This document shows, in pieces, positions 1 through 64,000 of a DNA stretch of 64,000 nucleotides (its first letter is position 1; each line of letters opens with the position of its first letter). The position numbers and the translations under genes were made by a program. The notes beneath the pieces are model-generated. The model ran no database searches. It was not told the DNA's origin and was given only the letters and a program-made list of their open reading frames with translations. The DNA comes from an uncultured Roseobacter sp. (lineage in GTDB: Bacteria; Pseudomonadota; Alphaproteobacteria; Rhodobacterales; Rhodobacteraceae): contig CANMWT010000006.1 of assembly GCA_947501635.1 (NCBI GenBank), forward strand, positions 124,001-188,000, in the 5' to 3' direction.

Positions 1-348
1 GGCGGTCATGAAAAGCGCGTTCGCATATGTGATTGTCGATGCTGTCGCAAAGGCCATGGCGGTCAGCGACGTGTAAAAACACATCTGCGCGAAGGTCACG
101 ATCAGACCGCGTGTCAGTGCCAGTTTCCATTGCAAGATGTAAACGGGCCGTCCGGCGGTGTGCCACGCGGGCGACAGGTACAGCGCGATCAGAGCGGGCA
201 GCAGACCAAAAAGATTGCGCCAGGCCGAAAGCTCCAACGGGGAATAGCGGTCAGACAGCATTTTTATGACCAGACCCATTGCGTCAAACAGCGACAGCGC
301 AATCAGGCTGAGCACAATGGCAAGGCCGGTCCGGTCGGTGGGGCGCAT
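1..348 (-). CDS. DMT/EamA-family transporter, N-terminal part (runs off window start)
   Basis: The reverse strand from the ATG at 348 reads without a stop to base 1, so about 116 N-terminal residues are present and the rest lies outside the window. It begins MRPTDRTGLAIVLSLIAL and shows three hydrophobic segments broken by a short charged loop containing SAWRNLFGLLPAL. This layout, with a conserved R-N pair before the second helix, is typical of ten-helix drug/metabolite (EamA/RhaT) exporters of the inner membrane. The substrate cannot be told. It lies 66 bp downstream of arfB on the same strand, so it may be co-transcribed with it. The call rests on hydrophobic pattern and motif resemblance. 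Confidence 0.72.
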   Translation of the reverse strand, partial: MRPTDRTGLAIVLSLIALSLFDAMGLVIKMLSDRYSPLELSAWRNLFGLLPALIALYLSPAWHTAGRPVYILQWKLALTRGLIVTFAQMCFYTSLTAMAFATASTITYANALFMTA

Positions 349-414
349 GTTGGAGATATCCAGACGATTTGTGGCGACCCTATCGGGTTTTCATCCAAAG
401 TCACGCATATGAAG

Positions 415-834
415 TCAATCGGGATCAACCTTGCCACGCAACGCCTTGATCTCGCCACGCTGCTTCTTGGCGTTCAGACGGCGTTTCTTTGACCCCAGCG
501 TGGGTTTGGTGGGTATGCGCCGCTTGGGCGCAACCAGTGCTTTTTTGACCAGCTCAACCAGCCTGTCCCGAACGATCTCGCGGTTGCGGGCCTGACTGCG
601 CGTTTCATCGCATTGCAAAACAAGTGCGCCGTCGGTTGTCCAGCGCCGGCCTGCCAGACGGCGCAAGCGCGTTTTGACGGGCGCGGGCAGGTTGGGGGAT
701 CGGGCCGCTTCAAAGCGCAGTTCGACTGCAGATGAAACCTTGTTCACATTCTGCCCGCCAGGACCGGAAGCGCGCATAAAGCTTTCCGTCAGTTCCCAGT
801 CTTCGATCGTGATGGCGTCGCTGATCCAGAGCAT
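415..834 (-). CDS. arfB: Alternative ribosome-rescue factor / peptidyl-tRNA hydrolase ArfB
   Basis: 139 residues. The catalytic GGQ motif is seen near residue 26 in RASGPGGQNVNK, as in class I release factors. There is no codon-recognition domain. The C-terminal tail is rich in Lys and Arg (PTLGSKKRRLNAKKQRGEIKALRGK region), as needed to thread into an empty mRNA channel. Together these are the hallmarks of ArfB (YaeJ), which hydrolyses peptidyl-tRNA on ribosomes stalled without a stop codon. Length matches the family (about 140). The ATG at 834 gives the expected N-terminus. It is transcribed toward the DMT transporter and divergently from the SpoIIAA-like gene. Confidence 0.93.
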   Translation of the reverse strand: MLWISDAITIEDWELTESFMRASGPGGQNVNKVSSAVELRFEAARSPNLPAPVKTRLRRLAGRRWTTDGALVLQCDETRSQARNREIVRDRLVELVKKALVAPKRRIPTKPTLGSKKRRLNAKKQRGEIKALRGKVDPD

Positions 835-926
835 TGAGTTTTCCGCAGGCGAAATTTCTTGGGAACCGATCCCTACAAGCTCGCGTTATAGCGCTGAAGC
901 AGTCAAAACTGAATGGAGGAAGAGAA

Positions 927-1331
927 ATGCTTTCGACATCATCAATTGAAGAGTTCAGCACATCACGGTCCGACCTTTTCGCATTTCGCCTGTCTGGACA
1001 GGTGACGCGGCAGGATGTGACATCCATGGCGCGCTACATGAACGAGGTGTTTGATGCCGAGAAACAGGTCGATATTCTTCTCTATTTCGAACAATTCGAC
1101 GGTTTTGACGCGGATGCCGTCCTGGATGTCGAAACGGCAAAGTCGCAGGCAAGGGCGCTGTCATCCGTTCGTCGCTATGTGGTCGCGAATGCACCCGGAG
1201 GGGCAGCGGGGCTGCTGGATGCCATCGGTCAATTCCTGCCCGTGGAGGCGGAGAGTTTTGAGGGGCTGGATCATGCGTTCAAGTCTCTTGGCATAACCGC
1301 TGATGACACGTCGAAGCGCGCCGCGGCCTAG
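927..1331 (+). CDS. SpoIIAA/STAS-like small soluble protein
   Basis: 134 residues from the ATG at 927, which is preceded by GGAGGA at good spacing. An upstream in-frame ATG at 834 would overlap the arfB start and has no such site. The protein has no signal peptide or membrane segment. It reads as alternating strands and helices: FAFRLSGQVTRQD, then VDILLYFEQFDGFD, then VRRYVVANAPGG. This resembles the SpoIIAA-like (PF11964-type) fold, in which a short beta sheet is followed by a lipid- or partner-binding loop. No serine kinase or phosphatase partner is next to it. The family has no firm function, and the assignment is by pattern only. Confidence 0.6.
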   Translation: MLSTSSIEEFSTSRSDLFAFRLSGQVTRQDVTSMARYMNEVFDAEKQVDILLYFEQFDGFDADAVLDVETAKSQARALSSVRRYVVANAPGGAAGLLDAIGQFLPVEAESFEGLDHAFKSLGITADDTSKRAAA

Positions 1332-1347
1332 CGTTCAGTCAAACACG

Positions 1348-1375
1348 AAAAGGGCCGCGCAGAGATGCGCGGCCC
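1348..1375 (-). terminator. Rho-independent terminator (minus strand)
   Basis: Perfect 9-bp stem GGGCCGCGC/GCGCGGCCC (1352-1360 with 1367-1375) and a 6-nt loop. On the minus strand it is followed by a TTTT run (aaaa at 1348-1351). It closes the minus-strand unit holding the small ORF at 1450-1506, and possibly yhhQ read-through. The stem could also serve the plus-strand gene ending at 1331, although no T tract follows on that strand. Confidence 0.75.
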
Positions 1376-1449
1376 GATCGAATGGTTGCGGAGGTGGGAT
1401 CGGTTAGACGATCATGTCCACCTTGGGATCTGCCCTGCTGAGGGCTGCC

Positions 1450-1506
1450 TTAGCAGGCGACCTCCAAAGCTGTTCCGACACCTCTCTCCAATACCTTTCT
1501 TGACAC
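1450..1506 (-). CDS. Candidate 18-residue small ORF behind a perfect Shine-Dalgarno sequence
   Basis: GTG at 1506 begins VSRKVLERGVGTALEVAC and ends at TAA 1450-1452. The start lies 7 nt after AGGAGG, inside a 14-nt perfect complement of the 16S rRNA tail (1508-1521). A second open frame through the same DNA (GTG 1514 to TAA 1404-1406, 36 codons, ending KVDMIV) has its start inside the Shine-Dalgarno sequence, so it is less plausible unless reached another way. Downstream come short hairpins and a terminator at 1348-1375. It is far too short for standard gene callers. It could be a leader peptide, a small protein, or the mRNA part of a regulatory RNA. I do not recognise the peptide. Confidence 0.35.
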   Translation of the reverse strand: MSRKVLERGVGTALEVAC

Positions 1507-1507
1507 T

Positions 1508-1521
1508 GGATCACCTCCTTT
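1508..1521 (-). promoter_or_regulatory. Perfect full-length Shine-Dalgarno sequence
   Basis: The minus strand reads AAAGGAGGTGATCC, the complete complement of the conserved 3' end of bacterial 16S rRNA. The plus strand consequently looks like the last 14 bases of a 16S gene, but no other 16S sequence is nearby, so it is a ribosome binding site and not an rRNA remnant. Most genes in the window have 4-6 bp matches. Confidence 0.7.
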
Positions 1522-1584
1522 ACCTATCTGTTGACGTTGACAGAATCGTCGCACAGGTTTTGGAAATCTCCAAGCGTTTTTTCG

Positions 1585-2214
1585 TTAATGCGCAGCCGAC
1601 AGGCGGGCAGTGATCAAGCGGAAGGGGATCAGCGCGATCAATGCGAGGCTGAGTTTGACACCCCAGTCTGCGATGGCAAGTGACACCCACAGCGGTGCCT
1701 CGGGACCCATGCCCAGAACTGGCAAGACTTCGCCGGCCCACGACACGTCATTTGCAGGCTCTACAAAGGTCAGACTGGCCGAGAATGCGATAGTGAAGAA
1801 CAAGGCGGTATCAACGGTGCTGCCGATCAGCGTCGACGCCAGCGGCGCGCGCCACCAGCGCCCGTCGCGCAGCGCCGAAAAAATAGCCACATCCAGCAAC
1901 TGGGCAGTCAGAAAGGCGATACCGGACCCAAGCGCGATGCGCAGCGTTACCAGAGGACCAAATTCACCCATGATCTGCGTACCGATCAAAGAGCAGGCAA
2001 CTCCAACCGCAAAGCCTACAAAAACCACTTTCCGCGCAGCTTGAGCGCCATAGGCACGGTTCATGATATCCGTGACCAGAAAGGCCAGAGGATAGGTGAA
2101 AGCCCCCCATGTAAGCCAGTTCCCGAAGAGGAACTGCACGAGGATGTTTGAAGCCACGACAATGGCGGCCATGGCAATAATGCCGGGAAGGTAAGCGCGT
2201 TTCATGTGGGTCAT
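1585..2214 (-). CDS. yhhQ: Queuosine precursor (preQ0/preQ1-type) transporter, YhhQ family
   Basis: 209 residues from the ATG at 2214 (MTHMKRAYLPG); ATG 2205 is an alternative. About six hydrophobic segments are visible. Family-typical features are the early NILVQF segment, TYPLAFLVTDIMNRAYG (the conserved T-Y-P-x-x-F-x-x-T-D block) and IGSTVDTALFFTIAF with its buried Asp. YhhQ proteins bring 7-deazaguanine precursors into the cell for queuosine modification of tRNA. No queuosine synthesis genes are seen in this window, so a salvage role is suggested but not shown. The gene lies downstream of the phytase-like gene on the same strand and upstream of the small ORF unit. Confidence 0.88.
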   Translation of the reverse strand: MTHMKRAYLPGIIAMAAIVVASNILVQFLFGNWLTWGAFTYPLAFLVTDIMNRAYGAQAARKVVFVGFAVGVACSLIGTQIMGEFGPLVTLRIALGSGIAFLTAQLLDVAIFSALRDGRWWRAPLASTLIGSTVDTALFFTIAFSASLTFVEPANDVSWAGEVLPVLGMGPEAPLWVSLAIADWGVKLSLALIALIPFRLITARLSAAH

Positions 2215-2272
2215 CCGTTTTGACAAGGTTGCGGCACTTGGTCGGCGTGACGCCAACGCGCGGTCTTTAGGC

Positions 2273-3196
2273 CTAATTTTTCGCGGGGGCAAGCCCCTCA
2301 TCCAATATGTACTCCACGATCTCGCTGCGCATGAACGGCAGAAAGTTATCGTCTGACACCATGGTCAGCCTGATCGTGCCTGTGCTGTCTCTCCAGACGG
2401 ATAGCCCTTCAAGGTTGCCATGCGTGCCCAGCCGGCTTTGCATCACGGTCGAAATCTCTTTGAACCCTGTGTCCGTAATCTCCATCCTGCGCACGCGGCT
2501 GTAAAAACCAAATGGGTAGAGCCCGCGTTCAAGCAGGTAGAACCGCCCGTCAGGCCCGATATCCGCGCCGACCGGCAAAAACGACTCATCAACCGGAATG
2601 GTGAACGCCTGTTGCCACTTGGCGTTTGCATGTCGGCGATAGACCAGTGCCTGTGTCGCGCCTTCGTGCATGCCTTCGGGGATTGTATAAAGCGTGCCGG
2701 CTGGATCCACGGCCAAAGCTTCAAGGCCCTTGTTTTTGGCCAGTGCACGCCATGCCAATGTGTAAGAGGGCCATTCGGCGGGGCTGGCCCAGGTTTCGTA
2801 AAAATGCACACGATGGTTTTGCTCGAAGGAAACGTAGACCCGACCGCTTGCATCAAGTGCCAACCCTTCTGCATCGCCTGTCGATGCGGGATCAGCCTTG
2901 CCTTTGTCATCCACAAGCATTTGCAGGTCTTCTACCGAAATGCCGGTGATCTCTCCGTTGGTACGGGAAAAGCTGCCCTTGGCGATATGCCCGCGATCCG
3001 ACACAACATAAAATCCGATGCCGTCTGCAGTGACTTCCAGACCGGACAACCCGCCAGCTTGCGGCAAGTCGCGCGGAAACGGCGTGACGGACGCCAGCCT
3101 TGTGGGCAGATCGTCAGCAGGCGCGTCGGGAAGAAACCAGAACCAGCCTGCAAGACCCGCACCGGCGATCAGGGCGACTGCAAGACGTCGGCGCAT
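2273..3196 (-). CDS. Secreted esterase-like protein of the phytase family
   Basis: 307 residues. It starts MRRRLAVALIAGAGLAGWFWF, a charged start plus one hydrophobic stretch, so it is exported or anchored by an uncleaved signal. The body shows beta-propeller-like repeats: GLSGLEVTADGIGFYVVSDRG, GDAEGLALDASGRVYVSFE, GLEALAVDPAGTLYTIPE and GNLEGLSVW. This S-[GE]-L-x-[VL]-x-x-x-G pattern is that of the esterase-like-activity-of-phytase group. The natural substrate in bacteria is not settled. Its start lies inside the last 28 bp of mepA, so the two are translationally linked in a UMF1 transporter - mepA - esterase operon. Not to be equated with true phytases without testing. Confidence 0.78.
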   Translation of the reverse strand: MRRRLAVALIAGAGLAGWFWFLPDAPADDLPTRLASVTPFPRDLPQAGGLSGLEVTADGIGFYVVSDRGHIAKGSFSRTNGEITGISVEDLQMLVDDKGKADPASTGDAEGLALDASGRVYVSFEQNHRVHFYETWASPAEWPSYTLAWRALAKNKGLEALAVDPAGTLYTIPEGMHEGATQALVYRRHANAKWQQAFTIPVDESFLPVGADIGPDGRFYLLERGLYPFGFYSRVRRMEITDTGFKEISTVMQSRLGTHGNLEGLSVWRDSTGTIRLTMVSDDNFLPFMRSEIVEYILDEGLAPAKN

Positions 3197-4101
3197 TGTA
3201 CGGGCAGGTCAGCCAGCCGGAGTTCGCGCCTTGGTTTGCGCGGTTTCGCATTGGGATCCGGTGGTGGCGGGTTGAGGATGTTGTTCACCCAGGCTTGCGC
3301 GTCCGCGCATCCGTCACCCGGTGGGGGCGGCGCCTGATCGATGCAGCCTTCGGCGCCGGCGGGGCACTTCAGACGGACGTGAAAGTGATAGTGATGGCCA
3401 AACCATGGGCGGATTTTGCGCAGCCACGACCGGTCGCCCGTCGCGGTTTCGCACAGTTTCACCTTGGCACCGGGAAAGATGAAGATCCGCGCCGTGCGTG
3501 GGTCTGATGCGGCGGCTTTCAGGATCGCTTCGTGTTGGGGTGTCCAGTTTTCGTTGACGAAGGCCCCTTTATTGCGCCTCAAAGAAACCGAAGAGATGTT
3601 TTCGCGCTGCGCGACCGAAAGGCTCAGGTTGTCGGCCGGGCGCAACCAGATATCGGCATCCAACCCAATTTGGTGGCTGGCATGGCCCGACAACATTGGC
3701 CCGCCGCGCGGCTGGCTCAAATCCCCTATATAGAGACCGTTCCACCCCGGCTGCCGCGCAGCAACGCGGCTAAGGTCCTTTACGTAGTCGACCGTGGCGG
3801 GGTGTGCCCAATTGCGATTGCGCGACAGACGCATGGCCTGCCACGTGGGTCCAGTTTCGGCCAGTTGGGCGGCACCGGCGACACATCCTTTGGCATAGCT
3901 GCCGAAGGGCGCGGCTGCTTGTTCCGATCCCGTCGACTTGGCGCCAAAGAACTGCTTTGCCGGTTTCTGGCTATCCTCATGGCCTGATGTGCCGATGGTC
4001 GGCAATGCCGCCTGTTGCGTTTTGGGTGACGGGGGTGCTGCGCTGCAGCTTGCCAGCAGCGCAGAAAGAACACCCGCAGTGATCACATGCTTGATGGTCA
4101 T
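3169..4101 (-). CDS. mepA: Penicillin-insensitive murein endopeptidase MepA, predicted lipoprotein
   Basis: 310 residues from the ATG at 4101, whose ATGA overlaps the stop of the upstream transporter. A longer open frame upstream is ignored because it runs into that gene. The N-terminus MTIKHVITAGVLSALLASC carries a lipobox (LASC), so it is probably lipid-anchored in the periplasm. Metal ligands of the M74/LAS family are seen in SGHASHQIGLDADIW and HYHFHVRLKCP. The enzyme cleaves D-alanyl-meso-DAP cross-links in peptidoglycan and is not blocked by beta-lactams. Length fits the family (about 270-310). The best-known family member, in E. coli, is a soluble periplasmic protein, so the lipobox is a difference worth noting. 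Confidence 0.92.
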   Translation of the reverse strand: MTIKHVITAGVLSALLASCSAAPPSPKTQQAALPTIGTSGHEDSQKPAKQFFGAKSTGSEQAAAPFGSYAKGCVAGAAQLAETGPTWQAMRLSRNRNWAHPATVDYVKDLSRVAARQPGWNGLYIGDLSQPRGGPMLSGHASHQIGLDADIWLRPADNLSLSVAQRENISSVSLRRNKGAFVNENWTPQHEAILKAAASDPRTARIFIFPGAKVKLCETATGDRSWLRKIRPWFGHHYHFHVRLKCPAGAEGCIDQAPPPPGDGCADAQAWVNNILNPPPPDPNAKPRKPRRELRLADLPVQCADVLQSP

Positions 4102-5462
4102 TCGAAGTCTCCCTTTGGTTTTACCCAGATCAGCAATAGCAGCCCCAGCGCAAACAGCCCGACGATGGGTGCGATACCAAGCCTTTGGCTGCCGGTGACG
4201 TCGGACACGATCGCGATAAGGGCCGGCGCCACAAAAGACGTGGCCTTGCCCGAAAGCGCATAAAGACCAAATGCTTCGGTCATTCGCGCAGGATTTGCCT
4301 GATGGGTCATCATTGTGCGCGAGGATGACTGCAATGCGCCACCCGCCGCGCCGATCATCGCCCCTGCGATGTAGAAAGTGATGTCTGGTATTGCCGACCC
4401 TTCTGCCAGCGGGATGCCCAGTATGGAGGTCGGTGTCAGGGAAAGGATCAGGCCAGCTGTCAGGATCAGAATCACACAGCAAGATACGATGACAGACATC
4501 GGCCCGACACGTCTGTCCACACGGCCGCCCACCCAGCAGAAAACCGCGCCGCTGATTGCCGCGAGAATGCCAAATATGCCGATCTCCATGATGGTCCAGC
4601 CCAAAACACCCAGAGCGTAGATGCCACCAAAGGTATACAAGCCGTTCAACGCGTCACGGTAGAACATGGACGATCCCAGATAGGCCAGCAACGACGGGTG
4701 TTGTGGAAGACGGCGGAGCGTTTGCACAAGATCTGCCACGCCTTCAGACAATTTCGGGCGTTTGGTTGCACGGGACGGATCGTCTCTGAAAAAGAGGAAA
4801 AACGGTATGATGAAGACTGCAAACCAGATCGCCGTCATTGGCCCCACGATGCGTGTGTCCGCGCCGGTCGCCGGATCAAGACCGAACAGGGGGGAAATCC
4901 CCAGCATTGTGCGCCCGCTGTCGCCGGCCTGAAAAAACAAAAGCATTACGACCAGCGCCATAACTCCGCCGACATAGCCGAACGCCCAGCCAGAACCGGA
5001 AATGCGACCGCGCTCGCGGGTGTCAGGATGCAACTCGGGCAGGTACGAATTGGTGAAAATCGTCGCGAACTCCATGCCGATAAGCCCGATGCCAAAAAAG
5101 ACGAGCGCCCACAGAATTGAAAAACCTTGTGGTGCCGTCCACCAGAGCCCCGCAGACCCTACGACATAAAGCAGCGAGAACAGCCATATCCAAGGCATGC
5201 GCCTGCCGCTGCCGTCGGCGACAGACCCCAACAGAGGGGCCAACACCGCAATTGTCAGCCCCGCAGCTGTCAGACCATAACCCCAATAGGCCTGCGCCTG
5301 CGCGCGGGCCGCGTCGGGGGCCATACCGCCTTCGATCAGAGATGCCGTTGCGGTCTGCGCGAAATAGGGACCGAAGATGAATGTGAGCAAAAGGGTATTG
5401 TAGGGCTGGCTTGCCCAGTCAAAAAAGTACCACCCCCAAATGCGCTTGCCTGTAGTGGTCAT
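4098..5462 (-). CDS. UMF1-family (Atg22-like) major facilitator transporter
   Basis: 454 residues with about twelve hydrophobic segments. It opens with GWYFFDWASQPYNTLLLTFIFGPYF, the F-D-W-A-x-x-P-[YF] signature of the UMF1/Atg22 branch of the MFS. A SVADGSGRRMPWIW loop follows helix 2, the usual MFS A-motif region. In yeast, Atg22 exports amino acids from the vacuole; bacterial members have no settled substrate. It is the first gene of a three-gene operon with mepA (4-bp overlap) and the phytase-like gene. Being next to a murein endopeptidase makes import of wall fragments conceivable, but that is inference. Confidence 0.82.
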   Translation of the reverse strand: MTTTGKRIWGWYFFDWASQPYNTLLLTFIFGPYFAQTATASLIEGGMAPDAARAQAQAYWGYGLTAAGLTIAVLAPLLGSVADGSGRRMPWIWLFSLLYVVGSAGLWWTAPQGFSILWALVFFGIGLIGMEFATIFTNSYLPELHPDTRERGRISGSGWAFGYVGGVMALVVMLLFFQAGDSGRTMLGISPLFGLDPATGADTRIVGPMTAIWFAVFIIPFFLFFRDDPSRATKRPKLSEGVADLVQTLRRLPQHPSLLAYLGSSMFYRDALNGLYTFGGIYALGVLGWTIMEIGIFGILAAISGAVFCWVGGRVDRRVGPMSVIVSCCVILILTAGLILSLTPTSILGIPLAEGSAIPDITFYIAGAMIGAAGGALQSSSRTMMTHQANPARMTEAFGLYALSGKATSFVAPALIAIVSDVTGSQRLGIAPIVGLFALGLLLLIWVKPKGDFE

Positions 5463-5621
5463 GCTTGTGCTTGCCCGGTTTTCTATTGCTTCAAGGTAAA
5501 TCAGGACAAGGCCTGTGCCGCAAGTAAACCTTTTTTAAGACGTGGCTCTTAGGTGTGGCGCTGGCCTTGCCCTTTGGGGCGCGCTTGCTTAATTGAGGAA
5601 GGCACCAAGAAAGGGTCTGTC

Positions 5622-5909
5622 ATGCAATCGCTTTTCGAAATCCTGATGCTTCTGCTCAACGTGGTCTGGTTCTTTATCATCGCCCATGTGATCATGAGCT
5701 GGCTTATCAATTTTCAGGTTTTGAACACGCAGCAACAGCTCGTGGCGCAGATATGGTACGGGCTTAACCGCCTGTTAGAGCCTGTTTACGGCCCAGTGCG
5801 CCGTATCCTGCCGGCGATGGGTGGGATTGACCTTGCACCTTTGGTGGTGCTCATCGGTGTCGCGGCTTTGCGTATCATCCTCGTGAATAATTACGCGCTT
5901 TTCCTCTAG
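5622..5909 (+). CDS. yggT: YggT-family small membrane protein
   Basis: 95 residues from the ATG at 5622, chosen over the longer frame because it starts at the conserved MQSLFEILMLLLNVVWFFII. Two hydrophobic stretches (about residues 5-25 and 65-90) flank a loop containing NRLLEPVYGPVRRILPAMGGIDLAPLVVL. The [LE]PxxxPxRR[IL]xPxxGxxDxxP motif is diagnostic of YggT. The family is widespread and linked to membrane and osmotic tolerance; its biochemical role is unknown. It lies upstream of recQ on the same strand with about 100 bp between them and no terminator visible. Confidence 0.92.
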   Translation: MQSLFEILMLLLNVVWFFIIAHVIMSWLINFQVLNTQQQLVAQIWYGLNRLLEPVYGPVRRILPAMGGIDLAPLVVLIGVAALRIILVNNYALFL

Positions 5910-6011
5910 TCTGGCCTGCTTTTGACTGCGTACCAGCCCTTTGGGCTTGTTCACGATTCCTTAGTGTGGGATTCTGCAAAAAAGAGCAGATAAAACACGA
6001 AAAGGAATTCC

Positions 6012-8057
6012 ATGTCAGGCGCTTCGGCTTTGCTGCGTGATGTCTTTGGCTTTGATGCTTTCCGGCCCGGTCAGGAAGACATTGTGCATGCCGTCAGCGC
6101 CGGAGAGAACGTGCTCGCGATTATGCCGACGGGTGGGGGCAAATCCCTGTGTTTTCAGTTGCCTGCGCTGATGCGCGACGGCGTGACAGTTGTGATTTCT
6201 CCGCTGATTGCGCTGATGCGCGATCAGGTGCGTGCTTTGCAAGAGGCGGGCGTGGCGGCAGGTGCCCTGACATCGGGCAATACGCCCGAAGAAACGGATG
6301 CCGTTTTCGATGCACTGGAAGAAGGTAGGCTCAAGCTGCTGTATATGGCGCCCGAGCGTCTGGCAGCAGGATCAGCGCTTGGCTTGCTGCGCCGGATTGG
6401 TGTTTCGATGATTGCAGTGGATGAGGCGCATTGCGTCAGCCAGTGGGGCCATGATTTTCGCCCCGACTATCTGCGCATCGGCGAGCTGCGCCGTGCGCTA
6501 TCCGTACCGCTTGCCGCATTTACCGCGACGGCAGATGCCGAGACGCAGGCAGAGATTGTGGAAAAGCTTTTTGACGGTGAAAGCCCCCGCAGTTTCCTGC
6601 GCGGGTTTGATCGCCCGAATATCCACTTGTCTTTTGCGGCCAAAGACGGACCGCGGCGTCAGATCCTAGATTTTGCGGCGCGCCGCAAAGGGCAGTCCGG
6701 TATTGTCTACTGCGGCACACGCGCCAAGACAGAAGGGCTGGCGGCCGCTTTGCGTGATGCCGGGCACGCGGCGCTGCATTACCATGGCGGGATGGATGCA
6801 GAAGACCGCCGTATCGCGGAACGCCGCTTTCAACAGGAAGACGGGTTGATCGTGGTGGCGACGGTCGCTTTTGGCATGGGGGTCGACAAGCCGGACATCC
6901 GCTGGGTGGCACATGCCGATCTACCCAAATCCATCGAAGCCTATTATCAGGAAATCGGCCGCGCCGGGCGCGATGGTGCGCCTGCAGAAACGCTCACCCT
7001 GTTTGGACCTGACGACATACGATTGCGCCGCAGTCAGATCGACGAGGGTCTTGCCCCACCCGAGCGGCGCGCGGCGGATCACGGGCGTCTTAATGCGCTG
7101 CTTGGTTTGGCCGAAGCCTTGGAATGCAGACGGCGGACTTTGCTGGGATACTTTGGCGAAACCGACGTGACATGTGGGACATGCGATCTTTGCGACACGC
7201 CGGCTGATGTGTTTGACGGGACGGTCGCAGTGCGAAAAGCGTTGTCGGCGATCCTGCGTACTGAGGAGTGGTTCGGCGCGGGCCATCTTATCGACATACT
7301 GCTAGGGCAACGCACGGACAAGGTCTTGCAACGTGGTCATGACGATTTGCCGACCTTTGGCGTTGGACAGGAATACGACCGCCGTCAGTGGCAAGCTGTC
7401 TTCCGGCAGATGTTGGGGCACGATCTGGTGCGACCCGATCCGCAGCGGCATGGGGCTCTGCGGATGACCGACAAGGCACTACCGATCTTGCGCGACGAGG
7501 CCAGGATCGACTTGCGCCGCGACAGTATCGCCAAGGCAGGTTCTTCGCGCCGACCTGCCGTCAAGGCGATGGTGTCCGAAGAAGACGCGCCATTGTTGTC
7601 TGCGCTCAAGGCCAAGCGCCGTGCCTTTGCCGAAGCGGCCAAAGCGCCGGCCTATGTCATTTTCAACGACCGCACGCTGATCGAGATGGCAGAGAAACGT
7701 CCTCAAACGCTGGATGAGATGGCCCAAATCAGCGGCGTGGGCGCTAAAAAGCTTGAACGCTATGGCGATGCTTTTCTGGAAGTCATCGCGGGCGAGGCGC
7801 AGCATATGCACCCCCGTCGTCGCAAGCTTGCGGGCCGGTCCGCGGGATCGGTCTTTGACCAATTGCTCGAAGTTCAGGCCGAACTGGCGCGCGGCGCAGC
7901 AGGTATTGATAAGCCGCTGAGTTGTTCGTCTTCGCAACTGGCCAAGCTTGCAAAGATGCCCCATGCGGATGCGAAAATGCTGGAGCAACTGCTGGGTGAC
8001 CGACGGGCAGAACGTTTTGGTCCAGCCTTTCTGGACGTCTTGCGCACAGCGGGCTAG
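6012..8057 (+). CDS. recQ: ATP-dependent DNA helicase RecQ
   Basis: 681 residues. Helicase motifs are in order: Walker A MPTGGGKSLCFQ (residue about 40), DEAH box AVDEAHCVSQWGHDFRPDY, the motif III segment AFTATAD, and motif VI YYQEIGRAGRDG. A zinc-binding RQC region with Cys residues CGTCDLC follows near residue 395. The C-terminal HRDC domain is seen as AYVIFNDRTLIEMAEKRPQTLDEMAQISGVG. RecQ unwinds DNA 3'-5' and works in the RecF recombination pathway and fork repair. The length is larger than the usual ~610, the excess being after the HRDC domain. A GGAATT element precedes the ATG. yaaA follows 51 bp downstream. Confidence 0.95.
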   Translation: MSGASALLRDVFGFDAFRPGQEDIVHAVSAGENVLAIMPTGGGKSLCFQLPALMRDGVTVVISPLIALMRDQVRALQEAGVAAGALTSGNTPEETDAVFDALEEGRLKLLYMAPERLAAGSALGLLRRIGVSMIAVDEAHCVSQWGHDFRPDYLRIGELRRALSVPLAAFTATADAETQAEIVEKLFDGESPRSFLRGFDRPNIHLSFAAKDGPRRQILDFAARRKGQSGIVYCGTRAKTEGLAAALRDAGHAALHYHGGMDAEDRRIAERRFQQEDGLIVVATVAFGMGVDKPDIRWVAHADLPKSIEAYYQEIGRAGRDGAPAETLTLFGPDDIRLRRSQIDEGLAPPERRAADHGRLNALLGLAEALECRRRTLLGYFGETDVTCGTCDLCDTPADVFDGTVAVRKALSAILRTEEWFGAGHLIDILLGQRTDKVLQRGHDDLPTFGVGQEYDRRQWQAVFRQMLGHDLVRPDPQRHGALRMTDKALPILRDEARIDLRRDSIAKAGSSRRPAVKAMVSEEDAPLLSALKAKRRAFAEAAKAPAYVIFNDRTLIEMAEKRPQTLDEMAQISGVGAKKLERYGDAFLEVIAGEAQHMHPRRRKLAGRSAGSVFDQLLEVQAELARGAAGIDKPLSCSSSQLAKLAKMPHADAKMLEQLLGDRRAERFGPAFLDVLRTAG

Positions 8058-8108
8058 ATAGCCATCAAGGCGGGTGCACGACACTCGGAAGTTTCAGAGG
8101 GATGACAT

Positions 8109-8885
8109 ATGCTGGTGGTGATTTCGCCTGCTAAACGGCTGGACTGGGCCGAGCGTGACGTGGATGTGACGCAACCTGATTTTCAGGATGATGCGGTGCG
8201 GCTTGCCAAATCGGCGCGCAATCTGACGCTTGGAAAACTCAAGGCGCTCATGGACCTGAGTGATGACCTTGCACGGCTGAACCGCGACCGTTTCAAAGCG
8301 TTTGCCGAAGCGCCGGATGCGAATGTGACACGGCCCGCAGCGCTGGCCTTTGCAGGTGACACCTATCAGGGTCTGGAAGCTGCGAGCCTTGATGCGGATG
8401 AGTTGGCCTGGGCGCAGGACCATCTGCGTATCTTGTCCGGCCTTTACGGTGTGTTGCGCCCCCTTGATGCCATTCAGCCCTACCGTCTTGAAATGGGCAG
8501 CCGCCTGAAAACCCGTCGGGGGGCCTCGCTTTACGACTATTGGCGCGATGACTTGTCCAAAGCACTGAATGCACAGGCAGAGGCTATTGGGTCGGACGTT
8601 CTGGTGAATTGCGCCAGCCAGGAGTATTTCGGCGCCGTGGCGCCCGGAGCCTTGCGCTTGCGTGTCATCACACCTGCCTTCATGGAAGACAAAAATGACG
8701 GCAAAGGGCCCAAGATCGTCAGTTTCTTTGCCAAAAAAGCGCGGGGCGCCATGGCGCGTTACATCGTGCAGAACAGGCTGCGGGACGCGGAAAGCCTGAA
8801 TTCGTTTGACACAGGTGGCTACCAGTATCAGCCAGACCTGTCGGCGCCTGAAAAACCTGTTTTCGTCCGCCCTTACCCCGCCTGA
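8109..8885 (+). CDS. yaaA: Peroxide stress protein YaaA
   Basis: 258 residues, full family length. It begins MLVVISPAKRLDW, matching the universal MLxVISPAKxLD start, and later contains the ILSGLYGVLRPLDAIQPYRLEMGSR region and NCASQEYFGAV. YaaA lowers free intracellular iron during hydrogen peroxide stress in E. coli and binds DNA. AGAGGGATGACAT before the ATG supplies a ribosome binding site. Its last 13 bases overlap the end of the convergent histidine kinase gene. In the same window mbfA also handles iron and peroxide stress, though the two are far apart. Confidence 0.95.
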   Translation: MLVVISPAKRLDWAERDVDVTQPDFQDDAVRLAKSARNLTLGKLKALMDLSDDLARLNRDRFKAFAEAPDANVTRPAALAFAGDTYQGLEAASLDADELAWAQDHLRILSGLYGVLRPLDAIQPYRLEMGSRLKTRRGASLYDYWRDDLSKALNAQAEAIGSDVLVNCASQEYFGAVAPGALRLRVITPAFMEDKNDGKGPKIVSFFAKKARGAMARYIVQNRLRDAESLNSFDTGGYQYQPDLSAPEKPVFVRPYPA

Positions 8886-11077
8886 TCAAGCGCATCTTCG
8901 CAGGGGGAAAGTGCGTCTGGCGGGCAAAAGGCGCGTATCTGGCTGATGATTTCCTGTTTGCGCAGCGGCTTGGTCAGGTATTTGTCCAGCCCCGCCAGCA
9001 GAATTTCCTGATCGTCGCCGGTCATCGCATGGGCGGTCAAAGCAACGATTGGTACATGTTTTTCTGTCTCTTCCTCCAGACGACGGATTGCTTTCGTCGC
9101 TTCTTTACCATCCATGCGCGGCATTGAGATGTCCATGAAGATAAGGTCGGGCTGAAAGCTTTGGTACGCTTCGACAGCCTCTTGTCCGTCACATGCAAAC
9201 TGCACGTCAACATCAAGGGTCTTGAGCATTTTCCCGAAGACAAACCGGTTAGTCTTGTTGTCTTCGGCGGCAAGGATGCGCATCTTGCGTGGTCCCGCGT
9301 CAGGATCGGGGTGCGGGGCGTCGGCGGTGTTGGCGTCAGGCGGTACGTTTTGTACCGCGGCGGATTTGCTGATCCATTCGGTCAGATCAGCGCGCGAAAA
9401 GGGCAACTGGGTTATCACGTCTACCTTTTCGTGGCGCGTGTCCGCCTTGGTCTGGCCGTTGCTTTGGGTCAGCAAGACGATGCGCTTGGCATAACCTGAG
9501 TCGCGCGCTGCACAGGCGAATGTGAGGCCGCTTTGAATGTTTGTGTTCTGTCGCGCGACAATCAGATCCACGCTCTCGTCAAGTCTCTCGAGCGCCCGGT
9601 CGCCATCACTTTGGGCCGTCACTTTTAACCCCAGTTCTTCCAATTGCCTGCAAAGCGCCATCCGGGTTACTTCGACGTCGTCCAGTATCAGGACGTGACG
9701 CAGCGCGGGATCGATCGGTGGATGGTCCAGTAGCGCGGGGCCATTCGGTTCCAATTCGATTTCAAATCCGAAGGTTGACCCAACCCCCTCTGTAGAGTTC
9801 AGCCAGATGCGCCCCCCCATCAGCTGGATGAGCTGCTTTGTGATCGCAAGGCCCAGCCCCGTTCCGTCAAATTGCCGGTTTTTCTCGCTTTCTACCTGAT
9901 TGAACTCACCAAAAACGTGGTCGATCATATCGGCTGGAATGCCGATGCCAGTGTCTTCCACGGTGATGCACAGGGCTACTTTGCCATCACGAGTAGCCGC
10001 GCCCCGGCTCACACGTAAGTTCACCGACCCTTCGGTTGTGAATTTGACAGCATTTCCAATGAGGTTCGTCAGAATTTGGCGGATGCGTCCGGGGTCGCCG
10101 ATGAATTGTGCCGTCAACAGCACGTCATAATCGACAGCCAGCACGATACCCTTGTCGCGTGCCGTCGACTGCAACAGTCTGAGAACTTCGTGAATCGCTT
10201 TTTCAAGGTCAAACGGAGTTGGGTGAAGCTGGAGTTTCTCGGCCTCGATCTTGGAATAATCAAGCACATCATTGATGATCACCAGCAACGCCTCGCCCGA
10301 GTTCTTGATCGTATCGATGTATAGACGCTGTTCTTCCGTCAGATTCGTGTCGATCAGCACTTCGGCCATGCCGACAACACCGTTCATGGGCGTGCGGATT
10401 TCGTGGCTCATATTGGCGAGGAAGGCGGACTTGGCACGGCTGGCAGCTTCGGCCACTTCGCGCGCGGCCTTCAGTTTCTCTTCGTATTGCACGGTCTCGG
10501 TGATGTTCAGCCCAAGCGAGATAATGTCGCCATCTGGGCCGCGACGGTCGATCATGCGTATGTATTCCCCGTTCCAGAGACGAATAACCACAGGCCCGGG
10601 TTCGGGCGACTGAACTCTTTCGATCATCTCTTGCCGCCAGTCCGCAGGTTTCATGTCACCGATGTCGATGATCCCTTCTTCGGTCAGCAGCTGCAGCACG
10701 GTCACATAGCTGACACCGGGTTTGATATCCTCCAGCCCGTCGAATACGGCAAGATAAGAGCGGTTGGCCATAATCAGTTCAAGGTCAGGCGAATAGAATG
10801 CAAAGCCGTCGTTGATCGTTTCTATGGATTGCCAAAGCCGCCGCTCGACCCGTTCGATCTGCTTGTGCGCGGCGGACAGGTCGGATTTGACGCGCTTGTT
10901 TTCGTCTCTGACGTTGGCGACTTCCGCGCGGGTCTCGACAATTTCATTGGATAACTGGCGCGCGTGCAGGCCCAGTTTGCGGTTGGCCGCAAAAAGTTCC
11001 GCCTGCTTGACTTCAAGCAGGCGTTCCGCCGCCAAACGACTTCGGCGTTCTTGGGCCAGTTTGCTGGCCAGGCTCAT
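8873..11077 (-). CDS. Soluble hybrid histidine kinase with PAS, kinase, pseudo-receiver and receiver domains
   Basis: 734 residues with no transmembrane segment or signal. Order: N-terminal coiled coil (about 1-85, ERRSRLAAERLLEVKQAEL), PAS domain (about 90-200, SIETINDGFAFYSPDLELIMANR), HisKA with His225 in SHEIRTPMNG, and an HATPase with NAVKF, DTGIGIP and GTGLGL boxes. A first receiver near 475-590 has the acidic pair (LDDVE) but reads VDLIVARQN where the phospho-Asp is expected, so it looks inactive. The second receiver has Asp649 in IFMDISMPRMDG and a T-K pair (VALTAH, YLTKPL). It is a cytosolic sensor whose signal is unknown. No separate phosphotransfer protein is adjacent. The minus-strand start at 11077 is the first ATG in the coiled coil. 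Confidence 0.9.
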   Translation of the reverse strand: MSLASKLAQERRSRLAAERLLEVKQAELFAANRKLGLHARQLSNEIVETRAEVANVRDENKRVKSDLSAAHKQIERVERRLWQSIETINDGFAFYSPDLELIMANRSYLAVFDGLEDIKPGVSYVTVLQLLTEEGIIDIGDMKPADWRQEMIERVQSPEPGPVVIRLWNGEYIRMIDRRGPDGDIISLGLNITETVQYEEKLKAAREVAEAASRAKSAFLANMSHEIRTPMNGVVGMAEVLIDTNLTEEQRLYIDTIKNSGEALLVIINDVLDYSKIEAEKLQLHPTPFDLEKAIHEVLRLLQSTARDKGIVLAVDYDVLLTAQFIGDPGRIRQILTNLIGNAVKFTTEGSVNLRVSRGAATRDGKVALCITVEDTGIGIPADMIDHVFGEFNQVESEKNRQFDGTGLGLAITKQLIQLMGGRIWLNSTEGVGSTFGFEIELEPNGPALLDHPPIDPALRHVLILDDVEVTRMALCRQLEELGLKVTAQSDGDRALERLDESVDLIVARQNTNIQSGLTFACAARDSGYAKRIVLLTQSNGQTKADTRHEKVDVITQLPFSRADLTEWISKSAAVQNVPPDANTADAPHPDPDAGPRKMRILAAEDNKTNRFVFGKMLKTLDVDVQFACDGQEAVEAYQSFQPDLIFMDISMPRMDGKEATKAIRRLEEETEKHVPIVALTAHAMTGDDQEILLAGLDKYLTKPLRKQEIISQIRAFCPPDALSPCEDALDQAG

Positions 11078-11170
11078 CTCGAAACTCGCATCACGCAGTC
11101 ACCGTATCTATGACTGCAGCTTGCCGGATCGAGGTGAATATCTGTTTAATCCAAGCGAAAACGCTGCGTT

Positions 11171-13213
11171 TTAACGCCGCCCTTCCCGCAACCAGGCGGC
11201 GGTTATCAGGCCGGTGGCCAGCAACAATACCAGCCATGGCGGTAACAGGTTTGTCTGGCGTACATCGCGCGTTTCATAGGCATCTCGCGGCGTCAGCCCG
11301 ATCCAGCCACGGCCAGCGGCGGGCCGTCCGACGCGCACATCCCGCAACCGTGGCAACCCGTCTTCCAGCAGAACCGTGCCGCCCCGCAGCGCCGCAACGA
11401 CGGGCTCAAGAATGTCTGGTGTGGCGATGGTTTGCTCAAACTCGCGCGGTGCTGCGGGGCCGAGGCCGATAACGGCCAGTTGCTCTCCGTTTTCCAAACG
11501 GTAAAGCCCGATTTCGGGGCCTTCGAATACGGTTTCGAAAACGCCCGGTTGCACTTCCTCCAGAGGAAGCTCCGTCACATTGCCGGAGGGGTCGGTAATG
11601 ACAACGGGGGGTACTGCGTCTTCCAGCGTCCGGCGCTGGATGCGCATGGTTTGACCGGTTGCCTGAGCGGTCAGGGCTTCTTCCTCCAGCTCTGGCTCTT
11701 TCATCATCCAGTGGGCCAGACGGCGCAAAAGCTCAAGCTGAGGCCCGCCGCCTTCGTAGCCGCGGTTCCACAGCCATGCGTGATCCGAGGCTAGCAATGC
11801 AACGCGGCCCTCGCCCACCCGATCCAGCACCAGCAACGGTCGCTCTCCCGCGCCGGTCATCACAACGTTGCCACTCGGGTCAGCCACATCGATTTGGCGC
11901 AGCCAGCGCCCCCAGTCTCCGCCACCGGGCAGACTGGTTGTGACGGGGTGCCTTTCGCCCAGTTCAGTCACTGTTGCGCGGTAGGGTTGGTCCAGCACCA
12001 GCGCCGTGGGCGCAGCAGGAAGCACCGCGCCAAGCGGGGAGCGGAAAATGCTGTCGGCGCCTGCAAAGTCAGGGCCGGCAGCGACGAGGACCGCGCCGCC
12101 TTCGCGGATGTAATTCGCAACATTCTCAAGGTAGAGCGCGGGGAGGATTCCGCGCCGTTTGTATCTGTCGAAGATGATCAGATCAAAGTCGTCGATCTTT
12201 TCCAGGAAAAGCTCGCGCGTGGGGAAGGCGATCAGAGACAGCTCGCTAACGGGTACGCCATCCTGTTTTTCTGGCGGCCTGAGAATAGTGAAATGCACCA
12301 GGTCGACCGAACTGTCCGACTTGAGCAGGTTGCGCCATGTCCGCCCTCCGGGGTGTGGCTCGCCCGACACGAGAAGCACGCGCAGCCGGTCGCGCACGCC
12401 GTTCATCTGTATCAGGGCCTTGTTATTGCGGTCTGTCAGTTCGCCCTCTGCCACAGGCACGGAGAATTCGATCACATTGCGCCCGCCGTGCGGCAGCGTC
12501 AGCGGCAATTCGATGTCCTGACCCAAAGGCACCTCAAAGCGTTGCGGCTCCGCACCGTCGACCGATATCTCAAGAGGCGCTGTTACGGCGCCCGCAGGTG
12601 CCGCGCCCATGTCCTCGATTTTAAGCGTGAGGGTTACAGGCTCGCCTATGATGGCGAAGGCAGGCGCGTTCCGGATGCTGAGACGGCGGTCCCAATCGGT
12701 GCTTTTGCCGCTTAGCATCAGGTGCAGAGGGGCGGGCAGGTCAAGCGGGATGTCAGCGTCATGTACCTGTCCGTCGGAAAAGGCGATGATCCCGGCCACG
12801 CGACCGCGTGGTTCTTCGGCTAATGCGGCGGAAAGTGTGGTCAAAAGCTGGGTGCCTGCGTCCCCGTCCCCATCCGGCACCGTCACGCGGCGCACTTCGG
12901 TATTGGCACGTGCCGCGATGCGCTCTGCCAGCCGGTCGGCGGCGGATTTGCTTTGCTCGGGACGGTCTGCAAGGCGTTGACTTGCGCTTTCGTCTTCGAG
13001 CATCACGACTATATCGCTCAGCGGCGCGCGGTCTTCTTCCTGAAGCGACGGACCGGCGAGAGCCCCGATCACGACAAGCGCCGCAAGCCCGCGCAGCGCC
13101 CAGCCTGTCAGCCCGCGCAGTGCGGCCAGTGCGACGCCAAAGATCGCCAGTACTGCGACAACGCCGAGCAATTCCCACGGGATCAGGGGATCAAAAAGGA
13201 CTTGTCCGGTCAT
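11171..13213 (-). CDS. Membrane protein with a glutamine-amidotransferase-like / VWA-like lumenal region
   Basis: 680 residues. Two hydrophobic helices at the N-terminus (about 15-65) and one at the C-terminus (LPPWLVLLLATGLITAAWL) flank a large periplasmic part. Within it are VVMLEDESASQ and IIAFSDGQVHD (a VWA-like Rossmann core with altered metal site) and a central LRVLLVSGEPHPGGRTWRNLL ... FDLIIFDRYKRRGILP segment like class I GATase-type domains. It is the last gene of the moxR operon, and its ATG overlaps the stop of the BatA/DUF4159 gene by 4 bp. The operon type suggests AAA-assisted maturation of an envelope complex. The exact role is unknown. Confidence 0.75.
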   Translation of the reverse strand: MTGQVLFDPLIPWELLGVVAVLAIFGVALAALRGLTGWALRGLAALVVIGALAGPSLQEEDRAPLSDIVVMLEDESASQRLADRPEQSKSAADRLAERIAARANTEVRRVTVPDGDGDAGTQLLTTLSAALAEEPRGRVAGIIAFSDGQVHDADIPLDLPAPLHLMLSGKSTDWDRRLSIRNAPAFAIIGEPVTLTLKIEDMGAAPAGAVTAPLEISVDGAEPQRFEVPLGQDIELPLTLPHGGRNVIEFSVPVAEGELTDRNNKALIQMNGVRDRLRVLLVSGEPHPGGRTWRNLLKSDSSVDLVHFTILRPPEKQDGVPVSELSLIAFPTRELFLEKIDDFDLIIFDRYKRRGILPALYLENVANYIREGGAVLVAAGPDFAGADSIFRSPLGAVLPAAPTALVLDQPYRATVTELGERHPVTTSLPGGGDWGRWLRQIDVADPSGNVVMTGAGERPLLVLDRVGEGRVALLASDHAWLWNRGYEGGGPQLELLRRLAHWMMKEPELEEEALTAQATGQTMRIQRRTLEDAVPPVVITDPSGNVTELPLEEVQPGVFETVFEGPEIGLYRLENGEQLAVIGLGPAAPREFEQTIATPDILEPVVAALRGGTVLLEDGLPRLRDVRVGRPAAGRGWIGLTPRDAYETRDVRQTNLLPPWLVLLLATGLITAAWLREGRR

Positions 13214-15996
13214 TGGCCCAACCTGTCGAGAAGCGCAGGCACATGGACCTGATCGGATTTGTAGTTACCGGTGAGCACATGCATCACAAGGTTGACCCCG
13301 AAGCGATAGGCCAGTTCGCGTTGCCGTTCGCCGGAAAACCCGCGGCCGATGGGCACCAGAGGTGCGCCGTTTTCGGCCATCGCCCAGGCCGCAGCCCAGT
13401 CATTGCCGCCGATCACAACAGGGGTCACGCCATCATTGAGATTGCGGAAGGGCATGCCTTCGATCTGCTCGGCATCCGGCGGGGCCGCCTCTACCCATAC
13501 GTCGCGGCTTGTGTGGCGACCGGGATAGTCCTGCAGCAAGTAGAATGTACGTGTGAGCACGTGATCCACTGGCAGTGGTTCCAGCGGGGGGATATCAAGC
13601 GACGCTGCCAGATCGCGCAGTTTCCGGCCATTGGGGCTGGCGGCACCAAACCGCGCGATATCAGCATCCCGCGTGTCGAAAAGGATCAGACCGCCCGACC
13701 GCAGATAAGCGTTCAATTTGGCATAAGCTTCGGAAGAGGGGCGGGGTTGATCGGTTGTGATGGGCCAGTAGAGAATTGGAAAAAAGGCAAGTTCATCACG
13801 TTCCAGATCGACACCGACCGGATTGGCCGGTTCGACAGAGGTTCGGAAATTCAGGGTCTGTGACAAGCCAAAAAGACCCGCGCGAGACAAATCGTCGACC
13901 CTGCTGTTGCCGGTAATCACGTAAGCGAGCACCATCTCTTCGGTGGAGAGCAGGGCAAAAGTGTCCGCGTCGCTGTCTGATTGCGCCAGGCTGGATGTCG
14001 GCGCGAAAACAGGCAGCAAGAGCGCAGCGGCCAGGATCGCGGTCGTGCGGCGCACGCCACTGCTGAGCAACCGGCCGGTCAAGGCCAGCGACGCAAGCAC
14101 ATCAGCCACCAGCGCCAGGATGGCAAGGCTCAGCAACCAGCCGGCGATCGGCTGTTCGGGCGGTACCGAAAACCCTTTGACCGGAATGCGCGCGGGCCAC
14201 ACGGCGGGCTCAAGCACTGTGTCGTCACCGACCACGTTGCGCGCAAACCGCCTGTCGCCGGAGGCGTAGATGCCGGGCTGCATTGCCGCGCTGGGGGCAG
14301 CATCGACAAGGTCCGGCCCGGGCACGCCCGGCAGATTACCTGCGTCAGTCAAGGTGCCAAATCCGTCCATAACCTGTTCCGGTGTCCATGTTGTGCCATC
14401 CAGCGCCTCGGCGTCCGGGCGGGTCGCCGAGGAAGAAACGGCCAATCGTTCAAGCATTTGCACGAACAGCCCGGACAGTGGCAAGGTGGACCAGTCTGCA
14501 GTGGCCGTCACATGGAAAAGCACGATCTGGCCCTGTTCAACGCTTTTGCGGGTCACCAGCGGTGTGCCGTCGGTCAGTTCTGCAATAACCCGCGAGGCCA
14601 GTGTGGGGTCGGGTTGTGCCATCACCTGACTGGTGATCTGCACATCCTGCGGGATGGCGAGGCCAAAGAAGGGCGATGTTTCGCGGAACGGTGCAAGCGA
14701 TTTGGGCTCGCCCCAGCTCATCGCGCCGCCAACCGTCCTGCCGCCAGTGCGCAGACGTACGGGCATCAGCGGGTCTTCGTCGACGCGGCTGACATCGCTG
14801 GCAGCAACCCGCGGACCGGCAAACCGGACAAGCATTCCGCCTTCGGCCAGCCAGTCTGTCAGGCCTTCCGCTTCTGAAGCAGAGAGCGTGGCGATATCTG
14901 CAAGGACGATAACGTCAGGATTGGCAGGCAGTATTTCTGTCAATCCGCCCTTAATAAGGTCTGCGTTGGGCGAAAGAGCCTGTTCAAGATAATGTAGCGG
15001 CGACAAAAGCTCGAGGCCCTCTCGATCCTCACGCCCGGCGATCAGCGCAATCTCGCGCCGTCTCAGCCCGTCGTCAGCTAGGGTGGTCGCCCCAGCAGAG
15101 CGCTGGCCCTGAATGTCAAAACGGGTAATACGCGCGCGCAACTCGGCCGGCAGGACGATGGACGCCTGCGCTGTGGTGCTGCCTTCTTCAAAAACGGCAC
15201 CGGCTGTGGCCAGCAGGGTTGCATTGCCCGCCGGATCACGACCCTGCACCTGCAGTTGCAGCTCGCGTTCGCCGCCGGCTGCAGCGCGCAAGGCTGTCAA
15301 TTCAATGGCACCGTCCTCGAACCCCGCCGGTGCGAGTGCAATGACGTTGGCAGCGGTTTGGTAGACTTCGACAGATCCGCGTGCCTCGAATGCGGCAAGC
15401 GCTTCCGACCGCCCGGGATAGTCCAGACCATCGCTGAACCAAAGTGTGTCAAACCCGCCTAACTCTCCCAATACAGAGACTGCTTCGGCGATGCGGGCCG
15501 CGTCCGGTTGCCAAGCCGACGGGACAAATCCTGCAAGGCGACTTTGCCAGACATCAGCAGATTGAAAGACCGGTGTTTCGGGGTCAGTCAGGTCAAGAAA
15601 TGCAACGGTCCGCTCCGCGCGTCCCGCACGGGTCAGCTGTGCCTCGACGGATTGCATCTGCTCGCTCCAGCGGGTTGCACCGGCCCAGCTTCCATCCAGC
15701 ACGACAAGCAGCGGTCCAGTGCCCTCTGCCTGATCTTCACTTGGGTTCAGCACGGGGCCGGCAAGACCCAGAATGATCGCTGCAACAGCAATCATACGCA
15801 GCAACAACAGCCACCATGGCGTGCGATCCGAGACACTTTCATCGTCTTGCAAACCGAGCAGCAGCGCCACACCGGGAAAGAGACGCCGTACCGGCGCCGG
15901 TGGGATGGCCCGCAGGATCAGCCACAAGACCGGCAGTGCCAGAAGCGCAAGCAGCAACCATGGTGCTGTAAACCCTATGCCGCCCAGAACGGTCAT
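13210..15996 (-). CDS. BatA-like N-terminus, VWA-like core and C-terminal DUF4159 membrane protein
   Basis: 928 residues. The N-terminus GFTAPWLLLALLALPVLWLILRAIPP and the second helix after DRTPWWLLLLRMIAVAAIILGLAGP are the BatA-type membrane hairpin. A VWA-like domain follows (LLVVLDGSWAGATRW), with the MIDAS motif changed from DxSxS. A second membrane pair is near residues 630-685 (GWLLSLAILALVADVLASLAL and TTAILAAALLLPVF). The C-terminal ~220 residues match DUF4159: AYVITGNSRVDDLSRAGL, LNAYLRSGGLILFDTRD, and FYLLQDYPGRH. It overlaps its neighbours on both sides by 4 bp. Such proteins work with MoxR ATPases in stress or envelope complexes; the detailed function is unknown. Confidence 0.82.
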   Translation of the reverse strand: MTVLGGIGFTAPWLLLALLALPVLWLILRAIPPAPVRRLFPGVALLLGLQDDESVSDRTPWWLLLLRMIAVAAIILGLAGPVLNPSEDQAEGTGPLLVVLDGSWAGATRWSEQMQSVEAQLTRAGRAERTVAFLDLTDPETPVFQSADVWQSRLAGFVPSAWQPDAARIAEAVSVLGELGGFDTLWFSDGLDYPGRSEALAAFEARGSVEVYQTAANVIALAPAGFEDGAIELTALRAAAGGERELQLQVQGRDPAGNATLLATAGAVFEEGSTTAQASIVLPAELRARITRFDIQGQRSAGATTLADDGLRRREIALIAGREDREGLELLSPLHYLEQALSPNADLIKGGLTEILPANPDVIVLADIATLSASEAEGLTDWLAEGGMLVRFAGPRVAASDVSRVDEDPLMPVRLRTGGRTVGGAMSWGEPKSLAPFRETSPFFGLAIPQDVQITSQVMAQPDPTLASRVIAELTDGTPLVTRKSVEQGQIVLFHVTATADWSTLPLSGLFVQMLERLAVSSSATRPDAEALDGTTWTPEQVMDGFGTLTDAGNLPGVPGPDLVDAAPSAAMQPGIYASGDRRFARNVVGDDTVLEPAVWPARIPVKGFSVPPEQPIAGWLLSLAILALVADVLASLALTGRLLSSGVRRTTAILAAALLLPVFAPTSSLAQSDSDADTFALLSTEEMVLAYVITGNSRVDDLSRAGLFGLSQTLNFRTSVEPANPVGVDLERDELAFFPILYWPITTDQPRPSSEAYAKLNAYLRSGGLILFDTRDADIARFGAASPNGRKLRDLAASLDIPPLEPLPVDHVLTRTFYLLQDYPGRHTSRDVWVEAAPPDAEQIEGMPFRNLNDGVTPVVIGGNDWAAAWAMAENGAPLVPIGRGFSGERQRELAYRFGVNLVMHVLTGNYKSDQVHVPALLDRLGQ

Positions 15997-16898
15997 CTAT
16001 AGCCCCCCGACGCCAAAGCGCCATAAAGCCACAGGAGCGCTGACTGAGCGGAGGTATTCGTATGGTGCTGACCGTATTGCCAACCCGTCACGGTACAAAG
16101 GCTTTGCAGTTCCGCTTTGCGACTTGCAAGGCGTTCCAGATAACGGTCGCGCAATTCGTTGGCTTTCAGCGTTTCATGGCTGATCGTTCCGCCGACGCTT
16201 TCAAAGATGGTCCGGCCCTTGAACGGGAACTCTTCCTCGGATGGGTCGAGTACATGCAAAATCACACCCCGCACCCCGCGGTCTGCCGCTTTGGTCAGGG
16301 CAAGTTTCACTTCGCTCACGTCACCCATAAAATCCGAGATGAACAAGGCGCGTGCAGAGGGTATCATCGCGCGGTGTTCCGGCGGTGCGTAGTCTTCTTC
16401 GGCATTGGTCGAGAACATCTCGGCCAGCCGCATGATCTGTGTATTTCCGCGGCGCGGCGGCAAGGTCGTTCCGGTCAAACCAACACGTTCGCCGCCCCGC
16501 ACAAGAAGGATTGCGACCGACAGCGCCAGCAGCCGTGCACGGTCTATCTTTTGGGGCAGTGCGTCAGAACTGGCAAAGCGCATCGAAGCGCCCTGATCGA
16601 CCCACAGCATCACCGACTGTGCGATCTGCCACTCTCTTTCGCGTACAAATTCGATGTCACCCATGGCCGAGCGTCGGTGGTCAATCATTCTGCGGCTGTC
16701 GCCGGGCTGGGCCGGACGGTACTGCCAGAAATCGTCGCCCATGCCGGCCCTGCGCCTGCCATGGTCGCCCAGCAGTACGGCGCCCGCCAGATGTTCTGCC
16801 CGTGCAAGAAGCGGCGGCAGCGCGTCGGCTTGTGCTTCGGCGCCTGCACGCAAGCCTTTTGCACGCGCATCAAGGGAGAGGTCGGCTGATGTGCTCAC
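15993..16898 (-). CDS. DUF58 (VWA-like) domain protein
   Basis: 301 residues from a GTG at 16898 that overlaps the moxR stop (GTGA). The DUF58 block is seen as RRAGMGDDFWQYRPAQPGDSRRMIDHRRSAMGDIEFVREREWQIAQSVMLW, here spread over residues about 50-105: Y/F-R-P-G-D and W-x-x-S-A-like positions with a partial R-E-x-E. Then come DFMGDVSEV and GVILHVLDPSEEEFPF. No clear membrane helix. DUF58 proteins are the usual partner of MoxR AAA+ ATPases. It is the second of four overlapping genes, which argues for a fixed-ratio complex. Confidence 0.87.
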   Translation of the reverse strand: MSTSADLSLDARAKGLRAGAEAQADALPPLLARAEHLAGAVLLGDHGRRRAGMGDDFWQYRPAQPGDSRRMIDHRRSAMGDIEFVREREWQIAQSVMLWVDQGASMRFASSDALPQKIDRARLLALSVAILLVRGGERVGLTGTTLPPRRGNTQIMRLAEMFSTNAEEDYAPPEHRAMIPSARALFISDFMGDVSEVKLALTKAADRGVRGVILHVLDPSEEEFPFKGRTIFESVGGTISHETLKANELRDRYLERLASRKAELQSLCTVTGWQYGQHHTNTSAQSALLWLYGALASGGYR

Positions 16899-17902
16899 GC
16901 GGCTGCTTTTGCTCCTGAAAGGGAAAGTGCCGTGGTTTCAATCAGATCGGTCAGGCTGTCTCCGCGGGCGCGGGCGGCAAAATTCAGCGCCATGCGGTGG
17001 CTTAGAACGGGACGGGCCATGTCGATCACATCTTCGGCGGAGGGCGCGAGGCGCCCCTGCAGTAATGCGCGGGCGCGCACTGTCAGCATCAAGGCCTGAG
17101 CAGCGCGCGGTCCAGGGCCCCATGCGACCGTCTCTTTGACCTGCTGGCTGGCGCTTTCTTCTTCGGGGCGGAAGGCGCGCACGAGATCGAGGATCATTTC
17201 AACAACGCTTTCGCCTACTGGCATCCGTCGCAGCAGTGTTTGCGCGGCCAGCAGGGTTTCCGGGGTAAACACCTCGGTCGAGATTTCCTCGCTCTCGCCG
17301 GTTGTGGCAAGCAGGATGTCGCGCTCCGTGTCGCGGTCGGGATAGGCCACGTCGATCTGCACGAGGAAGCGGTCAAGCTGCGCTTCGGGCAGCGGGTAGG
17401 TCCCTTCCTGTTCGATGGGGTTCTGCGTTGCAAGCACGTGGAATGGCAGACCCAAACTGCGGTTTTCTCCCGCAACAGTGACTGTTTTCTCCTGCATCGC
17501 CTGAAGCAGCGCAGATTGCGTTCTGGGCGAGGCGCGGTTGATCTCGTCAGCCATCATCAACTGGCAAAAGATCGGCCCCGGCACAAAGCGAAAAGCACGC
17601 GTGCCGTCCGCAGCCGTATCCAGCACTTCAGATCCCAGAATGTCGGCCGGCATCAAGTCGGGGGTGAACTGCACGCGGTTGCCGTGCAGGCCCATGACGG
17701 TAGAAAGGGTTTCAACCAGCCGCGTTTTGCCAAGACCGGGCAGACCGATCAGCAGACCATGCCCGCCACACAAGAGGGCGGTCAAAGTAAGCTCGACAAC
17801 CCGCTCCTGACCGATGAAGCGCTTTGTGATCGACTCTCTGGCCAAAGCCAGCTTTTCGCCCAAGCTTTCTATATCTGCGACCAGATCCTGTGCTTCCGTC
17901 AT
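16895..17902 (-). CDS. moxR: MoxR-family AAA+ ATPase
   Basis: 335 residues. Walker A GLPGLGKTRLVETL is near residue 57, Walker B MMADEINRASPRTQSALLQAM near 117, then the sensor segment HVLATQNPIEQEGTYPLPEAQLDRF typical of MoxR. A helical lid with GPGPRAAQALMLTVRARAL closes the protein. MoxR ATPases act as chaperones that load or mature metal-binding or VWA-domain partners. It heads the operon with DUF58, BatA/DUF4159 and GATase-like genes, every junction overlapping by 4 bp. It is divergent from the DUF1285 gene with about 57 bp between starts, so the promoters must share a very short region. Confidence 0.93.
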   Translation of the reverse strand: MTEAQDLVADIESLGEKLALARESITKRFIGQERVVELTLTALLCGGHGLLIGLPGLGKTRLVETLSTVMGLHGNRVQFTPDLMPADILGSEVLDTAADGTRAFRFVPGPIFCQLMMADEINRASPRTQSALLQAMQEKTVTVAGENRSLGLPFHVLATQNPIEQEGTYPLPEAQLDRFLVQIDVAYPDRDTERDILLATTGESEEISTEVFTPETLLAAQTLLRRMPVGESVVEMILDLVRAFRPEEESASQQVKETVAWGPGPRAAQALMLTVRARALLQGRLAPSAEDVIDMARPVLSHRMALNFAARARGDSLTDLIETTALSLSGAKAAA

Positions 17903-17959
17903 GACAATGCGCTCCGTTAGGTTATATGCCTTAATGTAAGTCTATTGCTTGTGAGGGAA

Positions 17960-18547
17960 ATGGCAAAAGCTATGAGTGGACAAAAAACCGTTACTCCGTC
18001 CGCCGAGAGCCTTGTGGCGTCAGTAAATGCCGTAAAAACACGCGGCTTGCCGCCTGTGCACCTATGGAATCCGCCCTTCTGCGGCGATTTGGACATGCGC
18101 ATCGCGCGCGATGGGACCTGGTTTTATCAGGGAACGCCCATCGGACGGCCTGCTTTGGTCAGGCTTTTCGCATCGATTCTCAAAAAGGAAGGCGACAAAT
18201 TTTTTCTGGTCACGCCCGTGGAAAAGGTCGGGATCACGGTCGATGATGCGCCGTTTTTGGCAATTGATTTCAACGCGACAGATGCCGGGGACACGCAGGT
18301 TCTGACTTTTGAGACGCAGGTGGGCGACCGCGTTGTCGCCAGCGCCGATCTGCCCATTCGGGTGGTGCGCGACCCCGAAACTGGCGAACCTTCGCCCTAT
18401 GTGCTGGTGCGTGCCAACCTCGAGGCGCTGATCGATCGCAAAAGCTTTTACCGTCTGGTTGATCTGGGGGTCGAGCATGAAGGCTGGTTCGGGGTTTGGT
18501 CGTCAGGTGCCTTTTTCGGGATTATTCCGGCTGATGAACTGCTCTGA
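17960..18547 (+). CDS. DUF1285 family protein
   Basis: 195 residues from the ATG at 17960; the ATG at 17972 is equally possible, and a GTGAGGGAA element lies just upstream. The family pattern is clear: PPVHLWNPPFCGDLDMRIARDGTWFYQGTPIGRPALVRLFASILKKEGD over residues about 35-85, then DDAPFLAIDF. No signal peptide. In alphaproteobacteria this gene is often found divergent from moxR, as here; its function is not established. The usual next neighbour in this context, a CCA-adding enzyme gene, is not present, and an SDR gene follows instead. Confidence 0.88.
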   Translation: MAKAMSGQKTVTPSAESLVASVNAVKTRGLPPVHLWNPPFCGDLDMRIARDGTWFYQGTPIGRPALVRLFASILKKEGDKFFLVTPVEKVGITVDDAPFLAIDFNATDAGDTQVLTFETQVGDRVVASADLPIRVVRDPETGEPSPYVLVRANLEALIDRKSFYRLVDLGVEHEGWFGVWSSGAFFGIIPADELL

Positions 18548-18592
18548 CTGACGTTGAAATTACCGTAGCGCAATTAGAAGGACGTAACCGGC

Positions 18593-19285
18593 ATGGAGAG
18601 ACAAACGGCAGTAATCATCGGCGCAGGCACAGGGCTGTCGGCTTCTGTGGCACGCAAACTTGCGCAGCGCGGGTTTGATCTTGTTTTGGGCGCACGCGAC
18701 ACGGCCAAGCTGGATGTTCTTGCCAGAGAGACAGGTGCGCGGTGCGTTCAGGTTAACGGGAGCGATCCCGATCAGATGGCGGCTGTATTCGAAGATTTAC
18801 CAAGCCCGTTGCGCGTGGCGCTTTACAATCCTTCGGCGCGGGTGCGCGGACCGCTTGTCGGGCTTGATCCGACAGAGGTGCGCGCCGCCATTGAAATAAC
18901 CGCCTTCGGGGCTTTCCTGATGGGACAGCAGGCGGCACGGTGCATGCTGGAAAACGTGGGCGATGTTAAAGGTACGATCCTGTTTACCGGTGCTTCGGCT
19001 GGGGTGAAGGGATTTGCGCAGTCCGCCACTTTTGCAATGGGTAAATTCGCGCAGCGCGGATTGGCCCAGTCCATGGCCAGAGAATTGCATCCACAGGGCG
19101 TGCATGTGGCATGGGTCAACATTGACGGTGCTATCTCGAACCCTGACAAAGGTGGCGCGGATGACGGAAGCGCATCCAAACTGGACCCTGACGCCATCGC
19201 CGAAAGCTACATGCACCTTGTTGATCAGCCCAGATCCGCGTGGAGCGACACGCTTACGCTGCGACCGTGGGTCGAGCAATTCTAA
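18593..19285 (+). CDS. SDR-family oxidoreductase-like protein with Phe in place of the catalytic Tyr
   Basis: 230 residues. A Rossmann fold is clear: VIIGAGTGLSASVARKLA at residue 7-24 is the TGxxxGxG-type nucleotide loop, followed by ARDTAKLD. Ser135 in LFTGASAG fits the catalytic Ser. The YxxxK motif reads FAMGK (Phe147, Lys151), so the proton-donating Tyr is missing at the expected place. The rest (GLAQSMARELHPQGVHVAWVNIDG) is classical SDR. It may bind NAD(P) without normal dehydrogenase activity, or use another residue. It is followed by polA on the other strand. Confidence 0.85.
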   Translation: MERQTAVIIGAGTGLSASVARKLAQRGFDLVLGARDTAKLDVLARETGARCVQVNGSDPDQMAAVFEDLPSPLRVALYNPSARVRGPLVGLDPTEVRAAIEITAFGAFLMGQQAARCMLENVGDVKGTILFTGASAGVKGFAQSATFAMGKFAQRGLAQSMARELHPQGVHVAWVNIDGAISNPDKGGADDGSASKLDPDAIAESYMHLVDQPRSAWSDTLTLRPWVEQF

Positions 19286-19352
19286 GTGTTCACGTAACGC
19301 GTCGTGCCGTGGGAAGGAAGGGCACCAAACCTGGTCGAATGTGAGCCGGCTC

Positions 19353-22148
19353 CTAGTGCGCGACAGCCCAGTTCGGCCCGGTACCCGCGTCCACCGTCAA
19401 GTTCACGTCCAGCTTTACCACGGGATCGGCGGCGCCTTCCATGACGCTTCTTGCAACTGCGATCAGATCGTCTTCGGCGCCGTTTTCGACCTCGAAAAGC
19501 AGCTCGTCGTGCACCTGTAGCAGCATCTTGGCAGGCAGTTCGCCAATGGCGTCCGGCATCCGGATCATGGCGCGGCGGATGAGGTCCGCAGCCGTGCCTT
19601 GAATGGGCGCGTTGATCGCAGCGCGGGCTGCAAACCCGGCTTGTGGGCCTTTGGCCGTAATGTTCGGTGTGTGAATGCGCCGGCCGAAAAGTGTCTGCAC
19701 ATAACCGTGCTCTTTGGCGAATGCCTTGGTGTCGTCCATATAGGTGCGGATGCCGGGAAAGCGTTCGAAGTAGCGGTCAATAAAGCCCTGTGCCTCGCTG
19801 CGCGGAATGCGCAGGTTACGGGCCAGTCCAAAACCAGAAATGCCGTAAATGACACCAAAGTTGATCGCCTTCGCGCGGCGGCGAATCTCTGGTGTCATGT
19901 CCTCCATCGGGACGTCGAACATCTCGGATGCAGTCATCGCATGAATGTCCTGCCCGTCCTTAAACGCCTGTTTTAGTGCCGCAATATCGGCAATATGAGC
20001 AAGAATACGCAATTCGATCTGGCTGTAATCCAGCGCAACGAGGGACTTGCCCTCTTCAGCAACGAAAGCTTCGCGGATGCGACGCCCTTCTTCGGTGCGG
20101 ATGGGGATGTTCTGCAGGTTCGGATCGGTTGACGCGAGCCGTCCCGTAGAGGCCCCAGCGATAGAGTAGGAGGTGTGCACGCGACCCGTATCCGGGTTGA
20201 TGTGTTCTTGCAGCGCGTCGGTATAGGTTGATTTGAGCTTGGACAGTTGCCGCCAGTCAAGGATGCGCGCGGGTAACTCGTGCTCCGTCGCAAGATCTTC
20301 AAGCACGTCGGCCCCTGTTGCATAGGCGCCTGTCTTACCTTTCTTGCCGCCTTCCAGCCCCATCTCATCAAACAGGATTTCACCTAACTGCTTGGGGGAC
20401 CCTACATTAAACTTCCGTCCCGCCAATTCGTAAATCTCGTCCTCAAGCCCTGCCATTTTCTGGCTGAACGCATTGGACATGCGGCTGAGTGTATCGCGGT
20501 CCACTTTGATGCCGGTGCGTTCCATATCGGCCAGCACCTGAACCATCGGGCGTTCCAGCGTTTCATAGACGCGCGTTACCTCAGCACGGTGCAATGCGGG
20601 TTTAAAGTGCTGCCAAAGCCGTAAAGTGATGTCGGCATCCTCGGCGGCATAGGGTACCGCATCTTCCAGCGGTACCTTGTCAAAGGTGATGGCCGATTTA
20701 CCAGAGCCTAAAAGGGGTTTTATCGGGATCGGACTATGGTTGAGATAGCGTTCGGACAGCGCATCCATGCCGTGGCCGTGCAGCCCGCCGTGCATGGCGT
20801 AGGACATCAGCATGGTGTCATCGATGGGCGCCACCGTGATCCCCGCTTGGGCAAAGATCTTGGCGTCATATTTCATGTTCTGGCCGATTTTGAGGATGCT
20901 TTCGTCTTCCAAAACGGGTTTGAGCATTTCCAGCGCTTCGGCAAGCGGCATCTGCCCCTCGGCCAGATCGTCCGAGCCGAAGAGGTCGTCAGACCCTTCA
21001 GCCTTGTGTATCAGCGGGATGTAGCAGGCCTGCCCCGGCTCCACACAAAGCGAAATGCCAACCAGATCGGCCGTCATCTCGTTCAGGCCGGTGGTTTCTG
21101 TGTCCACCGCGACGTAGCCCCTTTCATAAATCGCGTCGATCCAGTTTTGCAGGGTGGTAGCATCGCCAACGCTGGTATAGCCCGTGCGGTCAAATGGCAC
21201 GTCTTCGATCTGTGGTGCGTCCGGCGCTGTGGCCGGGGTGTCGTTGATCTCGGGCATCTCGACGCCAAGGTGGTCCGCGATGCGCTTGGTCAGCGTACGG
21301 AACTCCATCTCGGCAAGGAACTGCATCAACGTATCCGGGTCTGGATCGCGGACTTCCAGATCATCAAGCGTGAAATCAAGCGGCGTCTCTTCGTCCAGCA
21401 GCACCAGTTTGCGTGACAGGCGTATCTGTTCGGCGTGGTCAATCAAGGTCTGACGGCGCTTGGGCTGCTTGATCTCGCCTGCGCGCTCCAGCAGGGTATC
21501 AAGGTCGCCATATTCATTGATAAGCAGCGCCGCTGTCTTGACGCCGATGCCCGGCGCGCCGGGCACATTGTCAACCGAGTCGCCCGCCAGTGCCTGTACG
21601 TCCACAACGCGTTCTGGGAACACGCCGAACTTTTCGAACACGCCGTCGCGGTCGATGCGGCGGTTTTTCATGGCATCCAGCATTTCGACGCCATCGCCCA
21701 CCAGCTGCATCAGGTCTTTGTCAGAACTGATGATGGTACACCGCCCGCCTGCTGCGCGCGCCTGCACGGCCAAGGTTGCGATGATGTCATCGGCCTCATA
21801 GCCTTCCTTTTCCTTGCAGGCGATGTTGAAGGCTATGGTTGCGCGTCGTGTCAGCGGGATTTGCGGGCGCAGGTCTTCGGGCATGGCTTCGCGGTTGGCC
21901 TTGTACTGGTCGTACATGTCATTGCGGAAGGTGTGGCTGCCCTTGTCAAAGATAACGGCCACATGGGTGGGTGCGTCCGGGCCTGTGTTCGCCTCTACGT
22001 AGCGGTGCAGCATGTTGCAAAAACCCGAGACAGCACCGATCGGCAACCCGTCGGATTTGCGCGTCAGTGGGGGCAGTGCGTGATAGGCGCGAAAGATAAA
22101 GGCAGAGCCGTCGATCAGATGTAGGTGGTGCCCCTTGCCGAATGCCAT
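19353..22148 (-). CDS. polA: DNA polymerase I
   Basis: 931 residues. The 5' nuclease domain is at the N-terminus (HLHLIDGSAFIFRAYHALPPLTRKSDG, then ADDIIATLA and GDSVDNVPGAPGIGVKTA). The 3'-5' exonuclease is intact by motif: VAVDTETTGLNEM, then NMKYDAKIF. The polymerase domain has the A motif VALDYSQIELRILAHIA, B motif RRAKAINFGVIYG and C motif LLQVHDELLFEV. It fills repair gaps and removes Okazaki primers. Full length for the family. Next to dnaE2 only by position; a small membrane protein and a zinc-finger gene lie between them. Confidence 0.97.
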   Translation of the reverse strand: MAFGKGHHLHLIDGSAFIFRAYHALPPLTRKSDGLPIGAVSGFCNMLHRYVEANTGPDAPTHVAVIFDKGSHTFRNDMYDQYKANREAMPEDLRPQIPLTRRATIAFNIACKEKEGYEADDIIATLAVQARAAGGRCTIISSDKDLMQLVGDGVEMLDAMKNRRIDRDGVFEKFGVFPERVVDVQALAGDSVDNVPGAPGIGVKTAALLINEYGDLDTLLERAGEIKQPKRRQTLIDHAEQIRLSRKLVLLDEETPLDFTLDDLEVRDPDPDTLMQFLAEMEFRTLTKRIADHLGVEMPEINDTPATAPDAPQIEDVPFDRTGYTSVGDATTLQNWIDAIYERGYVAVDTETTGLNEMTADLVGISLCVEPGQACYIPLIHKAEGSDDLFGSDDLAEGQMPLAEALEMLKPVLEDESILKIGQNMKYDAKIFAQAGITVAPIDDTMLMSYAMHGGLHGHGMDALSERYLNHSPIPIKPLLGSGKSAITFDKVPLEDAVPYAAEDADITLRLWQHFKPALHRAEVTRVYETLERPMVQVLADMERTGIKVDRDTLSRMSNAFSQKMAGLEDEIYELAGRKFNVGSPKQLGEILFDEMGLEGGKKGKTGAYATGADVLEDLATEHELPARILDWRQLSKLKSTYTDALQEHINPDTGRVHTSYSIAGASTGRLASTDPNLQNIPIRTEEGRRIREAFVAEEGKSLVALDYSQIELRILAHIADIAALKQAFKDGQDIHAMTASEMFDVPMEDMTPEIRRRAKAINFGVIYGISGFGLARNLRIPRSEAQGFIDRYFERFPGIRTYMDDTKAFAKEHGYVQTLFGRRIHTPNITAKGPQAGFAARAAINAPIQGTAADLIRRAMIRMPDAIGELPAKMLLQVHDELLFEVENGAEDDLIAVARSVMEGAADPVVKLDVNLTVDAGTGPNWAVAH

Positions 22149-22227
22149 GCTGTTCTCCCTCGCTGCGATGACTGCCTACATGGCGCGACACCGCGGCGAA
22201 GTCCAGAACCGTCAGCAGGGCGCGTGT

Positions 22228-22680
22228 CTAACCGCCCAGGATCTGATCGAGGTTTTGCATGATACCCACAAGGAGGATTGCGCCGGCAATGATCAGAGCA
22301 GCGATCAGAAGAACCTGCATGAAGATGGATGCCATGCCGACAAAAAGCCCATAGGCTGCCATGCGCTTTGGCTCGCGGCGGATAAAGCCGATGACGGATG
22401 CGATAATTGCGAGGACACCCAGAACAGGCGCTGCGGCCATCAGGATGCGGTCGATGTCCCATGTCGGTTGGACGATGGTTTCTTCCGGCTGTGGCAGTCC
22501 TTGTAGCGCGCGCTGGGCGGCGGCCCGCATATTGCCTGCTATTTCGCCTATTTGAGTGCCAACATCCGGTTGGGCGGTGAAAGGCCCTGCATAAAGAGCA
22601 AAGAGGGCAACGCTGATGCCCAAAGCGCCCAATACCATGGCCGCATAGGAAAACAGTGCGTCTTGAGGGTCTGTATGCAT
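22228..22680 (-). CDS. Small membrane protein of unknown function
   Basis: 150 residues from the ATG at 22680, which has GGAG 7 nt upstream; an earlier ATG at 22695 lacks this. Three to four hydrophobic stretches: DALFSYAAMVLGALGISVALFALYAGP, MAAAPVLGVLAIIASVIGFI and MQVLLIAALIIAGAILLVGI regions, with a polar loop of about 45 residues between the first two. I do not recognise a family. It is transcribed in the same direction as polA and upstream of it, and could be an operon partner, but the 79-bp gap holds no clear signal. Confidence 0.72.
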   Translation of the reverse strand: MHTDPQDALFSYAAMVLGALGISVALFALYAGPFTAQPDVGTQIGEIAGNMRAAAQRALQGLPQPEETIVQPTWDIDRILMAAAPVLGVLAIIASVIGFIRREPKRMAAYGLFVGMASIFMQVLLIAALIIAGAILLVGIMQNLDQILGG

Positions 22681-22743
22681 GTCTAATCTCCGCAATCGGT
22701 AGCGGAGAGTTAAAATGCAAAAGCGGCAATTCTTTGTTGCCAG

Positions 22744-22920
22744 TCAGGTCTTTTCGGAAAAATCCTTGTGGATGTATTTGCAGTCGCAATAGCCGCATTC
22801 GACCCAGCCCTGGTCTTTGGGAATTTGCAACCAGACACGCGGATGCCCCAAGGCGCCTTCGCCACCGTCACAGGCAATCCGAAAGCTTTCGACGATTTTT
22901 GTCTCTGGGGGTTGCTGCAT
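22744..22920 (-). CDS. CHCC-type zinc-finger protein (58 aa)
   Basis: 58 residues from the ATG at 22920 to the TGA at 22744-22746, with AGGA 10 nt before the start. The pattern is [15 protein letters not shown], then [16 protein letters not shown]-x-x-G...GHP.V...C-x-Y-C. This is the zf-CHCC motif found in the mitochondrial complex I subunit NDUFS6 and its alphaproteobacterial homologues, where Cys, His, Cys and Cys bind zinc. It is below the usual length cut-off. It is divergent from dnaE2, whose LexA-like box lies between them. Confidence 0.88.
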
Positions 22921-23024
22921 CTTTGCATCCTCGCTTTGGCTGGATGCTTTATGGCCAAAGCAGGCGCGGGGGGCAAGTACAACCGGCGCCTCTTCGGTGG
23001 TTTGGCAAAAAGGACTCCAAATGA

Positions 23025-23039
23025 GAACAAAAGGTGAAT
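23025..23039 (+). promoter_or_regulatory. Candidate LexA (SOS) box upstream of dnaE2
   Basis: GAACAAAAGGTGAAT: the GAAC-N7-GAAC pattern (reverse complement of the alphaproteobacterial GTTC-N7-GTTC box) with one change in the last position. It resembles the perfect box before imuB over 12 of 15 bases. It ends 16 nt before the dnaE2 ATG. Confidence 0.7.
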
Positions 23040-23055
23040 ATACTGAGTCTCTGCT

Positions 23056-26037
23056 ATGTTTGCCGAGCTTAACATCACATCGAACTTCTCATTCCTAAAA
23101 GGGGCTTCGCACCCAGAGGAATACATGTCGCGTGCGGCAGCGCTTGGCATGGATGCCATTGCAATCGCGGACGAGAACTCTGTTGCAGGTATTGTGCGGG
23201 CACATGCGCGGGCGCGTGAAATCGCGCGTCAGGTGGACGAGCGGCAGCAATGGGAGGCACAGCATGGCCGCATTGGGCCTCAATTGCCTTCGGGGCTTGG
23301 CAATCACGAAATTGCGCCAACGCTATACGCGACGCCGCGGCTTATACCGGCCGCGCGGCTGGTTTTTACGGATGCCGCCGACATCACCGCATTGCCTCGG
23401 GACCGTATGGGGTGGGCCAGCCTTTGCCGTCTGTTGTCGGCCGGCAGGCTGCGCGCTGAAAAAGGGGCTTGCGATCTGCAACTGGCGGATCTTCTCAAAA
23501 AAGGCGAGGGGCTGCACCTGATTGTCTGGCCAGAATCGCTGAGAGGGCAGCGCGGCGCGGACGGATGGGAGCAAACAGCGCAGCGTCTGACGCGCCGCTT
23601 TGCCGGAAGGGTGCACGTCGGTCTGGCACCGCAGTATGACGGGCGCGACCGACAGCGGTTTGCGCGTATCACAGAAGCAGCGCGGCGTCTTGGCCTGCCA
23701 ACGGTGGCCAGTGCATCACCGCTTATGCATCACGGTGCACGTCGCAAGCTGGCCGATGTTGTCACAGCCATTCGCATGGGGCGCCGTGTTGATGATCTGG
23801 GCCGCGATGCGCTACCCAACGGTGAGGCGCGTCTGCGCTCCGAGCGGGAAATGCGCCGCCTCTTTGCAGGGTTCGAAACGGCGGTGGATCGGGCTTTTTC
23901 CCTTTCACAGAGCCTTGAATTTTCGCTGGATGCGTTGCGCTACGAATATCCGTCCGAGAGTACGGAAAACGAAACGCCATCAGAGCGTTTGCGCCGTCTG
24001 GCGTATGAGGGACTGGCCTGGCGCTATCCTTCGGGTGCCTCGCAGAAAGTGCACCGTTTGCTGGAGCATGAGCTGACACTGATCGGGAAACTGAAGTATG
24101 AGCCCTATTTCCTGACTGTCCGCGATATTGTCGCCTTTGCGCGCAGTCGTGACATTCTGTGTCAGGGGCGGGGGTCGGCCGCCAATTCCGTGGTTTGCTA
24201 TTGTCTTGGGGTAACATCGGTCAGTCCGGAGATCGGTACCATGGTGTTCGAGCGCTTCGTCTCGGAGGCGCGGGACGAGCCACCCGACATTGACGTGGAT
24301 TTCGAGCATGAACGCCGCGAAGAGGTGATCCAGCATATTTATGAACGCTACGGGCGGCACCGTGCGGGGCTTTGCGCCACTGTCGTGCACTACCGCGGCA
24401 AGCGGGCGATCCGCGAGGTGGGCCGCGCCATGGGGCTGACGGAAGATACCATCTCGGCGCTTTCCTCGCAGCTTTGGGGGTTTTTTTCCACCAAGGGGAT
24501 CGAAGCCGAACGCATGGCTGAGATTGGTCTCGACGCGGCGGACAAACGCCTGCAGCAGACCCTTGCACTGGTTTATGAGATCAACGGCTTTCCACGCCAC
24601 CTTTCCCAGCATGTGGGTGGTTTCGTGGTGACCGAAGGGCGGCTTGATGAATTGGTGCCCATCGAGAACGCCACCATGGAAGGGCGTACGGTCATCTGTT
24701 GGGACAAGGATGACATCGAGGCGCTGGGTATTCTGAAGGTGGATGTGTTGAGTTTGGGCATGCTGACCTGCATTCGCAAGGCGTTCGATTTGGTCAAGAT
24801 GCACCACAACGCCAGCCACACCCTTGCGACGCTGCCGCCCGAAGATCCCAAGGTGTATGATATGCTGTGCCGCGCTGACAGTATCGGTGTCTTTCAGGTT
24901 GAAAGCCGTGCCCAGATGAATTTCCTGCCGCGCATGCGGCCGCGTTGCTTTTATGATCTGGTCATCGAGGTGGCGATCATCCGGCCTGGCCCTATTCAGG
25001 GTGATATGGTGCACCCCTATATCCGGCGCAGGAACGGTGAGGAGGAGGTCTCTTTTCCTTCCGATGAATTGGGCGAAGTGTTGGGCAAAACGCTTGGAGT
25101 GCCTCTGTTTCAAGAGCAGGCAATGCAAATAGCCATCGTGGGTGCGGGTTTCACACCGGATCAGGCGGACCGGTTGCGCCGCTCGCTCGCCACCTTCAAA
25201 CGGCATGGAAATGTGAGTGAGTTCAAAACCCTCTTTTTGCGCGGCATGGCACAAAAAGGCTATGACAGAGACTTTGCAGAGCGGTGTTTCTCTCAGATTG
25301 AAGGGTTTGGGTCTTATGGATTTCCCGAAAGCCATGCGGCGAGTTTTGCGCTGCTGGTATATGCCTCCAGCTGGCTCAAGTGTCACCATCCGGGCATTTT
25401 TGCCTGTGCGCTGCTGAATTCCCAGCCTATGGGGTTTTACGCGCCTGCGCAGATCGTGCGGGATGCGCGCGAACATGGGGTGGAGGTGCGTCCGATCTGC
25501 ATCAACGCCAGTTTCTGGGACAATACGATGGAGCCCGACGGGCAGGGTGGGCTCGCGCTGCGTTTGGGGTTCCGGCAGATCAAGGGCATCAGTGAGGAAG
25601 ATTCCACATGGCTGACGGCTGCGCGGGGGAACGGATATCAGTCGGTTCGTGACGTTTGGCGGCGCGCCGGGCTTGCCCCTGCCACGGTGGAGCGTTTGGC
25701 GGAGGCGGATGTTTTTGCGGGTATACAACTGGGCCGGCGTGATGCGCTTTGGGAGGCCAAGGCGCTGGCCCCCGGCGCGCCCTTGCCGCTTTTCGCCGGT
25801 GATATGGAGGGAGAGGCGATTGACGAGCCGGCGGCGCTGTTGCCCGAAATGACATTGGGGGAGGAAGTGGTGGAGGATTATGTTTCTATGAGGTTGACGC
25901 TGAAGGCGCATCCGGTGGCTTTGTTGCGGCGCTGGTTGACGCCTGCAGCAGGCAAGGCACCGCCCATGGTGCCGGTGACGGATCGCAAGGCACCCGATTT
26001 GGCCAAGATCAGCTATACGCGTGGTAATCCGGACTGA
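23056..26037 (+). CDS. dnaE2: Error-prone DNA polymerase III alpha subunit DnaE2 (ImuC)
   Basis: 993 residues. The start [31 protein letters not shown] is the conserved N-terminus of the DnaE2/ImuC branch (weakened PHP metal site). The polymerase core is present: [17 protein letters not shown] and [16 protein letters not shown] carry the acidic active-site residues, followed by the HVGGFVV and [12 protein letters not shown] segments. The C-terminus, after the [15 protein letters not shown] element, ends within about 30 residues; the OB-fold region usual for the family (roughly another 90-100 residues) is not seen. It belongs to the SOS translesion (ImuABC) system, but imuA and imuB are not adjacent. 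It is probably LexA controlled through the box just upstream. Confidence 0.93.
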
Positions 26038-26060
26038 CCGCTCGGTGCGTTGAAGATTTT

Positions 26061-26100
26061 GTGCCTCCGGCGGCGGTATTTGGCACCATTTGGAAGACCA
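26061..26100 (+). repeat. Dispersed intergenic repeat, diverged copy A
   Basis: Begins GTGCCTCCGGCGGCGGTATTT and continues GGCACCATTTGGAAGACCA. It shares the CCTCCGGCGG-G-TATTT core and an AGACCA tail with copies at 50009 and 63698. It lies 23 bp beyond the dnaE2 stop. Confidence 0.55.
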
Positions 26101-26172
26101 GTCGGTGAAAGAGGTTCACCCTGCCTGTGAGAGCGGTTAAAAGGCGGCAAACCCAAAAGAGGAGAGCATAAG

Positions 26173-27690
26173 ATGACTGCGCCCAAACCTGTTGTTTTGT
26201 GCATTCTGGACGGTTGGGGTTTGAGTGACCGCGAAGAGGGGAATGCCCCTTTGCAGGCCAGTACACCCACCATGGATCGTCTTATGGCGACTTGCCCCTC
26301 TGCGACCCTGACGACGTTCGGCCCTGATGTGGGGCTGCCGCGGGGACAGATGGGTAACTCCGAGGTCGGGCATACGAACATTGGAGCCGGTCGTGTCGTG
26401 GCGATGGACCTGGGGCAGATCGACCTTGCGATCGAGCAGGGGCAGTTTGAGCAAAACCCGCCGATCAGAGACTTTATTGCGCGACTCTTGGAGACTGGCG
26501 GTACTGCGCATCTGATGGGGCTTGTATCAGATGGGGGGGTGCATGGGCATTTGAACCACATGGTTGCTGCGGCGCGTGCACTGGACGACGCGGGTGTCCC
26601 TGTGGTGATACATGCGCTGACAGACGGTCGCGATGTAGGGCCCCGATCTGCCTTGGCTTTCTTTGAGAGGCTTCAGGCTGCTTTGCCGGCGAGGGTGCGC
26701 ATTGGAACGGTGACCGGACGCTATTTTGCGATGGACCGCGACAACCGCTGGGATCGCGTTGCAAAAGCCCATGCTACCATCATCGGGGCGCAGGGTGCGC
26801 AGGCCGGGTCGGCGCGAGAGGCCGTGGAGGCGGCGTATGCGCGTGGTGAGGATGATGAATTCATCGCCCCGACCGTTCTTGCGGGATATCGGGGTGCGTC
26901 GGACGGTGACGGCTTCTTTTGCCTGAACTTTCGCGCCGATCGTGCACGCGAAATCATGTCTGCGGTTGCGGCACCCGACTTCGACGCTTTTGAGACGGGC
27001 GCACGGATCGACTGGGCCGCAGTGATGGGGATGGCGCAATACTCGCAGGCGCATGGTGCTTTCATGACCACGATGTATCCAAAGCCAGATATCGTGAATA
27101 CGCTGGGTGACTGGGTCGCGCAGCATGGTTTGCGTCAGTATCGTCTGGCGGAGACGGAAAAGTATCCGCATGTGACTTTCTTTCTCAACGGCGGCGAAGA
27201 GGTTTCTTTTGACGGAGAAGACAGGTTGATGCCCAAATCGCCCGATGTGGCGACATATGATTTGCAGCCTGAAATGTCTGCTGATGAGGTTACAGAGGCA
27301 TTCGTGCAGGCGATTGAAAGCGGGTATGATCTGATCGTTGTGAATTATGCCAATCCGGACATGGTCGGCCATACCGGTGATCTTGGTGCGGCGATCAAGG
27401 CTTGTGAAGCGGTGGATCGGGGATTGGCACGGGTTCTTACCGCATTAGAGACTGTTGGGGGGGCGATGATCGTGACGGCGGATCATGGCAATTGCGATGT
27501 GATGATCGACCCGGAAACGGGCGGTCCGCATACGGCGCATACGTTGAACCCTGTGCCTTTGGTTGTTTATGGCGCGCCGGACGGGGCGCAGCTTTCTGAT
27601 GGCAGGCTTGCGGATATCGCCCCGACCGTGCTGCACTTGATGGGCTTGCCGCAACCGGAAGAGATGACAGGTCGGTGTTTGCTGTCATGA
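26173..27690 (+). CDS. gpmI: 2,3-bisphosphoglycerate-independent phosphoglycerate mutase
   Basis: 505 residues, full length. The start VVLCILDGWGLSDREEGNAP carries the metal-binding Asp. The phosphoserine region is seen as GQMGNSEVGHTNIGAG, and further metal and substrate residues as FNFRADRAREI (here LNFRADRAREI), then NPDMVGHTG and VTADHGNCDVM. It interconverts 2- and 3-phosphoglycerate in glycolysis using two Mn/Zn ions and no cofactor. AGAGGAG lies 9 nt before the ATG. Its stop overlaps the following envC-like start by 4 bp, so this central-metabolism gene leads a cell-envelope operon. Confidence 0.97.
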   Translation: MTAPKPVVLCILDGWGLSDREEGNAPLQASTPTMDRLMATCPSATLTTFGPDVGLPRGQMGNSEVGHTNIGAGRVVAMDLGQIDLAIEQGQFEQNPPIRDFIARLLETGGTAHLMGLVSDGGVHGHLNHMVAAARALDDAGVPVVIHALTDGRDVGPRSALAFFERLQAALPARVRIGTVTGRYFAMDRDNRWDRVAKAHATIIGAQGAQAGSAREAVEAAYARGEDDEFIAPTVLAGYRGASDGDGFFCLNFRADRAREIMSAVAAPDFDAFETGARIDWAAVMGMAQYSQAHGAFMTTMYPKPDIVNTLGDWVAQHGLRQYRLAETEKYPHVTFFLNGGEEVSFDGEDRLMPKSPDVATYDLQPEMSADEVTEAFVQAIESGYDLIVVNYANPDMVGHTGDLGAAIKACEAVDRGLARVLTALETVGGAMIVTADHGNCDVMIDPETGGPHTAHTLNPVPLVVYGAPDGAQLSDGRLADIAPTVLHLMGLPQPEEMTGRCLLS

Positions 27691-28817
27691 GGGTATGTCT
27701 GACGCTGGCACTTTTGTTATGGTCAGGTGCGGTTGCGGCGCAGAGCACGCCCGCAGATCGGGCGATGGAGGCGCTGGCGCTATTGAATGACGCCGAGGCG
27801 GCGTTGGAAGATGCGCAATCTGCACGGGACAGGGTGCGTGCGTTGACGGCAACTGTGGTCGCCTATGAGGAAGGCTTGAGCGCGCTGAGAACGGGCATGC
27901 GGCAGGCCTCTTTGCGCGAAGCCGAACTGACCGGCCAGCTACAGGCCCATGATGGCGAGATCGCGACATTGCTTGTTGCGCTGCAGCGGGTCGGGGGGAC
28001 AACTTCTCCGGTGATGCTGTTGCATCCTGCGGGGCCAACAGGCACGGCGCGGGCGGGCATGCTGCTGGCGGATATTGCGCCTGCACTGAATGAAGAGGCG
28101 GCGCAGTTGCGAGCCGATCTGGAAGAGCTGCAGACCCTTCAGGCGATACAGAGTGATGCGACCACCCGGTTAGAGGCAGGGCTTGCCGAGGTACAGGCGG
28201 CGCGCAGCGCGCTGAACGAAGCCATGGCAAACCGTACCGATTTGCCCCGACATTTTGTTGCCGATCCTGTGCGCAAGGCGATTCTGATCTCGTCTGCTGA
28301 CACACTGGAGGCCTTTGCAGCAGGTCTGGACGAGATGTCGGCTGACGTGATCACAGCCCCGCCTGTCAGCGCGGCCTGGGCGCAGGGCGACCTGTCCTTG
28401 CCCGTACAGGGACAGGTATTGCGTGCAGCGGGACACGCGGATGCGGCGGGCATCGTGCGTCCCGGTATCATTGTTGCGACCGCGCCCCGGGCTATTGTGA
28501 CCAGCCCGGTGCCCGCGACCCTGCGCTATGTCGGGCCGCTTCTGGACTTTGGCGAAGTCGTGATTCTGGAGCCGCGCGCTGACCTGCTTTTTGTATTTGC
28601 GGGGCTTGATGTCGTCTATGGAGAGACTGGTGGCGTTGTCAAAGCGGGCGCTCCCTTGGGTCTGATGGGAGCGGATGGCGACAAATATGCTGCAGACCTG
28701 TCAACAGATGGTGATGAGGCTGGTACTGTCGGCTTAGAAACGCTCTATATAGAGGTAAGAAAAAGTAATACGCCCGAGGACCCGAGCCTCTGGTTCCAGA
28801 CAGACAAGGATGGATGA
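27687..28817 (+). CDS. EnvC-like murein hydrolase activator with degenerate LytM domain
   Basis: 376 residues from the ATG at 27687 (ATGA overlap with the gpmI stop). Signal peptide MRVCLTLALLLWSGAVAA. Residues about 25-215 form a long Ala/Glu-rich coiled coil (DAEAALEDAQSARDRVRAL and similar). The C-terminal ~125 residues follow a LytM/M23 order (GQVLRAAGHADAAG... VRPGIIVAT... FAGLD... GAPLG) but the zinc-binding His/Asp residues are absent (RPGIIV for HxGxD; FAGLD for HxHL). That is how EnvC-type activators of amidases differ from active peptidases. It sits between gpmI and ctpA, a common alphaproteobacterial order. It likely switches on septal amidases. Confidence 0.88.
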   Translation: MRVCLTLALLLWSGAVAAQSTPADRAMEALALLNDAEAALEDAQSARDRVRALTATVVAYEEGLSALRTGMRQASLREAELTGQLQAHDGEIATLLVALQRVGGTTSPVMLLHPAGPTGTARAGMLLADIAPALNEEAAQLRADLEELQTLQAIQSDATTRLEAGLAEVQAARSALNEAMANRTDLPRHFVADPVRKAILISSADTLEAFAAGLDEMSADVITAPPVSAAWAQGDLSLPVQGQVLRAAGHADAAGIVRPGIIVATAPRAIVTSPVPATLRYVGPLLDFGEVVILEPRADLLFVFAGLDVVYGETGGVVKAGAPLGLMGADGDKYAADLSTDGDEAGTVGLETLYIEVRKSNTPEDPSLWFQTDKDG

Positions 28818-28823
28818 AAAGAT

Positions 28824-30158
28824 ATGAAGAAATTTGCCATGGCGGCGCTGGGCGGTACTCTTGCAGGCGTTATTGCGACGACGCAGATTGCGGGCCCTTT
28901 GCTGGCACAGGAGGCCGCGAAATCCAGCAGCGTTTACGAACAGCTTGATCTCTTCGGAGATATCTTCGAACGCATTCGCGCTCAATACGTTGAAGAGGTG
29001 GATCCCGGCGATCTGATCGAAGCGGCCATTGACGGGATGCTGACGTCGCTTGATCCGCATTCCAGTTATCTTAGCCCTGATGATGCGGCACAGATGCGTG
29101 TTCAGACGCGCGGCGAGTTCGGCGGCCTTGGCATCGAGGTGACGCAGGAAGAGGGTTTTGTCAAAGTTGTATCGCCCATCGACGGCACGCCGGCGGATGA
29201 AGCCGGTGTCGAAGCTGGAGATTTTATCACCCATGTTGACGGGGAATCGGTGCTTGGTCTTAGTCTGGATGAGGCGGTTACGCTGATGCGCGGACCCGTC
29301 GGGTCGGAGATCATTATCACGCTGGTGCGCGAGGGCGAGTCAGAGCCGTTTGACGTCTCGATCATTCGCGACACGATCAAGTTGACGGCTGTGCGGACAC
29401 GGACGCAGGGCGATACGGTGGTACTGCGGGTGACAACCTTTAACGACCAGACCTTCAGCAATCTGGAATCCGGTTTGAAGGAACAGATCGAGGAAGCTGG
29501 TGGTATTGATAAAATCAATGGCATTGTTGTTGATTTGCGGAACAACCCCGGTGGTTTGCTGACACAGGCGATCCGGGTGTCGGATGCGTTTTTGGAAAAA
29601 GGTGAGATCGTCTCCACTCGTGGACGTGAAGTTCAGGATGGCGAGCGTTTCAATGCCACACCGGGCGATCTGGCCGAGGGCAAACCGATTGTCGTTTTGA
29701 TCAACGGCGGTTCGGCGTCAGCGTCCGAGATCGTTGCAGGGGCTTTGCAGGATCACCGCAGGGCAATTGTTGTCGGCACCAAAAGCTTTGGGAAAGGCTC
29801 GGTTCAAACCGTAATGCCGCTGCGCAGTGACGGTGCCATGCGGTTGACCACGGCGCGTTACTATACGCCGTCGGGTCGCTCCATTCAGGCGCTTGGTGTG
29901 TCGCCTGATATCGTTGTGGAACAACCGCGACGCAGCCCGAATGCGGAAGAGGAAGAAGAGAACGGCCGTCCGTCACGGTCAGAAGCTGACCTGCGTGGTT
30001 CTTTGAACAACGACAGCCTGTCCGAGGATGAAATCAAGCAGATTGAAGCCGACCGCGCCAAAGCAGAAGCCGCAGCCGCACTGCGCGAGGAAGATTATCA
30101 GTTGGCCTATGCCATCGATATTCTCAAGGGCCTGTCGGCGATCGGCACAGCTGATTGA
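28824..30158 (+). CDS. ctpA: C-terminal processing peptidase, S41 family
   Basis: 444 residues. Signal peptide MKKFAMAALGGTLAGVIATTQIAGP. A short helical region (LFGDIFERIRAQYVEEVD) is followed by a PDZ domain (GLGIEVTQEEGFVKVVSPIDGTPADEAGVEAGD) at about 100-180. The protease core has the Ser/Lys dyad in GGSASASEIVAGAL and TKSFGKGSVQT. The C-terminal ~80 residues are acidic and low complexity (EEEEENGRPSRSE). Periplasmic enzyme that trims proteins from their C-termini, with murein hydrolases as known targets in relatives. It follows the envC-like gene by 6 bp and is the last gene before a strong terminator. Confidence 0.95.
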   Translation: MKKFAMAALGGTLAGVIATTQIAGPLLAQEAAKSSSVYEQLDLFGDIFERIRAQYVEEVDPGDLIEAAIDGMLTSLDPHSSYLSPDDAAQMRVQTRGEFGGLGIEVTQEEGFVKVVSPIDGTPADEAGVEAGDFITHVDGESVLGLSLDEAVTLMRGPVGSEIIITLVREGESEPFDVSIIRDTIKLTAVRTRTQGDTVVLRVTTFNDQTFSNLESGLKEQIEEAGGIDKINGIVVDLRNNPGGLLTQAIRVSDAFLEKGEIVSTRGREVQDGERFNATPGDLAEGKPIVVLINGGSASASEIVAGALQDHRRAIVVGTKSFGKGSVQTVMPLRSDGAMRLTTARYYTPSGRSIQALGVSPDIVVEQPRRSPNAEEEEENGRPSRSEADLRGSLNNDSLSEDEIKQIEADRAKAEAAAALREEDYQLAYAIDILKGLSAIGTAD

Positions 30159-30180
30159 GTCAAACCGCTTAATGCAAAAA

Positions 30181-30209
30181 GCCTCGCGCGGATGCGCGGG
30201 GCTTTTTTT
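30181..30209 (+). terminator. Rho-independent terminator after ctpA
   Basis: Stem GCCTCGCGC/GCGCGGGGC (one G-U pair) with a GGAT loop and a run of seven T (30203-30209). It lies 22 bp after the ctpA stop. It ends the gpmI-envC-ctpA operon. Confidence 0.9.
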
Positions 30210-30263
30210 GTGAGGGGTGCGCTGTTGTGCTCTACTCTTGCGCGATGGCGACGCGCGGCAACG

Positions 30264-30632
30264 CTAGCCGGTTTCGACACAGTGCCTGCGAAACGCGCGT
30301 TTAAGCATATCCAATTCGGCGCGCAGCAGATCGACTTCGGCGCGTAGATCGTCACCCAGTGCTTCGCCGGCCATAAGGGTGATGCTGTTGAGCACCGTGT
30401 CTGTATCCTCATCCAAGATCAGCAGCGTTTGCATTCCATCCGACAATACGCTGCCCGGAATGGGTACCTGCAAAAGCCAGGCACCTTCATCCCGGGCTTT
30501 GGTCAGTGTGATATCCGGTAAGGGACTATCAAGATACGTTACCGAAATCCGCGGTGTTTGCGTGCACCCCGTGATCACGCCCTGCCAGACGCCTGACTGC
30601 ATTCGTGTCTTGGTCAACGTCAGCTCGGACAT
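30264..30632 (-). CDS. Uncharacterised protein with C-terminal helical region
   Basis: 122 residues, ATG at 30632. No signal peptide or membrane segment. The N-terminal ~85 residues look mainly beta (GVWQGVITGCTQTPRISVTYLD, AWLLQVPIPGSVLSDGMQTLLI). The last 35 form a likely coiled coil (LRAEVDLLRAELDMLKRAF). I do not recognise a family. It is 13 bp downstream of the 30646 gene on the same strand, so the two are probably made together. Confidence 0.7.
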   Translation of the reverse strand: MSELTLTKTRMQSGVWQGVITGCTQTPRISVTYLDSPLPDITLTKARDEGAWLLQVPIPGSVLSDGMQTLLILDEDTDTVLNSITLMAGEALGDDLRAEVDLLRAELDMLKRAFRRHCVETG

Positions 30633-30645
30633 GGGGCGCCTTTCG

Positions 30646-31419
30646 TCATAACTGTGCGCGTGGACGACGGCTGAATGTCAGATCCCGCAGCGTGATCTGG
30701 TTCATCTCCGGATTTTCGAAAATGATGTCGATCCATGCTTTTTCGACGCGCTTCTCGTTCATGTTGGAATAGGCGAGGTCGAATTCAGTGTGCACATCGT
30801 TTTGTGCCGAAGAGAGTTCTCGCACGATTTGTTCGGTGTTGGGCCCGTAGCGGATGTTGAGGCGCACGAAGATTTCCAGCGGTTTTTCCATGTTCACAAT
30901 GGAATCGATCCGCAGGATATGTGTACGCTTCAGACCGTTGACCGCGCTTTCGGGCAGATCAAGCACCAGCGACAGAAACGAGCCGTCGAATTTGAAGACG
31001 TCGAGACGCACGCCAAAGGGCGCGAGGTCCGCTTCGCGCTGGTTGCGCAGTTGCCGCAGTGTCAGTTCCGATCGTTCACAGTCGTGAAACAGGGTGATCT
31101 CATCGCCCAGCTTTGATTTGCTTTCTACGGAAGAAATACCGCGTACAGGCAGCGGGCCGCGCCAGATTTCCGGTCGCCACGACCAGTCTGCGTTATGCGG
31201 TTTGGGAAAGCTATTGGAGCCGATGACCGGCAGGGCCAAACGCTCGTCCGCGACGTGGATCAGTTCATCGAGGTGCGCGCGCAACTCCTTTGCGCGGGTG
31301 CTTTGCTTGCGCAACTGGCTCATTTTCGACGTGCCTGCCTCGCGCGCGGAAAAGGCCCAGCGGCTCAAAAGCCGACGGTACATGGCCGTGTCCAGAAAGG
31401 TATCGGCGATTTTGCCCAT
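30646..31419 (-). CDS. Uncharacterised conserved-looking protein (possibly DUF6478)
   Basis: 257 residues from the ATG at 31419 (MGKIADTFLDTAMYRRLLSRWAFSAREA). A longer frame to 31563 was rejected because it would run through the ilvD terminator hairpin at 31521-31551. No signal peptide. An N-terminal helical half (about 1-60) is followed by a strand-rich half with W-RPEIWRGPLP, EITLFHDCERSELTLRQLRNQ and a C-terminal AWIDIIFENPEMNQITLRDL. The look is that of a Rhodobacteraceae-restricted cytoplasmic family that I associate, without certainty, with DUF6478. No function can be stated. Confidence 0.68.
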   Translation of the reverse strand: MGKIADTFLDTAMYRRLLSRWAFSAREAGTSKMSQLRKQSTRAKELRAHLDELIHVADERLALPVIGSNSFPKPHNADWSWRPEIWRGPLPVRGISSVESKSKLGDEITLFHDCERSELTLRQLRNQREADLAPFGVRLDVFKFDGSFLSLVLDLPESAVNGLKRTHILRIDSIVNMEKPLEIFVRLNIRYGPNTEQIVRELSSAQNDVHTEFDLAYSNMNEKRVEKAWIDIIFENPEMNQITLRDLTFSRRPRAQL

Positions 31420-31520
31420 GCGAAAAGCTCTGCCCTTCCAACCAGATTGCCCTTTCTCTAGCCGGAAAGGGTTGCGTTCAAATAAACTGCGAAAATCGTC
31501 GCGACGCAAGAAATTGAACG

Positions 31521-31551
31521 AAAAAGCCCCGCACAGAGACATATGCGGGGC
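31521..31551 (-). terminator. Rho-independent terminator of ilvD
   Basis: 8-bp stem GCCCCGCA/TGCGGGGC (31526-31533 with 31544-31551). On the minus strand it is followed by TTTTT (31521-31525). It lies 9 bp beyond the ilvD stop codon. Confidence 0.9.
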
Positions 31552-31559
31552 ATTTACTG

Positions 31560-33293
31560 TCAAAGATCCATGTATTCATGGCCTTCGTGTTTGCCACCGG
31601 GGTGCGTAACCGCCCCAAGGTAGGTCGGTCCGACAAGCTGCGCGTATTTCCACAGTGCGCCTGCGCCGTATATCGTCGGGCGTGCACCCTTCCACGCCGC
31701 TTTGCGTTTGGCCAGTTCATCGTCGCTCAGATCGACGGAGATTGTGCCTTCGATGGCGTTGATCGTGATCATGTCGCCGTTTTCCAGCAAGGCAATTGGT
31801 CCGCCATGGGCGGCTTCGGGGCCGACGTGCCCAACACAAAACCCGCGTGTCGCGCCGGAAAAGCGACCGTCGGTGATAAGCGCGACCTTCTTGCCCATAC
31901 CCTGACCTGACAGGGCGGCTGTGGTTGCCAGCATCTCGCGCATGCCGGGGCCGCCTGCTGGCCCTTCGTTGCGGATGACAAAGACATCACCCTCGTTGTA
32001 CGCACGGTTCTGAACCGCTTCGAAAGCGTCCTGTTCACATTCGAAAACGTTTGCTGGGCCGGTAAAGCTCAGATGTTCCTCTGCCATCCCAGCGATTTTA
32101 ACGATCGCACCTTCGGGTGCCAGATTGCCTTTAAGCCCGACGACGCCACCGGTCTTGGACAGTGGGGTTTCAACGGGGTAAACCACGCGGCCGTCTGCCT
32201 CGAGGGTGACTTTGTCCAGTTCTTCGCCGATGGAATAGCCCGTCGCTGTCATGCAGTCTTCGTGGATCAGACCTGCTTTACGCAGTTCTTTCATGACAAC
32301 TGGCACGCCGCCTGCTTCGTACATGTCTTTGGCCACATATTGCCCGCCCGGCTTGAGATCGACAAAGTAGGGCGTATCGCGGAAGATTTCGCAGACGTCA
32401 TCGAGGAAGAAATCAATGCCTGCTTCATGGGCCATGGCTGGCAGGTGCAGGCCTGCATTGGTTGAACCTCCGGTACAAGCCACGATACGGGCTGCGTTTT
32501 CCAGCGATTTGCGGGTAACGATGTCGCGCGCACGGATGTTTTTTTCGATCAGGTTCATGACGGCCGCGCCGGAGGCTTCGGCATAGGCATCGCGCGACTC
32601 GTAAGGCGCAGGTGCCCCGGCGGAGTTGGGCAACGCGAGGCCGATCGCCTCAGAGACGCAGGCCATTGTGTTGGCCGTGAACTGTCCGCCACAGGCGCCT
32701 GCTGACGGGCAGGCCACGGCTTCAAGTTTTTCCAACTCGCAGGTGGTCATATTGCCGGCCTGATGCTGGCCAACGGCTTCGAAAACGTCCTGAACAGTAA
32801 CGTCCTTGCCATTCAGACGGCCCGGCAGGATCGACCCGCCGTAAAGAAAGACAGAAGGCACGTTCAGGCGGATCATCGCCATCATCATGCCGGGCAGGGA
32901 TTTGTCGCATCCCGCCAGACCGACAATCGCATCATAGCAGTGGCCTCGCATCGTCAACTCGACCGTGTCTGCGATCGCCTCGCGGGAAGCCAGCGAAGAC
33001 CGCATGCCCTCGTGACCCATGGCGATACCGTCGGTCACGGTAATCGTGGTAAACTCGCGCGGCGTTCCGTGTTCGCGTTTCACACCCATCTTGACCGCCT
33101 GGGCCTGACGGTTCAGCGCGATGTTGCAGGGTGCCGCTTCGTTCCAGCAGGTGGCCACGCCGACCAGTGGCTGATGTATTTCTTCGTCGGTCATCCCCAT
33201 CGCGTAATAGTAGGACCGGTGCGGTGCACGGGCGGGGCCTTCTGTCACATGACGGCTGGGCAGTTTTGATTTGTCGAAACGCGGTGTGGACAT
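31560..33293 (-). CDS. ilvD: Dihydroxy-acid dehydratase
   Basis: 577 residues from the ATG at 33293, with GAGAGG just upstream; the longer frame (to 33359) lacks conserved sequence. The family is clear: [34 protein letters not shown], then [16 protein letters not shown], and [18 protein letters not shown]. These hold the three Cys positions around the Fe-S cluster ([18 protein letters not shown]). It dehydrates 2,3-dihydroxy-isovalerate and the related methylvalerate in valine and isoleucine synthesis. Full length. It stands alone with its own terminator; no ilv or leu neighbours are present. Confidence 0.97.
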
Positions 33294-33501
33294 GAGCCTC
33301 TCCCCTGAAAATATCTCTGTCAGGGAATAGCCAACCCCCCTGCGGGCTGCAAGGCTCAACCGTTGTGCGCTAGGGGTGCAAAAAGCCCACGCGGCTTGTA
33401 TTGCCCCAGACCCGGGCCTAAGTTGATCAGATGGCAGGCCCCGCTCCTGCCAAGCCGGCCTGAACGGCTTGTACTTCGGGCCTCAGACGAAAGCCGGTTT
33501 T

Positions 33502-36500
33502 ATGGAACCCTCAATCTTTTCCTTTATCTGGAAGTATTCCAAACGCGAACAGATTTTCCTGCTCGGCTTTACGCTGTTCACGTTCCCCTTTCTCTATGCA
33601 ACGCTGGAATTGCCGAAACGGATCATCAACGATGCGATTGGCGCTGACGATCCGACGGTTGACATGTGGGGCGGGATCACTGTCAGCCAGGTCGAGTTTC
33701 TGATGATCCTCTGTGGTCTCTACCTGTCGGCTGTGCTGGCGCATGGCTTGCTGAAGATGCGGCTGAACACGATGAAGGGCATTCTGGCAGAACGCCTTTT
33801 GCGTCGGTTCCGTTTTCAGCTTGTCGGGCGCATGATGCGTTTTCCCCGTGCCTATTTCCGCTCCACCAGTCAGGGGGAGCTGGTCTCGATGGTCACTTCA
33901 GAAGCGGAGCCGATGGGCGGACTGATGGGCGACGCTGTCGCGCAGCCTGTGTTTCAGGCAGGCCAGATGCTTATCATTGTCGTGTTTCTTTTTGCCCAGA
34001 GCATTTGGTTCGGGCTGGCGGGTATCGCACTTATTCCGTTGCAGGCGTGGCTTATTCCGATGTTGCAACGCCAGATCAACCAGCTGAACAAAAAGCGTAT
34101 CGTTCAGGTGCGTGCTTTTGCATCCGAGATCGGCGAAACCGCTGCGGGCATTACCGATCTGCGCACCAATGGTGGCTGGCGCTATCGTCTGGCTGCCTTC
34201 ACAGACCGTCTTGGCAAGCTTTTTGATATCCGTTTTCAGATTTATCAGAAAAAGTTCTTTATGAAGTTTCTGAACAACTTCATCACCCAACTGACGCCGT
34301 TTTTCTTTTATTCGGTCGGCGGACTGCTGGCGATCCGCGGCGACATTACTGTGGGTGCACTGGTTGCGGCGCTTGCGGCTTACAAAGACCTGAGTTCGCC
34401 GTGGAAAGAGCTTTTGACCTACTACAATCAGGTGCAGGATATGTCCCTGCGCTGGGAAATTGTGACAGAACGCTTTGCGCCGAAGGGGATGATCGAAGAG
34501 AAACTCTTTGATGGTGAACCCGAGAGTATTCCACATCTGGACGGTGTTATTTCGATGCGGAACGTGACGGTCCGCAATGCGGACGGCAATGCGGTGCTTG
34601 AGAATATCTCGCTGGAGATCCCGGCAGGTGCCCGCGTTGCCGTGCAGTCGCAAAGTCAGCTTGAACGCACGGCATTTGCCGAATTGCTGACGCGCGAGGT
34701 GCTGCCGGCACGTGGCGATATCACCATCGCCGGCCAACCTTTGAATGACCTGCATCAGGCGGTGATTGCCGCGCGCATCGGGTATGCGCATTCACGACCC
34801 TATCTTTTTGATGGCACTTTGGGTGACAACCTGCTGATGCCGCTTCGGTCCAGCCCTAAAACAGTGCTGTGGGATCCGGGCAAGCAGGACCGCTGGGCGA
34901 TGGAGGCAAAGCGAACGGGTAACAGTCTGGACAGCACGCGTGCGGATTGGCTTGATCCTGAACTGGCGGGCCTGAACGATGCGGATGATATCCGCGGGTG
35001 GTGGTTCCATCTGGTGGAAGCCATGGGCACCGATGATGTGATGTTCCGACGTATGCTTGCGTCGCGCATGGACGCACAAAAGCATCCCCATCTTGCCGAC
35101 CGGCTGGTGGGTCTGCGCGACGAGGTGCACGAACGTCTTGTAGAGAGAGGCCTTGCTGCCTTGGTGAACCGCTTTGACCCTGAGGAGTTCAACCCGTCTA
35201 TCCCGTTGGGCGGCAACCTCATGTTTGCCTCACCCAAACGCGACATCTCGCAACAGGGCTTGGCGGCGGAACAGGATTTTCTGGGTCTGATTACAGAACT
35301 CGGGCTTGCGGAACAGGGTATCGCGATTTCCCAAACCCTGATCGAAACGCTGCACCAGACATTTGGCAGAGACGGCACCAAACACCCGCTTTTCACCGCC
35401 TTGGGAATAGAGGAAGAGCTCTACGAAAAACTGGTCGACATTGCGATGCGGCGTCAGGAAAAGGGCGATCAGGCGATCAGTCAGGAAGAATTCGCGTTGC
35501 TTCTGACAGTTCCTTTTGCTTTTACGGCAGAACAGATCGGGCCGGGTTTTCCCGAAAGTTTCAAACAGGAAATCCTTGAAATCCGGCGCGCAAAAAGTAG
35601 TGAGATGCGGCAGCGGATGAAGGACCTATTCGTGCCTGTCGCGCCGGAGAATTACCTGCCGCGGCTGACGCTGATGGAGAATGTGCTTTACGGCCGGATT
35701 TCCGGCATGGCCGGTGTGCAGGGCGAATTGATCGAAGATATCGTCGCGGAGATCCTTGAGGAAAATGGGCTAAAAAGGCTTGTCGCAGAGACAGTTCTGG
35801 ATGTGCGCACAGGGTTGGGTGGCTCCAATATGGCGAGCATTTTTCAAGAGCGCGCCGCCTTTTCCAGAGCCGGCATCAAACGCCCGGATGTGCTGATTTT
35901 GGATAACGTGCTTGCTAGCGACGACAATGAAGCGCGCAAAAGAACGGGCCGGCGATTGCTTGAGCTTTTGCCGAACACCACGATGATCTTTCTGGAAGAC
36001 AAATTTGAAAACCCTGAGGCTTTTGATTTCTTTATCGAGATCAAAAACGGGCGCATCGACGGTGAGGAAACCATCGAAGAACCTAATGAGGGCGATTCAG
36101 GATCAGACGATTTGCGGCGCAAGATTCGCGTTATCTCGCGTACTGAGCTTTTTGCGAACATCGATGCGCGTAGCCAGCGGCTTCTGGCTTTTGCCGCCCA
36201 GTGGTATTCGGCACCCAAAGGCAAACAGATTTTCGCCATCGGAGAAAAGCCGGATGCCGCCTATCTGTGCCTGACCGGACGCGGCATGATGAGCTATGTG
36301 GATGACGGCGGTGTTCGGCGAGATGTTACAGCGGTCGAGCCGGGCAGGCTTATTGGTGATCTGGCCATCATTCTCAACGAGCCCCGGCAGCTTGACCTTT
36401 TTGCCGAAGAAGACAGCCAGTTCCTGCGGATCGGTGCCGAACAGTTCCGAGCAGTGATTGGTGAGGATCCGCATGTATTGATGATCCTGTTGCAAACCGT

Positions 36501-36624
36501 TGCCAGCCATCTGACCGGTGCGGCAGAGCTCTTGCGGTCGGCAAGGGTGGATATTCGCAACGAGGCGGTGCGGCGCAATAGCGGCGAAATGCCAGGCGAA
36601 AACGTGGAAACTATTGGCGAGTGA
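33502..36624 (+). CDS. ABC-exporter-like protein with degenerate ATPase and C-terminal cyclic-nucleotide-binding domain
   Basis: 1040 residues from the ATG at 33502. Residues about 15-330 are an exporter-type membrane domain (RRFRFQLVGRMMRFPRAYFRSTSQGELVSMVTSEAE; FFYSVGGLLAIRGDITVGALVAALAAYKDL). An NBD scaffold follows, but Walker A reads VAVQSQSQLERTAF near 378, the signature area reads GLGGSNMASIFQER near 775, Walker B ends DVLILDNVLASDD (catalytic Glu is Asn), and the H-loop reads IFLEDKF. About 320 extra residues separate the Q-loop-like part from the signature. Residues about 890-1010 are a cNMP-binding domain (GKQIFAIGEKPDAAYLCLTGRGMMSY; GRLIGDLAII). ATP hydrolysis is unlikely. The gene's TGA overlaps the CPBP protease ATG by 1 bp. 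Confidence 0.88.
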   Translation: MEPSIFSFIWKYSKREQIFLLGFTLFTFPFLYATLELPKRIINDAIGADDPTVDMWGGITVSQVEFLMILCGLYLSAVLAHGLLKMRLNTMKGILAERLLRRFRFQLVGRMMRFPRAYFRSTSQGELVSMVTSEAEPMGGLMGDAVAQPVFQAGQMLIIVVFLFAQSIWFGLAGIALIPLQAWLIPMLQRQINQLNKKRIVQVRAFASEIGETAAGITDLRTNGGWRYRLAAFTDRLGKLFDIRFQIYQKKFFMKFLNNFITQLTPFFFYSVGGLLAIRGDITVGALVAALAAYKDLSSPWKELLTYYNQVQDMSLRWEIVTERFAPKGMIEEKLFDGEPESIPHLDGVISMRNVTVRNADGNAVLENISLEIPAGARVAVQSQSQLERTAFAELLTREVLPARGDITIAGQPLNDLHQAVIAARIGYAHSRPYLFDGTLGDNLLMPLRSSPKTVLWDPGKQDRWAMEAKRTGNSLDSTRADWLDPELAGLNDADDIRGWWFHLVEAMGTDDVMFRRMLASRMDAQKHPHLADRLVGLRDEVHERLVERGLAALVNRFDPEEFNPSIPLGGNLMFASPKRDISQQGLAAEQDFLGLITELGLAEQGIAISQTLIETLHQTFGRDGTKHPLFTALGIEEELYEKLVDIAMRRQEKGDQAISQEEFALLLTVPFAFTAEQIGPGFPESFKQEILEIRRAKSSEMRQRMKDLFVPVAPENYLPRLTLMENVLYGRISGMAGVQGELIEDIVAEILEENGLKRLVAETVLDVRTGLGGSNMASIFQERAAFSRAGIKRPDVLILDNVLASDDNEARKRTGRRLLELLPNTTMIFLEDKFENPEAFDFFIEIKNGRIDGEETIEEPNEGDSGSDDLRRKIRVISRTELFANIDARSQRLLAFAAQWYSAPKGKQIFAIGEKPDAAYLCLTGRGMMSYVDDGGVRRDVTAVEPGRLIGDLAIILNEPRQLDLFAEEDSQFLRIGAEQFRAVIGEDPHVLMILLQTVASHLTGAAELLRSARVDIRNEAVRRNSGEMPGENVETIGE

Positions 36625-37532
36625 TGCGCGGTTTTATGAACCTGCAAGCCTACGGGGCGCATGAAATACTGGTGGCGCCAGCGCGCGGATCCGAGCAGAT
36701 CTGGCGCCTGATCATGGGCGTCATCCTTATTGCCGGTGTTGTTCTGCTGATAAGCCAGTTCGTCAATCAGGCGCTGGTGACGCTGCTGGGCAATGCGGTT
36801 TACGCCCGCCTGATCGGCGCGGACGGTCCCTCTTCGCCCGTTTCGGTAATCTACCTGCTCAGCTCATTCGGGTTTCTGACGTTGGGCGTCGTGGTGGCGC
36901 TTCGCGTGGCACATCATCGCGGCTTTGGCGCGTTGCTTGGCGACTGGGGCCTGTTCAAACAACAGTTCTTTGCTGTTGTCATTGTGTTGTTTGCGATCAA
37001 CCTCGCCATCATTCTTTTGCCGCCATGGGATGCGGGCATGCCGCTGGAACCGAACCTGGCTTTTCGGGTGTGGCTTGCGGCGTTGCCGTTCGCGCTTGTG
37101 GCAATCCTGATACAGGTCAGCGCCGAAGAGATCGTCTTTCGGGGATACCTGCAGCAACAGATCGCCGCGCGATTTTCTTCGCCGTTAATCTGGCTGCTGG
37201 TGCCGTCTGCTTTGTTCGGGTTGGGGCACTACATGCCGCAGGCCGCTGGGGAAAATGCAGTCATGCTTGCCGCATGGGCCGGTGTTTTCGGGCTGGCGAT
37301 GGCGGATGTGACAGCGCGGGCAGGCACCCTTGGCCCCGCTATAGCGATCCACCTGTCGCATAATGCCGTTGCCATTCTTTTCGTCTCTATTCAGGACGAA
37401 TTATCCGGTCTTGCGCTTTATTCGATAGCAATCGACCTGTCGGATACAGAAGCTGTCAGCGGGCTCATTCCGGTCGAGTTCATGATGATACTGGTTAGCT
37501 GGCTCGGAGCGCGTCTTGCGATCCGCCGTTGA
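36624..37532 (+). CDS. CPBP-family intramembrane glutamic-type metalloprotease (CAAX-like)
   Basis: 302 residues. The ATG at 36624 overlaps the stop of the preceding gene (TGATG); a GTG at 36621 is the alternative. About seven to eight hydrophobic helices. Catalytic motifs are in order: SAEEIVFRGYLQQQ (EExxxR), then SALFGLGHY (FxxxH) and HLSHNAVAI. These match the Rce1/CPBP fold, which cleaves or binds membrane proteins. Tight coupling to the pseudo-ABC/cNMP gene suggests they act together. It is followed 58 bp later by accD, with no terminator seen. Confidence 0.9.
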   Translation: MRGFMNLQAYGAHEILVAPARGSEQIWRLIMGVILIAGVVLLISQFVNQALVTLLGNAVYARLIGADGPSSPVSVIYLLSSFGFLTLGVVVALRVAHHRGFGALLGDWGLFKQQFFAVVIVLFAINLAIILLPPWDAGMPLEPNLAFRVWLAALPFALVAILIQVSAEEIVFRGYLQQQIAARFSSPLIWLLVPSALFGLGHYMPQAAGENAVMLAAWAGVFGLAMADVTARAGTLGPAIAIHLSHNAVAILFVSIQDELSGLALYSIAIDLSDTEAVSGLIPVEFMMILVSWLGARLAIRR

Positions 37533-37590
37533 TTGCACTTTTCGGAACAGGGGATTATCTAGTTTGCAAGCAAGCCAAAGGGGCTAGAAA

Positions 37591-38514
37591 ATGAACTGGA
37601 TCACCAATTACGTCCGGCCAAGGATCAACTCGATCTTTTCGCGCCGCGAAACGCCGGACAACCTTTGGACCAAATGCCCCGAGTGCGGCACGATGTTGTT
37701 TCACCGCGAGGTGTCAGACAATCTGAACGTTTGCACGAACTGTGAACATCATATGTATATTTCACCGCGCGACCGGTTCACCGCGCTTTTTGACGGCGGG
37801 ACATTCACCGAAGTGGCGGTGGAAGCCCCGTCCGCGGATCCGCTGAATTTTCGCGACCAGAAGAAGTATCCCGATCGGTTGAAAGCGGCCCAGAAAGAAA
37901 CGGCGGAAGCCGAAGCGATGTTGGTGGCTGTGGGTGAGATCGGGCGCACACCGGTCGTGGCGGCGGCACAGGACTTCTCGTTCATGGCAGGATCCATGGG
38001 CATGTATGTGGGCAATGCGATTATTGCCGCCGCCCGCGAGGCTGTAAAACTCAAGCGGCCGCTTATCCTTTTTTCGGCGGCGGGTGGTGCGCGGATGCAG
38101 GAAGGTATCCTGTCATTGATGCAAATGCCGCGCACAACAGTTGCCGTGCAAATGCTGAAAGAGGCGGGTTTGCCCTATATTGTGGTGCTGACCCATCCGA
38201 CAACAGGCGGTGTTACGGCGAGCTATGCGATGCTGGGTGATGTGCATATTGCCGAGCCGAACGCGTTGATCTGTTTTGCCGGTCCGCGCGTGATCGAACA
38301 GACGATCCGCGAGAAACTGCCCGAAGGCTTTCAGCGCGCGGAATATCTGCTGGACCACGGCATGCTGGACCGCGTGACACACCGGATGAAAATGCGTGAC
38401 GAGCTTATCAGCATCACGCGCATGTTGCTGGATCTGCCGCCGCCTGTCCGCGGCGACCTGCCGCCGCCTGATCCGGAAAAGCCCGCGACTGCCGGCCAGA
38501 CGCCAGCGGAATGA
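37591..38514 (+). CDS. accD: Acetyl-CoA carboxylase carboxyltransferase beta subunit
   Basis: 307 residues. The N-terminal zinc ribbon is seen as WTKCPECGTMLFHREVSDNLNVCTNCEHHM (four Cys). The carboxyltransferase core has FMAGSMGMYVG, FSAAGGARMQEGILSLMQM and PTTGGVTASYAMLGDV. The C-terminal 25 residues are Pro-rich. It works with AccA to make malonyl-CoA for fatty-acid synthesis. Its stop overlaps the folC start (ATGA), the usual accD-folC pair. Confidence 0.97.
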   Translation: MNWITNYVRPRINSIFSRRETPDNLWTKCPECGTMLFHREVSDNLNVCTNCEHHMYISPRDRFTALFDGGTFTEVAVEAPSADPLNFRDQKKYPDRLKAAQKETAEAEAMLVAVGEIGRTPVVAAAQDFSFMAGSMGMYVGNAIIAAAREAVKLKRPLILFSAAGGARMQEGILSLMQMPRTTVAVQMLKEAGLPYIVVLTHPTTGGVTASYAMLGDVHIAEPNALICFAGPRVIEQTIREKLPEGFQRAEYLLDHGMLDRVTHRMKMRDELISITRMLLDLPPPVRGDLPPPDPEKPATAGQTPAE

Positions 38515-39785
38515 CGACCGCCTCCTCTGACGTCATCCTTGAGAGGATGATGGCGCTGCATCCCAAGGTTATCGATCTCACGCTCGACCGTGTCTGGCGG
38601 CTGCTGAATGCTTTGGGGAACCCGCAAAACGACCTGCCGCCGGTCATCCATATCGCTGGCACCAATGGCAAGGGATCGACGCAGGCCATGATCCGCGCCG
38701 GGCTGGAGGCGGAAGGCTGCAGGGTGCACGCGTACACCAGCCCGCACCTTGCGCGGTTTCACGAACGCATCCGCGTGGCCGGTCAGTTGATTGCAGAACC
38801 CGAGCTGTCAGCGGTCCTGGACGAATGTTATTCAGCCAATGGCGGCGAAGATATCACTTATTTTGAAATCACCACCTGTGCAGCCCTTTTGGCCTTTGCG
38901 CGGACGCCTGCAGATTACACCCTGCTGGAGGTTGGTCTGGGCGGGCGGCTTGATGCGACCAATGTGATAGACAGGCCCGCCGTAACGGTAATCACACCGG
39001 TTTCCATGGACCACGAGCAGTTTCTTGGGGATACCGTTGGAAAGATTGCTTTTGAAAAAGCTGGGATCATCAAAAAGCGGGTGGCTTGCGTTGTGTCGCA
39101 GCAAAGTCCTGAGGCGATGGATGTGATCGAAGAGGTGGCCGGACGCGCGCAGGCGCCGCTGCTGGCCTATGGGCAACAGTGGCATGTAGGCCCTGAAAGG
39201 GACCGCATGTGCTATCAGGATGACAGTGGCCTTTTGGATCTGCCGCGCCCAAACCTGCCGGGGGCACATCAGATCATGAACGCGGGCGCGGCTCTTGCTG
39301 CGCTGCGATACTTGGGATTTGGCGCGATGGCCTGCGAGGCAGCTGTCACCAACGCGTATTGGCCGGCGCGCATGCAGCGTTTGCTTTCCGGCCCGCTTGT
39401 CGAGGCTGCCGGCTCGGCAGAGATCTGGCTCGACGGGGGGCACAATCCTGCGGCGGGTGCAGCCCTTGCCGAGCACCTTCGCTCTTTGCCGAAACGTCCG
39501 ACTTTCATGATTTGCGGCATGCTCAACACCAAGGATACCGGCGGCTACCTAAGACCGATGGCGACGGTTGCTGATGGGCTTTATGCAGTCTCTATTCCAG
39601 GTGAAAAGGCGACGCTAAGCGCAGCCGCGACGGCCGCTGCCGCACAAGCAGCAGGGTTGCCATCGCATGAGGCGCAGTCGGTTGGCGCGGCGGTTAATGC
39701 TATCGTGACCAAGGTCCCTCACGCGCGTATTCTGATCTGCGGGTCGCTTTATCTTGCCGGCGCGGTTCTGCGCGAGAACGGCTAG
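38511..39785 (+). CDS. folC: Bifunctional folylpolyglutamate / dihydrofolate synthase
   Basis: 424 residues. ATP loop IAGTNGKGSTQAMI is near residue 45, followed by SPHLARFHERIRV and the CAALLAFARTPADYTLLEVGLGGRLDATNVI region, with TPVSMDHEQFLGDTVGKIAFEKAGI. These are diagnostic for FolC of the Mur ligase superfamily, adding glutamate to folates. Translationally coupled to accD. It converges on zapE, whose last four bases overlap its stop. Confidence 0.96.
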   Translation: MTTASSDVILERMMALHPKVIDLTLDRVWRLLNALGNPQNDLPPVIHIAGTNGKGSTQAMIRAGLEAEGCRVHAYTSPHLARFHERIRVAGQLIAEPELSAVLDECYSANGGEDITYFEITTCAALLAFARTPADYTLLEVGLGGRLDATNVIDRPAVTVITPVSMDHEQFLGDTVGKIAFEKAGIIKKRVACVVSQQSPEAMDVIEEVAGRAQAPLLAYGQQWHVGPERDRMCYQDDSGLLDLPRPNLPGAHQIMNAGAALAALRYLGFGAMACEAAVTNAYWPARMQRLLSGPLVEAAGSAEIWLDGGHNPAAGAALAEHLRSLPKRPTFMICGMLNTKDTGGYLRPMATVADGLYAVSIPGEKATLSAAATAAAAQAAGLPSHEAQSVGAAVNAIVTKVPHARILICGSLYLAGAVLRENG

Positions 39786-40849
39786 GTGCCCCAGCCTTCG
39801 GACTGCATTTCGCGCAGGCGCGAGGCTGTCCGTTCGAATTCGAAAGTGCCTTCCCCTTCAAGGTAGAGCATTTCGGGCTTTGCCGCGGCCGAACAAATCA
39901 AGCGAACCTTGGCCTCATAAAGCGCGTCGATCAGCGTCACGAACCTTTTGGCTTCGTTGAAGTTGGACCGGGAAAGCGTCGGAATACCGTCAAGCAAAAG
40001 CACCTTGGTGGCATGCGCCAGCGCCAGAAAATCACCCGGGCCCAGATGTCTGCCACACAGATCGTGAAAACTCGCGCGCGCCACGCCATTGCGAAAGGCG
40101 GGGATTTCGACTTCGCGGCCTGTCACTTTCAGAACCAGCGGCACACCCTTCCCGCCGGCCAGATCATCCCAGACCGCATCCATTGCCGCGCGTGCCTCTG
40201 CATTGATCGGGGTGAAATACACCTGCTGACCGCCAAGGCGGTCTTGCCGGTAGTCGGTAGGGCTAACCAGTTCATGCACCACCATCCGTTCCTTGATCAG
40301 TGCGATGAACGGCAAAAACAAGTCTCTGTTAAGGCCGTTTTTATATAGATCGTCTGGATGGCGGTTTGACGTCGTGACCACCACAACGCCGTCTTTGAAC
40401 AGGGCTTCGAACAGGCGGCCGACGATCATGGCATCGGTGATGTCGGTAATCTGCATCTCGTCAAAGGCCAGCAACCGCACTGATGATGCAACCTGCGCCG
40501 CTACAGGTGCGATTGCATCTTCAACGTTGCCCTTGCGCGCTTCGTGGATGGCGGCGTGGATTTCCTGCATGAAGGCGTGAAAATGCACTCGCCGCGCGGG
40601 TATTCCGTCAAGATGCTGAACAAACAAGTCCATCAGCATTGATTTGCCGCGCCCCACCCCGCCCCAAAAGTAAACACCCTTTGGCGCGTCAGACGTTGCG
40701 GCTTTACGAAACAACCCCTTTTTCCTGACCGGTTGCAACAAGGCATCATGCACACGCTCGAATTCCGGCAAAGCGGCAATCTGGGCTGGGTCGGCTTGCA
40801 GCGTGCCATCGCGTGTCAGGCGCATGTAGTGTTCGGTCAGCGTGGTCAT
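39782..40849 (-). CDS. zapE: Cell division ATPase ZapE (AFG1-like)
   Basis: 355 residues from the ATG at 40849 (MTTLTEHYMRLTRDGTLQADPAQ); an upstream TTG at 40858 is less likely. Walker A GVYFWGGVGRGKSMLMDLF is near residue 65, with HFHAFMQEIHAAIH after it, Walker B LLAFDEMQITDITDAMI, and sensor NRHPDDLYKNGLNRDLFLPFI. This is the AFG1/ZapE pattern. ZapE binds FtsZ and is needed for division under some stresses in E. coli. Convergent with folC, overlapping it by 4 bp. Confidence 0.93.
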   Translation of the reverse strand: MTTLTEHYMRLTRDGTLQADPAQIAALPEFERVHDALLQPVRKKGLFRKAATSDAPKGVYFWGGVGRGKSMLMDLFVQHLDGIPARRVHFHAFMQEIHAAIHEARKGNVEDAIAPVAAQVASSVRLLAFDEMQITDITDAMIVGRLFEALFKDGVVVVTTSNRHPDDLYKNGLNRDLFLPFIALIKERMVVHELVSPTDYRQDRLGGQQVYFTPINAEARAAMDAVWDDLAGGKGVPLVLKVTGREVEIPAFRNGVARASFHDLCGRHLGPGDFLALAHATKVLLLDGIPTLSRSNFNEAKRFVTLIDALYEAKVRLICSAAAKPEMLYLEGEGTFEFERTASRLREMQSEGWGT

Positions 40850-40983
40850 GAGTTTCAATAGCCGCTGTAACCCGACGAGAAAAGAGTAGCCGACACATCA
40901 AATTTTGTGATCTGACGTCAAAAACTCCTTAATTGACGGCCTGAACCGTTCGCTTAGGGTGCCGACAGTCACAGGAATTTGCC

Positions 40984-42225
40984 ATGCCCTCCAAAACACC
41001 TCTGTTCACGCCGGTTCTGATCGTCGGCTGTGTTATTCTCATCGTCAGCTTTGCGGTCCGCGCGACCTTCGGTGTTTTTCAGATTCCCATCGCAGAGGAA
41101 TTTGGTTGGCTGCGTGCGGAGTTTTCCATGGCGATTGCCATTCAGAACCTTGCATGGGGTATCGGACAGCCCTTGTTCGGCGCCCTGGCAGAGAAGATCG
41201 GTGATCGAAAATCAATCGTGATCGGGTCTTTGGTGTATGCGGTGGGGCTTTTGCTGACAGCAGGTTCAACCACACCGTTCGAGCATCAGGCCTACGCCTG
41301 GCTGGTTGGCTTTGGCGTCGCGGGCACGGGATTTGGCGTGATCCTTGCGGTGGTTGGGCGCGCGTCGTCTGACGAGAACCGGTCGATGTCGCTGGCGATT
41401 GTGTCCGCTGCCGGTAGCGCAGGACAGATATTCGGGCCCCCATTGGCCGAGTGGATGCTGGGTTTCATGCCGTGGCAATCGATATTTGTCGTCTTCGCGG
41501 TCAGTATTGTTTCGGTATTGCTGGTTCTGCCTTTCATGCGATCGCCTTCAATTGCCAGCAAGACAGAGCTTGAGGAAAGCCTTGGGGAAATCCTTGGCAA
41601 AGCGTTTCGGGATCCGTCGTTCACCTTCCTCTATCTTGGGTTCTTCTCCTGCGGCTACCAGCTAGGTTTTATTACAGCCCATTTGCCCGCTTTTGTGACC
41701 GAACTGTGCGGACCGATTATGCCGGGCGGTATGCTCGACACGATGGGGATCAGCACGACATCCGCTTTGGGGGCGTTATCCATTGCCTTGATCGGTGTGA
41801 CCAACATTATGGGCACATTGGCGGCGGGTTGGGCGGGCAAGCGCTATCCCAAAAAGTACTTGCTGGCAGGTATCTACACGGCCCGCACAGTCGTTGGTGC
41901 GCTTTTCATCATGATGCCGATCACACCGACCAGCGTGATCCTGTTCGCTTTGGCGATGGGCGCACTATGGCTAGCGACCGTGCCGCTGACATCGGGCCTT
42001 GTGGCGCATATCTATGGGCTGCGATACATGGGAACGCTCTATGGTCTCGTGTTTCTGAGCCATCAGATCGGTGGGTTCACCGGTATATGGCTTGGCGGGC
42101 GATTGTATGACGTTTACGGCGATTACACATTGGTCTGGTGGATCGGACTGGCCGTTGGCGCCTTCAGTGCGGTCATTCATCTGCCGATCCGTGAACGGCG
42201 GCTTGAAGGTCTGCGCACCGCTTAG
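40984..42225 (+). CDS. MFS transporter (twelve helices)
   Basis: 413 residues from the ATG at 40984. About twelve hydrophobic segments. Pattern: FAVRATFGVFQIPIAEEFGWLRAEFSMAIAIQNLAWGIGQPLFGALAEKIGDRKSIVIGSL, i.e. A-motif GDRKSI after helix 2. This is the oxalate/formate-antiporter or NarK-like branch by general look, but no substrate is assignable. The protein has no clear regulatory neighbour. Its stop overlaps the end of the convergent abhydrolase gene by 4 bp. Confidence 0.85.
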   Translation: MPSKTPLFTPVLIVGCVILIVSFAVRATFGVFQIPIAEEFGWLRAEFSMAIAIQNLAWGIGQPLFGALAEKIGDRKSIVIGSLVYAVGLLLTAGSTTPFEHQAYAWLVGFGVAGTGFGVILAVVGRASSDENRSMSLAIVSAAGSAGQIFGPPLAEWMLGFMPWQSIFVVFAVSIVSVLLVLPFMRSPSIASKTELEESLGEILGKAFRDPSFTFLYLGFFSCGYQLGFITAHLPAFVTELCGPIMPGGMLDTMGISTTSALGALSIALIGVTNIMGTLAAGWAGKRYPKKYLLAGIYTARTVVGALFIMMPITPTSVILFALAMGALWLATVPLTSGLVAHIYGLRYMGTLYGLVFLSHQIGGFTGIWLGGRLYDVYGDYTLVWWIGLAVGAFSAVIHLPIRERRLEGLRTA

Positions 42226-43148
42226 CGGGCGGGTTTCAAAAACCGAAAGATATGCGCGAGAACCGCGTCCGTGTGGGAATAGGTCACCCCGTGACCTGCG
42301 CCTTTGACAACCTGATGCGTGACCTCAGGGTTCCATGCAGACAGCCTGTCCTTCGCGGAAAGCGGGATGACGTCGTCTGTCTCGCCCCATATCGCTAGAA
42401 CCGGTGTGCCCGTGTCGCGCAGCTTTGCGTGGTAGGTTTCAAAGCTGTCGGTCAACATTCCGCGCAGGCTTTCATGGACGGCAGGGACAAATCCGCGAAA
42501 GCTCAGTTCGGCATGTTGCAGAGCGTTGATGCCCGGCACACTGGACGGCTGGTCCGCTTCGGCCCGCAATCCGCGGCGCAGTAGAGCCGGGTAGCGTATG
42601 AGCATCATCCAGCGGCTCAGAAACGGGGTATGTACAATGCGTTGGAGCGTTTCCACGCCGACGGCTTTCATACCCGCAGGGGCCAGCAGTACGACCTCGT
42701 CCAGACTGCGCATACCCTCTGATGCATAGGCCGTGGCAATCGCTCCGCCCATGGAGTAGCCGATCAGGCTGATGGGGCCGGTAATCTTCTGGTCATCCAG
42801 CAGCGCATCAAGCTGACTCGCAAAAAAGGCAGGGTCTTGGGGCCCGCGGGGCCTGTCAGAGTATCCTCTGCCGTAAAGGTCGTATGTCAATACGTGATAG
42901 CCTTTTGCCGCCAAGGCCGGGGCAATGCTGTTCCAGACAAAACTGGGTGTCGTCAGCCCGTGGATGCATACCACGACCGACCCGTTTTCCGACCCGTACC
43001 ACTGGAAATGTGTTTCTCCGCGCGGCAATGGCGCGAAGTGCCCTGGCGCATTGCGTCGCGCGGTTCTGTCCATTGGTTTGCGCATGGCCTCGGCAGCAAA
43101 AGGTGCCACTGCCGCGAGGCACAAAAGCGCAACAAGGGCCCAGGCCAA
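42222..43148 (-). CDS. Alpha/beta hydrolase, membrane-anchored or secreted
   Basis: 308 residues if the TTG at 43148 is the start; it lies just after the HAD stop (43150-43152) and has AAAGAAG upstream. This includes a hydrophobic leader (LAWALVALLCLAAVAPFAAEA). Using the ATG at 43085 would remove it. The alpha/beta fold is clear: SVVVCIHGLTTPSFVW, then YDLYGRGYSDRP, nucleophile elbow IGYSMGGAIA, acid WGETDDVIP, and GAGHGVTYSH for the His. Substrate unknown. It is the last gene of the fghA-yaiI-HAD-hydrolase run. Confidence 0.82.
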   Translation of the reverse strand: MAWALVALLCLAAVAPFAAEAMRKPMDRTARRNAPGHFAPLPRGETHFQWYGSENGSVVVCIHGLTTPSFVWNSIAPALAAKGYHVLTYDLYGRGYSDRPRGPQDPAFFASQLDALLDDQKITGPISLIGYSMGGAIATAYASEGMRSLDEVVLLAPAGMKAVGVETLQRIVHTPFLSRWMMLIRYPALLRRGLRAEADQPSSVPGINALQHAELSFRGFVPAVHESLRGMLTDSFETYHAKLRDTGTPVLAIWGETDDVIPLSAKDRLSAWNPEVTHQVVKGAGHGVTYSHTDAVLAHIFRFLKPAR

Positions 43149-43149
43149 C

Positions 43150-43782
43150 TTAGGCGGCTTCTTTTGGGGTGAGCAATCCTGAGGCAACCAGACACTCTGC
43201 CCAGCCGTCAGGCCCCTCGAACAGATGTGTCTGCCATCCAAAGCTTTGCGCCGCGTCGATATTGTCCTGCCGGTCGTCGGCAAACAATAGCTCGGGCCCA
43301 GCAAGCCCGCTGGTGTCTTGCACAATCGAATATATGGCCGGATCAGGTTTGGTTACCGCCAAATGACCCGATATAAAATCACGGTCAAAGTCGTTCAGAA
43401 AAGGATAGTGAGTTGCCGCATAGGCATAGCTTTGAATTCCGAAATTTGTGAGCGAAAACACGGGCAAACCTTTTGCCTGCAAAGCTTTCATCAAGCGTAC
43501 AGAATGGTCGATTACCGGCGTGGCCAATTCGATCCAGCGATCGTGCCACATGCGGATTTCGTCGTGCCAATCGGGATATTGTGTGGCCGTGGCATAGATC
43601 GTTTCGGTAAAATGCTCTCCTCGGTCGACGCGTTCATTCATCCAGTGCAGATCGACCGCATCGAACATCTCGCGACGGCGCTGCTCTCCGATTTCGGCAT
43701 CGTAAAACCTTTCAGGCTGCCATTCGATCAGCACATTGCCAATATCGAAGATCACGGCTTTGGGGCGGGGTTGGGTGCTCAT
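43150..43782 (-). CDS. HAD-superfamily hydrolase (subfamily IA, YihX-like)
   Basis: 210 residues. Motif I is [13 protein letters not shown] (the second Asp of DxD is replaced by Gly, as in the YihX branch). Motif II is VFSLTNF. Motif III/IV are [13 protein letters not shown] and [20 protein letters not shown]. YihX removes phosphate from sugar phosphates such as alpha-glucose-1-phosphate. Start at 43782 overlaps the yaiI stop by 4 bp. The preferred substrate here cannot be told. Confidence 0.88.
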
Positions 43783-44237
43783 CTGGTTTTTCCTTTTGCC
43801 GCGCGCAGAGCGCGTTCCAGCGCGTCAAGAAAGCGGGAGCGGTCGGTTTTCGAAAAACCCTTGCCACCGCCTTGGCGAAACGGGTCTGCTGCCCGCAGGT
43901 CGGCCATAAGATCGCGCGTTGCCAGCACATTGCCGATGTTAGCAGCGGTAAGCGGTTCTCCATTGTGCTTTATGACTTGTGCGCCCGCCTCGACGCATTT
44001 GGCCGCCAATGGAATATCGCCTGTGACAACCACATCGCCCGCCCCGCAGCGTTCGGCAATCCACATATCGGCAACATCCGGGCCATCAGGCACGATAATA
44101 GTCTCTACCAAAGGGTTCTGTGACGGGCGCAGACCTCCGTTCGAGACGACATAGAGTGTGACGCCATGCCGTGTTGCCACTTTTTCAGCCTCGCTTTTGA
44201 CCGGGCAGGCGTCTGCGTCAACATAGACAGCCGTCAT
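43779..44237 (-). CDS. yaiI: UPF0178 (YaiI/YqxD) family protein
   Basis: 152 residues. The conserved N-terminus [24 protein letters not shown] holds the D-x-D-A-C-P motif, followed by [35 protein letters not shown]. The family is conserved but its function is not known; the acidic motif pattern suggests a PIN-like nuclease fold. It overlaps fghA upstream and the HAD gene downstream, each by 4 bp. Confidence 0.94.
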
Positions 44238-45064
44238 GAATAAAGCGCATCCGCATGGAACGCGACATGCTCTTCCATAAAGGTTGAGATAAAGAAATAG
44301 CTGTGATCGTAGCCCGGCTGCAGGCGCAGCGTGGCTTGTTGGCGGCGCGTATTGACCGCCTCTGCAAAGGCTTCTGGGTTTAAAAGGTCGATAAACTGAT
44401 CCTTGGTGCCGGTATCAACCAGCACCGGCCCGTCAAACCCGCGTTCGCGCATCAACAGTGTCGCGTCATGGGGTGTCCATGCCGCTGTATCCTCGCCCAG
44501 GTAGGCGGTGAACTGTTTTCGGCCCCAGTCGCTGGCTGTCGGGTGGCTGATCGGCGCAAAGGCAGAGACAGACCGAAAGCGCCCGGGCAGCGACATGGCA
44601 ATCGTCAAAGCACCGTGCCCGCCCATCGAGTGACCGGTGATCGCCTGCCGGTCCATATCAAGCTCAAAGTTCCGCTCAAGCAGTTGTGGCAGATCGGTTG
44701 TGACGTAGTCCCACATCCGGAAATGTGGACGCCACGGGTTTTGCGTCGCATTCACGTAAAAACCTGCGCCCTGACCCAGATCATAAGCATCGTCATCCGC
44801 CACCTCCTGGCCACGGGGCGAGGTATCGGGGAAAACCAGCGCGATACCCTGTTCCGCCGCCCAGGCCTGTGCCCCGGCTTTGGTCATCGCGTTCTCGTGC
44901 GTGCAGGTGAGGCCGGACAGGAACCACAGCAACGGTACTGGCCCGTCTTTGACCTCCTGCGGTTGAAAGAGACCGAATGTCATGTCGCAACTGCAGCTGG
45001 ATGATGCGTGTTTGTACACGCCTTGCGTGCCGCCAAAGCAGGCGTTCTCGGATATGGTTTCCAT
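44234..45064 (-). CDS. fghA: S-formylglutathione hydrolase
   Basis: 276 residues, full length. The Ser nucleophile is in [16 protein letters not shown]; the acid and His are near DTGTKDQFI and [20 protein letters not shown]. Conserved N-terminal [19 protein letters not shown] and [24 protein letters not shown] also fit. The enzyme releases formate from S-formylglutathione in glutathione-dependent formaldehyde oxidation. No frmA/flhA is adjacent. It starts an overlapping run with yaiI and the HAD gene. AGGGAGA lies just before the ATG. Confidence 0.94.
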
Positions 45065-45133
45065 CGCGGGTCTCCCTTTTTGGTCTGGTATTGGCTAGCC
45101 TCTGTGTCCCTGTCGGGCAAGTCCAGATGCGTC

Positions 45134-46060
45134 TTAAGGGGCAACCAGCCCGATCACGAAGCTGACTGTGACAATGCTGATGGCCGTCGAAACAAGGATT
45201 GCGGCTGAAACGCGTTGGGGCGCCACGCCATAGTGCTGCGCCAGAATATAGACATTTCCGGCGACTGGCAGCGCGGAGGCTGATATAATGACAGCGGCCG
45301 TGTACGGGTCCACGGGAAAAACATAGAGGACACCGAAAGCCACCAAGGCCGGGTGCAAAAAGAGTTTGCAAAAGCTCAACCAGCCCGCGATATGCAACCG
45401 CTCGGCTGACTTGGATGCCAGCGATGCGCCGATGGCGAATAATGCGCCAGGTGTGGCCGCGCCCGCCAGAATGGCCAGAAAGTCATTCATCGGCGCCGGG
45501 ATCGGAATTTCCAGTGCTGACCACGATAGACCTAGAATAATAGAGACTATCATAGGGTTTTTAATCAATCCGACGGCGACGGTACGCAGGATGCGGATGT
45601 CAAAACGCCCGTCGCGGGATCCGGTGATCAGAATGACGATCAGGCTGGAAAAGACGATCAAGTCGACTGCCAGCGCCATCATGATGACCCCGACTGCAGG
45701 TTCGCCCAGAAGCAGCGCAAGCATCGGCACGCCGAGAAACCCGATGTTGCCAATGACAGCGCATTGCGCTTCGACGGCTGTGGTTGCAACATCCAATCCG
45801 CGGAACATCGCCACCAGCGTGGCGATTGCATAGACGACCACCGTGCCCAAGAGATACCCCATGACAAGGTTCGGGTCCCAGACCTCGGTAAAGGTCAGGT
45901 TGGCCGAAAACTTGAACAGCATGGCCGACAGGGCAAAGTAAAAGACGAACTTGGTCAGATAGGCCGTCGCTTCTTCGCTGAAGAATTTCGTGCGTCCAGC
46001 CCAGTAACCGACTGCGATCAGGGCAAAGAACGGCAGTGTTTTGAAGAATATTTCGATCAT
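45134..46060 (-). CDS. AEC-family transporter (auxin efflux carrier-like permease)
   Basis: 308 residues with about ten hydrophobic segments in two halves. The start EIFFKTLPFFALIAVGYWAGRTKFFSEEATAYLTKFVFYFALSAMLF and a break GNIGFLGVPMLALLLGEPA are typical of the AEC/malonate exporter group, as is a C-terminal FPVDPYTAAVIISASALPVAGNVYILAQHYG. Such permeases move organic acids; substrate unknown. It is 69 bp upstream of fghA on the same strand. Confidence 0.88.
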   Translation of the reverse strand: MIEIFFKTLPFFALIAVGYWAGRTKFFSEEATAYLTKFVFYFALSAMLFKFSANLTFTEVWDPNLVMGYLLGTVVVYAIATLVAMFRGLDVATTAVEAQCAVIGNIGFLGVPMLALLLGEPAVGVIMMALAVDLIVFSSLIVILITGSRDGRFDIRILRTVAVGLIKNPMIVSIILGLSWSALEIPIPAPMNDFLAILAGAATPGALFAIGASLASKSAERLHIAGWLSFCKLFLHPALVAFGVLYVFPVDPYTAAVIISASALPVAGNVYILAQHYGVAPQRVSAAILVSTAISIVTVSFVIGLVAP

Positions 46061-46089
46061 TTGAGCACGTCAGACGTGCAGCCCTCTCT

Positions 46090-47064
46090 CTAGCCCGAAC
46101 CGATCAGTACTCCTGCCGCAAAGACCAAAGCACCGCCCAGCACCACTTGCATCGTGGCGCGCAGGAACGGTGTATCCATATACTTATTCTGGATCCATGC
46201 AATTGCCCAAAGTTCGATAAAGACAACGACAATTGCGATACCTGTTGCTGTCCAGAAGTCGGCGATGAGGTAGGGCAAGGCATGACCCAGCCCACCAACT
46301 GTGGTCATGATGCCTGACGCGAAACCGCGTTTGACCGGTGATCCGCGCCCCGAAAGCTCTCCGTCGTCTGATGCGGCTTCGGTAAAGCCCATCGAGATTC
46401 CCGCGCCGACGGATGCCGCGAGCCCGACCAGAAACGTGGTCCACGTGTCCTGAGTGGCAAAGGCAACCGCAAAGATGGGCGCAAGAGTAGACACGGAGCC
46501 GTCCATCAGCCCCGCCAGACCGGGCTGTACCCAGGTAAGGATGAATTGCCGTCGGGCCTGCGCCTCTTCCGACTGGCGGCTGTCGTCGCTGAGATGCTTT
46601 GCTTCGAGGTCTTCGGCGGTGCGCTGGTGGCCTGCTTCGGCTGCGGCCAGATCACCCAGCAGTTTTCGCGTGGCCGCGTCCTGTGTGCGGCTGGCCGCCT
46701 TGAGATAGAAGTGCTCGGCTTCGCGCTCCATGGCTTCGGCCTCGGCGCGTATCTTCTCGATACCAAGGTTTTCTACCAGCCAGACGGGGCGTCTGTTGTA
46801 GTAGCCTGCCACGTGCTCGCGCCGGATCAGGGGAATCATATCGCCAAACCGGCTGCGGTGCAGGTCGATCAGACGTTGGCGGTGGGTATCCTCTTCAGCG
46901 GCCATACCTTCGAAAACCTTGGCGGAATCGGGATAATCCCCGTGGAGATGGTCTGCATAGCCTCTGTAAATCCGCGCGTCGTCTTCTTCGGAAGAGATCG
47001 CCAAAGCAAGGATTTCCTGTTCTGTCAGGTCGCTGAATCGTTTGCGGTAGAAGGGAAAACGCAT
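46090..47064 (-). CDS. mbfA: Membrane-bound ferritin-like iron exporter MbfA (erythrin-VIT1 fusion)
   Basis: 324 residues. The N-terminal ~145 form a ferritin-like four-helix domain with the di-iron Glu/His pairs (AISSEEDDARIYRGYADHL, AAEEDTHRQRLIDLH, EAMEREAEHFYLKAA, DLAAAEAGHQRTAE). The C-terminal part is a VIT1/CCC1 membrane domain of about five helices (QPGLAGLMDGSVSTLAPIFAVAFA; VGAGISMGFTEAASDDG). MbfA removes iron and protects from peroxide in rhizobia and Agrobacterium, under Irr repression. The start is ATG 47064 with GGAGG upstream; an Irr-type palindrome lies 20 bp further upstream. Divergent from a TetR gene. Confidence 0.94.
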   Translation of the reverse strand: MRFPFYRKRFSDLTEQEILALAISSEEDDARIYRGYADHLHGDYPDSAKVFEGMAAEEDTHRQRLIDLHRSRFGDMIPLIRREHVAGYYNRRPVWLVENLGIEKIRAEAEAMEREAEHFYLKAASRTQDAATRKLLGDLAAAEAGHQRTAEDLEAKHLSDDSRQSEEAQARRQFILTWVQPGLAGLMDGSVSTLAPIFAVAFATQDTWTTFLVGLAASVGAGISMGFTEAASDDGELSGRGSPVKRGFASGIMTTVGGLGHALPYLIADFWTATGIAIVVVFIELWAIAWIQNKYMDTPFLRATMQVVLGGALVFAAGVLIGSG

Positions 47065-47083
47065 CCTGAATAGCCTCCATAGT

Positions 47084-47098
47084 TTAGAATTATTCTAA
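47084..47098. promoter_or_regulatory. Irr box (iron control element) before mbfA
   Basis: Perfect inverted repeat TTAGAA-TTA-TTCTAA on the plus strand (TTAGAA-TAA-TTCTAA on minus). It matches the ICE element known from alphaproteobacterial Irr targets including mbfA. It overlaps the likely -10 region, so binding would block transcription. Confidence 0.8.
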
Positions 47099-47123
47099 GT
47101 ATTGCTGAGCAGGTTTCAATCAA
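47096..47123 (-). promoter_or_regulatory. Candidate promoter of mbfA
   Basis: Minus strand: -35-like TTGATT (47118-47123), 16 nt spacing, -10-like TACTTA (47096-47101). The -10 overlaps the Irr palindrome by three bases, which fits repression. Chosen by eye. Confidence 0.4.
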
Positions 47124-47148
47124 GACTGCGCGCAGGGCGTGATTTTTC

Positions 47149-47176
47149 TTGGGAACTGAACTGAACGGTTTATACT
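47149..47176 (+). promoter_or_regulatory. Candidate promoter of the tetR-like gene
   Basis: TTGGGA (47149-47154), 16 nt spacing, TATACT (47171-47176). It lies 24 bp before the TetR ATG. Sequence-based guess only. Confidence 0.4.
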
Positions 47177-47200
47177 CATCGGGAAGAACCTGGGGATTTT

Positions 47201-47818
47201 ATGACAATTGCATCTGCCGCCGTACGAAAAGGCCGGAAATTTGACCAAGTGCTTGATGGTGCGCGCGAGGTCTTTATGAGCGACGGTTTTGAAGGCGCTA
47301 GTGTGGATGAGATCGCGCGGGTGGCGAATGTCTCCAAGGCCACTCTCTATAGCTATTTTCCCGACAAACGGCTGTTGTTCATGGAGGTGGCAACGACAGA
47401 GTGTCAGAGGCAGGCACGGGATGCGCTTGACAACATTGATATGGCGGCGGCCCCGCGTGAAGTGCTGATGCAAACGGGCCTGCATTTTTTGCGCTTTATC
47501 ACATCGGATTTCGGTCAGCGTATTTTCAGGATTTGCGTGGCGGAATCTGATCGGTTCCCGGAATTGGGGCAGAAGTTCTATAACTCGGGTCCTGCGGTTT
47601 TCAGGGCTGAGATGGCTGCCTATTTCATGCAGGCCGAAGCGCGCGGAGAATTGCGGGTGGACGATCATGTACTGGCAGCAGACCAGTTTGGTGAACTGTG
47701 TAAGGCGGATGTCTGGCCCCGGTTGATCTTTGGTGTAACGAAATCAGTCTCTGATACGGAGATAGTACGCGTGGTTGAGAATGCAGTTCAGACTTTTCTG
47801 GCGCGATACGGCGCCTGA
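47201..47818 (+). CDS. TetR-family transcriptional regulator
   Basis: 205 residues. N-terminal HTH is clear: GAREVFMSDGFEGASVDEIARVANVSKATLYSYFPDKRLLFMEV (residues about 20-65). The C-terminal ~130 residues are helical (ligand-binding, TetR_C-like), ending VVENAVQTFLARYGA. The ligand is unknown. It is divergent from mbfA with 136 bp between starts and upstream of imuB. The target could be the neighbouring genes or itself. No repressor palindrome other than the Irr box is seen in the gap. Confidence 0.92.
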   Translation: MTIASAAVRKGRKFDQVLDGAREVFMSDGFEGASVDEIARVANVSKATLYSYFPDKRLLFMEVATTECQRQARDALDNIDMAAAPREVLMQTGLHFLRFITSDFGQRIFRICVAESDRFPELGQKFYNSGPAVFRAEMAAYFMQAEARGELRVDDHVLAADQFGELCKADVWPRLIFGVTKSVSDTEIVRVVENAVQTFLARYGA

Positions 47819-47856
47819 GCAGACTCGACAGTGATTGTTTGTGGCGGTATTTATTA

Positions 47857-47871
47857 GAACAAAAGAAGAAC
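47857..47871. promoter_or_regulatory. LexA (SOS) box upstream of imuB
   Basis: GAAC-AAAAGAA-GAAC, the exact reverse complement of the alphaproteobacterial GTTC-N7-GTTC LexA direct repeat. It lies 27 bp before the preferred imuB ATG at 47899 and would be inside the coding region if the ORF started at 47839. Confidence 0.85.
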
Positions 47872-47898
47872 AAGATAAGCTGTCTGGTGGCTGCCGCT

Positions 47899-49560
47899 AT
47901 GAAAACCCGACGTATTCTATCGCTTTGGTTCCCGCAGTTCGGGGCAAACCGTCTGGTGCGACGTGACCCCATGTTGGGTGACGTACCTTTGGCTATTGTC
48001 GAAGAGCAGCAGAATACGCAGGTGATTTCATCGTTGAACACGACCGCCTTGGCGGCCGGTCTGCGGGTTGGGCAGCCTGTGCGTGATGCACATGCCATGT
48101 GTAACGGGTTGGTGACGCGAGCGCGCAGCGTGCCGGCTGAGCATGCATTTTTGCTAGCACTGCAACGCTGGTCGGGTAAGTTCAGCCCTTGGGTGGCGAC
48201 CGAGGCGGAGGATGGTCTGGTTGTCGATCTGACAGGCTGCGCACATCTTTTTGGCGGGGAAGAGCCGCTGTTGGGTGTTGTGCAGCAGGATTGCGAAGAC
48301 CTTGGTCTGGTTGTCCGGATGGGGCTTGCCGATACCCGCGGTGCAGCATGGGCACTGGCGCGCTTTGCCGGCCATCAGGCGGGATCGCACCGGAGCGGTG
48401 ATTCGATTGATCAGGAAGCGCGCGCCACCCGGTCGCGGGCGGGCAAGCGCCGGCACTGGACCAAAGGGGGAGCTGCGCCTTCTGTTACCCCCGGGCCTGA
48501 AGCGACGGCGCACCGGATCGCGGCACCGGGCCAGACCTATTCCGCGTTAAGCCCTTTGCCGGTGGCAGCACTGAGGCTGGAGGCGCATACAACAGCGCAG
48601 CTGTCGCGGTTGGGTATCCGGCGTGTGCAGGACCTGTTGGGTCAGCCGCGTGCCAGCCTTGCCAGACGCTTTGGGCGCGGGCTTGTCATGCGGATGGATC
48701 AGGCAATGGGCTCTGCACCGGAACCGGTCTCTCCGGCGCGTGCGCCGGATCATTTTGCGGTGCGTATGACCCTTCCTGACCCGATTGGGCTGGAAGAGGA
48801 CCTTCTTGCCGGTCTTGACCGATTGCTACCTCGTCTTTGTGCGCTGCTTGAGAAAAAGGGGCGGGGTGCAAGACAGGCACTGTTTCAGGCATATCGTACA
48901 GATCAGACCGTGCAATCCGTCACGGTCGGGCTGGCACGCGCGTCACGTGATCCGGAGCGTATCCGGCCTTTGATTGCGCTCAAGATCGGTGACATCGAGG
49001 CAGGCTTTGGCATCGATATGATTCGCCTTGAAGCCGTACAGACAGAGCCGATACACGCCCGGACGGCTGTCGGACATCTGGAAGCAGGTGTGGCGGCGAG
49101 CGCTCAGTTGGCAGGGGATACGGCACTTGATGATCTGGTGGGGCGCATCGGTGCGCGCGTGGGGCTGGAGGCCATTACGCGGGTGGCGCCGGCCTCCAGC
49201 AACATTCCCGAGAAGACATCGACTGTGCTGGCAGCCGCGTGGTCGACTGCGCATCAAGGCGTCTGGCCGTGTCCGCCGCATGCACGCCCGCTGCTCATGT
49301 GGCAGCCCGAGCCGGTTCAGGCCCCGGGCCGGCCGGAGGTGCCGGAGGTATTTCGCTGGCGTGGGCAGACCCTGCGCCGGACGCAGGCGGTCGGACCGGA
49401 ACGCATTTCTCCGGAGTGGTGGCTTGATGACCCGAACTGGCGTAGCGGGGTGCGGGATTATTGGGTGGCGGAGACTGAAGACGGGCAGCGGTTATGGCTG
49501 TTTTATGCGCATGGGCATCTGATGTCTTCGGGTTGGTTTTGTCAGGGAATATACGCATAG
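47899..49560 (+). CDS. imuB: ImuB, Y-family polymerase-like SOS mutagenesis protein
   Basis: 553 residues from the ATG at 47899; the further upstream ORF start is rejected because the LexA box would be coding. The start RRILSLWFPQFGANRLVRRD is that of ImuB. The usual catalytic acidic residues of Y-family polymerases are absent (LSLWFPQFG in place of the first acidic motif). Then follow palm/finger features: EAEDGLVVDLTGCAHLFGGE and helix-hairpin-helix LSRLGIRRVQDLLGQPRASLARRFG. ImuB recruits ImuC/DnaE2 to the sliding clamp for mutagenic bypass. imuA is not adjacent (TetR is) and dnaE2 is about 22 kb away. Confidence 0.92.
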   Translation: MKTRRILSLWFPQFGANRLVRRDPMLGDVPLAIVEEQQNTQVISSLNTTALAAGLRVGQPVRDAHAMCNGLVTRARSVPAEHAFLLALQRWSGKFSPWVATEAEDGLVVDLTGCAHLFGGEEPLLGVVQQDCEDLGLVVRMGLADTRGAAWALARFAGHQAGSHRSGDSIDQEARATRSRAGKRRHWTKGGAAPSVTPGPEATAHRIAAPGQTYSALSPLPVAALRLEAHTTAQLSRLGIRRVQDLLGQPRASLARRFGRGLVMRMDQAMGSAPEPVSPARAPDHFAVRMTLPDPIGLEEDLLAGLDRLLPRLCALLEKKGRGARQALFQAYRTDQTVQSVTVGLARASRDPERIRPLIALKIGDIEAGFGIDMIRLEAVQTEPIHARTAVGHLEAGVAASAQLAGDTALDDLVGRIGARVGLEAITRVAPASSNIPEKTSTVLAAAWSTAHQGVWPCPPHARPLLMWQPEPVQAPGRPEVPEVFRWRGQTLRRTQAVGPERISPEWWLDDPNWRSGVRDYWVAETEDGQRLWLFYAHGHLMSSGWFCQGIYA

Positions 49561-49640
49561 CTGTGGCCCTGCAGGAGCGATCGCGCCTAAATGAAACCTT
49601 GGTACTTGATTTGCGCGCTGTTCAGCGCAACTCTGTGGGT

Positions 49641-49988
49641 ATGAACTATCAAGTCCCGCCGCAGGATAATCTGCACCAGATGCCGCCCGCGCAGGTGGCG
49701 TTTCACCGGACAGAGTTGTCTTTGATCCTGTCTTTGTACGGGCGCTTTGTCGCCGCGGGGGAATGGCGCGACTATGGTATTTCCTGTTTGCGGGATGTGG
49801 CGGTTTTCTCGGTGTTCCGGCGGACGGCGGAGACGCCGCTTTACCGGATCGAGAAGCGACCCAAACTGCGGGACAGGCAGGGCATGTATTCGGTTGTCGG
49901 GATGGATGGTCAGATCATGCGCCGGGGCCATGACCTGAAAACCGTTTTGCGGGTGCTCGAGCGCAAGTTGATCCGCGCTGTGGAGTAG
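49641..49988 (+). CDS. DUF2794 family protein
   Basis: 115 residues from the ATG at 49641 (MNYQVPPQDNLHQM). The family block is clear: VAFHRTELSLILSLYGRFVAAGEWRDYGISCLRDVAVFSVFRR, then YRIEKRPKLRDRQGMYSVV and RRGHDLKTVLRVLERKL. DUF2794 is an alphaproteobacterial family of unknown function; a small cytosolic beta/alpha protein by look. The gene follows imuB by 80 bp. Just after it is copy B of the dispersed repeat. Confidence 0.88.
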   Translation: MNYQVPPQDNLHQMPPAQVAFHRTELSLILSLYGRFVAAGEWRDYGISCLRDVAVFSVFRRTAETPLYRIEKRPKLRDRQGMYSVVGMDGQIMRRGHDLKTVLRVLERKLIRAVE

Positions 49989-50008
49989 CGACGGACCATT
50001 TGGATTGC

Positions 50009-50047
50009 GTGCCTCCGGCGGGGATATTTAGAGACCAAAGAAGGGGA
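50009..50047 (+). repeat. Dispersed intergenic repeat, copy B
   Basis: TGCCTCCGGCGGGGATATTT, then AG, AGACCAAAGAAG. Near identical to copy C at 63698. Its far end supplies the last codons and stop of the minus-strand NlpC gene (FFGL then TAA). Confidence 0.75.
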
Positions 50048-50825
50048 GGCGTTTACGGCTTGTGGGTCTGCCGTCGCCTTGCACTTCAATACGTTCAAGC
50101 GCGGCTGTGACAGGTTCGAACACCACGGCCATATGGCCTGCGTTCGCATGTATCAGGGTGTTCTGATCCGTTACCAGTGCCACGTGGCCGTGCCAGAAGA
50201 TCAGGTCATTGCGTTTGAGCGGGGCGTTTTCCTCGAGTGTTTCTCCTAAGGAGTTTTCCTGCTGGTCGCTGTCTCCCGGACAGGGAAAACCGCAGGCGTG
50301 TAACGCCGCCTGGACGAGGCCCGAGCAATCAATGCCGAGGCAGGAGTTGCCGCCCCACAGGTAGGGTGTACCGAGGAAGAGTTCAGCGATTGCGGCGGGG
50401 TCGGTTGCCTGTGCATCAATCGGCCGGAGGTGTTGTCTGGGCACGTGCCCCAGTTCTGTTTCGATGAAGGAAGCTGTTTGCGATTGTGCGGTAAGGTGCG
50501 ATCCGAAGGACAGCATGTATTGGTTGGCGGATTTGAAATCTGCGTGGCGATAGGCGTGCGTGGCACGCGCGGTGACCTGATGTGTCGGTACGGTGCAGGG
50601 GGCGAGGGCTTTTTCTGGTACCCACCCGCAGTATCCATCCTTTGTCGCGCGCACCAGGCAGCAGTCAGTGTTGCGGTGCAGGATGGAAACGGAGTCGCCG
50701 TAGAGAAGTTGCCGGTCGCGCGGGCCTTCCGGGTCGCGCAGCAGGTCTACAACGGGCATGCAAATGCGTGCGGGGTCGGCTGATTCTATCAGCGCGGGAT
50801 TCGGAGTGAGCCGTCTGTCGGTCAT
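50028..50825 (-). CDS. NlpC/P60-family peptidase (C40) with SH3-like N-terminus
   Basis: 265 residues from the ATG at 50825, which overlaps the stop of the upstream M17 gene (ATGA). Residues about 20-80 resemble a bacterial SH3 domain (YGDSVSILHRNTDCCLVRATKDGYCGWVPEKAL). The C-terminal domain has catalytic Cys in LGIDCSGLVQAALHACG, and His in FWHGHVALVTDQNTLIHANAG. No signal peptide is evident, so it may act on wall peptides in the cytoplasm after import. The last four codons come from repeat copy B. M17 partner suggests recycled peptide degradation. Confidence 0.9.
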   Translation of the reverse strand: MTDRRLTPNPALIESADPARICMPVVDLLRDPEGPRDRQLLYGDSVSILHRNTDCCLVRATKDGYCGWVPEKALAPCTVPTHQVTARATHAYRHADFKSANQYMLSFGSHLTAQSQTASFIETELGHVPRQHLRPIDAQATDPAAIAELFLGTPYLWGGNSCLGIDCSGLVQAALHACGFPCPGDSDQQENSLGETLEENAPLKRNDLIFWHGHVALVTDQNTLIHANAGHMAVVFEPVTAALERIEVQGDGRPTSRKRLPFFGL

Positions 50826-52204
50826 GAGGCGCAAAAGTCGGGAATCGCTTGCAGCAGTGCGCGGATACCCTGACCCGTACCGCCTTTGGGCCGGCCGGGT
50901 GCGTCGGCGGGGTTCCAGCCGAAGACATCGAAATGGGCGTAAGGCGCGCTGCCTGCGAACCGGCGCAGGAAGAGTGCGGCAGTGATGGATCCTGCGAAGC
51001 CGCCTTTTGGCGCATTGTCGAGGTCTGCAATGCCAGGTTCGATCATGCTCTCGTAAGGGGCGTGGAAGGGCAGGCGCCAGACGGGATCCCAAGTGTTGCG
51101 GGCGGCGGTTTCGAGAGCGGTGACAAACTGCGGGTCGTCGCAGAAGTAGGGGGCGAGGTCTGGCCCGACAGCGACACGCGCAGCACCTGTCAGTGTGGCC
51201 ATGGAGACGATGAGGTCCGGTTCGTCTTCTTGTGCGTAAGCCAGCGCATCGGCCAGAACCAGCCGCCCTTCGGCGTCGGTGTTGTTGATTTCCACTGTCA
51301 GACCCTTGCGCGAGGGTAGGATATCACCGGGCCGGAAGGCGTTGCCTGATACCGCATTTTCCACCGCAGGGACGAGGACGCGCAGGCATAGTGTCATGTT
51401 GGTCGCCATAATCATCTGGGCGAGGCCTAAAACATTGGCGGCGCCGCCCATGTCTTTCTTCATCAGTCCCATCGAACCGCCGGGCTTGAGGTTCAGGCCA
51501 CCGGTATCAAAACATACGCCCTTGCCCACCAGTGTCACTTTGGGGCCTGATGTGCCCCATGTCATGTCGATGAGCCTTGGGCGTCTTGTTGAGGCGCGCC
51601 CCACTGTGTGGATCAACGGGAAATTCTGATCGAGCAGGTCATCGCCGGCGATGACCGAGATGGTGGCATTATGTGCGTCTGCAAGCGTGCGGGCTGCTTG
51701 TTCCAGCTCATCCGGGCCCATGTCGTTGGACGGTGTGTTTATCAGGTCGCGCGTCATAAACTCGCCCAGGGCAACCTGTTCCAGAAGCGTGGCATTCACG
51801 TCACTTGGGCATATGAGTTGCGCAGGCATTTCCGATACCGCGCTGTATCTTGAGAAACGGTAGCGTGCCAGCAGCCAACCCAGTGTTTCGTTTGCCAGAT
51901 CGCACAGGGGCGGGGCCGAGGCGATTGCGTATACCCCTGCAGGCAGTTTGGCCGCAGCGCCCGCCAGATGAAAGCGCCCGCGTTCCCGGGCGGACCGGGT
52001 CCCGTATCCCGCAAGTGCCATCTTCGCATCGCCGTTTTCCGAAGGAACGGTTAGCGCTTGCCCAAGCGATGCTTTGAAATCGTTGGTTTTACACCAGTTT
52101 TGAACATGTGAGGGCTGATCGGCAATCCATGTGTCGAGCATGCCTTGGTCTATGATATGGAGCGGAATTGCGGTCTGGTCGGAGGCGGCAAAAAGCGTTT
52201 TCAT
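50822..52204 (-). CDS. M17 leucyl aminopeptidase family protein
   Basis: 460 residues from the ATG at 52204 (MKTLFAASDQTAIPLH). The metal site is well conserved: TLVGKGVCFDTGGLNLKPGGSMGLMKKDMGGAA, then NNTDAEGRLVLADALAYA, and the SMATLTGAARVAVG segment. It hydrolyses N-terminal residues of peptides in the cytosol using two metal ions. Paired with an NlpC/P60 gene by a 4-bp overlap, an arrangement that suggests joint peptide breakdown. Confidence 0.94.
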   Translation of the reverse strand: MKTLFAASDQTAIPLHIIDQGMLDTWIADQPSHVQNWCKTNDFKASLGQALTVPSENGDAKMALAGYGTRSARERGRFHLAGAAAKLPAGVYAIASAPPLCDLANETLGWLLARYRFSRYSAVSEMPAQLICPSDVNATLLEQVALGEFMTRDLINTPSNDMGPDELEQAARTLADAHNATISVIAGDDLLDQNFPLIHTVGRASTRRPRLIDMTWGTSGPKVTLVGKGVCFDTGGLNLKPGGSMGLMKKDMGGAANVLGLAQMIMATNMTLCLRVLVPAVENAVSGNAFRPGDILPSRKGLTVEINNTDAEGRLVLADALAYAQEDEPDLIVSMATLTGAARVAVGPDLAPYFCDDPQFVTALETAARNTWDPVWRLPFHAPYESMIEPGIADLDNAPKGGFAGSITAALFLRRFAGSAPYAHFDVFGWNPADAPGRPKGGTGQGIRALLQAIPDFCAS

Positions 52205-52268
52205 GCGGGCGGGCCTTTCAAAAGCGTGCTGTGCGCAGCCTAGCCCGATCCAACCGACGTGCAAGGTT

Positions 52269-52649
52269 TCAGATGGTCAGGTCCTGCACATCCCATATCG
52301 CGGTCAGGGATTGCTCACCGATTCGCAAAAGTCTTGCGAGTGTAGCTCCTATGGCCGGTATATCGCCCGCGTCCAGCGTTTCGATCACATCGCCTGCAAC
52401 CCGTGCCAGAACCAGCATGCCGATCTGATCAGCGATCGCGATTAATGAGCGGGTGCATTTGCGCAATTCCGCCCACTGGTCGTCACTGTGTAACCTGCTG
52501 CAATGGGACAAGCGCACTGCCAGTTCCTCCATCGCGCGGCACACGACGTCTTCTGCGGCGGCTTCTCCCAGCTCTGCATAGAGCGCGCCGAGACGGTCCT
52601 GATCGACGCGCACATTTTCATTTGGCCTGATTTTCAGGACCTGTTCCAT
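52269..52649 (-). CDS. Small all-helical protein of unknown function
   Basis: 126 residues from the ATG at 52649 (AAGGGTGAG upstream); an ATG at 52667 is an alternative. It has no signal or membrane segment. It reads as four or five helices (YAELGEAAAEDVVCRAMEELAVRLSHCSRL; LRKCTRSLIAIADQIGMLVLARVAGDVIETL), which recalls an Hpt-like bundle but has no His at the expected place. I do not recognise a family. It is divergent from the carbonic anhydrase gene, with candidate operators between. Confidence 0.65.
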   Translation of the reverse strand: MEQVLKIRPNENVRVDQDRLGALYAELGEAAAEDVVCRAMEELAVRLSHCSRLHSDDQWAELRKCTRSLIAIADQIGMLVLARVAGDVIETLDAGDIPAIGATLARLLRIGEQSLTAIWDVQDLTI

Positions 52650-52714
52650 ACTACTCACCCTTCTCATACCCCCACGGCACCTGAGCAACATCGGCCAGAA
52701 ATCTCACTAAAGTA

Positions 52715-52728
52715 TTGAGGTGGATCAA
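52715..52728 (+). promoter_or_regulatory. FNR/Dnr-like box
   Basis: TTGAG-GTGG-ATCAA, one mismatch from the FNR-type consensus TTGAT-N4-ATCAA. It lies 69 bp before the carbonic anhydrase ATG, on the divergent side of the 52269-52649 gene. Confidence 0.45.
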
Positions 52729-52741
52729 GGTTCGCTATCGA

Positions 52742-52755
52742 AATTTAGCTAAATT
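52742..52755. promoter_or_regulatory. Perfect 14-bp palindrome upstream of carbonic anhydrase gene
   Basis: AATTTAGCTAAATT, self-complementary, in the divergent intergenic region. It could be an operator for a helix-turn-helix repressor. No other copy was noticed in the window. Confidence 0.4.
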
Positions 52756-52796
52756 CGCTGTAATCAGGGACAGAACGTGTGCGAAAGACAAAATTT

Positions 52797-53447
52797 ATGG
52801 ACAAGGCAAAACCGCTGCCAGGGTATCTGGTGCAACGGTATTTGGGGTGGAAAGCCACCGGGTACGAAGAAAACCAGTCGTGGTACAGGCAGTTGGCTCG
52901 TGGCGGACAACACCCCCGCGCGATGGTGATTTCCTGTTGTGACAGTCGCGTGCATGTGAGCGCTCTTTTTGGCGCGGATCAGGGCGAGTTGTTCATTCAC
53001 CGCAATATCGCGAGCCTTGTGCCGCCGTATGAGCCGGACGGCGACCCGCATGGAACCTCTGCTGCGGTTGAATACGCGGTGACCATGCTGAACGTGGCGC
53101 ATGTCATCGTTTTGGGCCACTCTGGGTGTGGTGGTGTCAAAGGGTGTATCGACATGTGTCAGGGGAATGCTCCTGAGTTGGAAGAGAAAAGCAGTTTCAT
53201 CGGGCGTTGGATGGATATTCTGAAACCCAGCTATTCGTTGGTAGCCGGTGAAAATGATCCTGACATTCAGGCGCAGGCGCTGGAAAAGCAATCCGTTCTG
53301 GTCAGCTTGCAGAACCTTATGAGTTTTCCGTTCATCAAGACCCGTGTGGACGACGGGTTGCTCAGCCTTCACGGGCTTTGGACCGATATTGGCGAAGGCG
53401 GACTTGAGTTTTTCAGCAGCGGCGATCAGGAATTCCACCCGGTATAG
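52797..53447 (+). CDS. Beta-class carbonic anhydrase
   Basis: 216 residues from the ATG at 52797; an in-frame GTG at 52779 is possible. Zinc ligand motifs CCDSRV (near residue 45) and VLGHSGCGGV (near 105) are present with the Asp/Arg dyad. The remainder (GELFIHRNIASLVPPYE; AVEYAVTMLNV; LMSFPFIKTRV; LSLHGLWTDIG) matches the beta class. It interconverts CO2 and bicarbonate. The gene precedes the SbtA-type permease by 79 bp; together with the PII-like gene it forms a carbonate module. Confidence 0.95.
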   Translation: MDKAKPLPGYLVQRYLGWKATGYEENQSWYRQLARGGQHPRAMVISCCDSRVHVSALFGADQGELFIHRNIASLVPPYEPDGDPHGTSAAVEYAVTMLNVAHVIVLGHSGCGGVKGCIDMCQGNAPELEEKSSFIGRWMDILKPSYSLVAGENDPDIQAQALEKQSVLVSLQNLMSFPFIKTRVDDGLLSLHGLWTDIGEGGLEFFSSGDQEFHPV

Positions 53448-53526
53448 GGCGAAAAGCCCGCCACTTGTGTCTTGATGGCTGCAGCAAAGCCGCCTAAACG
53501 CGTCCTGACGCTTTAAGGAGACGCGT

Positions 53527-54504
53527 GTGGATCAAATTCTGTCACTGGCGGCGACGAATCTCTTATCGCCTATTATCCTATCGTTTGCTTTGGGCGTTGC
53601 TGCTTCTCTGGCGCGGTCGGATCTGAGTGTTCCCGAAGCGGCGGCTAAGGCGCTGTCGATATACCTGCTGTTCGCGATCGGTTTCAAAGGGGGCGTCAGT
53701 GTTGCCGCGCACGGCATTGATGCCAAGCTGGGGCTGACGCTATTGGCCGGCATCATACTGTCTGCGGGTCTTCCTCTCATTGCATTTGCCCTGCTCAAAC
53801 TCCTGACCAATCTCAGCCGTCTGGATGCGGCGGCCGTTGCGGCGCATTATGGCTCAATCTCAATTGTGACCTTCGTGGCGGCAACATCGGTCCTGCAAAG
53901 CAGTGGGATCACTTATGAAGGCTATATGGTCGCTGTTGCTGCGGCGATGGAAGCGCCAGCGATACTGTCTGCCCTTTGGTTGATCACGCGCGGCGGGGGA
54001 GACCGCCGCATGGACAGCGATCTGTGGCGCGAAATCCTGTTGAATGGCTCTATAGTTCTGCTTGTTGGTTCGTTTTTCATTGGATGGATCACGGGTGAAG
54101 ACGGTTTGGCGGAAATCTCGAGCTTTATCGTTGCGCCGTTCAAGGGGGCCTTGTGCCTCTTCTTGCTTGACATGGGTCTTGTTGCCGGTCGCGGGCTGCG
54201 TGACCGCAGTGACGTGTTGCGCCCCGGCGTTCTGGCCTTTGGGGTTTTGATGCCGGTTATCGGCAGTGCGCTGGGGGCAACTTTTGGCTTGCTGTTGGGG
54301 TTGTCGACCGGTGGCGTCGCGCTGTTGATGGTCTTGTCGGCATCCGCGTCCTATATCGCTGTGCCCGCCGCCATGCGCGTGGCACTGCCCGAGGCAAACC
54401 CGTCTATTTATCTGACGTTATCACTTGGTGTCACCTTTCCCTTCAATCTCACGCTGGGCATACCGCTTTACGTAGCCGTTGCCTCGGCGCTGACAGGAGT
54501 TTGA
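53527..54504 (+). CDS. Sodium-dependent bicarbonate permease, SbtA family
   Basis: 325 residues from a GTG at 53527, which has AAGGAG at good spacing. About ten helices in two similar halves. Conserved parts: LLSPIILSFALGVAASLARSDLSVPEAAAKALSIYLLFAIGFKGGVSV, then AAVAAHYGSISIVTFVAATSVL, and ASASYIAVPAAMRVALPEANPSIYLTLSLGVTFPFNLTLGIPLY. These match the SbtA (DUF897) group. SbtA symports Na+ and HCO3-. It sits between a carbonic anhydrase and an SbtB-type PII gene. Confidence 0.92.
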   Translation: MDQILSLAATNLLSPIILSFALGVAASLARSDLSVPEAAAKALSIYLLFAIGFKGGVSVAAHGIDAKLGLTLLAGIILSAGLPLIAFALLKLLTNLSRLDAAAVAAHYGSISIVTFVAATSVLQSSGITYEGYMVAVAAAMEAPAILSALWLITRGGGDRRMDSDLWREILLNGSIVLLVGSFFIGWITGEDGLAEISSFIVAPFKGALCLFLLDMGLVAGRGLRDRSDVLRPGVLAFGVLMPVIGSALGATFGLLLGLSTGGVALLMVLSASASYIAVPAAMRVALPEANPSIYLTLSLGVTFPFNLTLGIPLYVAVASALTGV

Positions 54505-54508
54505 ACCT

Positions 54509-54820
54509 ATGCAAACACATGAAGCAAAACGCGTTGAAATCACGATTGAAGCGATCATGCAGTCGCGTCTGACGGATGCCCTGCGCAAGGCGGGTGTGAC
54601 CGGCTACACGGTCTTGCCGGTACTCGGCGGCTCGGGCCGGTCGGGTGACTGGGTCCGTTCTGGCGAAATCGGCCGTGCAAGCGGTATGGTTCAGGTGGTT
54701 TGCATTATCCATCCTGATCGGCTGGACCCTTTGCTTGATGCTGCTTTTGACGTCGTTGACAAGCACATAGGCGTTGTATCGGTTGTTGATTGCGATGTTC
54801 TGCGCGCAGAGCGTTTTTAA
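54509..54820 (+). CDS. PII-like regulatory protein of the SbtB type
   Basis: 103 residues, ATG 5 bp after the sbtA stop. Ferredoxin-like fold with the SbtB-type sequence VTGYTVLPVLGGSGRSGDWVRSGEIG, in which the glycine-rich T-loop and basic residues bind adenine nucleotides (ATP/ADP/AMP/cAMP in cyanobacterial SbtB). The cyanobacterial CGPxGC tail is absent; it ends DVLRAERF. It probably controls the adjacent SbtA permease according to energy or cAMP state. Confidence 0.88.
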   Translation: MQTHEAKRVEITIEAIMQSRLTDALRKAGVTGYTVLPVLGGSGRSGDWVRSGEIGRASGMVQVVCIIHPDRLDPLLDAAFDVVDKHIGVVSVVDCDVLRAERF

Positions 54821-54855
54821 CTCTTTTTAAACAAAGTTTAAGCAAACCTGCGCTT

Positions 54856-55266
54856 ATGAATAAGCGTCACGTTTCCGTAGAATTACCTCCCGATCTTTTA
54901 AGAGCTGTGCACGACCTGGCCACCGAGCAGGAAAATACTGTATCCCATTTGGTTGAAGGCCTGCTCTCAGATCACCTCGCCCGCAGCAAAGGGGCAAAAC
55001 CCGCCACGCCCCCACCGGACGAGAAACTGGTGTTTGCCTTGCAAAAGCTGCTGTTTCGGGACATGGCTGAGGCGTCAGACTGGGATGATCTTGACAATCG
55101 CATGCGCAAACACGGGTACTACCTGAAAATTGCGTGGGGCGGGTTGTCACTGCATACGGAAACGAGCGGGCAAAAAGTCTGCCAGACGCACCGGCTGGGC
55201 TTTTCTTATGGCACCTTCGTGCGCCGTTTTGGCCCAGGCAAGCCCCGGGACCCGCAGGACCCTTGA
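54856..55266 (+). CDS. Ribbon-helix-helix-like protein of unknown function
   Basis: 136 residues from the ATG at 54856. The N-terminal ~45 residues (RHVSVELPPDLLRAVHDLATEQENTVSHLVEGLLSDHLARS) look like a ribbon-helix-helix DNA-binding unit. The C-terminal 75 residues (EKLVFALQKLLFRDMAEASDWDDLDNRMRKHGYYLKIAWGGLSLHTETSGQK) are of unknown family. It follows the sbtB-like gene by 35 bp and could regulate the module, which is inference. Confidence 0.65.
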   Translation: MNKRHVSVELPPDLLRAVHDLATEQENTVSHLVEGLLSDHLARSKGAKPATPPPDEKLVFALQKLLFRDMAEASDWDDLDNRMRKHGYYLKIAWGGLSLHTETSGQKVCQTHRLGFSYGTFVRRFGPGKPRDPQDP

Positions 55267-55377
55267 AAGACCCCATCCGCGCCAGACACCCGGCCTGAGG
55301 AAGGCGCGATTTCTCTGGGAATTTGGCAGGTTAATGTTAATCATTTCACCGGTTAGGGTCTTAAAGGGAGAATTGGT

Positions 55378-57219
55378 GTGTTCGAAAGCGCCCTTCGCAG
55401 CTATCGGCATGCAGTGCGTCTTTGGGTGCCGTTGCTGGTGTCTCATCTTTTCGTAAGGCTTGTCGCGATTGCGGTACTGGTGCCGATGATGGGTGCCTTG
55501 CTGGGCTTCATGCTGACCTTTTCGGATCAGGCTGCTTTGACCGATCAGGATATCGCGCGGTTTCTCCTCACGCCTGTGGGCGCTTTGGGGGCGCTGTTAC
55601 TGGGAGCCGCATTAATCAGCACTGCCGTGTTTGATCTTGCGTTCATGACGGCGGTACTGCGCGCAGACCAGCCTACCGTGGGTCGGTCACTGTGTGTCGC
55701 AACTGGTTTTCTGATTGAAGCTTTCCCGCGCCTTTTTGCTTTTGCGCTGCAAGTCCTGTTGCGCGTTTTGGTTCTGTCGCTGCCGTTTCTGGCAATCGGG
55801 GCAGGCGCGGCTGCCTTGCTGCTGACCGAATTTGATATCAACTACTATCTGGCAAACCGGCCTCCGGCGTTCGGAACGATGCTTGTGATCGGTGGCATCT
55901 GTGCGCTGGTTCTGGGCCTTCTGCTGCTTGAGCGGTTTACGGCATGGGCGATCGCGCTGCATCTGAGTATTTTTGATCGGGTGCGGCCAAAGGACTCCTT
56001 TTTGGCCAGTCGGACAGCCCTGACGGGGTACAGGCTGGCTCTTTTGCGCAAACTTGTCGCGTGGTTTGCGTTTCGCTTTGTCTTGGCAACGATTGTTCTG
56101 GGGGCCGCGGGCTTTTTACTGGCCGAAGTGCCGCAGTTTTTCAGCGGTAACATTCGGGGCTTTTTTCTCGTGACCGGGGCGCTTGTTGCACTTTGGTCGT
56201 TTGCGAACGCTTTTGTCAGTGCAGTCTCTAACGGGGCGCTTTCCGATATACTCAACAATGAGTTCAATCGAATGTTGCAGACGCGGCCGGCGCGGGTGGA
56301 CCTTGAGGGTGAAAAGGGCATTGCACGGGTGCTTGCCGTGCCTGCGGTCGTTGCGGTTGTCTCGCTTGCGACGCTTTTGCTGGGAACGCTGGCCTTTAAT
56401 CAGGTGGGCGGACCGGAAAAAGTGGACATTATCGGCCACAGGGGGGCTGCGGCCAGTCGGCCGGAAAACACCATGTCTGCCATTGAAAAAGCAATTGCGG
56501 ACGGCGCGGACTGGGTCGAGATCGACGTGCAGGAAACCGCAGATGGTGAAGTCATTGTGGTGCACGACAGCGACTTCATGAAGTCTTCAGGCGTGCCGAC
56601 CAAGGTCTGGGATGTGACAATGCCTGAAGTCGCACAGATCGACATAGGCAGCTGGTTTGATCCTGCATATGCGGATGAACGCGCGCCGCTGTTGCGCGAT
56701 GTTCTGGAAGTTGTCAAAGACCGCTCGAAACTGATCATCGAACTCAAGTACTATGGTCACGATGTTGATCTGGAAAACAGGGTCATTGCGCTTGTGGAAG
56801 CCGCAGGCATGCAGGATCAGATTGCAACCATGTCGCTGAAGTACCCCGCGGTGCAGAAAATGCTGAAACTGCGCCCGGACTGGCGGACCGGTGTTCTGGC
56901 CGCAACGTCGATTGGCGATTTGACCGGTCTGGACGGAGATTTTATCGCGGTCAGTGCCGCGAGTTTGAAAACACGTCTGCTCAGACATGCTGAGGCGGCT
57001 GAAAAACAGGTCTACGTGTGGACGGTAAACGACGCGGCAATGATGTCCCGCATGATTTCGATGGGCGTGGATGGGATCATTACGGACAAACCAGATTTGG
57101 CCGGGGATGTGATCGCGCAATACGCTGATCTTACCACAGCGGAACGTGTTTTGCTGAGGCTGGGCAATGTGATCGGGTTTGCCTTCGATCTTTCCCCGCC
57201 GGTCGAGGAAGACGTATGA
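55378..57219 (+). CDS. Glycerophosphodiester phosphodiesterase with N-terminal membrane domain
   Basis: 613 residues from a GTG at 55378, AAGGGAG upstream. About 340 N-terminal residues form some six to eight membrane helices (GPDPase membrane domain type: ALRSYRHAVRLWVPLLVSHLF; FLASRTALTGYRLALLRKLVAW). The C-terminal ~260 residues are the GDPD barrel: DIIGHRGAAASRPENTMSAIEKAIADGADWVEIDVQ, then VVHDSDFMKSS, and KLIIELKYYG. It cleaves glycerophosphodiesters to glycerol-3-phosphate and an alcohol. Its stop overlaps the PLA2-like start (ATGA), so the two are made together. Confidence 0.92.
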   Translation: MFESALRSYRHAVRLWVPLLVSHLFVRLVAIAVLVPMMGALLGFMLTFSDQAALTDQDIARFLLTPVGALGALLLGAALISTAVFDLAFMTAVLRADQPTVGRSLCVATGFLIEAFPRLFAFALQVLLRVLVLSLPFLAIGAGAAALLLTEFDINYYLANRPPAFGTMLVIGGICALVLGLLLLERFTAWAIALHLSIFDRVRPKDSFLASRTALTGYRLALLRKLVAWFAFRFVLATIVLGAAGFLLAEVPQFFSGNIRGFFLVTGALVALWSFANAFVSAVSNGALSDILNNEFNRMLQTRPARVDLEGEKGIARVLAVPAVVAVVSLATLLLGTLAFNQVGGPEKVDIIGHRGAAASRPENTMSAIEKAIADGADWVEIDVQETADGEVIVVHDSDFMKSSGVPTKVWDVTMPEVAQIDIGSWFDPAYADERAPLLRDVLEVVKDRSKLIIELKYYGHDVDLENRVIALVEAAGMQDQIATMSLKYPAVQKMLKLRPDWRTGVLAATSIGDLTGLDGDFIAVSAASLKTRLLRHAEAAEKQVYVWTVNDAAMMSRMISMGVDGIITDKPDLAGDVIAQYADLTTAERVLLRLGNVIGFAFDLSPPVEEDV

Positions 57220-57779
57220 CAAGACTGGTGCTGATGCTTTTGGTGCTGTGGCCGGCTACGGCCGTTGCGCAGGAAGAAAGCCGCATGGAGACAGGTGTTC
57301 AGCGCACGCTGGAGATGCCCGCGCACCGGTCCCTGCAATCGGTCATTGCCGACCCTGACACGACGCTTGCGCCGTTCGAAACCGACGGGTGCAGCGGCGG
57401 CATGTCGTGGAGCTGGGGTGTTTTCGCGGAAATCTTCCCAAATTTTGCGGCAGCACAGGGGGCCGCCCCGCCATGGGAAGCGTGCTGCGTGGTGCACGAC
57501 AAAGTATACCACAACGCTGCAGGCGCCACCGATGCTGAACAAAGCTTTGCGGCGCGGTTGGCAGCGGACGAAGCCCTGCGCCAATGCGTGGCCGAGCCTG
57601 TCTCTGCCGATGTTCAACGGTTTGCGGAAGCCTATGATGTTTCGCAAGACATGATACGCTCCGCCTACGGCCTTGTTGCGCAGTCGATGTTCAACGCGGT
57701 TCGTCTTGGCGGTGGACCGTGTTCGGGCTTGCCATGGCGCTGGGGCTTTGGGTATCCGGGCTGCGTACCTGGCTTTTGA
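57216..57779 (+). CDS. Secreted phospholipase A2-like protein
   Basis: 187 residues with signal MTRLVLMLLVLWPATAVAQ. A PLA2-like core is visible: DGCSGG (residues 57-62) like the calcium loop and WEACCVVHDKVYH (87-99) with His94-Asp95, matching the CCxxHDxCY catalytic helix apart from Cys to Val. Two further Cys (QCVAEP, GPCSG) could form disulphides. Such enzymes release fatty acids from the sn-2 position of phospholipids. It is translationally coupled to the glycerophosphodiesterase. The assignment rests on the active-site motif; activity is not proven. Confidence 0.78.
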   Translation: MTRLVLMLLVLWPATAVAQEESRMETGVQRTLEMPAHRSLQSVIADPDTTLAPFETDGCSGGMSWSWGVFAEIFPNFAAAQGAAPPWEACCVVHDKVYHNAAGATDAEQSFAARLAADEALRQCVAEPVSADVQRFAEAYDVSQDMIRSAYGLVAQSMFNAVRLGGGPCSGLPWRWGFGYPGCVPGF

Positions 57780-57825
57780 TAAGCTACATGCAGCATCAAG
57801 CGATGCGAAAACTGCCTATTAGGCT

Positions 57826-58266
57826 CTATTCTCTGTAGATCCGGTGGCAGTCTTTGCAGCTTTGCGCCAGTTCCTTGACGGCTGTCTGTACGTCGGCTTG
57901 TGAGGAAATGCGCGTTGCCAGATCACGTGACAGACGCTCCAGCGCGTCGGACTTTGCTGTGAAATCATCAAAGTTTTGCCAGACCTCTGGTTTGGCTTCG
58001 GACATGGGATCGTCTTCTTCCTGCGCAAAAAGCTCCGGCGTCTGGGCCGCGTAAACCGCGATGGCTGCAGCGGCGGCACGGGCCTGCTGCTGGTCAAAGG
58101 CTGTTTTGCCTTTTGCCATCTCGCCAATGGTTTTCAGTTCTGCTGCGATACCGCTCATCGATGCCATACGAGCCTTAACGGCCGGGTTTTTGACGCCCGT
58201 GTGTGCAAGGGCCGTGCCGCAGAGCAAAACCGCCATCACGCATAGCAGGATATGAAATTGTTTCAT
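57826..58266 (-). CDS. Class II cytochrome c (c556/c'-type)
   Basis: 146 residues from the ATG at 58266. Signal peptide MKQFHILLCVMAVLLCGTALA. A four-helix bundle with a single C-terminal heme site, QSCKDCHRIYR (CxxCH), as in cytochromes c556 and c'. Residues MASMSGIAAELKTIGEMAKGK place the likely Met ligand in the first helix. It lives in the periplasm and carries electrons or binds gas. A terminator between it and asd separates the two transcripts. Confidence 0.93.
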   Translation of the reverse strand: MKQFHILLCVMAVLLCGTALAHTGVKNPAVKARMASMSGIAAELKTIGEMAKGKTAFDQQQARAAAAAIAVYAAQTPELFAQEEDDPMSEAKPEVWQNFDDFTAKSDALERLSRDLATRISSQADVQTAVKELAQSCKDCHRIYRE

Positions 58267-58280
58267 CGCCAGCCCCAATA

Positions 58281-58312
58281 AAAAACGCCCGCTGCTTTTA
58301 TAGCGGCGGGCG
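58281..58312 (-). terminator. Rho-independent terminator after asd
   Basis: Stem CGCCCGCTGC/GCGGCGGGCG (9 of 10 pairs; 58286-58295 with 58303-58312), loop TTTTATA. A run of A at 58281-58285 gives TTTTT on the minus strand. It lies just beyond the asd stop at 58323. Confidence 0.9.
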
Positions 58313-58322
58313 ATTGATTGTC

Positions 58323-59345
58323 TTAACCTTTTTTCAGCACCCTCTGGCCAAGAAGCTCGGCGATCTGCACGGCGTTCAGGGCAGCGCCCTTGCGCAGGTT
58401 GTCCGATACGCACCACAGGTTCAGGCCGTTGTCGATGGTGCTGTCCTGCCGGATACGGCTGATGAAAGTGGCAAAGTCGCCGACGCATTCGACCGGCGAC
58501 ACGTAGCCGCCATCTTCGCGTTTGTCGATCACCATGATGCCGGGCGCTTCACGCAGGATTTCGCGTGCCTCGTCTTCGTCCAGATGCTCTTCAAACTCGA
58601 TGTTCACAGCCTCGGAATGGCCGACAAACACAGGTACGCGCACGCAGGTTGCCGTAACCTTGATCTTGGTATCGATGATCTTTTTCGTTTCAGCGACCAT
58701 CTTCCACTCTTCCTTGGTCGATCCGTCTTCCATGAAGACGTCGATGTGCGGGATGACGTTGAACGCGATCTGTTTGGTGAATTTTTTCGCCGGTTTATCG
58801 TCTGTGGGGTTGTAGATCGACTTGGTCTGGTCCCACAGCTCGTCGATACCTTCCTTGCCCGCACCGGACACGGATTGATAGGTCGACACGACGACGCGCT
58901 TGATCGTAGCGCGGTCATGCAGCGGCTTGAGGGCCACGACCATCTGCGCGGTCGAGCAGTTCGGGTTCGCGATGATGTTCTTTTTGCTGTAGCCCATGAC
59001 CGCATCGGGATTGACCTCTGGCACGATAAGCGGCACGTCGGGATCATAGCGGTACAAAGAAGAGTTATCGATGACGACGCAGCCGGCGGCTGCAGCTTTG
59101 GGGCCATATGTCTTGGTCGCGTCAGAGCCGATGGCAAACAGCGCCATATCCCAACCCGTGAAATCGAATGTATCGATGTCCTTCGTCGTCAGCGTCTTGT
59201 CGCCAAAGCTTACTTCTGTCCCAAGTGACCTCCGGGATGCCAGAACGGCGATCTCGTCCACCGGAAAGTGGCGTTCAGCGAGGATATTCAGCATTTCGCG
59301 GCCCACATTGCCTGTGGCACCCGCAACAACGACGCGGTAACCCAT
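58323..59345 (-). CDS. asd: Aspartate-semialdehyde dehydrogenase
   Basis: 340 residues. NADP loop VVAGATGNVGREMLNIL is at the N-terminus. The catalytic Cys is in NPNCSTAQMVVALKPLH; VSTYQSVSGAGKEG and VPVFVGHSEAVNIEFEE follow (active-site His in GHSEAV). It makes aspartate semialdehyde for lysine, methionine, threonine and DAP. Single gene with its own terminator. Confidence 0.97.
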   Translation of the reverse strand: MGYRVVVAGATGNVGREMLNILAERHFPVDEIAVLASRRSLGTEVSFGDKTLTTKDIDTFDFTGWDMALFAIGSDATKTYGPKAAAAGCVVIDNSSLYRYDPDVPLIVPEVNPDAVMGYSKKNIIANPNCSTAQMVVALKPLHDRATIKRVVVSTYQSVSGAGKEGIDELWDQTKSIYNPTDDKPAKKFTKQIAFNVIPHIDVFMEDGSTKEEWKMVAETKKIIDTKIKVTATCVRVPVFVGHSEAVNIEFEEHLDEDEAREILREAPGIMVIDKREDGGYVSPVECVGDFATFISRIRQDSTIDNGLNLWCVSDNLRKGAALNAVQIAELLGQRVLKKG

Positions 59346-59470
59346 CTATTTACTCCAATGTGTCTGATGTGATGGTGCGCGCCTCATATACGCCAAACGC
59401 TGTTGTGGAAAGAGGCATTGGGCACAGGCGTGCACCGGTGTGACCATTAAACGCGAAAGGCACACTGAAA

Positions 59471-60241
59471 TCAGCGTGTTTTCCACTTTTCCGCGACAGC
59501 TTTTGCGCCCCCCAGCAGCAAAGCGATATCCATCGCCACCGCAACAAAGCGCGCCCCGGCATCCAGAGAGGCTTGGATCATGGTGTCGTCGGATGTGAGG
59601 ATGCCAGCGGCCTTACCGCTGCCGCTTATCCATTTCAGCGCGGACAGAATTGTGTTTTGCATGTCAGGATGTGAAGCCTGCCCCAGATACCCCATACTGG
59701 CTGACAAGTCAGCCGGCCCAATGAAAACACCGTCCACGCCGTCGACGGCAATAATGTCATCCAGATTCTCAAGCCCGAGTTTCGTTTCAACCTGCACAAG
59801 CAGGCAGATTTCCGCATCTGCAGTCGGGCCATAATTGTCGAACTGGCCAAAACCACCCGCCCGCGACACGCCATAACCTACGCCGCGTGTGCCTTCGGGT
59901 GGGTAGCGGCAGGCCCGCACAAGTTCCCGGGCCTGGTCGGCAGTTTCCACGATGGGGACAAGGATCGTCTGGACCCCGAGATCCAGCACCTGTTTGATGA
60001 TCCAAGTCTCTCCGACAGGCACACGCACGACCGCGTGGCTGTCGCTGGCTGCCAAGGCAATAACCTGATCGCGGATGGAACGGATGTCATTTGGCGAATG
60101 CTCACCGTCGATCAGAAGCCAGTCAAAGCCCCCGCGTCCCAATATCTCTGCTGTAAAGCCTTCGCCAATGCTCATCCAGCATCCATAAAGCGTATCGCCC
60201 TGTGCCAATGCTGATTTAAAGGTGTTTTTCGGTGCGGCCAT
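59471..60241 (-). CDS. HpcH/HpaI-type aldolase
   Basis: 256 residues. The start LAQGDTLYGCWMSIGEGFTAEILGRGGFDWLLIDGEHSPNDI holds the catalytic His in EHSPND. Later VQVETKLGLENLDDIIAVDGVDGVFIGPADLSASMG contains the metal-binding Glu/Asp. This is the class II pyruvate aldolase of the HpaI / 2-dehydro-3-deoxy-glucarate aldolase group. The physiological substrate cannot be told. Same direction as asd, about 125 bp upstream of it. Confidence 0.92.
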   Translation of the reverse strand: MAAPKNTFKSALAQGDTLYGCWMSIGEGFTAEILGRGGFDWLLIDGEHSPNDIRSIRDQVIALAASDSHAVVRVPVGETWIIKQVLDLGVQTILVPIVETADQARELVRACRYPPEGTRGVGYGVSRAGGFGQFDNYGPTADAEICLLVQVETKLGLENLDDIIAVDGVDGVFIGPADLSASMGYLGQASHPDMQNTILSALKWISGSGKAAGILTSDDTMIQASLDAGARFVAVAMDIALLLGGAKAVAEKWKTR

Positions 60242-60392
60242 TCTTTGTCTCCGATACGCAATGGTGTTTATAGCGGCTTGTACCGGTTAGACATCTTCAC
60301 CGCAGCGCTCAAGAAGTTTTGGATAGCATCAAACAGTCGTGACGTTTAGTGTCTGAGCGAGATCCAACGATATTGTTTACCTGAGATACCGC

Positions 60393-60752
60393 ATGACAGA
60401 AAACATCCACCCGATGGCGCCGGAGCATCTCCCATATTTTTTTGCGAGCGCCGATGGCACGGACTCTCTTTTCACCAATATGACTTTTCTGACCATTGGC
60501 GTTATCGTTTTATTGGGCGTTCTTTATTTCACGCTGCACTCACTGCCCGAAAGGATGGCGCATAAAGGCAACGCAACGCAGCTTCAGCTGATCAGCATTC
60601 TGTGCATTCTTGCGCTATTCACCCATAACAATGTTTTTTGGGTGCTTGCTTTGGTGTTGGCGGCCTTCAGGCCACCCGATTTTGTGACACCGTTGAACAC
60701 TATGGCGCAATCATTGCAACGCATAGCCAATCGGGAGCAGCGAGGTGATTGA
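60393..60752 (+). CDS. Small membrane protein, partner of the HlyD-type adaptor
   Basis: 119 residues. Two hydrophobic segments (MTFLTIGVIVLLGVLYFTL and LQLISILCILALFTHNNVFWVLALVLAAF) with a short basic loop SLPERMAHKG. It resembles in size and place the small membrane partner (DUF3302/YiaW-like) that accompanies HlyD-like YiaV, though sequence identity could not be tested. Its end overlaps the following GTG start by 8 bp. Confidence 0.7.
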   Translation: MTENIHPMAPEHLPYFFASADGTDSLFTNMTFLTIGVIVLLGVLYFTLHSLPERMAHKGNATQLQLISILCILALFTHNNVFWVLALVLAAFRPPDFVTPLNTMAQSLQRIANREQRGD

Positions 60753-61977
60753 ACTCTTTCTCTGCTCGCTTGTCACGATATTGCCCGATTACCTCTTGCG
60801 CCGTCGCTTTCAGGGGAAGCGATTTGGCGAACACATCAACTTTTTTACCGTTTGGTACGAGTTGCGGTGGGGGATCACGATGTGCGCCATGCTCACAACG
60901 ACGCTGATCACCATTGTGTTTTATTTCCACCCGAGCACGTCAAGCGTCACCTCGTTCTTTCGCACCGTGACGATTTTGTCCGAAGGCGCGGGTCGCGTTG
61001 AAGAAGTCTATGTTGTGAACAATGAGCGCGTCGATGCAGGTGCGCCGCTGTTCAAATTGGATGCCAGTCGCCAAGAAGCGGCACTGGAAGCGGCAGAGCG
61101 TCGGATCGAAGAGATTGATGCGGCCCTGGTTGTCGCCCAGACAGACCGAAACGCCGCCTTGGCGGCTGTCGAACAAGCAGAAGCATCACGCTTGCAAGTG
61201 CGTGAAGACCTTGACCGGCGACTGACACTGCAGGCCCGTGGCTCGACCGTGATTTCTGAGCGGGATGTCGAAGTGCTTCAAAATGAACTCGACGTGCAGG
61301 AGGGCATTTTGGATGCGGCCCGTGCAGGCGTGGCGTCAGTTGATGCCAACATCACGGTACTGTTGCCCGCACAGCGCGCAACAGCCGAAGCCGCGCTGGA
61401 ACAGGCTGTTGTGGAACTCGAGAAAATGACCGTCTACGCCGGTACATCAGGCACAGTCGAACAGTTTGCACTGCAGGTTGGTGATATCGTGAACCCGATC
61501 TTGCGACCTGCTGGTATCATTGTGCCGGAAGGGTCTGGGCATAACCGCTTCGAAGCTGGCTTCCCGCAGATATCGACACAGGTTATCAAGCCGGGCGGCG
61601 TGGCCGAAATCCTGTGTGCGTCAAATCCATTTACTGTCGTCCCAATGGTCATTGTGGATGTGCAAGACGTGATTGCTTCGGGACAGATCAGACCCACGGA
61701 CAGCCTTGTGGATGCGCAAACACAGGGGCCGCCGGGGTCTATCGTTGCGTTTCTTGAGCCGATCTACGCTGGGCAGACCGATGACATCCCGCCGGGCAGC
61801 CGCTGTATCGCAAACGCCTATACGTCAAACCACGATAAACTGGACGATCCCGACCTTGGGTTTGGTCAGCGCACCTTTATGCATGTGGTTGATACGGTGG
61901 GGCTGATCCATGCTGCAGGTTTGCGGCTGCGGGCGTTGCTCATGCCGCTTCAGATGTTGGTCTTTACTGGGCACTGA
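60745..61977 (+). CDS. HlyD-family membrane fusion (periplasmic adaptor) protein
   Basis: 410 residues from GTG at 60745 with GGGAG upstream. One or two N-terminal hydrophobic segments (LFLCSLVTILPDYLL; ELRWGITMCAMLTTTLITIVFYF) precede a biotinyl-lipoyl-like hairpin: SEGAGRVEEVYVVNNERVDAGAPLFKLDASRQEAALEAAERRIEEIDAAL, then the return half EKMTVYAGTSGTVEQFALQVGDIV. The long coiled coil between is that of MFP adaptors. No ABC or RND pump gene is next to it. It is co-translated with the small membrane protein upstream. Confidence 0.85.
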   Translation: MIELFLCSLVTILPDYLLRRRFQGKRFGEHINFFTVWYELRWGITMCAMLTTTLITIVFYFHPSTSSVTSFFRTVTILSEGAGRVEEVYVVNNERVDAGAPLFKLDASRQEAALEAAERRIEEIDAALVVAQTDRNAALAAVEQAEASRLQVREDLDRRLTLQARGSTVISERDVEVLQNELDVQEGILDAARAGVASVDANITVLLPAQRATAEAALEQAVVELEKMTVYAGTSGTVEQFALQVGDIVNPILRPAGIIVPEGSGHNRFEAGFPQISTQVIKPGGVAEILCASNPFTVVPMVIVDVQDVIASGQIRPTDSLVDAQTQGPPGSIVAFLEPIYAGQTDDIPPGSRCIANAYTSNHDKLDDPDLGFGQRTFMHVVDTVGLIHAAGLRLRALLMPLQMLVFTGH

Positions 61978-61981
61978 CCGC

Positions 61982-62701
61982 CTAGAGAACCTTGATGACG
62001 TCCTTGTCGATGGCCAGCATATAGCCGCGCCGCGCGATATTCTTGACCAGTAGTTCAGACACGATCTGATTGCCCAGCGTGTCGCGCAGCCTTTTGATCC
62101 TTGTAGCGCCGGCCGCTTCCTCACAGTCTGATGGTTTTCTGCCAGAGATGACACCTTCGATTTCCGAGCCGGACAAGACATCGTCGTCCATGCGCGCTTC
62201 TGCAAGCACGGACATGGTTTCCATAGCGGCATCTGTCAGTTTGAAGCCCAGATTGTTGAGATACACCGTGTTTTCCTCACGGCTGATGAGCAGAGAGTTA
62301 ACCTGAATGCCGGCGCGTTCGATCTGAGCCATACGGCGGTTGAAGCCGACGAGGAGCACAAGAAAAATGAGTGCTGCGATCAGCATCGTGGTGGCAAAGA
62401 CCAGCAGCACGAAGATTACGACACGGTAGCTGGCCAGCGTATCGGAAAAAGCTGTGCCCGATTGCGCGAGTATTTCGAGCAGCTTGATCTCGGCTTGTGC
62501 CGTCAGATCATTGTTTTCAACAAAGAGCCTCTCGACGCGGGCGTTGAAGGCATTGGCGTCGGGCAGCGCCCAAAAGAGAAACCCTGCTGAGATGGCGAGA
62601 AGAGCAAGGATACCGGCGATGCCGAACCCAACAATGCGGCCGCCCGAGCGGCGCATTTCAATAGCGGAGGTAGAATGATCCCGCACTCTTTTTCCTTTCA
62701 T
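61982..62701 (-). CDS. Membrane-anchored protein with C-terminal OmpR-type winged helix
   Basis: 239 residues from the ATG at 62701; a TTG at 62719 and ATG at 62656 are alternatives. Two membrane helices (IVGFGIAGILALLAISAGFLFWAL; VVIFVLLVFATTMLIAALIFLVLLV) enclose a ~60-residue periplasmic segment. Cytoplasmic residues about 150-239 look like a winged helix of the PhoB/OmpR effector type: TVYLNNLGFKLTDAAMETMSVLAEA, then TRIKRLRDTLGNQIVSELLVKNIARRGYML. Known ToxR/CadC proteins have this domain at the N-terminus, so the order here is reversed. It overlaps the 62658 gene by 44 bp. Confidence 0.68.
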   Translation of the reverse strand: MKGKRVRDHSTSAIEMRRSGGRIVGFGIAGILALLAISAGFLFWALPDANAFNARVERLFVENNDLTAQAEIKLLEILAQSGTAFSDTLASYRVVIFVLLVFATTMLIAALIFLVLLVGFNRRMAQIERAGIQVNSLLISREENTVYLNNLGFKLTDAAMETMSVLAEARMDDDVLSGSEIEGVISGRKPSDCEEAAGATRIKRLRDTLGNQIVSELLVKNIARRGYMLAIDKDVIKVL

Positions 62702-62945
62702 CAAGGCCGTCTTTCTCAAAGACCGATACCACGTTCAGCAAGGTCCAGCCGGCAGCCGAAAGCCGTGGTTCGAGTTCTCTGGCCGCCGCCTTCTTTGAGC
62801 ACTGGGTGACCTCGGCCACGCCGTAGTGAAGCCGCAGCGGATTGTCTTGTTTGGCTTTGTAATCGGCATAGCAACCGGCAGCATGTGCCTGACCGGACAA
62901 TACCAGCGCCAAAAGCGCGATTGGAATCTGTTTCACGAGTTTCAT
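62658..62945 (-). CDS. Small secreted protein of unknown function
   Basis: 95 residues from the ATG at 62945. Signal peptide MKLVKQIPIALLALVLSGQAHA, then a short domain with two Cys (AGCYADYKAK; VTQCSKKAA). No family recognised. Its 3' end overlaps the start of the winged-helix membrane protein, so it may be made with it and be a periplasmic partner; that is inference. Confidence 0.62.
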   Translation of the reverse strand: MKLVKQIPIALLALVLSGQAHAAGCYADYKAKQDNPLRLHYGVAEVTQCSKKAAARELEPRLSAAGWTLLNVVSVFEKDGLDERKKSAGSFYLRY

Positions 62946-63119
62946 GGCCCAGACCCTGATCAGGATCGCCGGGATATTCAATATCAAAAGGGTTTTGCGG
63001 CGGATGTTATCGGATAGCGGGGTCGCGATATTGCCTGACTGACAGTGGTGCGCCCAGTTTTGTTCAAGAGGCCGGCGCGTAGATCGCGGCCTGCAGTAAC
63101 AACAATAAGGACCATATTC

Positions 63120-63599
63120 ATGTCTCGCAAATTCATCGCCACGGTTGTTGCCGTCGCCGTTTCAGTCACTTTGGCGGGTCAGGGGCCTGCCCGCGCGGAT
63201 GAAGATCTTGCCCGGTTGCTCGCCACGGTGGTCGGGGTGGCCATCGTGGGGGCAGTGGTGAACAACAGTCTGGAGAAGGCTGACAAGGATCGTGTCAGCC
63301 GTAATCGGATTGCCTATTCCCGCGCCCGGCCTGCGGTGACACCGCGTGGAGAAGTAATAAGACGCGCGCGGCCGCCCGGACATGCAAAGCGGTTTTTGCC
63401 GGGCGATTGTTTGCGGTCTTTCGATACGAGAGACGGCCGCTTGCGCGTTTTCGGGAAGAGGTGCTTGGAGCGCAATTATGATTTTGTGCGCAGCTTGCCC
63501 CGTGCCTGCAAGGTGACATTTCGGACGCAGGGCAAGAAACGTCAGGGATATCGCGCGCGGTGTTTGCGCCGTTCCGGGTACTATCTGGCTCGACGCTGA
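63120..63599 (+). CDS. Secreted basic protein of unknown function
   Basis: 159 residues from the ATG at 63120. Signal peptide MSRKFIATVVAVAVSVTLAGQGPARA. Residues about 30-55 (LARLLATVVGVAIVGAVV) are hydrophobic. The C-terminal half is rich in Arg, with Cys in DCLRSFDTRDGRLRVFGKRCLERNY, then RACKVTF and RCLRRSGYY, four Cys that could form two disulphides. I do not recognise a family. A strong terminator follows 46 bp later. Confidence 0.68.
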   Translation: MSRKFIATVVAVAVSVTLAGQGPARADEDLARLLATVVGVAIVGAVVNNSLEKADKDRVSRNRIAYSRARPAVTPRGEVIRRARPPGHAKRFLPGDCLRSFDTRDGRLRVFGKRCLERNYDFVRSLPRACKVTFRTQGKKRQGYRARCLRRSGYYLARR

Positions 63600-63645
63600 A
63601 TGCGGGCTGATCGAGACTGGGTGCAACCGTGCCCGGTCTCTGACT

Positions 63646-63674
63646 GGGGGGCGTTCGGGCGCCCCTCTTTTTTT
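63646..63674 (+). terminator. Rho-independent terminator
   Basis: GGGGCG/CGCCCC stem (63648-63653 with 63660-63665), TTCGGG loop, then TC and a run of seven T. A second hairpin GCCCCGT/ACGGGGC follows at 63675-63690. It ends the secreted protein gene. Confidence 0.85.
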
Positions 63675-63697
63675 GCCCCGTGAACGGGGCGGATTTC

Positions 63698-63734
63698 ATG
63701 CCTCCGGCGGGGATATTTGAAGACCAAAGAAGCG
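63698..63734 (+). repeat. Dispersed intergenic repeat, copy C
   Basis: TGCCTCCGGCGGGGATATTT, then GA, AGACCAAAGAAG. Matches copy B almost exactly. It lies between the terminator at 63646 and rnhB. Confidence 0.75.
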
Positions 63735-63776
63735 TGAAGGGTTGCAGGTTTTTGGCGTTGGGTAGATGAACAGGAG

Positions 63777-64000
63777 ATGGGTCCTGATTTTGAGATTGAA
63801 AAAGCGATGCTGGCGTCGGGAGTTTGTCGTGTGGCCGGCGTTGATGAAGTTGGGCGCGGCCCGTTGGCGGGACCGGTCACCGCAGCAGCGGTGGTGCTTG
63901 ATCCGGCGCGCATACCGGATGGGCTGAACGATTCAAAAGTGGTGTCGCCAAAGCGACGTGCGGCGCTGGCTGCGGCCTTGGCGGCCTGTGCTGATGTGAG
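63777..64000 (+). CDS. rnhB: Ribonuclease HII, N-terminal part (runs off window end)
   Basis: About 74 residues are visible from the ATG at 63777 ([21 protein letters not shown]); the reading frame is still open at base 64000. [23 protein letters not shown] holds the metal-binding Asp-Glu ([12 protein letters not shown]), and [12 protein letters not shown] follows, both typical of type 2 RNase H. The enzyme removes ribonucleotides and RNA primers from DNA. AGGAG directly precedes the ATG, closer than usual, so the start is slightly uncertain, but no other in-frame start lies between it and the upstream stop at 63735. Confidence 0.93.

Follow-up and report, generated by a model that had tools for sequence, protein, structure and literature searches.

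An exporter-fold ABC protein family with degenerate ATPase motifs, associated with a glycan gene cluster in Alphaproteobacteria

Gene and domain organization

The window analyzed here is a 64,000-nucleotide stretch of an uncultured Roseobacter sp. (contig CANMWT010000006.1, positions 124,001 to 188,000), and the features of the locus are collected in Table 1. The ORF list places the ABC gene between an ATG start at 33502 and a stop ending at 36624, giving a protein of 1040 amino acids; a TTG at 33469 is an upstream extension of the same ORF as called by the tool. The exporter-type membrane domain named in a preliminary description of this DNA is indeed kept, with a Pfam match to ABC_membrane (PF00664) at residues 41–291 (68.1 bits, cut-off 28), and the protein does end in a CNB domain (cNMP_binding, residues 904–988, 41.6 bits). 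Between them, the ABC_tran match is confined to the N-terminal half of the NBD (residues 366–463, 26.5 bits, cut-off 25), and the second half gives a weak alignment at about residues 772–852 in a phmmer search against the PDB. The membrane domain is the best-conserved part of the protein, with a mean majority residue of 0.82 in an alignment of 102 sequences, and the coupling-loop stretch at residues 112–145 reaches 0.89 in the same set. The predicted model (pLDDT 80.8, pTM 0.67) resembles P-gp and PCAT1 with Foldseek E values of 1e-15 to 1e-17. The TM score is 0.61 on the PCAT1 length, with an rmsd of 13.4 Å over 854 columns, and about 0.25 to P-gp, so the exporter-like appearance of the model holds at the domain level only.

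The neighboring CPBP gene starts at GTG 36621 (or ATG 36624) and thus overlaps the stop of the ABC gene, as had been described. Its product matches PF02517 with 55.7 bits; Glu-169, Glu-170, Arg-174, His-203, and His-244 are present in 76/76 sequences and Asn-248 in 75/76.

Table 1. Features of the ABC gene and its CPBP neighbor, in window coordinates
Feature	Residues	Position	Strand	Remarks
Whole ABC gene	1–1040	33502..36624	+	Membrane domain of exporter type, eroded NBD carrying an insert, CNB domain at the C-terminus
Membrane domain	1–340	33502..34521	+	Pfam, conservation
NBD N-half	346–446	34537..34839	+	
Walker A position	382–391	34645..34674	+	Lys 389 to Arg, both Gly gone
Module 1 look-alike	436–448	34807..34845	+	Normal post-Q-loop place; preceding Q-loop Gln 431 to Ser
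Insert	447–729	34840..35688	+	Two additional copies of the post-Q-loop/helical-subdomain element
Module 2 look-alike	566–578	35197..35235	+	Asn 572 in 117/117
Module 3 look-alike	721–733	35662..35700	+	Asn 727 and Gly 731 in 117/117
NBD C-half	730–860	35689..36081	+	
Former signature region	771–787	35812..35862	+	Without LSGGQ
Walker B/D-loop region	796–808	35887..35925	+	Asp 801 and Asp 808 retained; Asn 802 in place of the catalytic Glu
Former H-loop	827–838	35980..36015	+	His to Asp 833
CNB domain	904–988	36211..36465	+	Arg 962 kept; ribose-binding Glu to Asp 953
CPBP-family protease gene		36621..37532	+	EExxxR, FxxxH, and HxxxN residues kept; with this paralog only

ATPase motifs, insert, and CNB pocket

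Motif columns were calibrated on nine other ABC_membrane proteins from the same genome, and seven residues were scored. In all nine of these exporters the Walker A Lys and Ser/Thr, the Q-loop Gln, the signature Ser and Gly, the Walker B Asp, and the catalytic Glu are in place, and eight also have the H-loop His; they score 6–7 of 7. The 117 aligned family members score 0–5 of 7, and none of them has a complete ATPase site. In the window protein, Lys-389 is replaced by Arg, Gln-431 by Ser, Ser-778 by Ala, Gly-780 by Ile, Glu-802 by Asn, and His-833 by Asp, with Thr-390 and the Walker B residue Asp-801 retained. The preliminary description, in which every ATPase motif was lost, is therefore slightly too strong: Lys-389, Gln-431, Gly-780, Glu-802, and His-833 are gone, but the Walker B Asp, the D-loop Asp, and Thr-390 persist. 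The search for homologs with the same losses showed that these five positions are canonical in 0 of the 102 sequences of the alignment, in which the canonical residue occurs at Ser-778 in 6, at Ser/Thr-390 in 55, at Asp-801 in 69, and at Asp-808 in 79. Among 86 outer members the Walker A Lys is kept in 39 and the catalytic Glu in 39, with up to five of the seven catalytic-site residues in one protein. The assignment as a non-ATPase is borne out by every motif tested, with the loss fixed across the clade, and it is well supported by the alignments that family members would no longer hydrolyze ATP. The persistence of the Walker B Asp, D-loop Asp, and Ser/Thr-390, together with the conserved coupling loops, means that some nucleotide- or NBD-driven movement may still take place. 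The membrane domain, both NBD halves, the insert, and the CNB domain are all under purifying selection, with median dN/dS values of 0.05–0.09 obtained from 12 close, partly overlapping pairs.

The insert in the NBD comprises about 283 residues, rather than the roughly 320 first estimated. The three segments noted as look-alikes of the post-Q-loop motif are real repeats: among 117 family members, 115 have the Asn at 443 and all have it at 572 and at 727, and profile-profile comparison gave probabilities of 98.8% for modules 2 and 3, 87.8% for 1 and 3, and 81.0% for 1 and 2. Of 325 non-overlapping pairs of 66-residue segments, 15 exceed 50%, all of them within residues 397–792. The model of the insert had no match in the PDB at E≤0.001, and its identification as a known domain was rejected on this basis.

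The ligand pocket of the CNB domain, where Arg and Glu had been proposed as the residues to look for, agrees only in part. The phosphate-binding Arg-962 is invariant (59/59 aligned), but the ribose-binding Glu is replaced by Asp-953, which is equally invariant in 59/59. The Glu is kept in seven stand-alone CNB proteins that were aligned and in all four second-paralog rows listed (L023–L026). The Asp for Glu exchange makes cAMP questionable as the ligand.

Distribution and genomic neighborhood

A profile of the insert gives matches in 98 of the 289 alphaproteobacterial genomes sampled; the family is spread through the Alphaproteobacteria and is also found in a few gammaproteobacterial records. 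The groups P1, P2, and GM each form one group in TMD trees, which have very long canonical outgroup branches and are read for this grouping and the fused set, not for the root. Twenty-two relatives consist of the membrane domain only; the TMD profile of the family gives them 137–334 bits, and the profile of own-genome exporters no more than 38. No NBD-like sequence lies within 1.2 kb of any of the 22, or anywhere in the whole surrounding stretch for 13 of them, and some sit in copper-resistance contexts without the glycan cluster described below.

The family is linked to a glycan cluster that encodes two GT28-like and two GT4 glycosyltransferases, a histidine phosphatase, a polysaccharide-deacetylase-like protein, and often a methyltransferase. 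Gene contexts were based on annotated seeds. At the 55 loci outside the fused clade, GTa is found in 39, GTb in 41, the phosphatase in 36, and the deacetylase in 28, and glycosyltransferases flank the ABC gene at 41. At the same loci, a separate CNB gene on the same strand comes next in 46, a CNB match shares the open frame of the ABC gene in 5, and 4 have no match; the same-frame class relies on a stop-to-stop test, which leaves the fusion uncertain in L223 and L235. For one of the four loci without a match (L175), the same gene, aligned as L120, shows a fused CNB. Cyclases are close to just 3 of the 55 outer loci, though annotation places them in several plasmid clusters of rhizobia. A conserved neighbor designated "c2" was discarded as an antisense artifact of a simple gene caller.

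Co-occurrence with GTa extends across genomes. In the class sample GTa is present in 91 of 98 genomes with the ABC protein, the other 7 having no GTa match, versus 2 of 191 without it, and in the Rhodobacteraceae sample, which pools the paralogs, in 31/31 versus 10/118. The control for kinship is the subset of roughly one genome per family (G149–G284) alone, judged from family codes, in which 40 genomes have both genes, 2 only the ABC gene, 2 only GTa, and 92 neither. No published description of this glycan pathway was found in the literature searched, nor any usable literature on the redA/redB names from R. etli.

In the lineage of the window the arrangement is different. The window's own genome carries the glycan cluster on another contig (G000:C15), and neither the cluster nor a GT gene lies beside the ABC gene at any of 64 accD-linked loci. 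These belong to a set of 80 loci (L031–L110) together with 16 others. The expectation that the CPBP gene always follows is upheld for 62 of the 64 accD-linked loci, where the distance from the ABC stop to the first aligned CPBP residue ranges from a 16-nt overlap to 66 nt, but at none of the 16 other loci; in L060 and L065 the CPBP gene is absent and the ABC gene runs straight to accD. The proposal that the protein works with the protease thus does not extend to a general rule, since the wider family goes with the glycan cluster, and protease coupling was rejected as the core function because CPBP is confined to one paralog. A further exporter-like ABC gene was searched for at E<1e-25, and none was present in the 55 outer loci or the 80 loci L031–L110; a heterodimer partner encoded nearby was rejected on this ground.

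Possible function and comparison with known systems

The loss of the parts needed for ATP use, in a family tied to a sugar-polymer pathway, suggests that the protein probably acts as a gate or flippase under ligand control, and not as a pump. We give about an even chance that the protein is a non-hydrolyzing, exporter-fold gate or flippase of the glycan pathway, controlled through the CNB domain. This reading draws on the motif loss relative to the own-genome control, the purifying selection, the membrane-domain-only relatives, the linkage to CNB and glycosyltransferase genes, the GTa co-occurrence, the cluster in the window's own genome, and the lack of a partner exporter gene at these loci. 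Under it, an exporter-fold (type IV ABC) family without ATP hydrolysis would serve a conserved glycan pathway, probably as a homodimer. Acting as a gate, facilitated flippase, or ion-coupled carrier, its membrane domain would allow the pathway product, likely a lipid-linked glycan, to pass through the membrane or switch leaflets with no need for ATP. The NBD would have turned into a regulatory clamp around the triplicated helical element, and the open or closed state would be set, on binding of a cyclic nucleotide or similar small ligand, by the CNB module, which is fused in the window protein and encoded separately for most family members. For the lineage of the window, this reading has the gene duplicated and moved out of the cluster, with this copy gaining its CPBP neighbor. 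Against the gate or flippase stand the persisting Walker B and D-loop Asp and Ser/Thr-390, the conserved coupling loops, the Walker A Lys and catalytic Glu each found in 39 of 86 outer members, the absence of cluster adjacency at 64 loci, the seven genomes without GTa, and the scarcity of nearby cyclases.

A membrane scaffold or sensor without transport, in which the dead exporter holds the glycosyltransferases (and here the protease) at the membrane and relays the CNB state, is possible if rather unlikely. It would accord with the lost ATPase residues, the linked genes for cytosolic enzymes and for a CNB protein, and the intact active-site residues of the adjoining CPBP (75–76 of 76), but no part of the protein is better conserved than the membrane domain, relatives reduced to little more than this domain survive, some of them in copper-resistance settings that lack the glycan cluster, and the window's lineage has no linked GT gene. 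Continued use of ATP appears improbable, whether at a cryptic non-canonical site, by activity remaining in outer members, or in a heterodimer whose canonical half-exporter is encoded elsewhere. Outer members do keep up to five of the seven residues, the Walker B and D-loop Asp persist, and degenerate-site heterodimers are a known theme among exporters. TM287/288, CFTR, and SUR have one degenerate site, and their non-hydrolyzing sites serve regulation, as may be the case here. Degenerate half-exporters of this kind normally retain Walker A, however, and these complexes keep it together with at least one working site, whereas Lys-389 is lost jointly with Gln-431, Glu-802, and His-833 in 102/102 sequences of the alignment, and no exporter-like partner gene lies at the 55 outer loci or the 80 loci L031–L110. 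That the paralog has parted from the glycan pathway to regulate CPBP, or to be processed by it, is very unlikely: the close spacing at 62 of 64 accD-linked loci fits, but L060 and L065 keep the ABC gene without CPBP, and the glycan cluster co-occurs in all 31 genomes of the family sample, with paralogs pooled there. A decaying pseudogene, suggested by the lost catalytic motifs, has next to no probability, being contradicted by the conservation: the reading frame is open over its full length in many genera, and dN/dS is low in both NBD halves.

More tentatively than the gate or flippase itself, these proteins could be nucleotide-gated glycan flippases in which the NBD acts as a ligand-driven clamp with the triplicated helical element, control has passed from ATP to the CNB module, and the NBD has been dropped in side branches. 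This might then be a second, independent passage from primary pump to ATP-free transporter besides SbmA/BacA, with the intermediates still alive. Proteins with 0–5 of 7 catalytic residues, followed by proteins with no NBD, would offer living intermediates for the change of an ATP pump into something else, and a so far unexplained non-ATPase ABC protein would be tied to a widespread glycan pathway. The coupling of an exporter fold to a CNB module makes second-messenger control of glycan export testable in laboratory strains.

SLiPTs (SbmA/BacA) are proposed to descend from full-length ABC transporters through NBD loss, have no NBDs or coupling helices, and use a glutamate ladder (PMC13316013). 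As there, an exporter-fold membrane domain would operate without ATP, and the 22 membrane-domain-only relatives are the nearest parallel; unlike SbmA/BacA, the window protein keeps a remodeled NBD and conserved coupling-loop (ICL) stretches. Neither the window protein nor six membrane-domain-only relatives tested matched the SbmA_BacA Pfam family. HetC of Nostoc likewise joins an ABC exporter to a CNB domain; it is a peptidase-containing exporter with an N-terminal CNB needed for function, a C39 peptidase, and a required catalytic Glu, and in vitro its CNB bound ppGpp, not cAMP (PMC10986499), a warning for ligand guesses here. The window protein has its CNB at the C-terminus and no catalytic residues, and neither a C39 peptidase nor an intact ATPase was found by Pfam and motif alignment. 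The msbA2 operon of Sinorhizobium meliloti also combines glycosyltransferases with an MsbA-like exporter, a set for which synthesis and export of an unknown polysaccharide have been proposed, and as described it is without a CNB or cyclase (PMC3687685, PMC5596199); compared by description only, it is a different operon. Among NCBIfam models the window protein is most similar to MsbA, with a score that falls far short of the equivalog cut-off. Lipid and lipid-oligosaccharide flippases of the MsbA/PglK type share the exporter fold, and outer family members adjoin glycosyltransferases, but those flippases are ATPases with intact motifs, whereas the window family has no complete set and carries a triplicated NBD element.

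Nucleotide site and NBD insert

In the window protein the membrane domain is of exporter type (Pfam ABC_membrane), the NBD is recognised at the Pfam cut-off in its first half only, and a cyclic-nucleotide-binding (CNB) domain follows at the C-terminal end. Its structure was predicted as a monomer, with weak stretches at residues 162-179 and 292-294. Seven residues (Walker A Lys and Ser/Thr, Q-loop Gln, signature Ser and second Gly, catalytic Glu, and H-loop His) were scored in an alignment of 102 close relatives, using nine other ABC_membrane proteins from the same genome as controls. The controls retain six or seven of these residues, and the relatives 0, 1, or 2 (46, 51, and 5 sequences, respectively). 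The preliminary description had every ATPase motif lost; this is borne out for five scored residues, canonical in 0/102 relatives, but not for the Walker B Asp, D-loop Asp, and Thr-390, which partly persist. Because of this partial retention, and because Lys-389 is mostly Arg (87/102), the site is judged remodelled, not scrambled. Median dN/dS is 0.05-0.09 in each region tested, TMD through CNB (12 close pairs with shared sequences). Outside the fused clade (the window protein's own clade, with the CNB domain in the same protein), 86 members were aligned and none has a complete site by the seven residues; these proteins are ~850-1100 aa long, the majority without a fused CNB, and 20, 20, 9, 18, 15, and 4 of them keep 0, 1, 2, 3, 4, and 5 residues, respectively. 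The best preserved have the Lys, Glu, and His, with Ala or Ser in place of the second signature Gly. From these alignments, the family is very probably non-ATPase.

The NBD does carry an insert, although of ~283 rather than ~320 residues, and its length is nearly constant among relatives. Its own structural model is confident (pLDDT 86.9), with no PDB match at E ≤ 0.001. Profile comparison identifies modules 2 and 3 of the insert as clear repeats (probability 98.8%), with weaker kinship (81-88%) to module 1, the ordinary post-Q-loop element. When 325 pairs of segments from across the protein were compared, the 15 pairs above 50% all lay inside residues 397-792. Both analyses confirm that the three look-alike segments described earlier are real repeats, and they are thus the visible tips of a triplication.

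CPBP-family protease gene and CNB domain

The gene order at the window locus is ilvD, DUF6478, ABC, CPBP, accD, and folC, with the CPBP gene overlapping the ABC stop codon. Its neighbours and relatives mark the host as a Rhodobacterales-type alphaproteobacterium. DUF6478 relatives are likewise upstream in several other loci of the same paralogue. In an 80-locus set, CPBP follows the ABC gene in 62/64 accD-linked loci but in none of the 16 others. The suggested coupling would be confined to one lineage; CPBP, with intact active-site residues, is a companion there and not the core of the system.

A separate same-strand CNB gene follows the ABC gene in 46/55 outer loci, and a CNB match shares its open frame in 5/55. 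The canonical Glu and Arg are present in 7/7 aligned stand-alone CNB proteins. In the window lineage the expected pocket pair is half retained, with Arg-962 kept in 59/59 but Asp-953 replacing Glu in 59/59, and its ligand is likely changed or weaker. The HetC CNB bound ppGpp, not cAMP (PMC10986499). Cyclic nucleotides are plausible in this host, since Guanylate_cyc has 12 matches and CNB 17 (one below cut-off) in the window's own genome. In the membrane-domain tree, which long outgroup branches make unreliable at the root, the window paralogue, second paralogue, and glycan/gamma group are each set apart by one branch (SH-aLRT 93, 99, 99), all within a fused-CNB set of 31 rows (SH-aLRT 100).

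Association with a glycan cluster

Among the genome sets, which are samples, the insert profile found the family in 98/289 genomes of the class (Alphaproteobacteria) and in 31/398 of the phylum, 31/31 of the latter in the same class; a genome-record scan also matched gammaproteobacterial titles, e.g. Moritella and Granulosicoccus. Annotated replicons from rhizobia, Azospirillum, and Sulfitobacter have the ABC gene next to glycosyltransferases and a polysaccharide-deacetylase-family gene, several also with an Opp-type importer and adenylate/guanylate cyclases nearby. The 55 loci outside the fused clade contain the glycosyltransferases GTa (39) and GTb (41), histidine phosphatase (36), deacetylase (28), methyltransferase (31), and cyclase (3); 14 have neither GTa nor GTb. 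The ABC protein occurs in 31/149 sampled Rhodobacteraceae genomes, and GTa in 31/31 ABC-positive versus 10/118 ABC-negative ones, five of these ten matches being weak (E about 1e-48 to 1e-66). The corresponding values are 91/98 versus 2/191 for the class and 40/42 versus 2/94 in a roughly one-per-family subset. Judged by GTa (one match weak), 93/289 class genomes have the cluster, which comprises two GT28-like and two GT4 glycosyltransferases, a histidine phosphatase, a deacetylase-like protein, and a methyltransferase. In the window's own genome it lies on contig C15 (GTa-GTb-GTd-phosphatase-GTc-deacetylase-methyltransferase, importer genes upstream) with no ABC match there, and two family members lie on C6 and C10; the association holds despite this lack of linkage. 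No account of the cluster was found in the open-access papers searched. In R. etli CIAT 652, GTa and GTb are deposited as redA and redB, adjoining cyaAa; the literature search did not find the origin of these names.

Membrane-domain-only relatives and proposed mechanism

A search with a 398-aa NBD-less protein, which adjoins a full-length member in L102, hit numerous sites whose open frames span 320-430 aa. Of 23 loci taken, 22 have a single ORF (313-471 aa); in the remaining one, L289, it is split in two. Against the family membrane-domain profile these 22 relatives reach 137-334 bits, and against that of the own-genome exporters no more than 38; 0/22 have an NBD-like stretch within 1.2 kb. 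Four (L102, L259, L260, L301) nest inside the family in the tree, and the remaining 18 cluster as a second group. The existence of such proteins is the strongest hint that a membrane domain of this type can work without ATP.

We give roughly even chances to an overall reading in which the exporter-fold protein would serve the glycan pathway as an ATP-independent gate or flippase, with the CNB module exerting control by way of the remodelled NBD. Within it, partnership with the glycan pathway is quite probable, CNB control is moderately favored, and transport is slightly favored over a scaffold role. SbmA/BacA (PMC13316013) is the closest functional and HetC (PMC10986499) the closest architectural analogue; by membership tests the window protein belongs to neither type. 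Where tested, cupredoxin, CusF-like, or multicopper oxidase genes lie close to the four nested NBD-less relatives.

Locations of the genes and clusters discussed (L, individual loci; G000, the window's own genome; C, its contigs)
Feature	Location	Length	Remarks
ABC-like gene	window 33502-36624	1040 residues	
DUF6478 gene	window 30646-31563		upstream of ABC gene
Second paralogue	L167:7278-10307 (G000:C10)		CPBP-free; flanked by hydantoinase-like and FtsJ-type methyltransferase genes
Glycan cluster	L253:7219-13736 (G000:C15)		similar at L187, L188, L198, and others
redA/redB	L194:8189-10678		R. etli CIAT 652
NBD-less relative	L102:9607-10803		additional N-terminal stretch
NBD-less relative	L259:7162-8577		additional N-terminal stretch
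NBD-less relative	L260:7056-8294		additional N-terminal stretch
NBD-less relative	L301:6540-7781		additional N-terminal stretch
Eighteen further NBD-less relatives	L282-L300	313-400 aa	contexts varied
MscS-like channel genes	L253:4566-7115; L108:3660-5933; L198		beside glycan cluster or ABC gene
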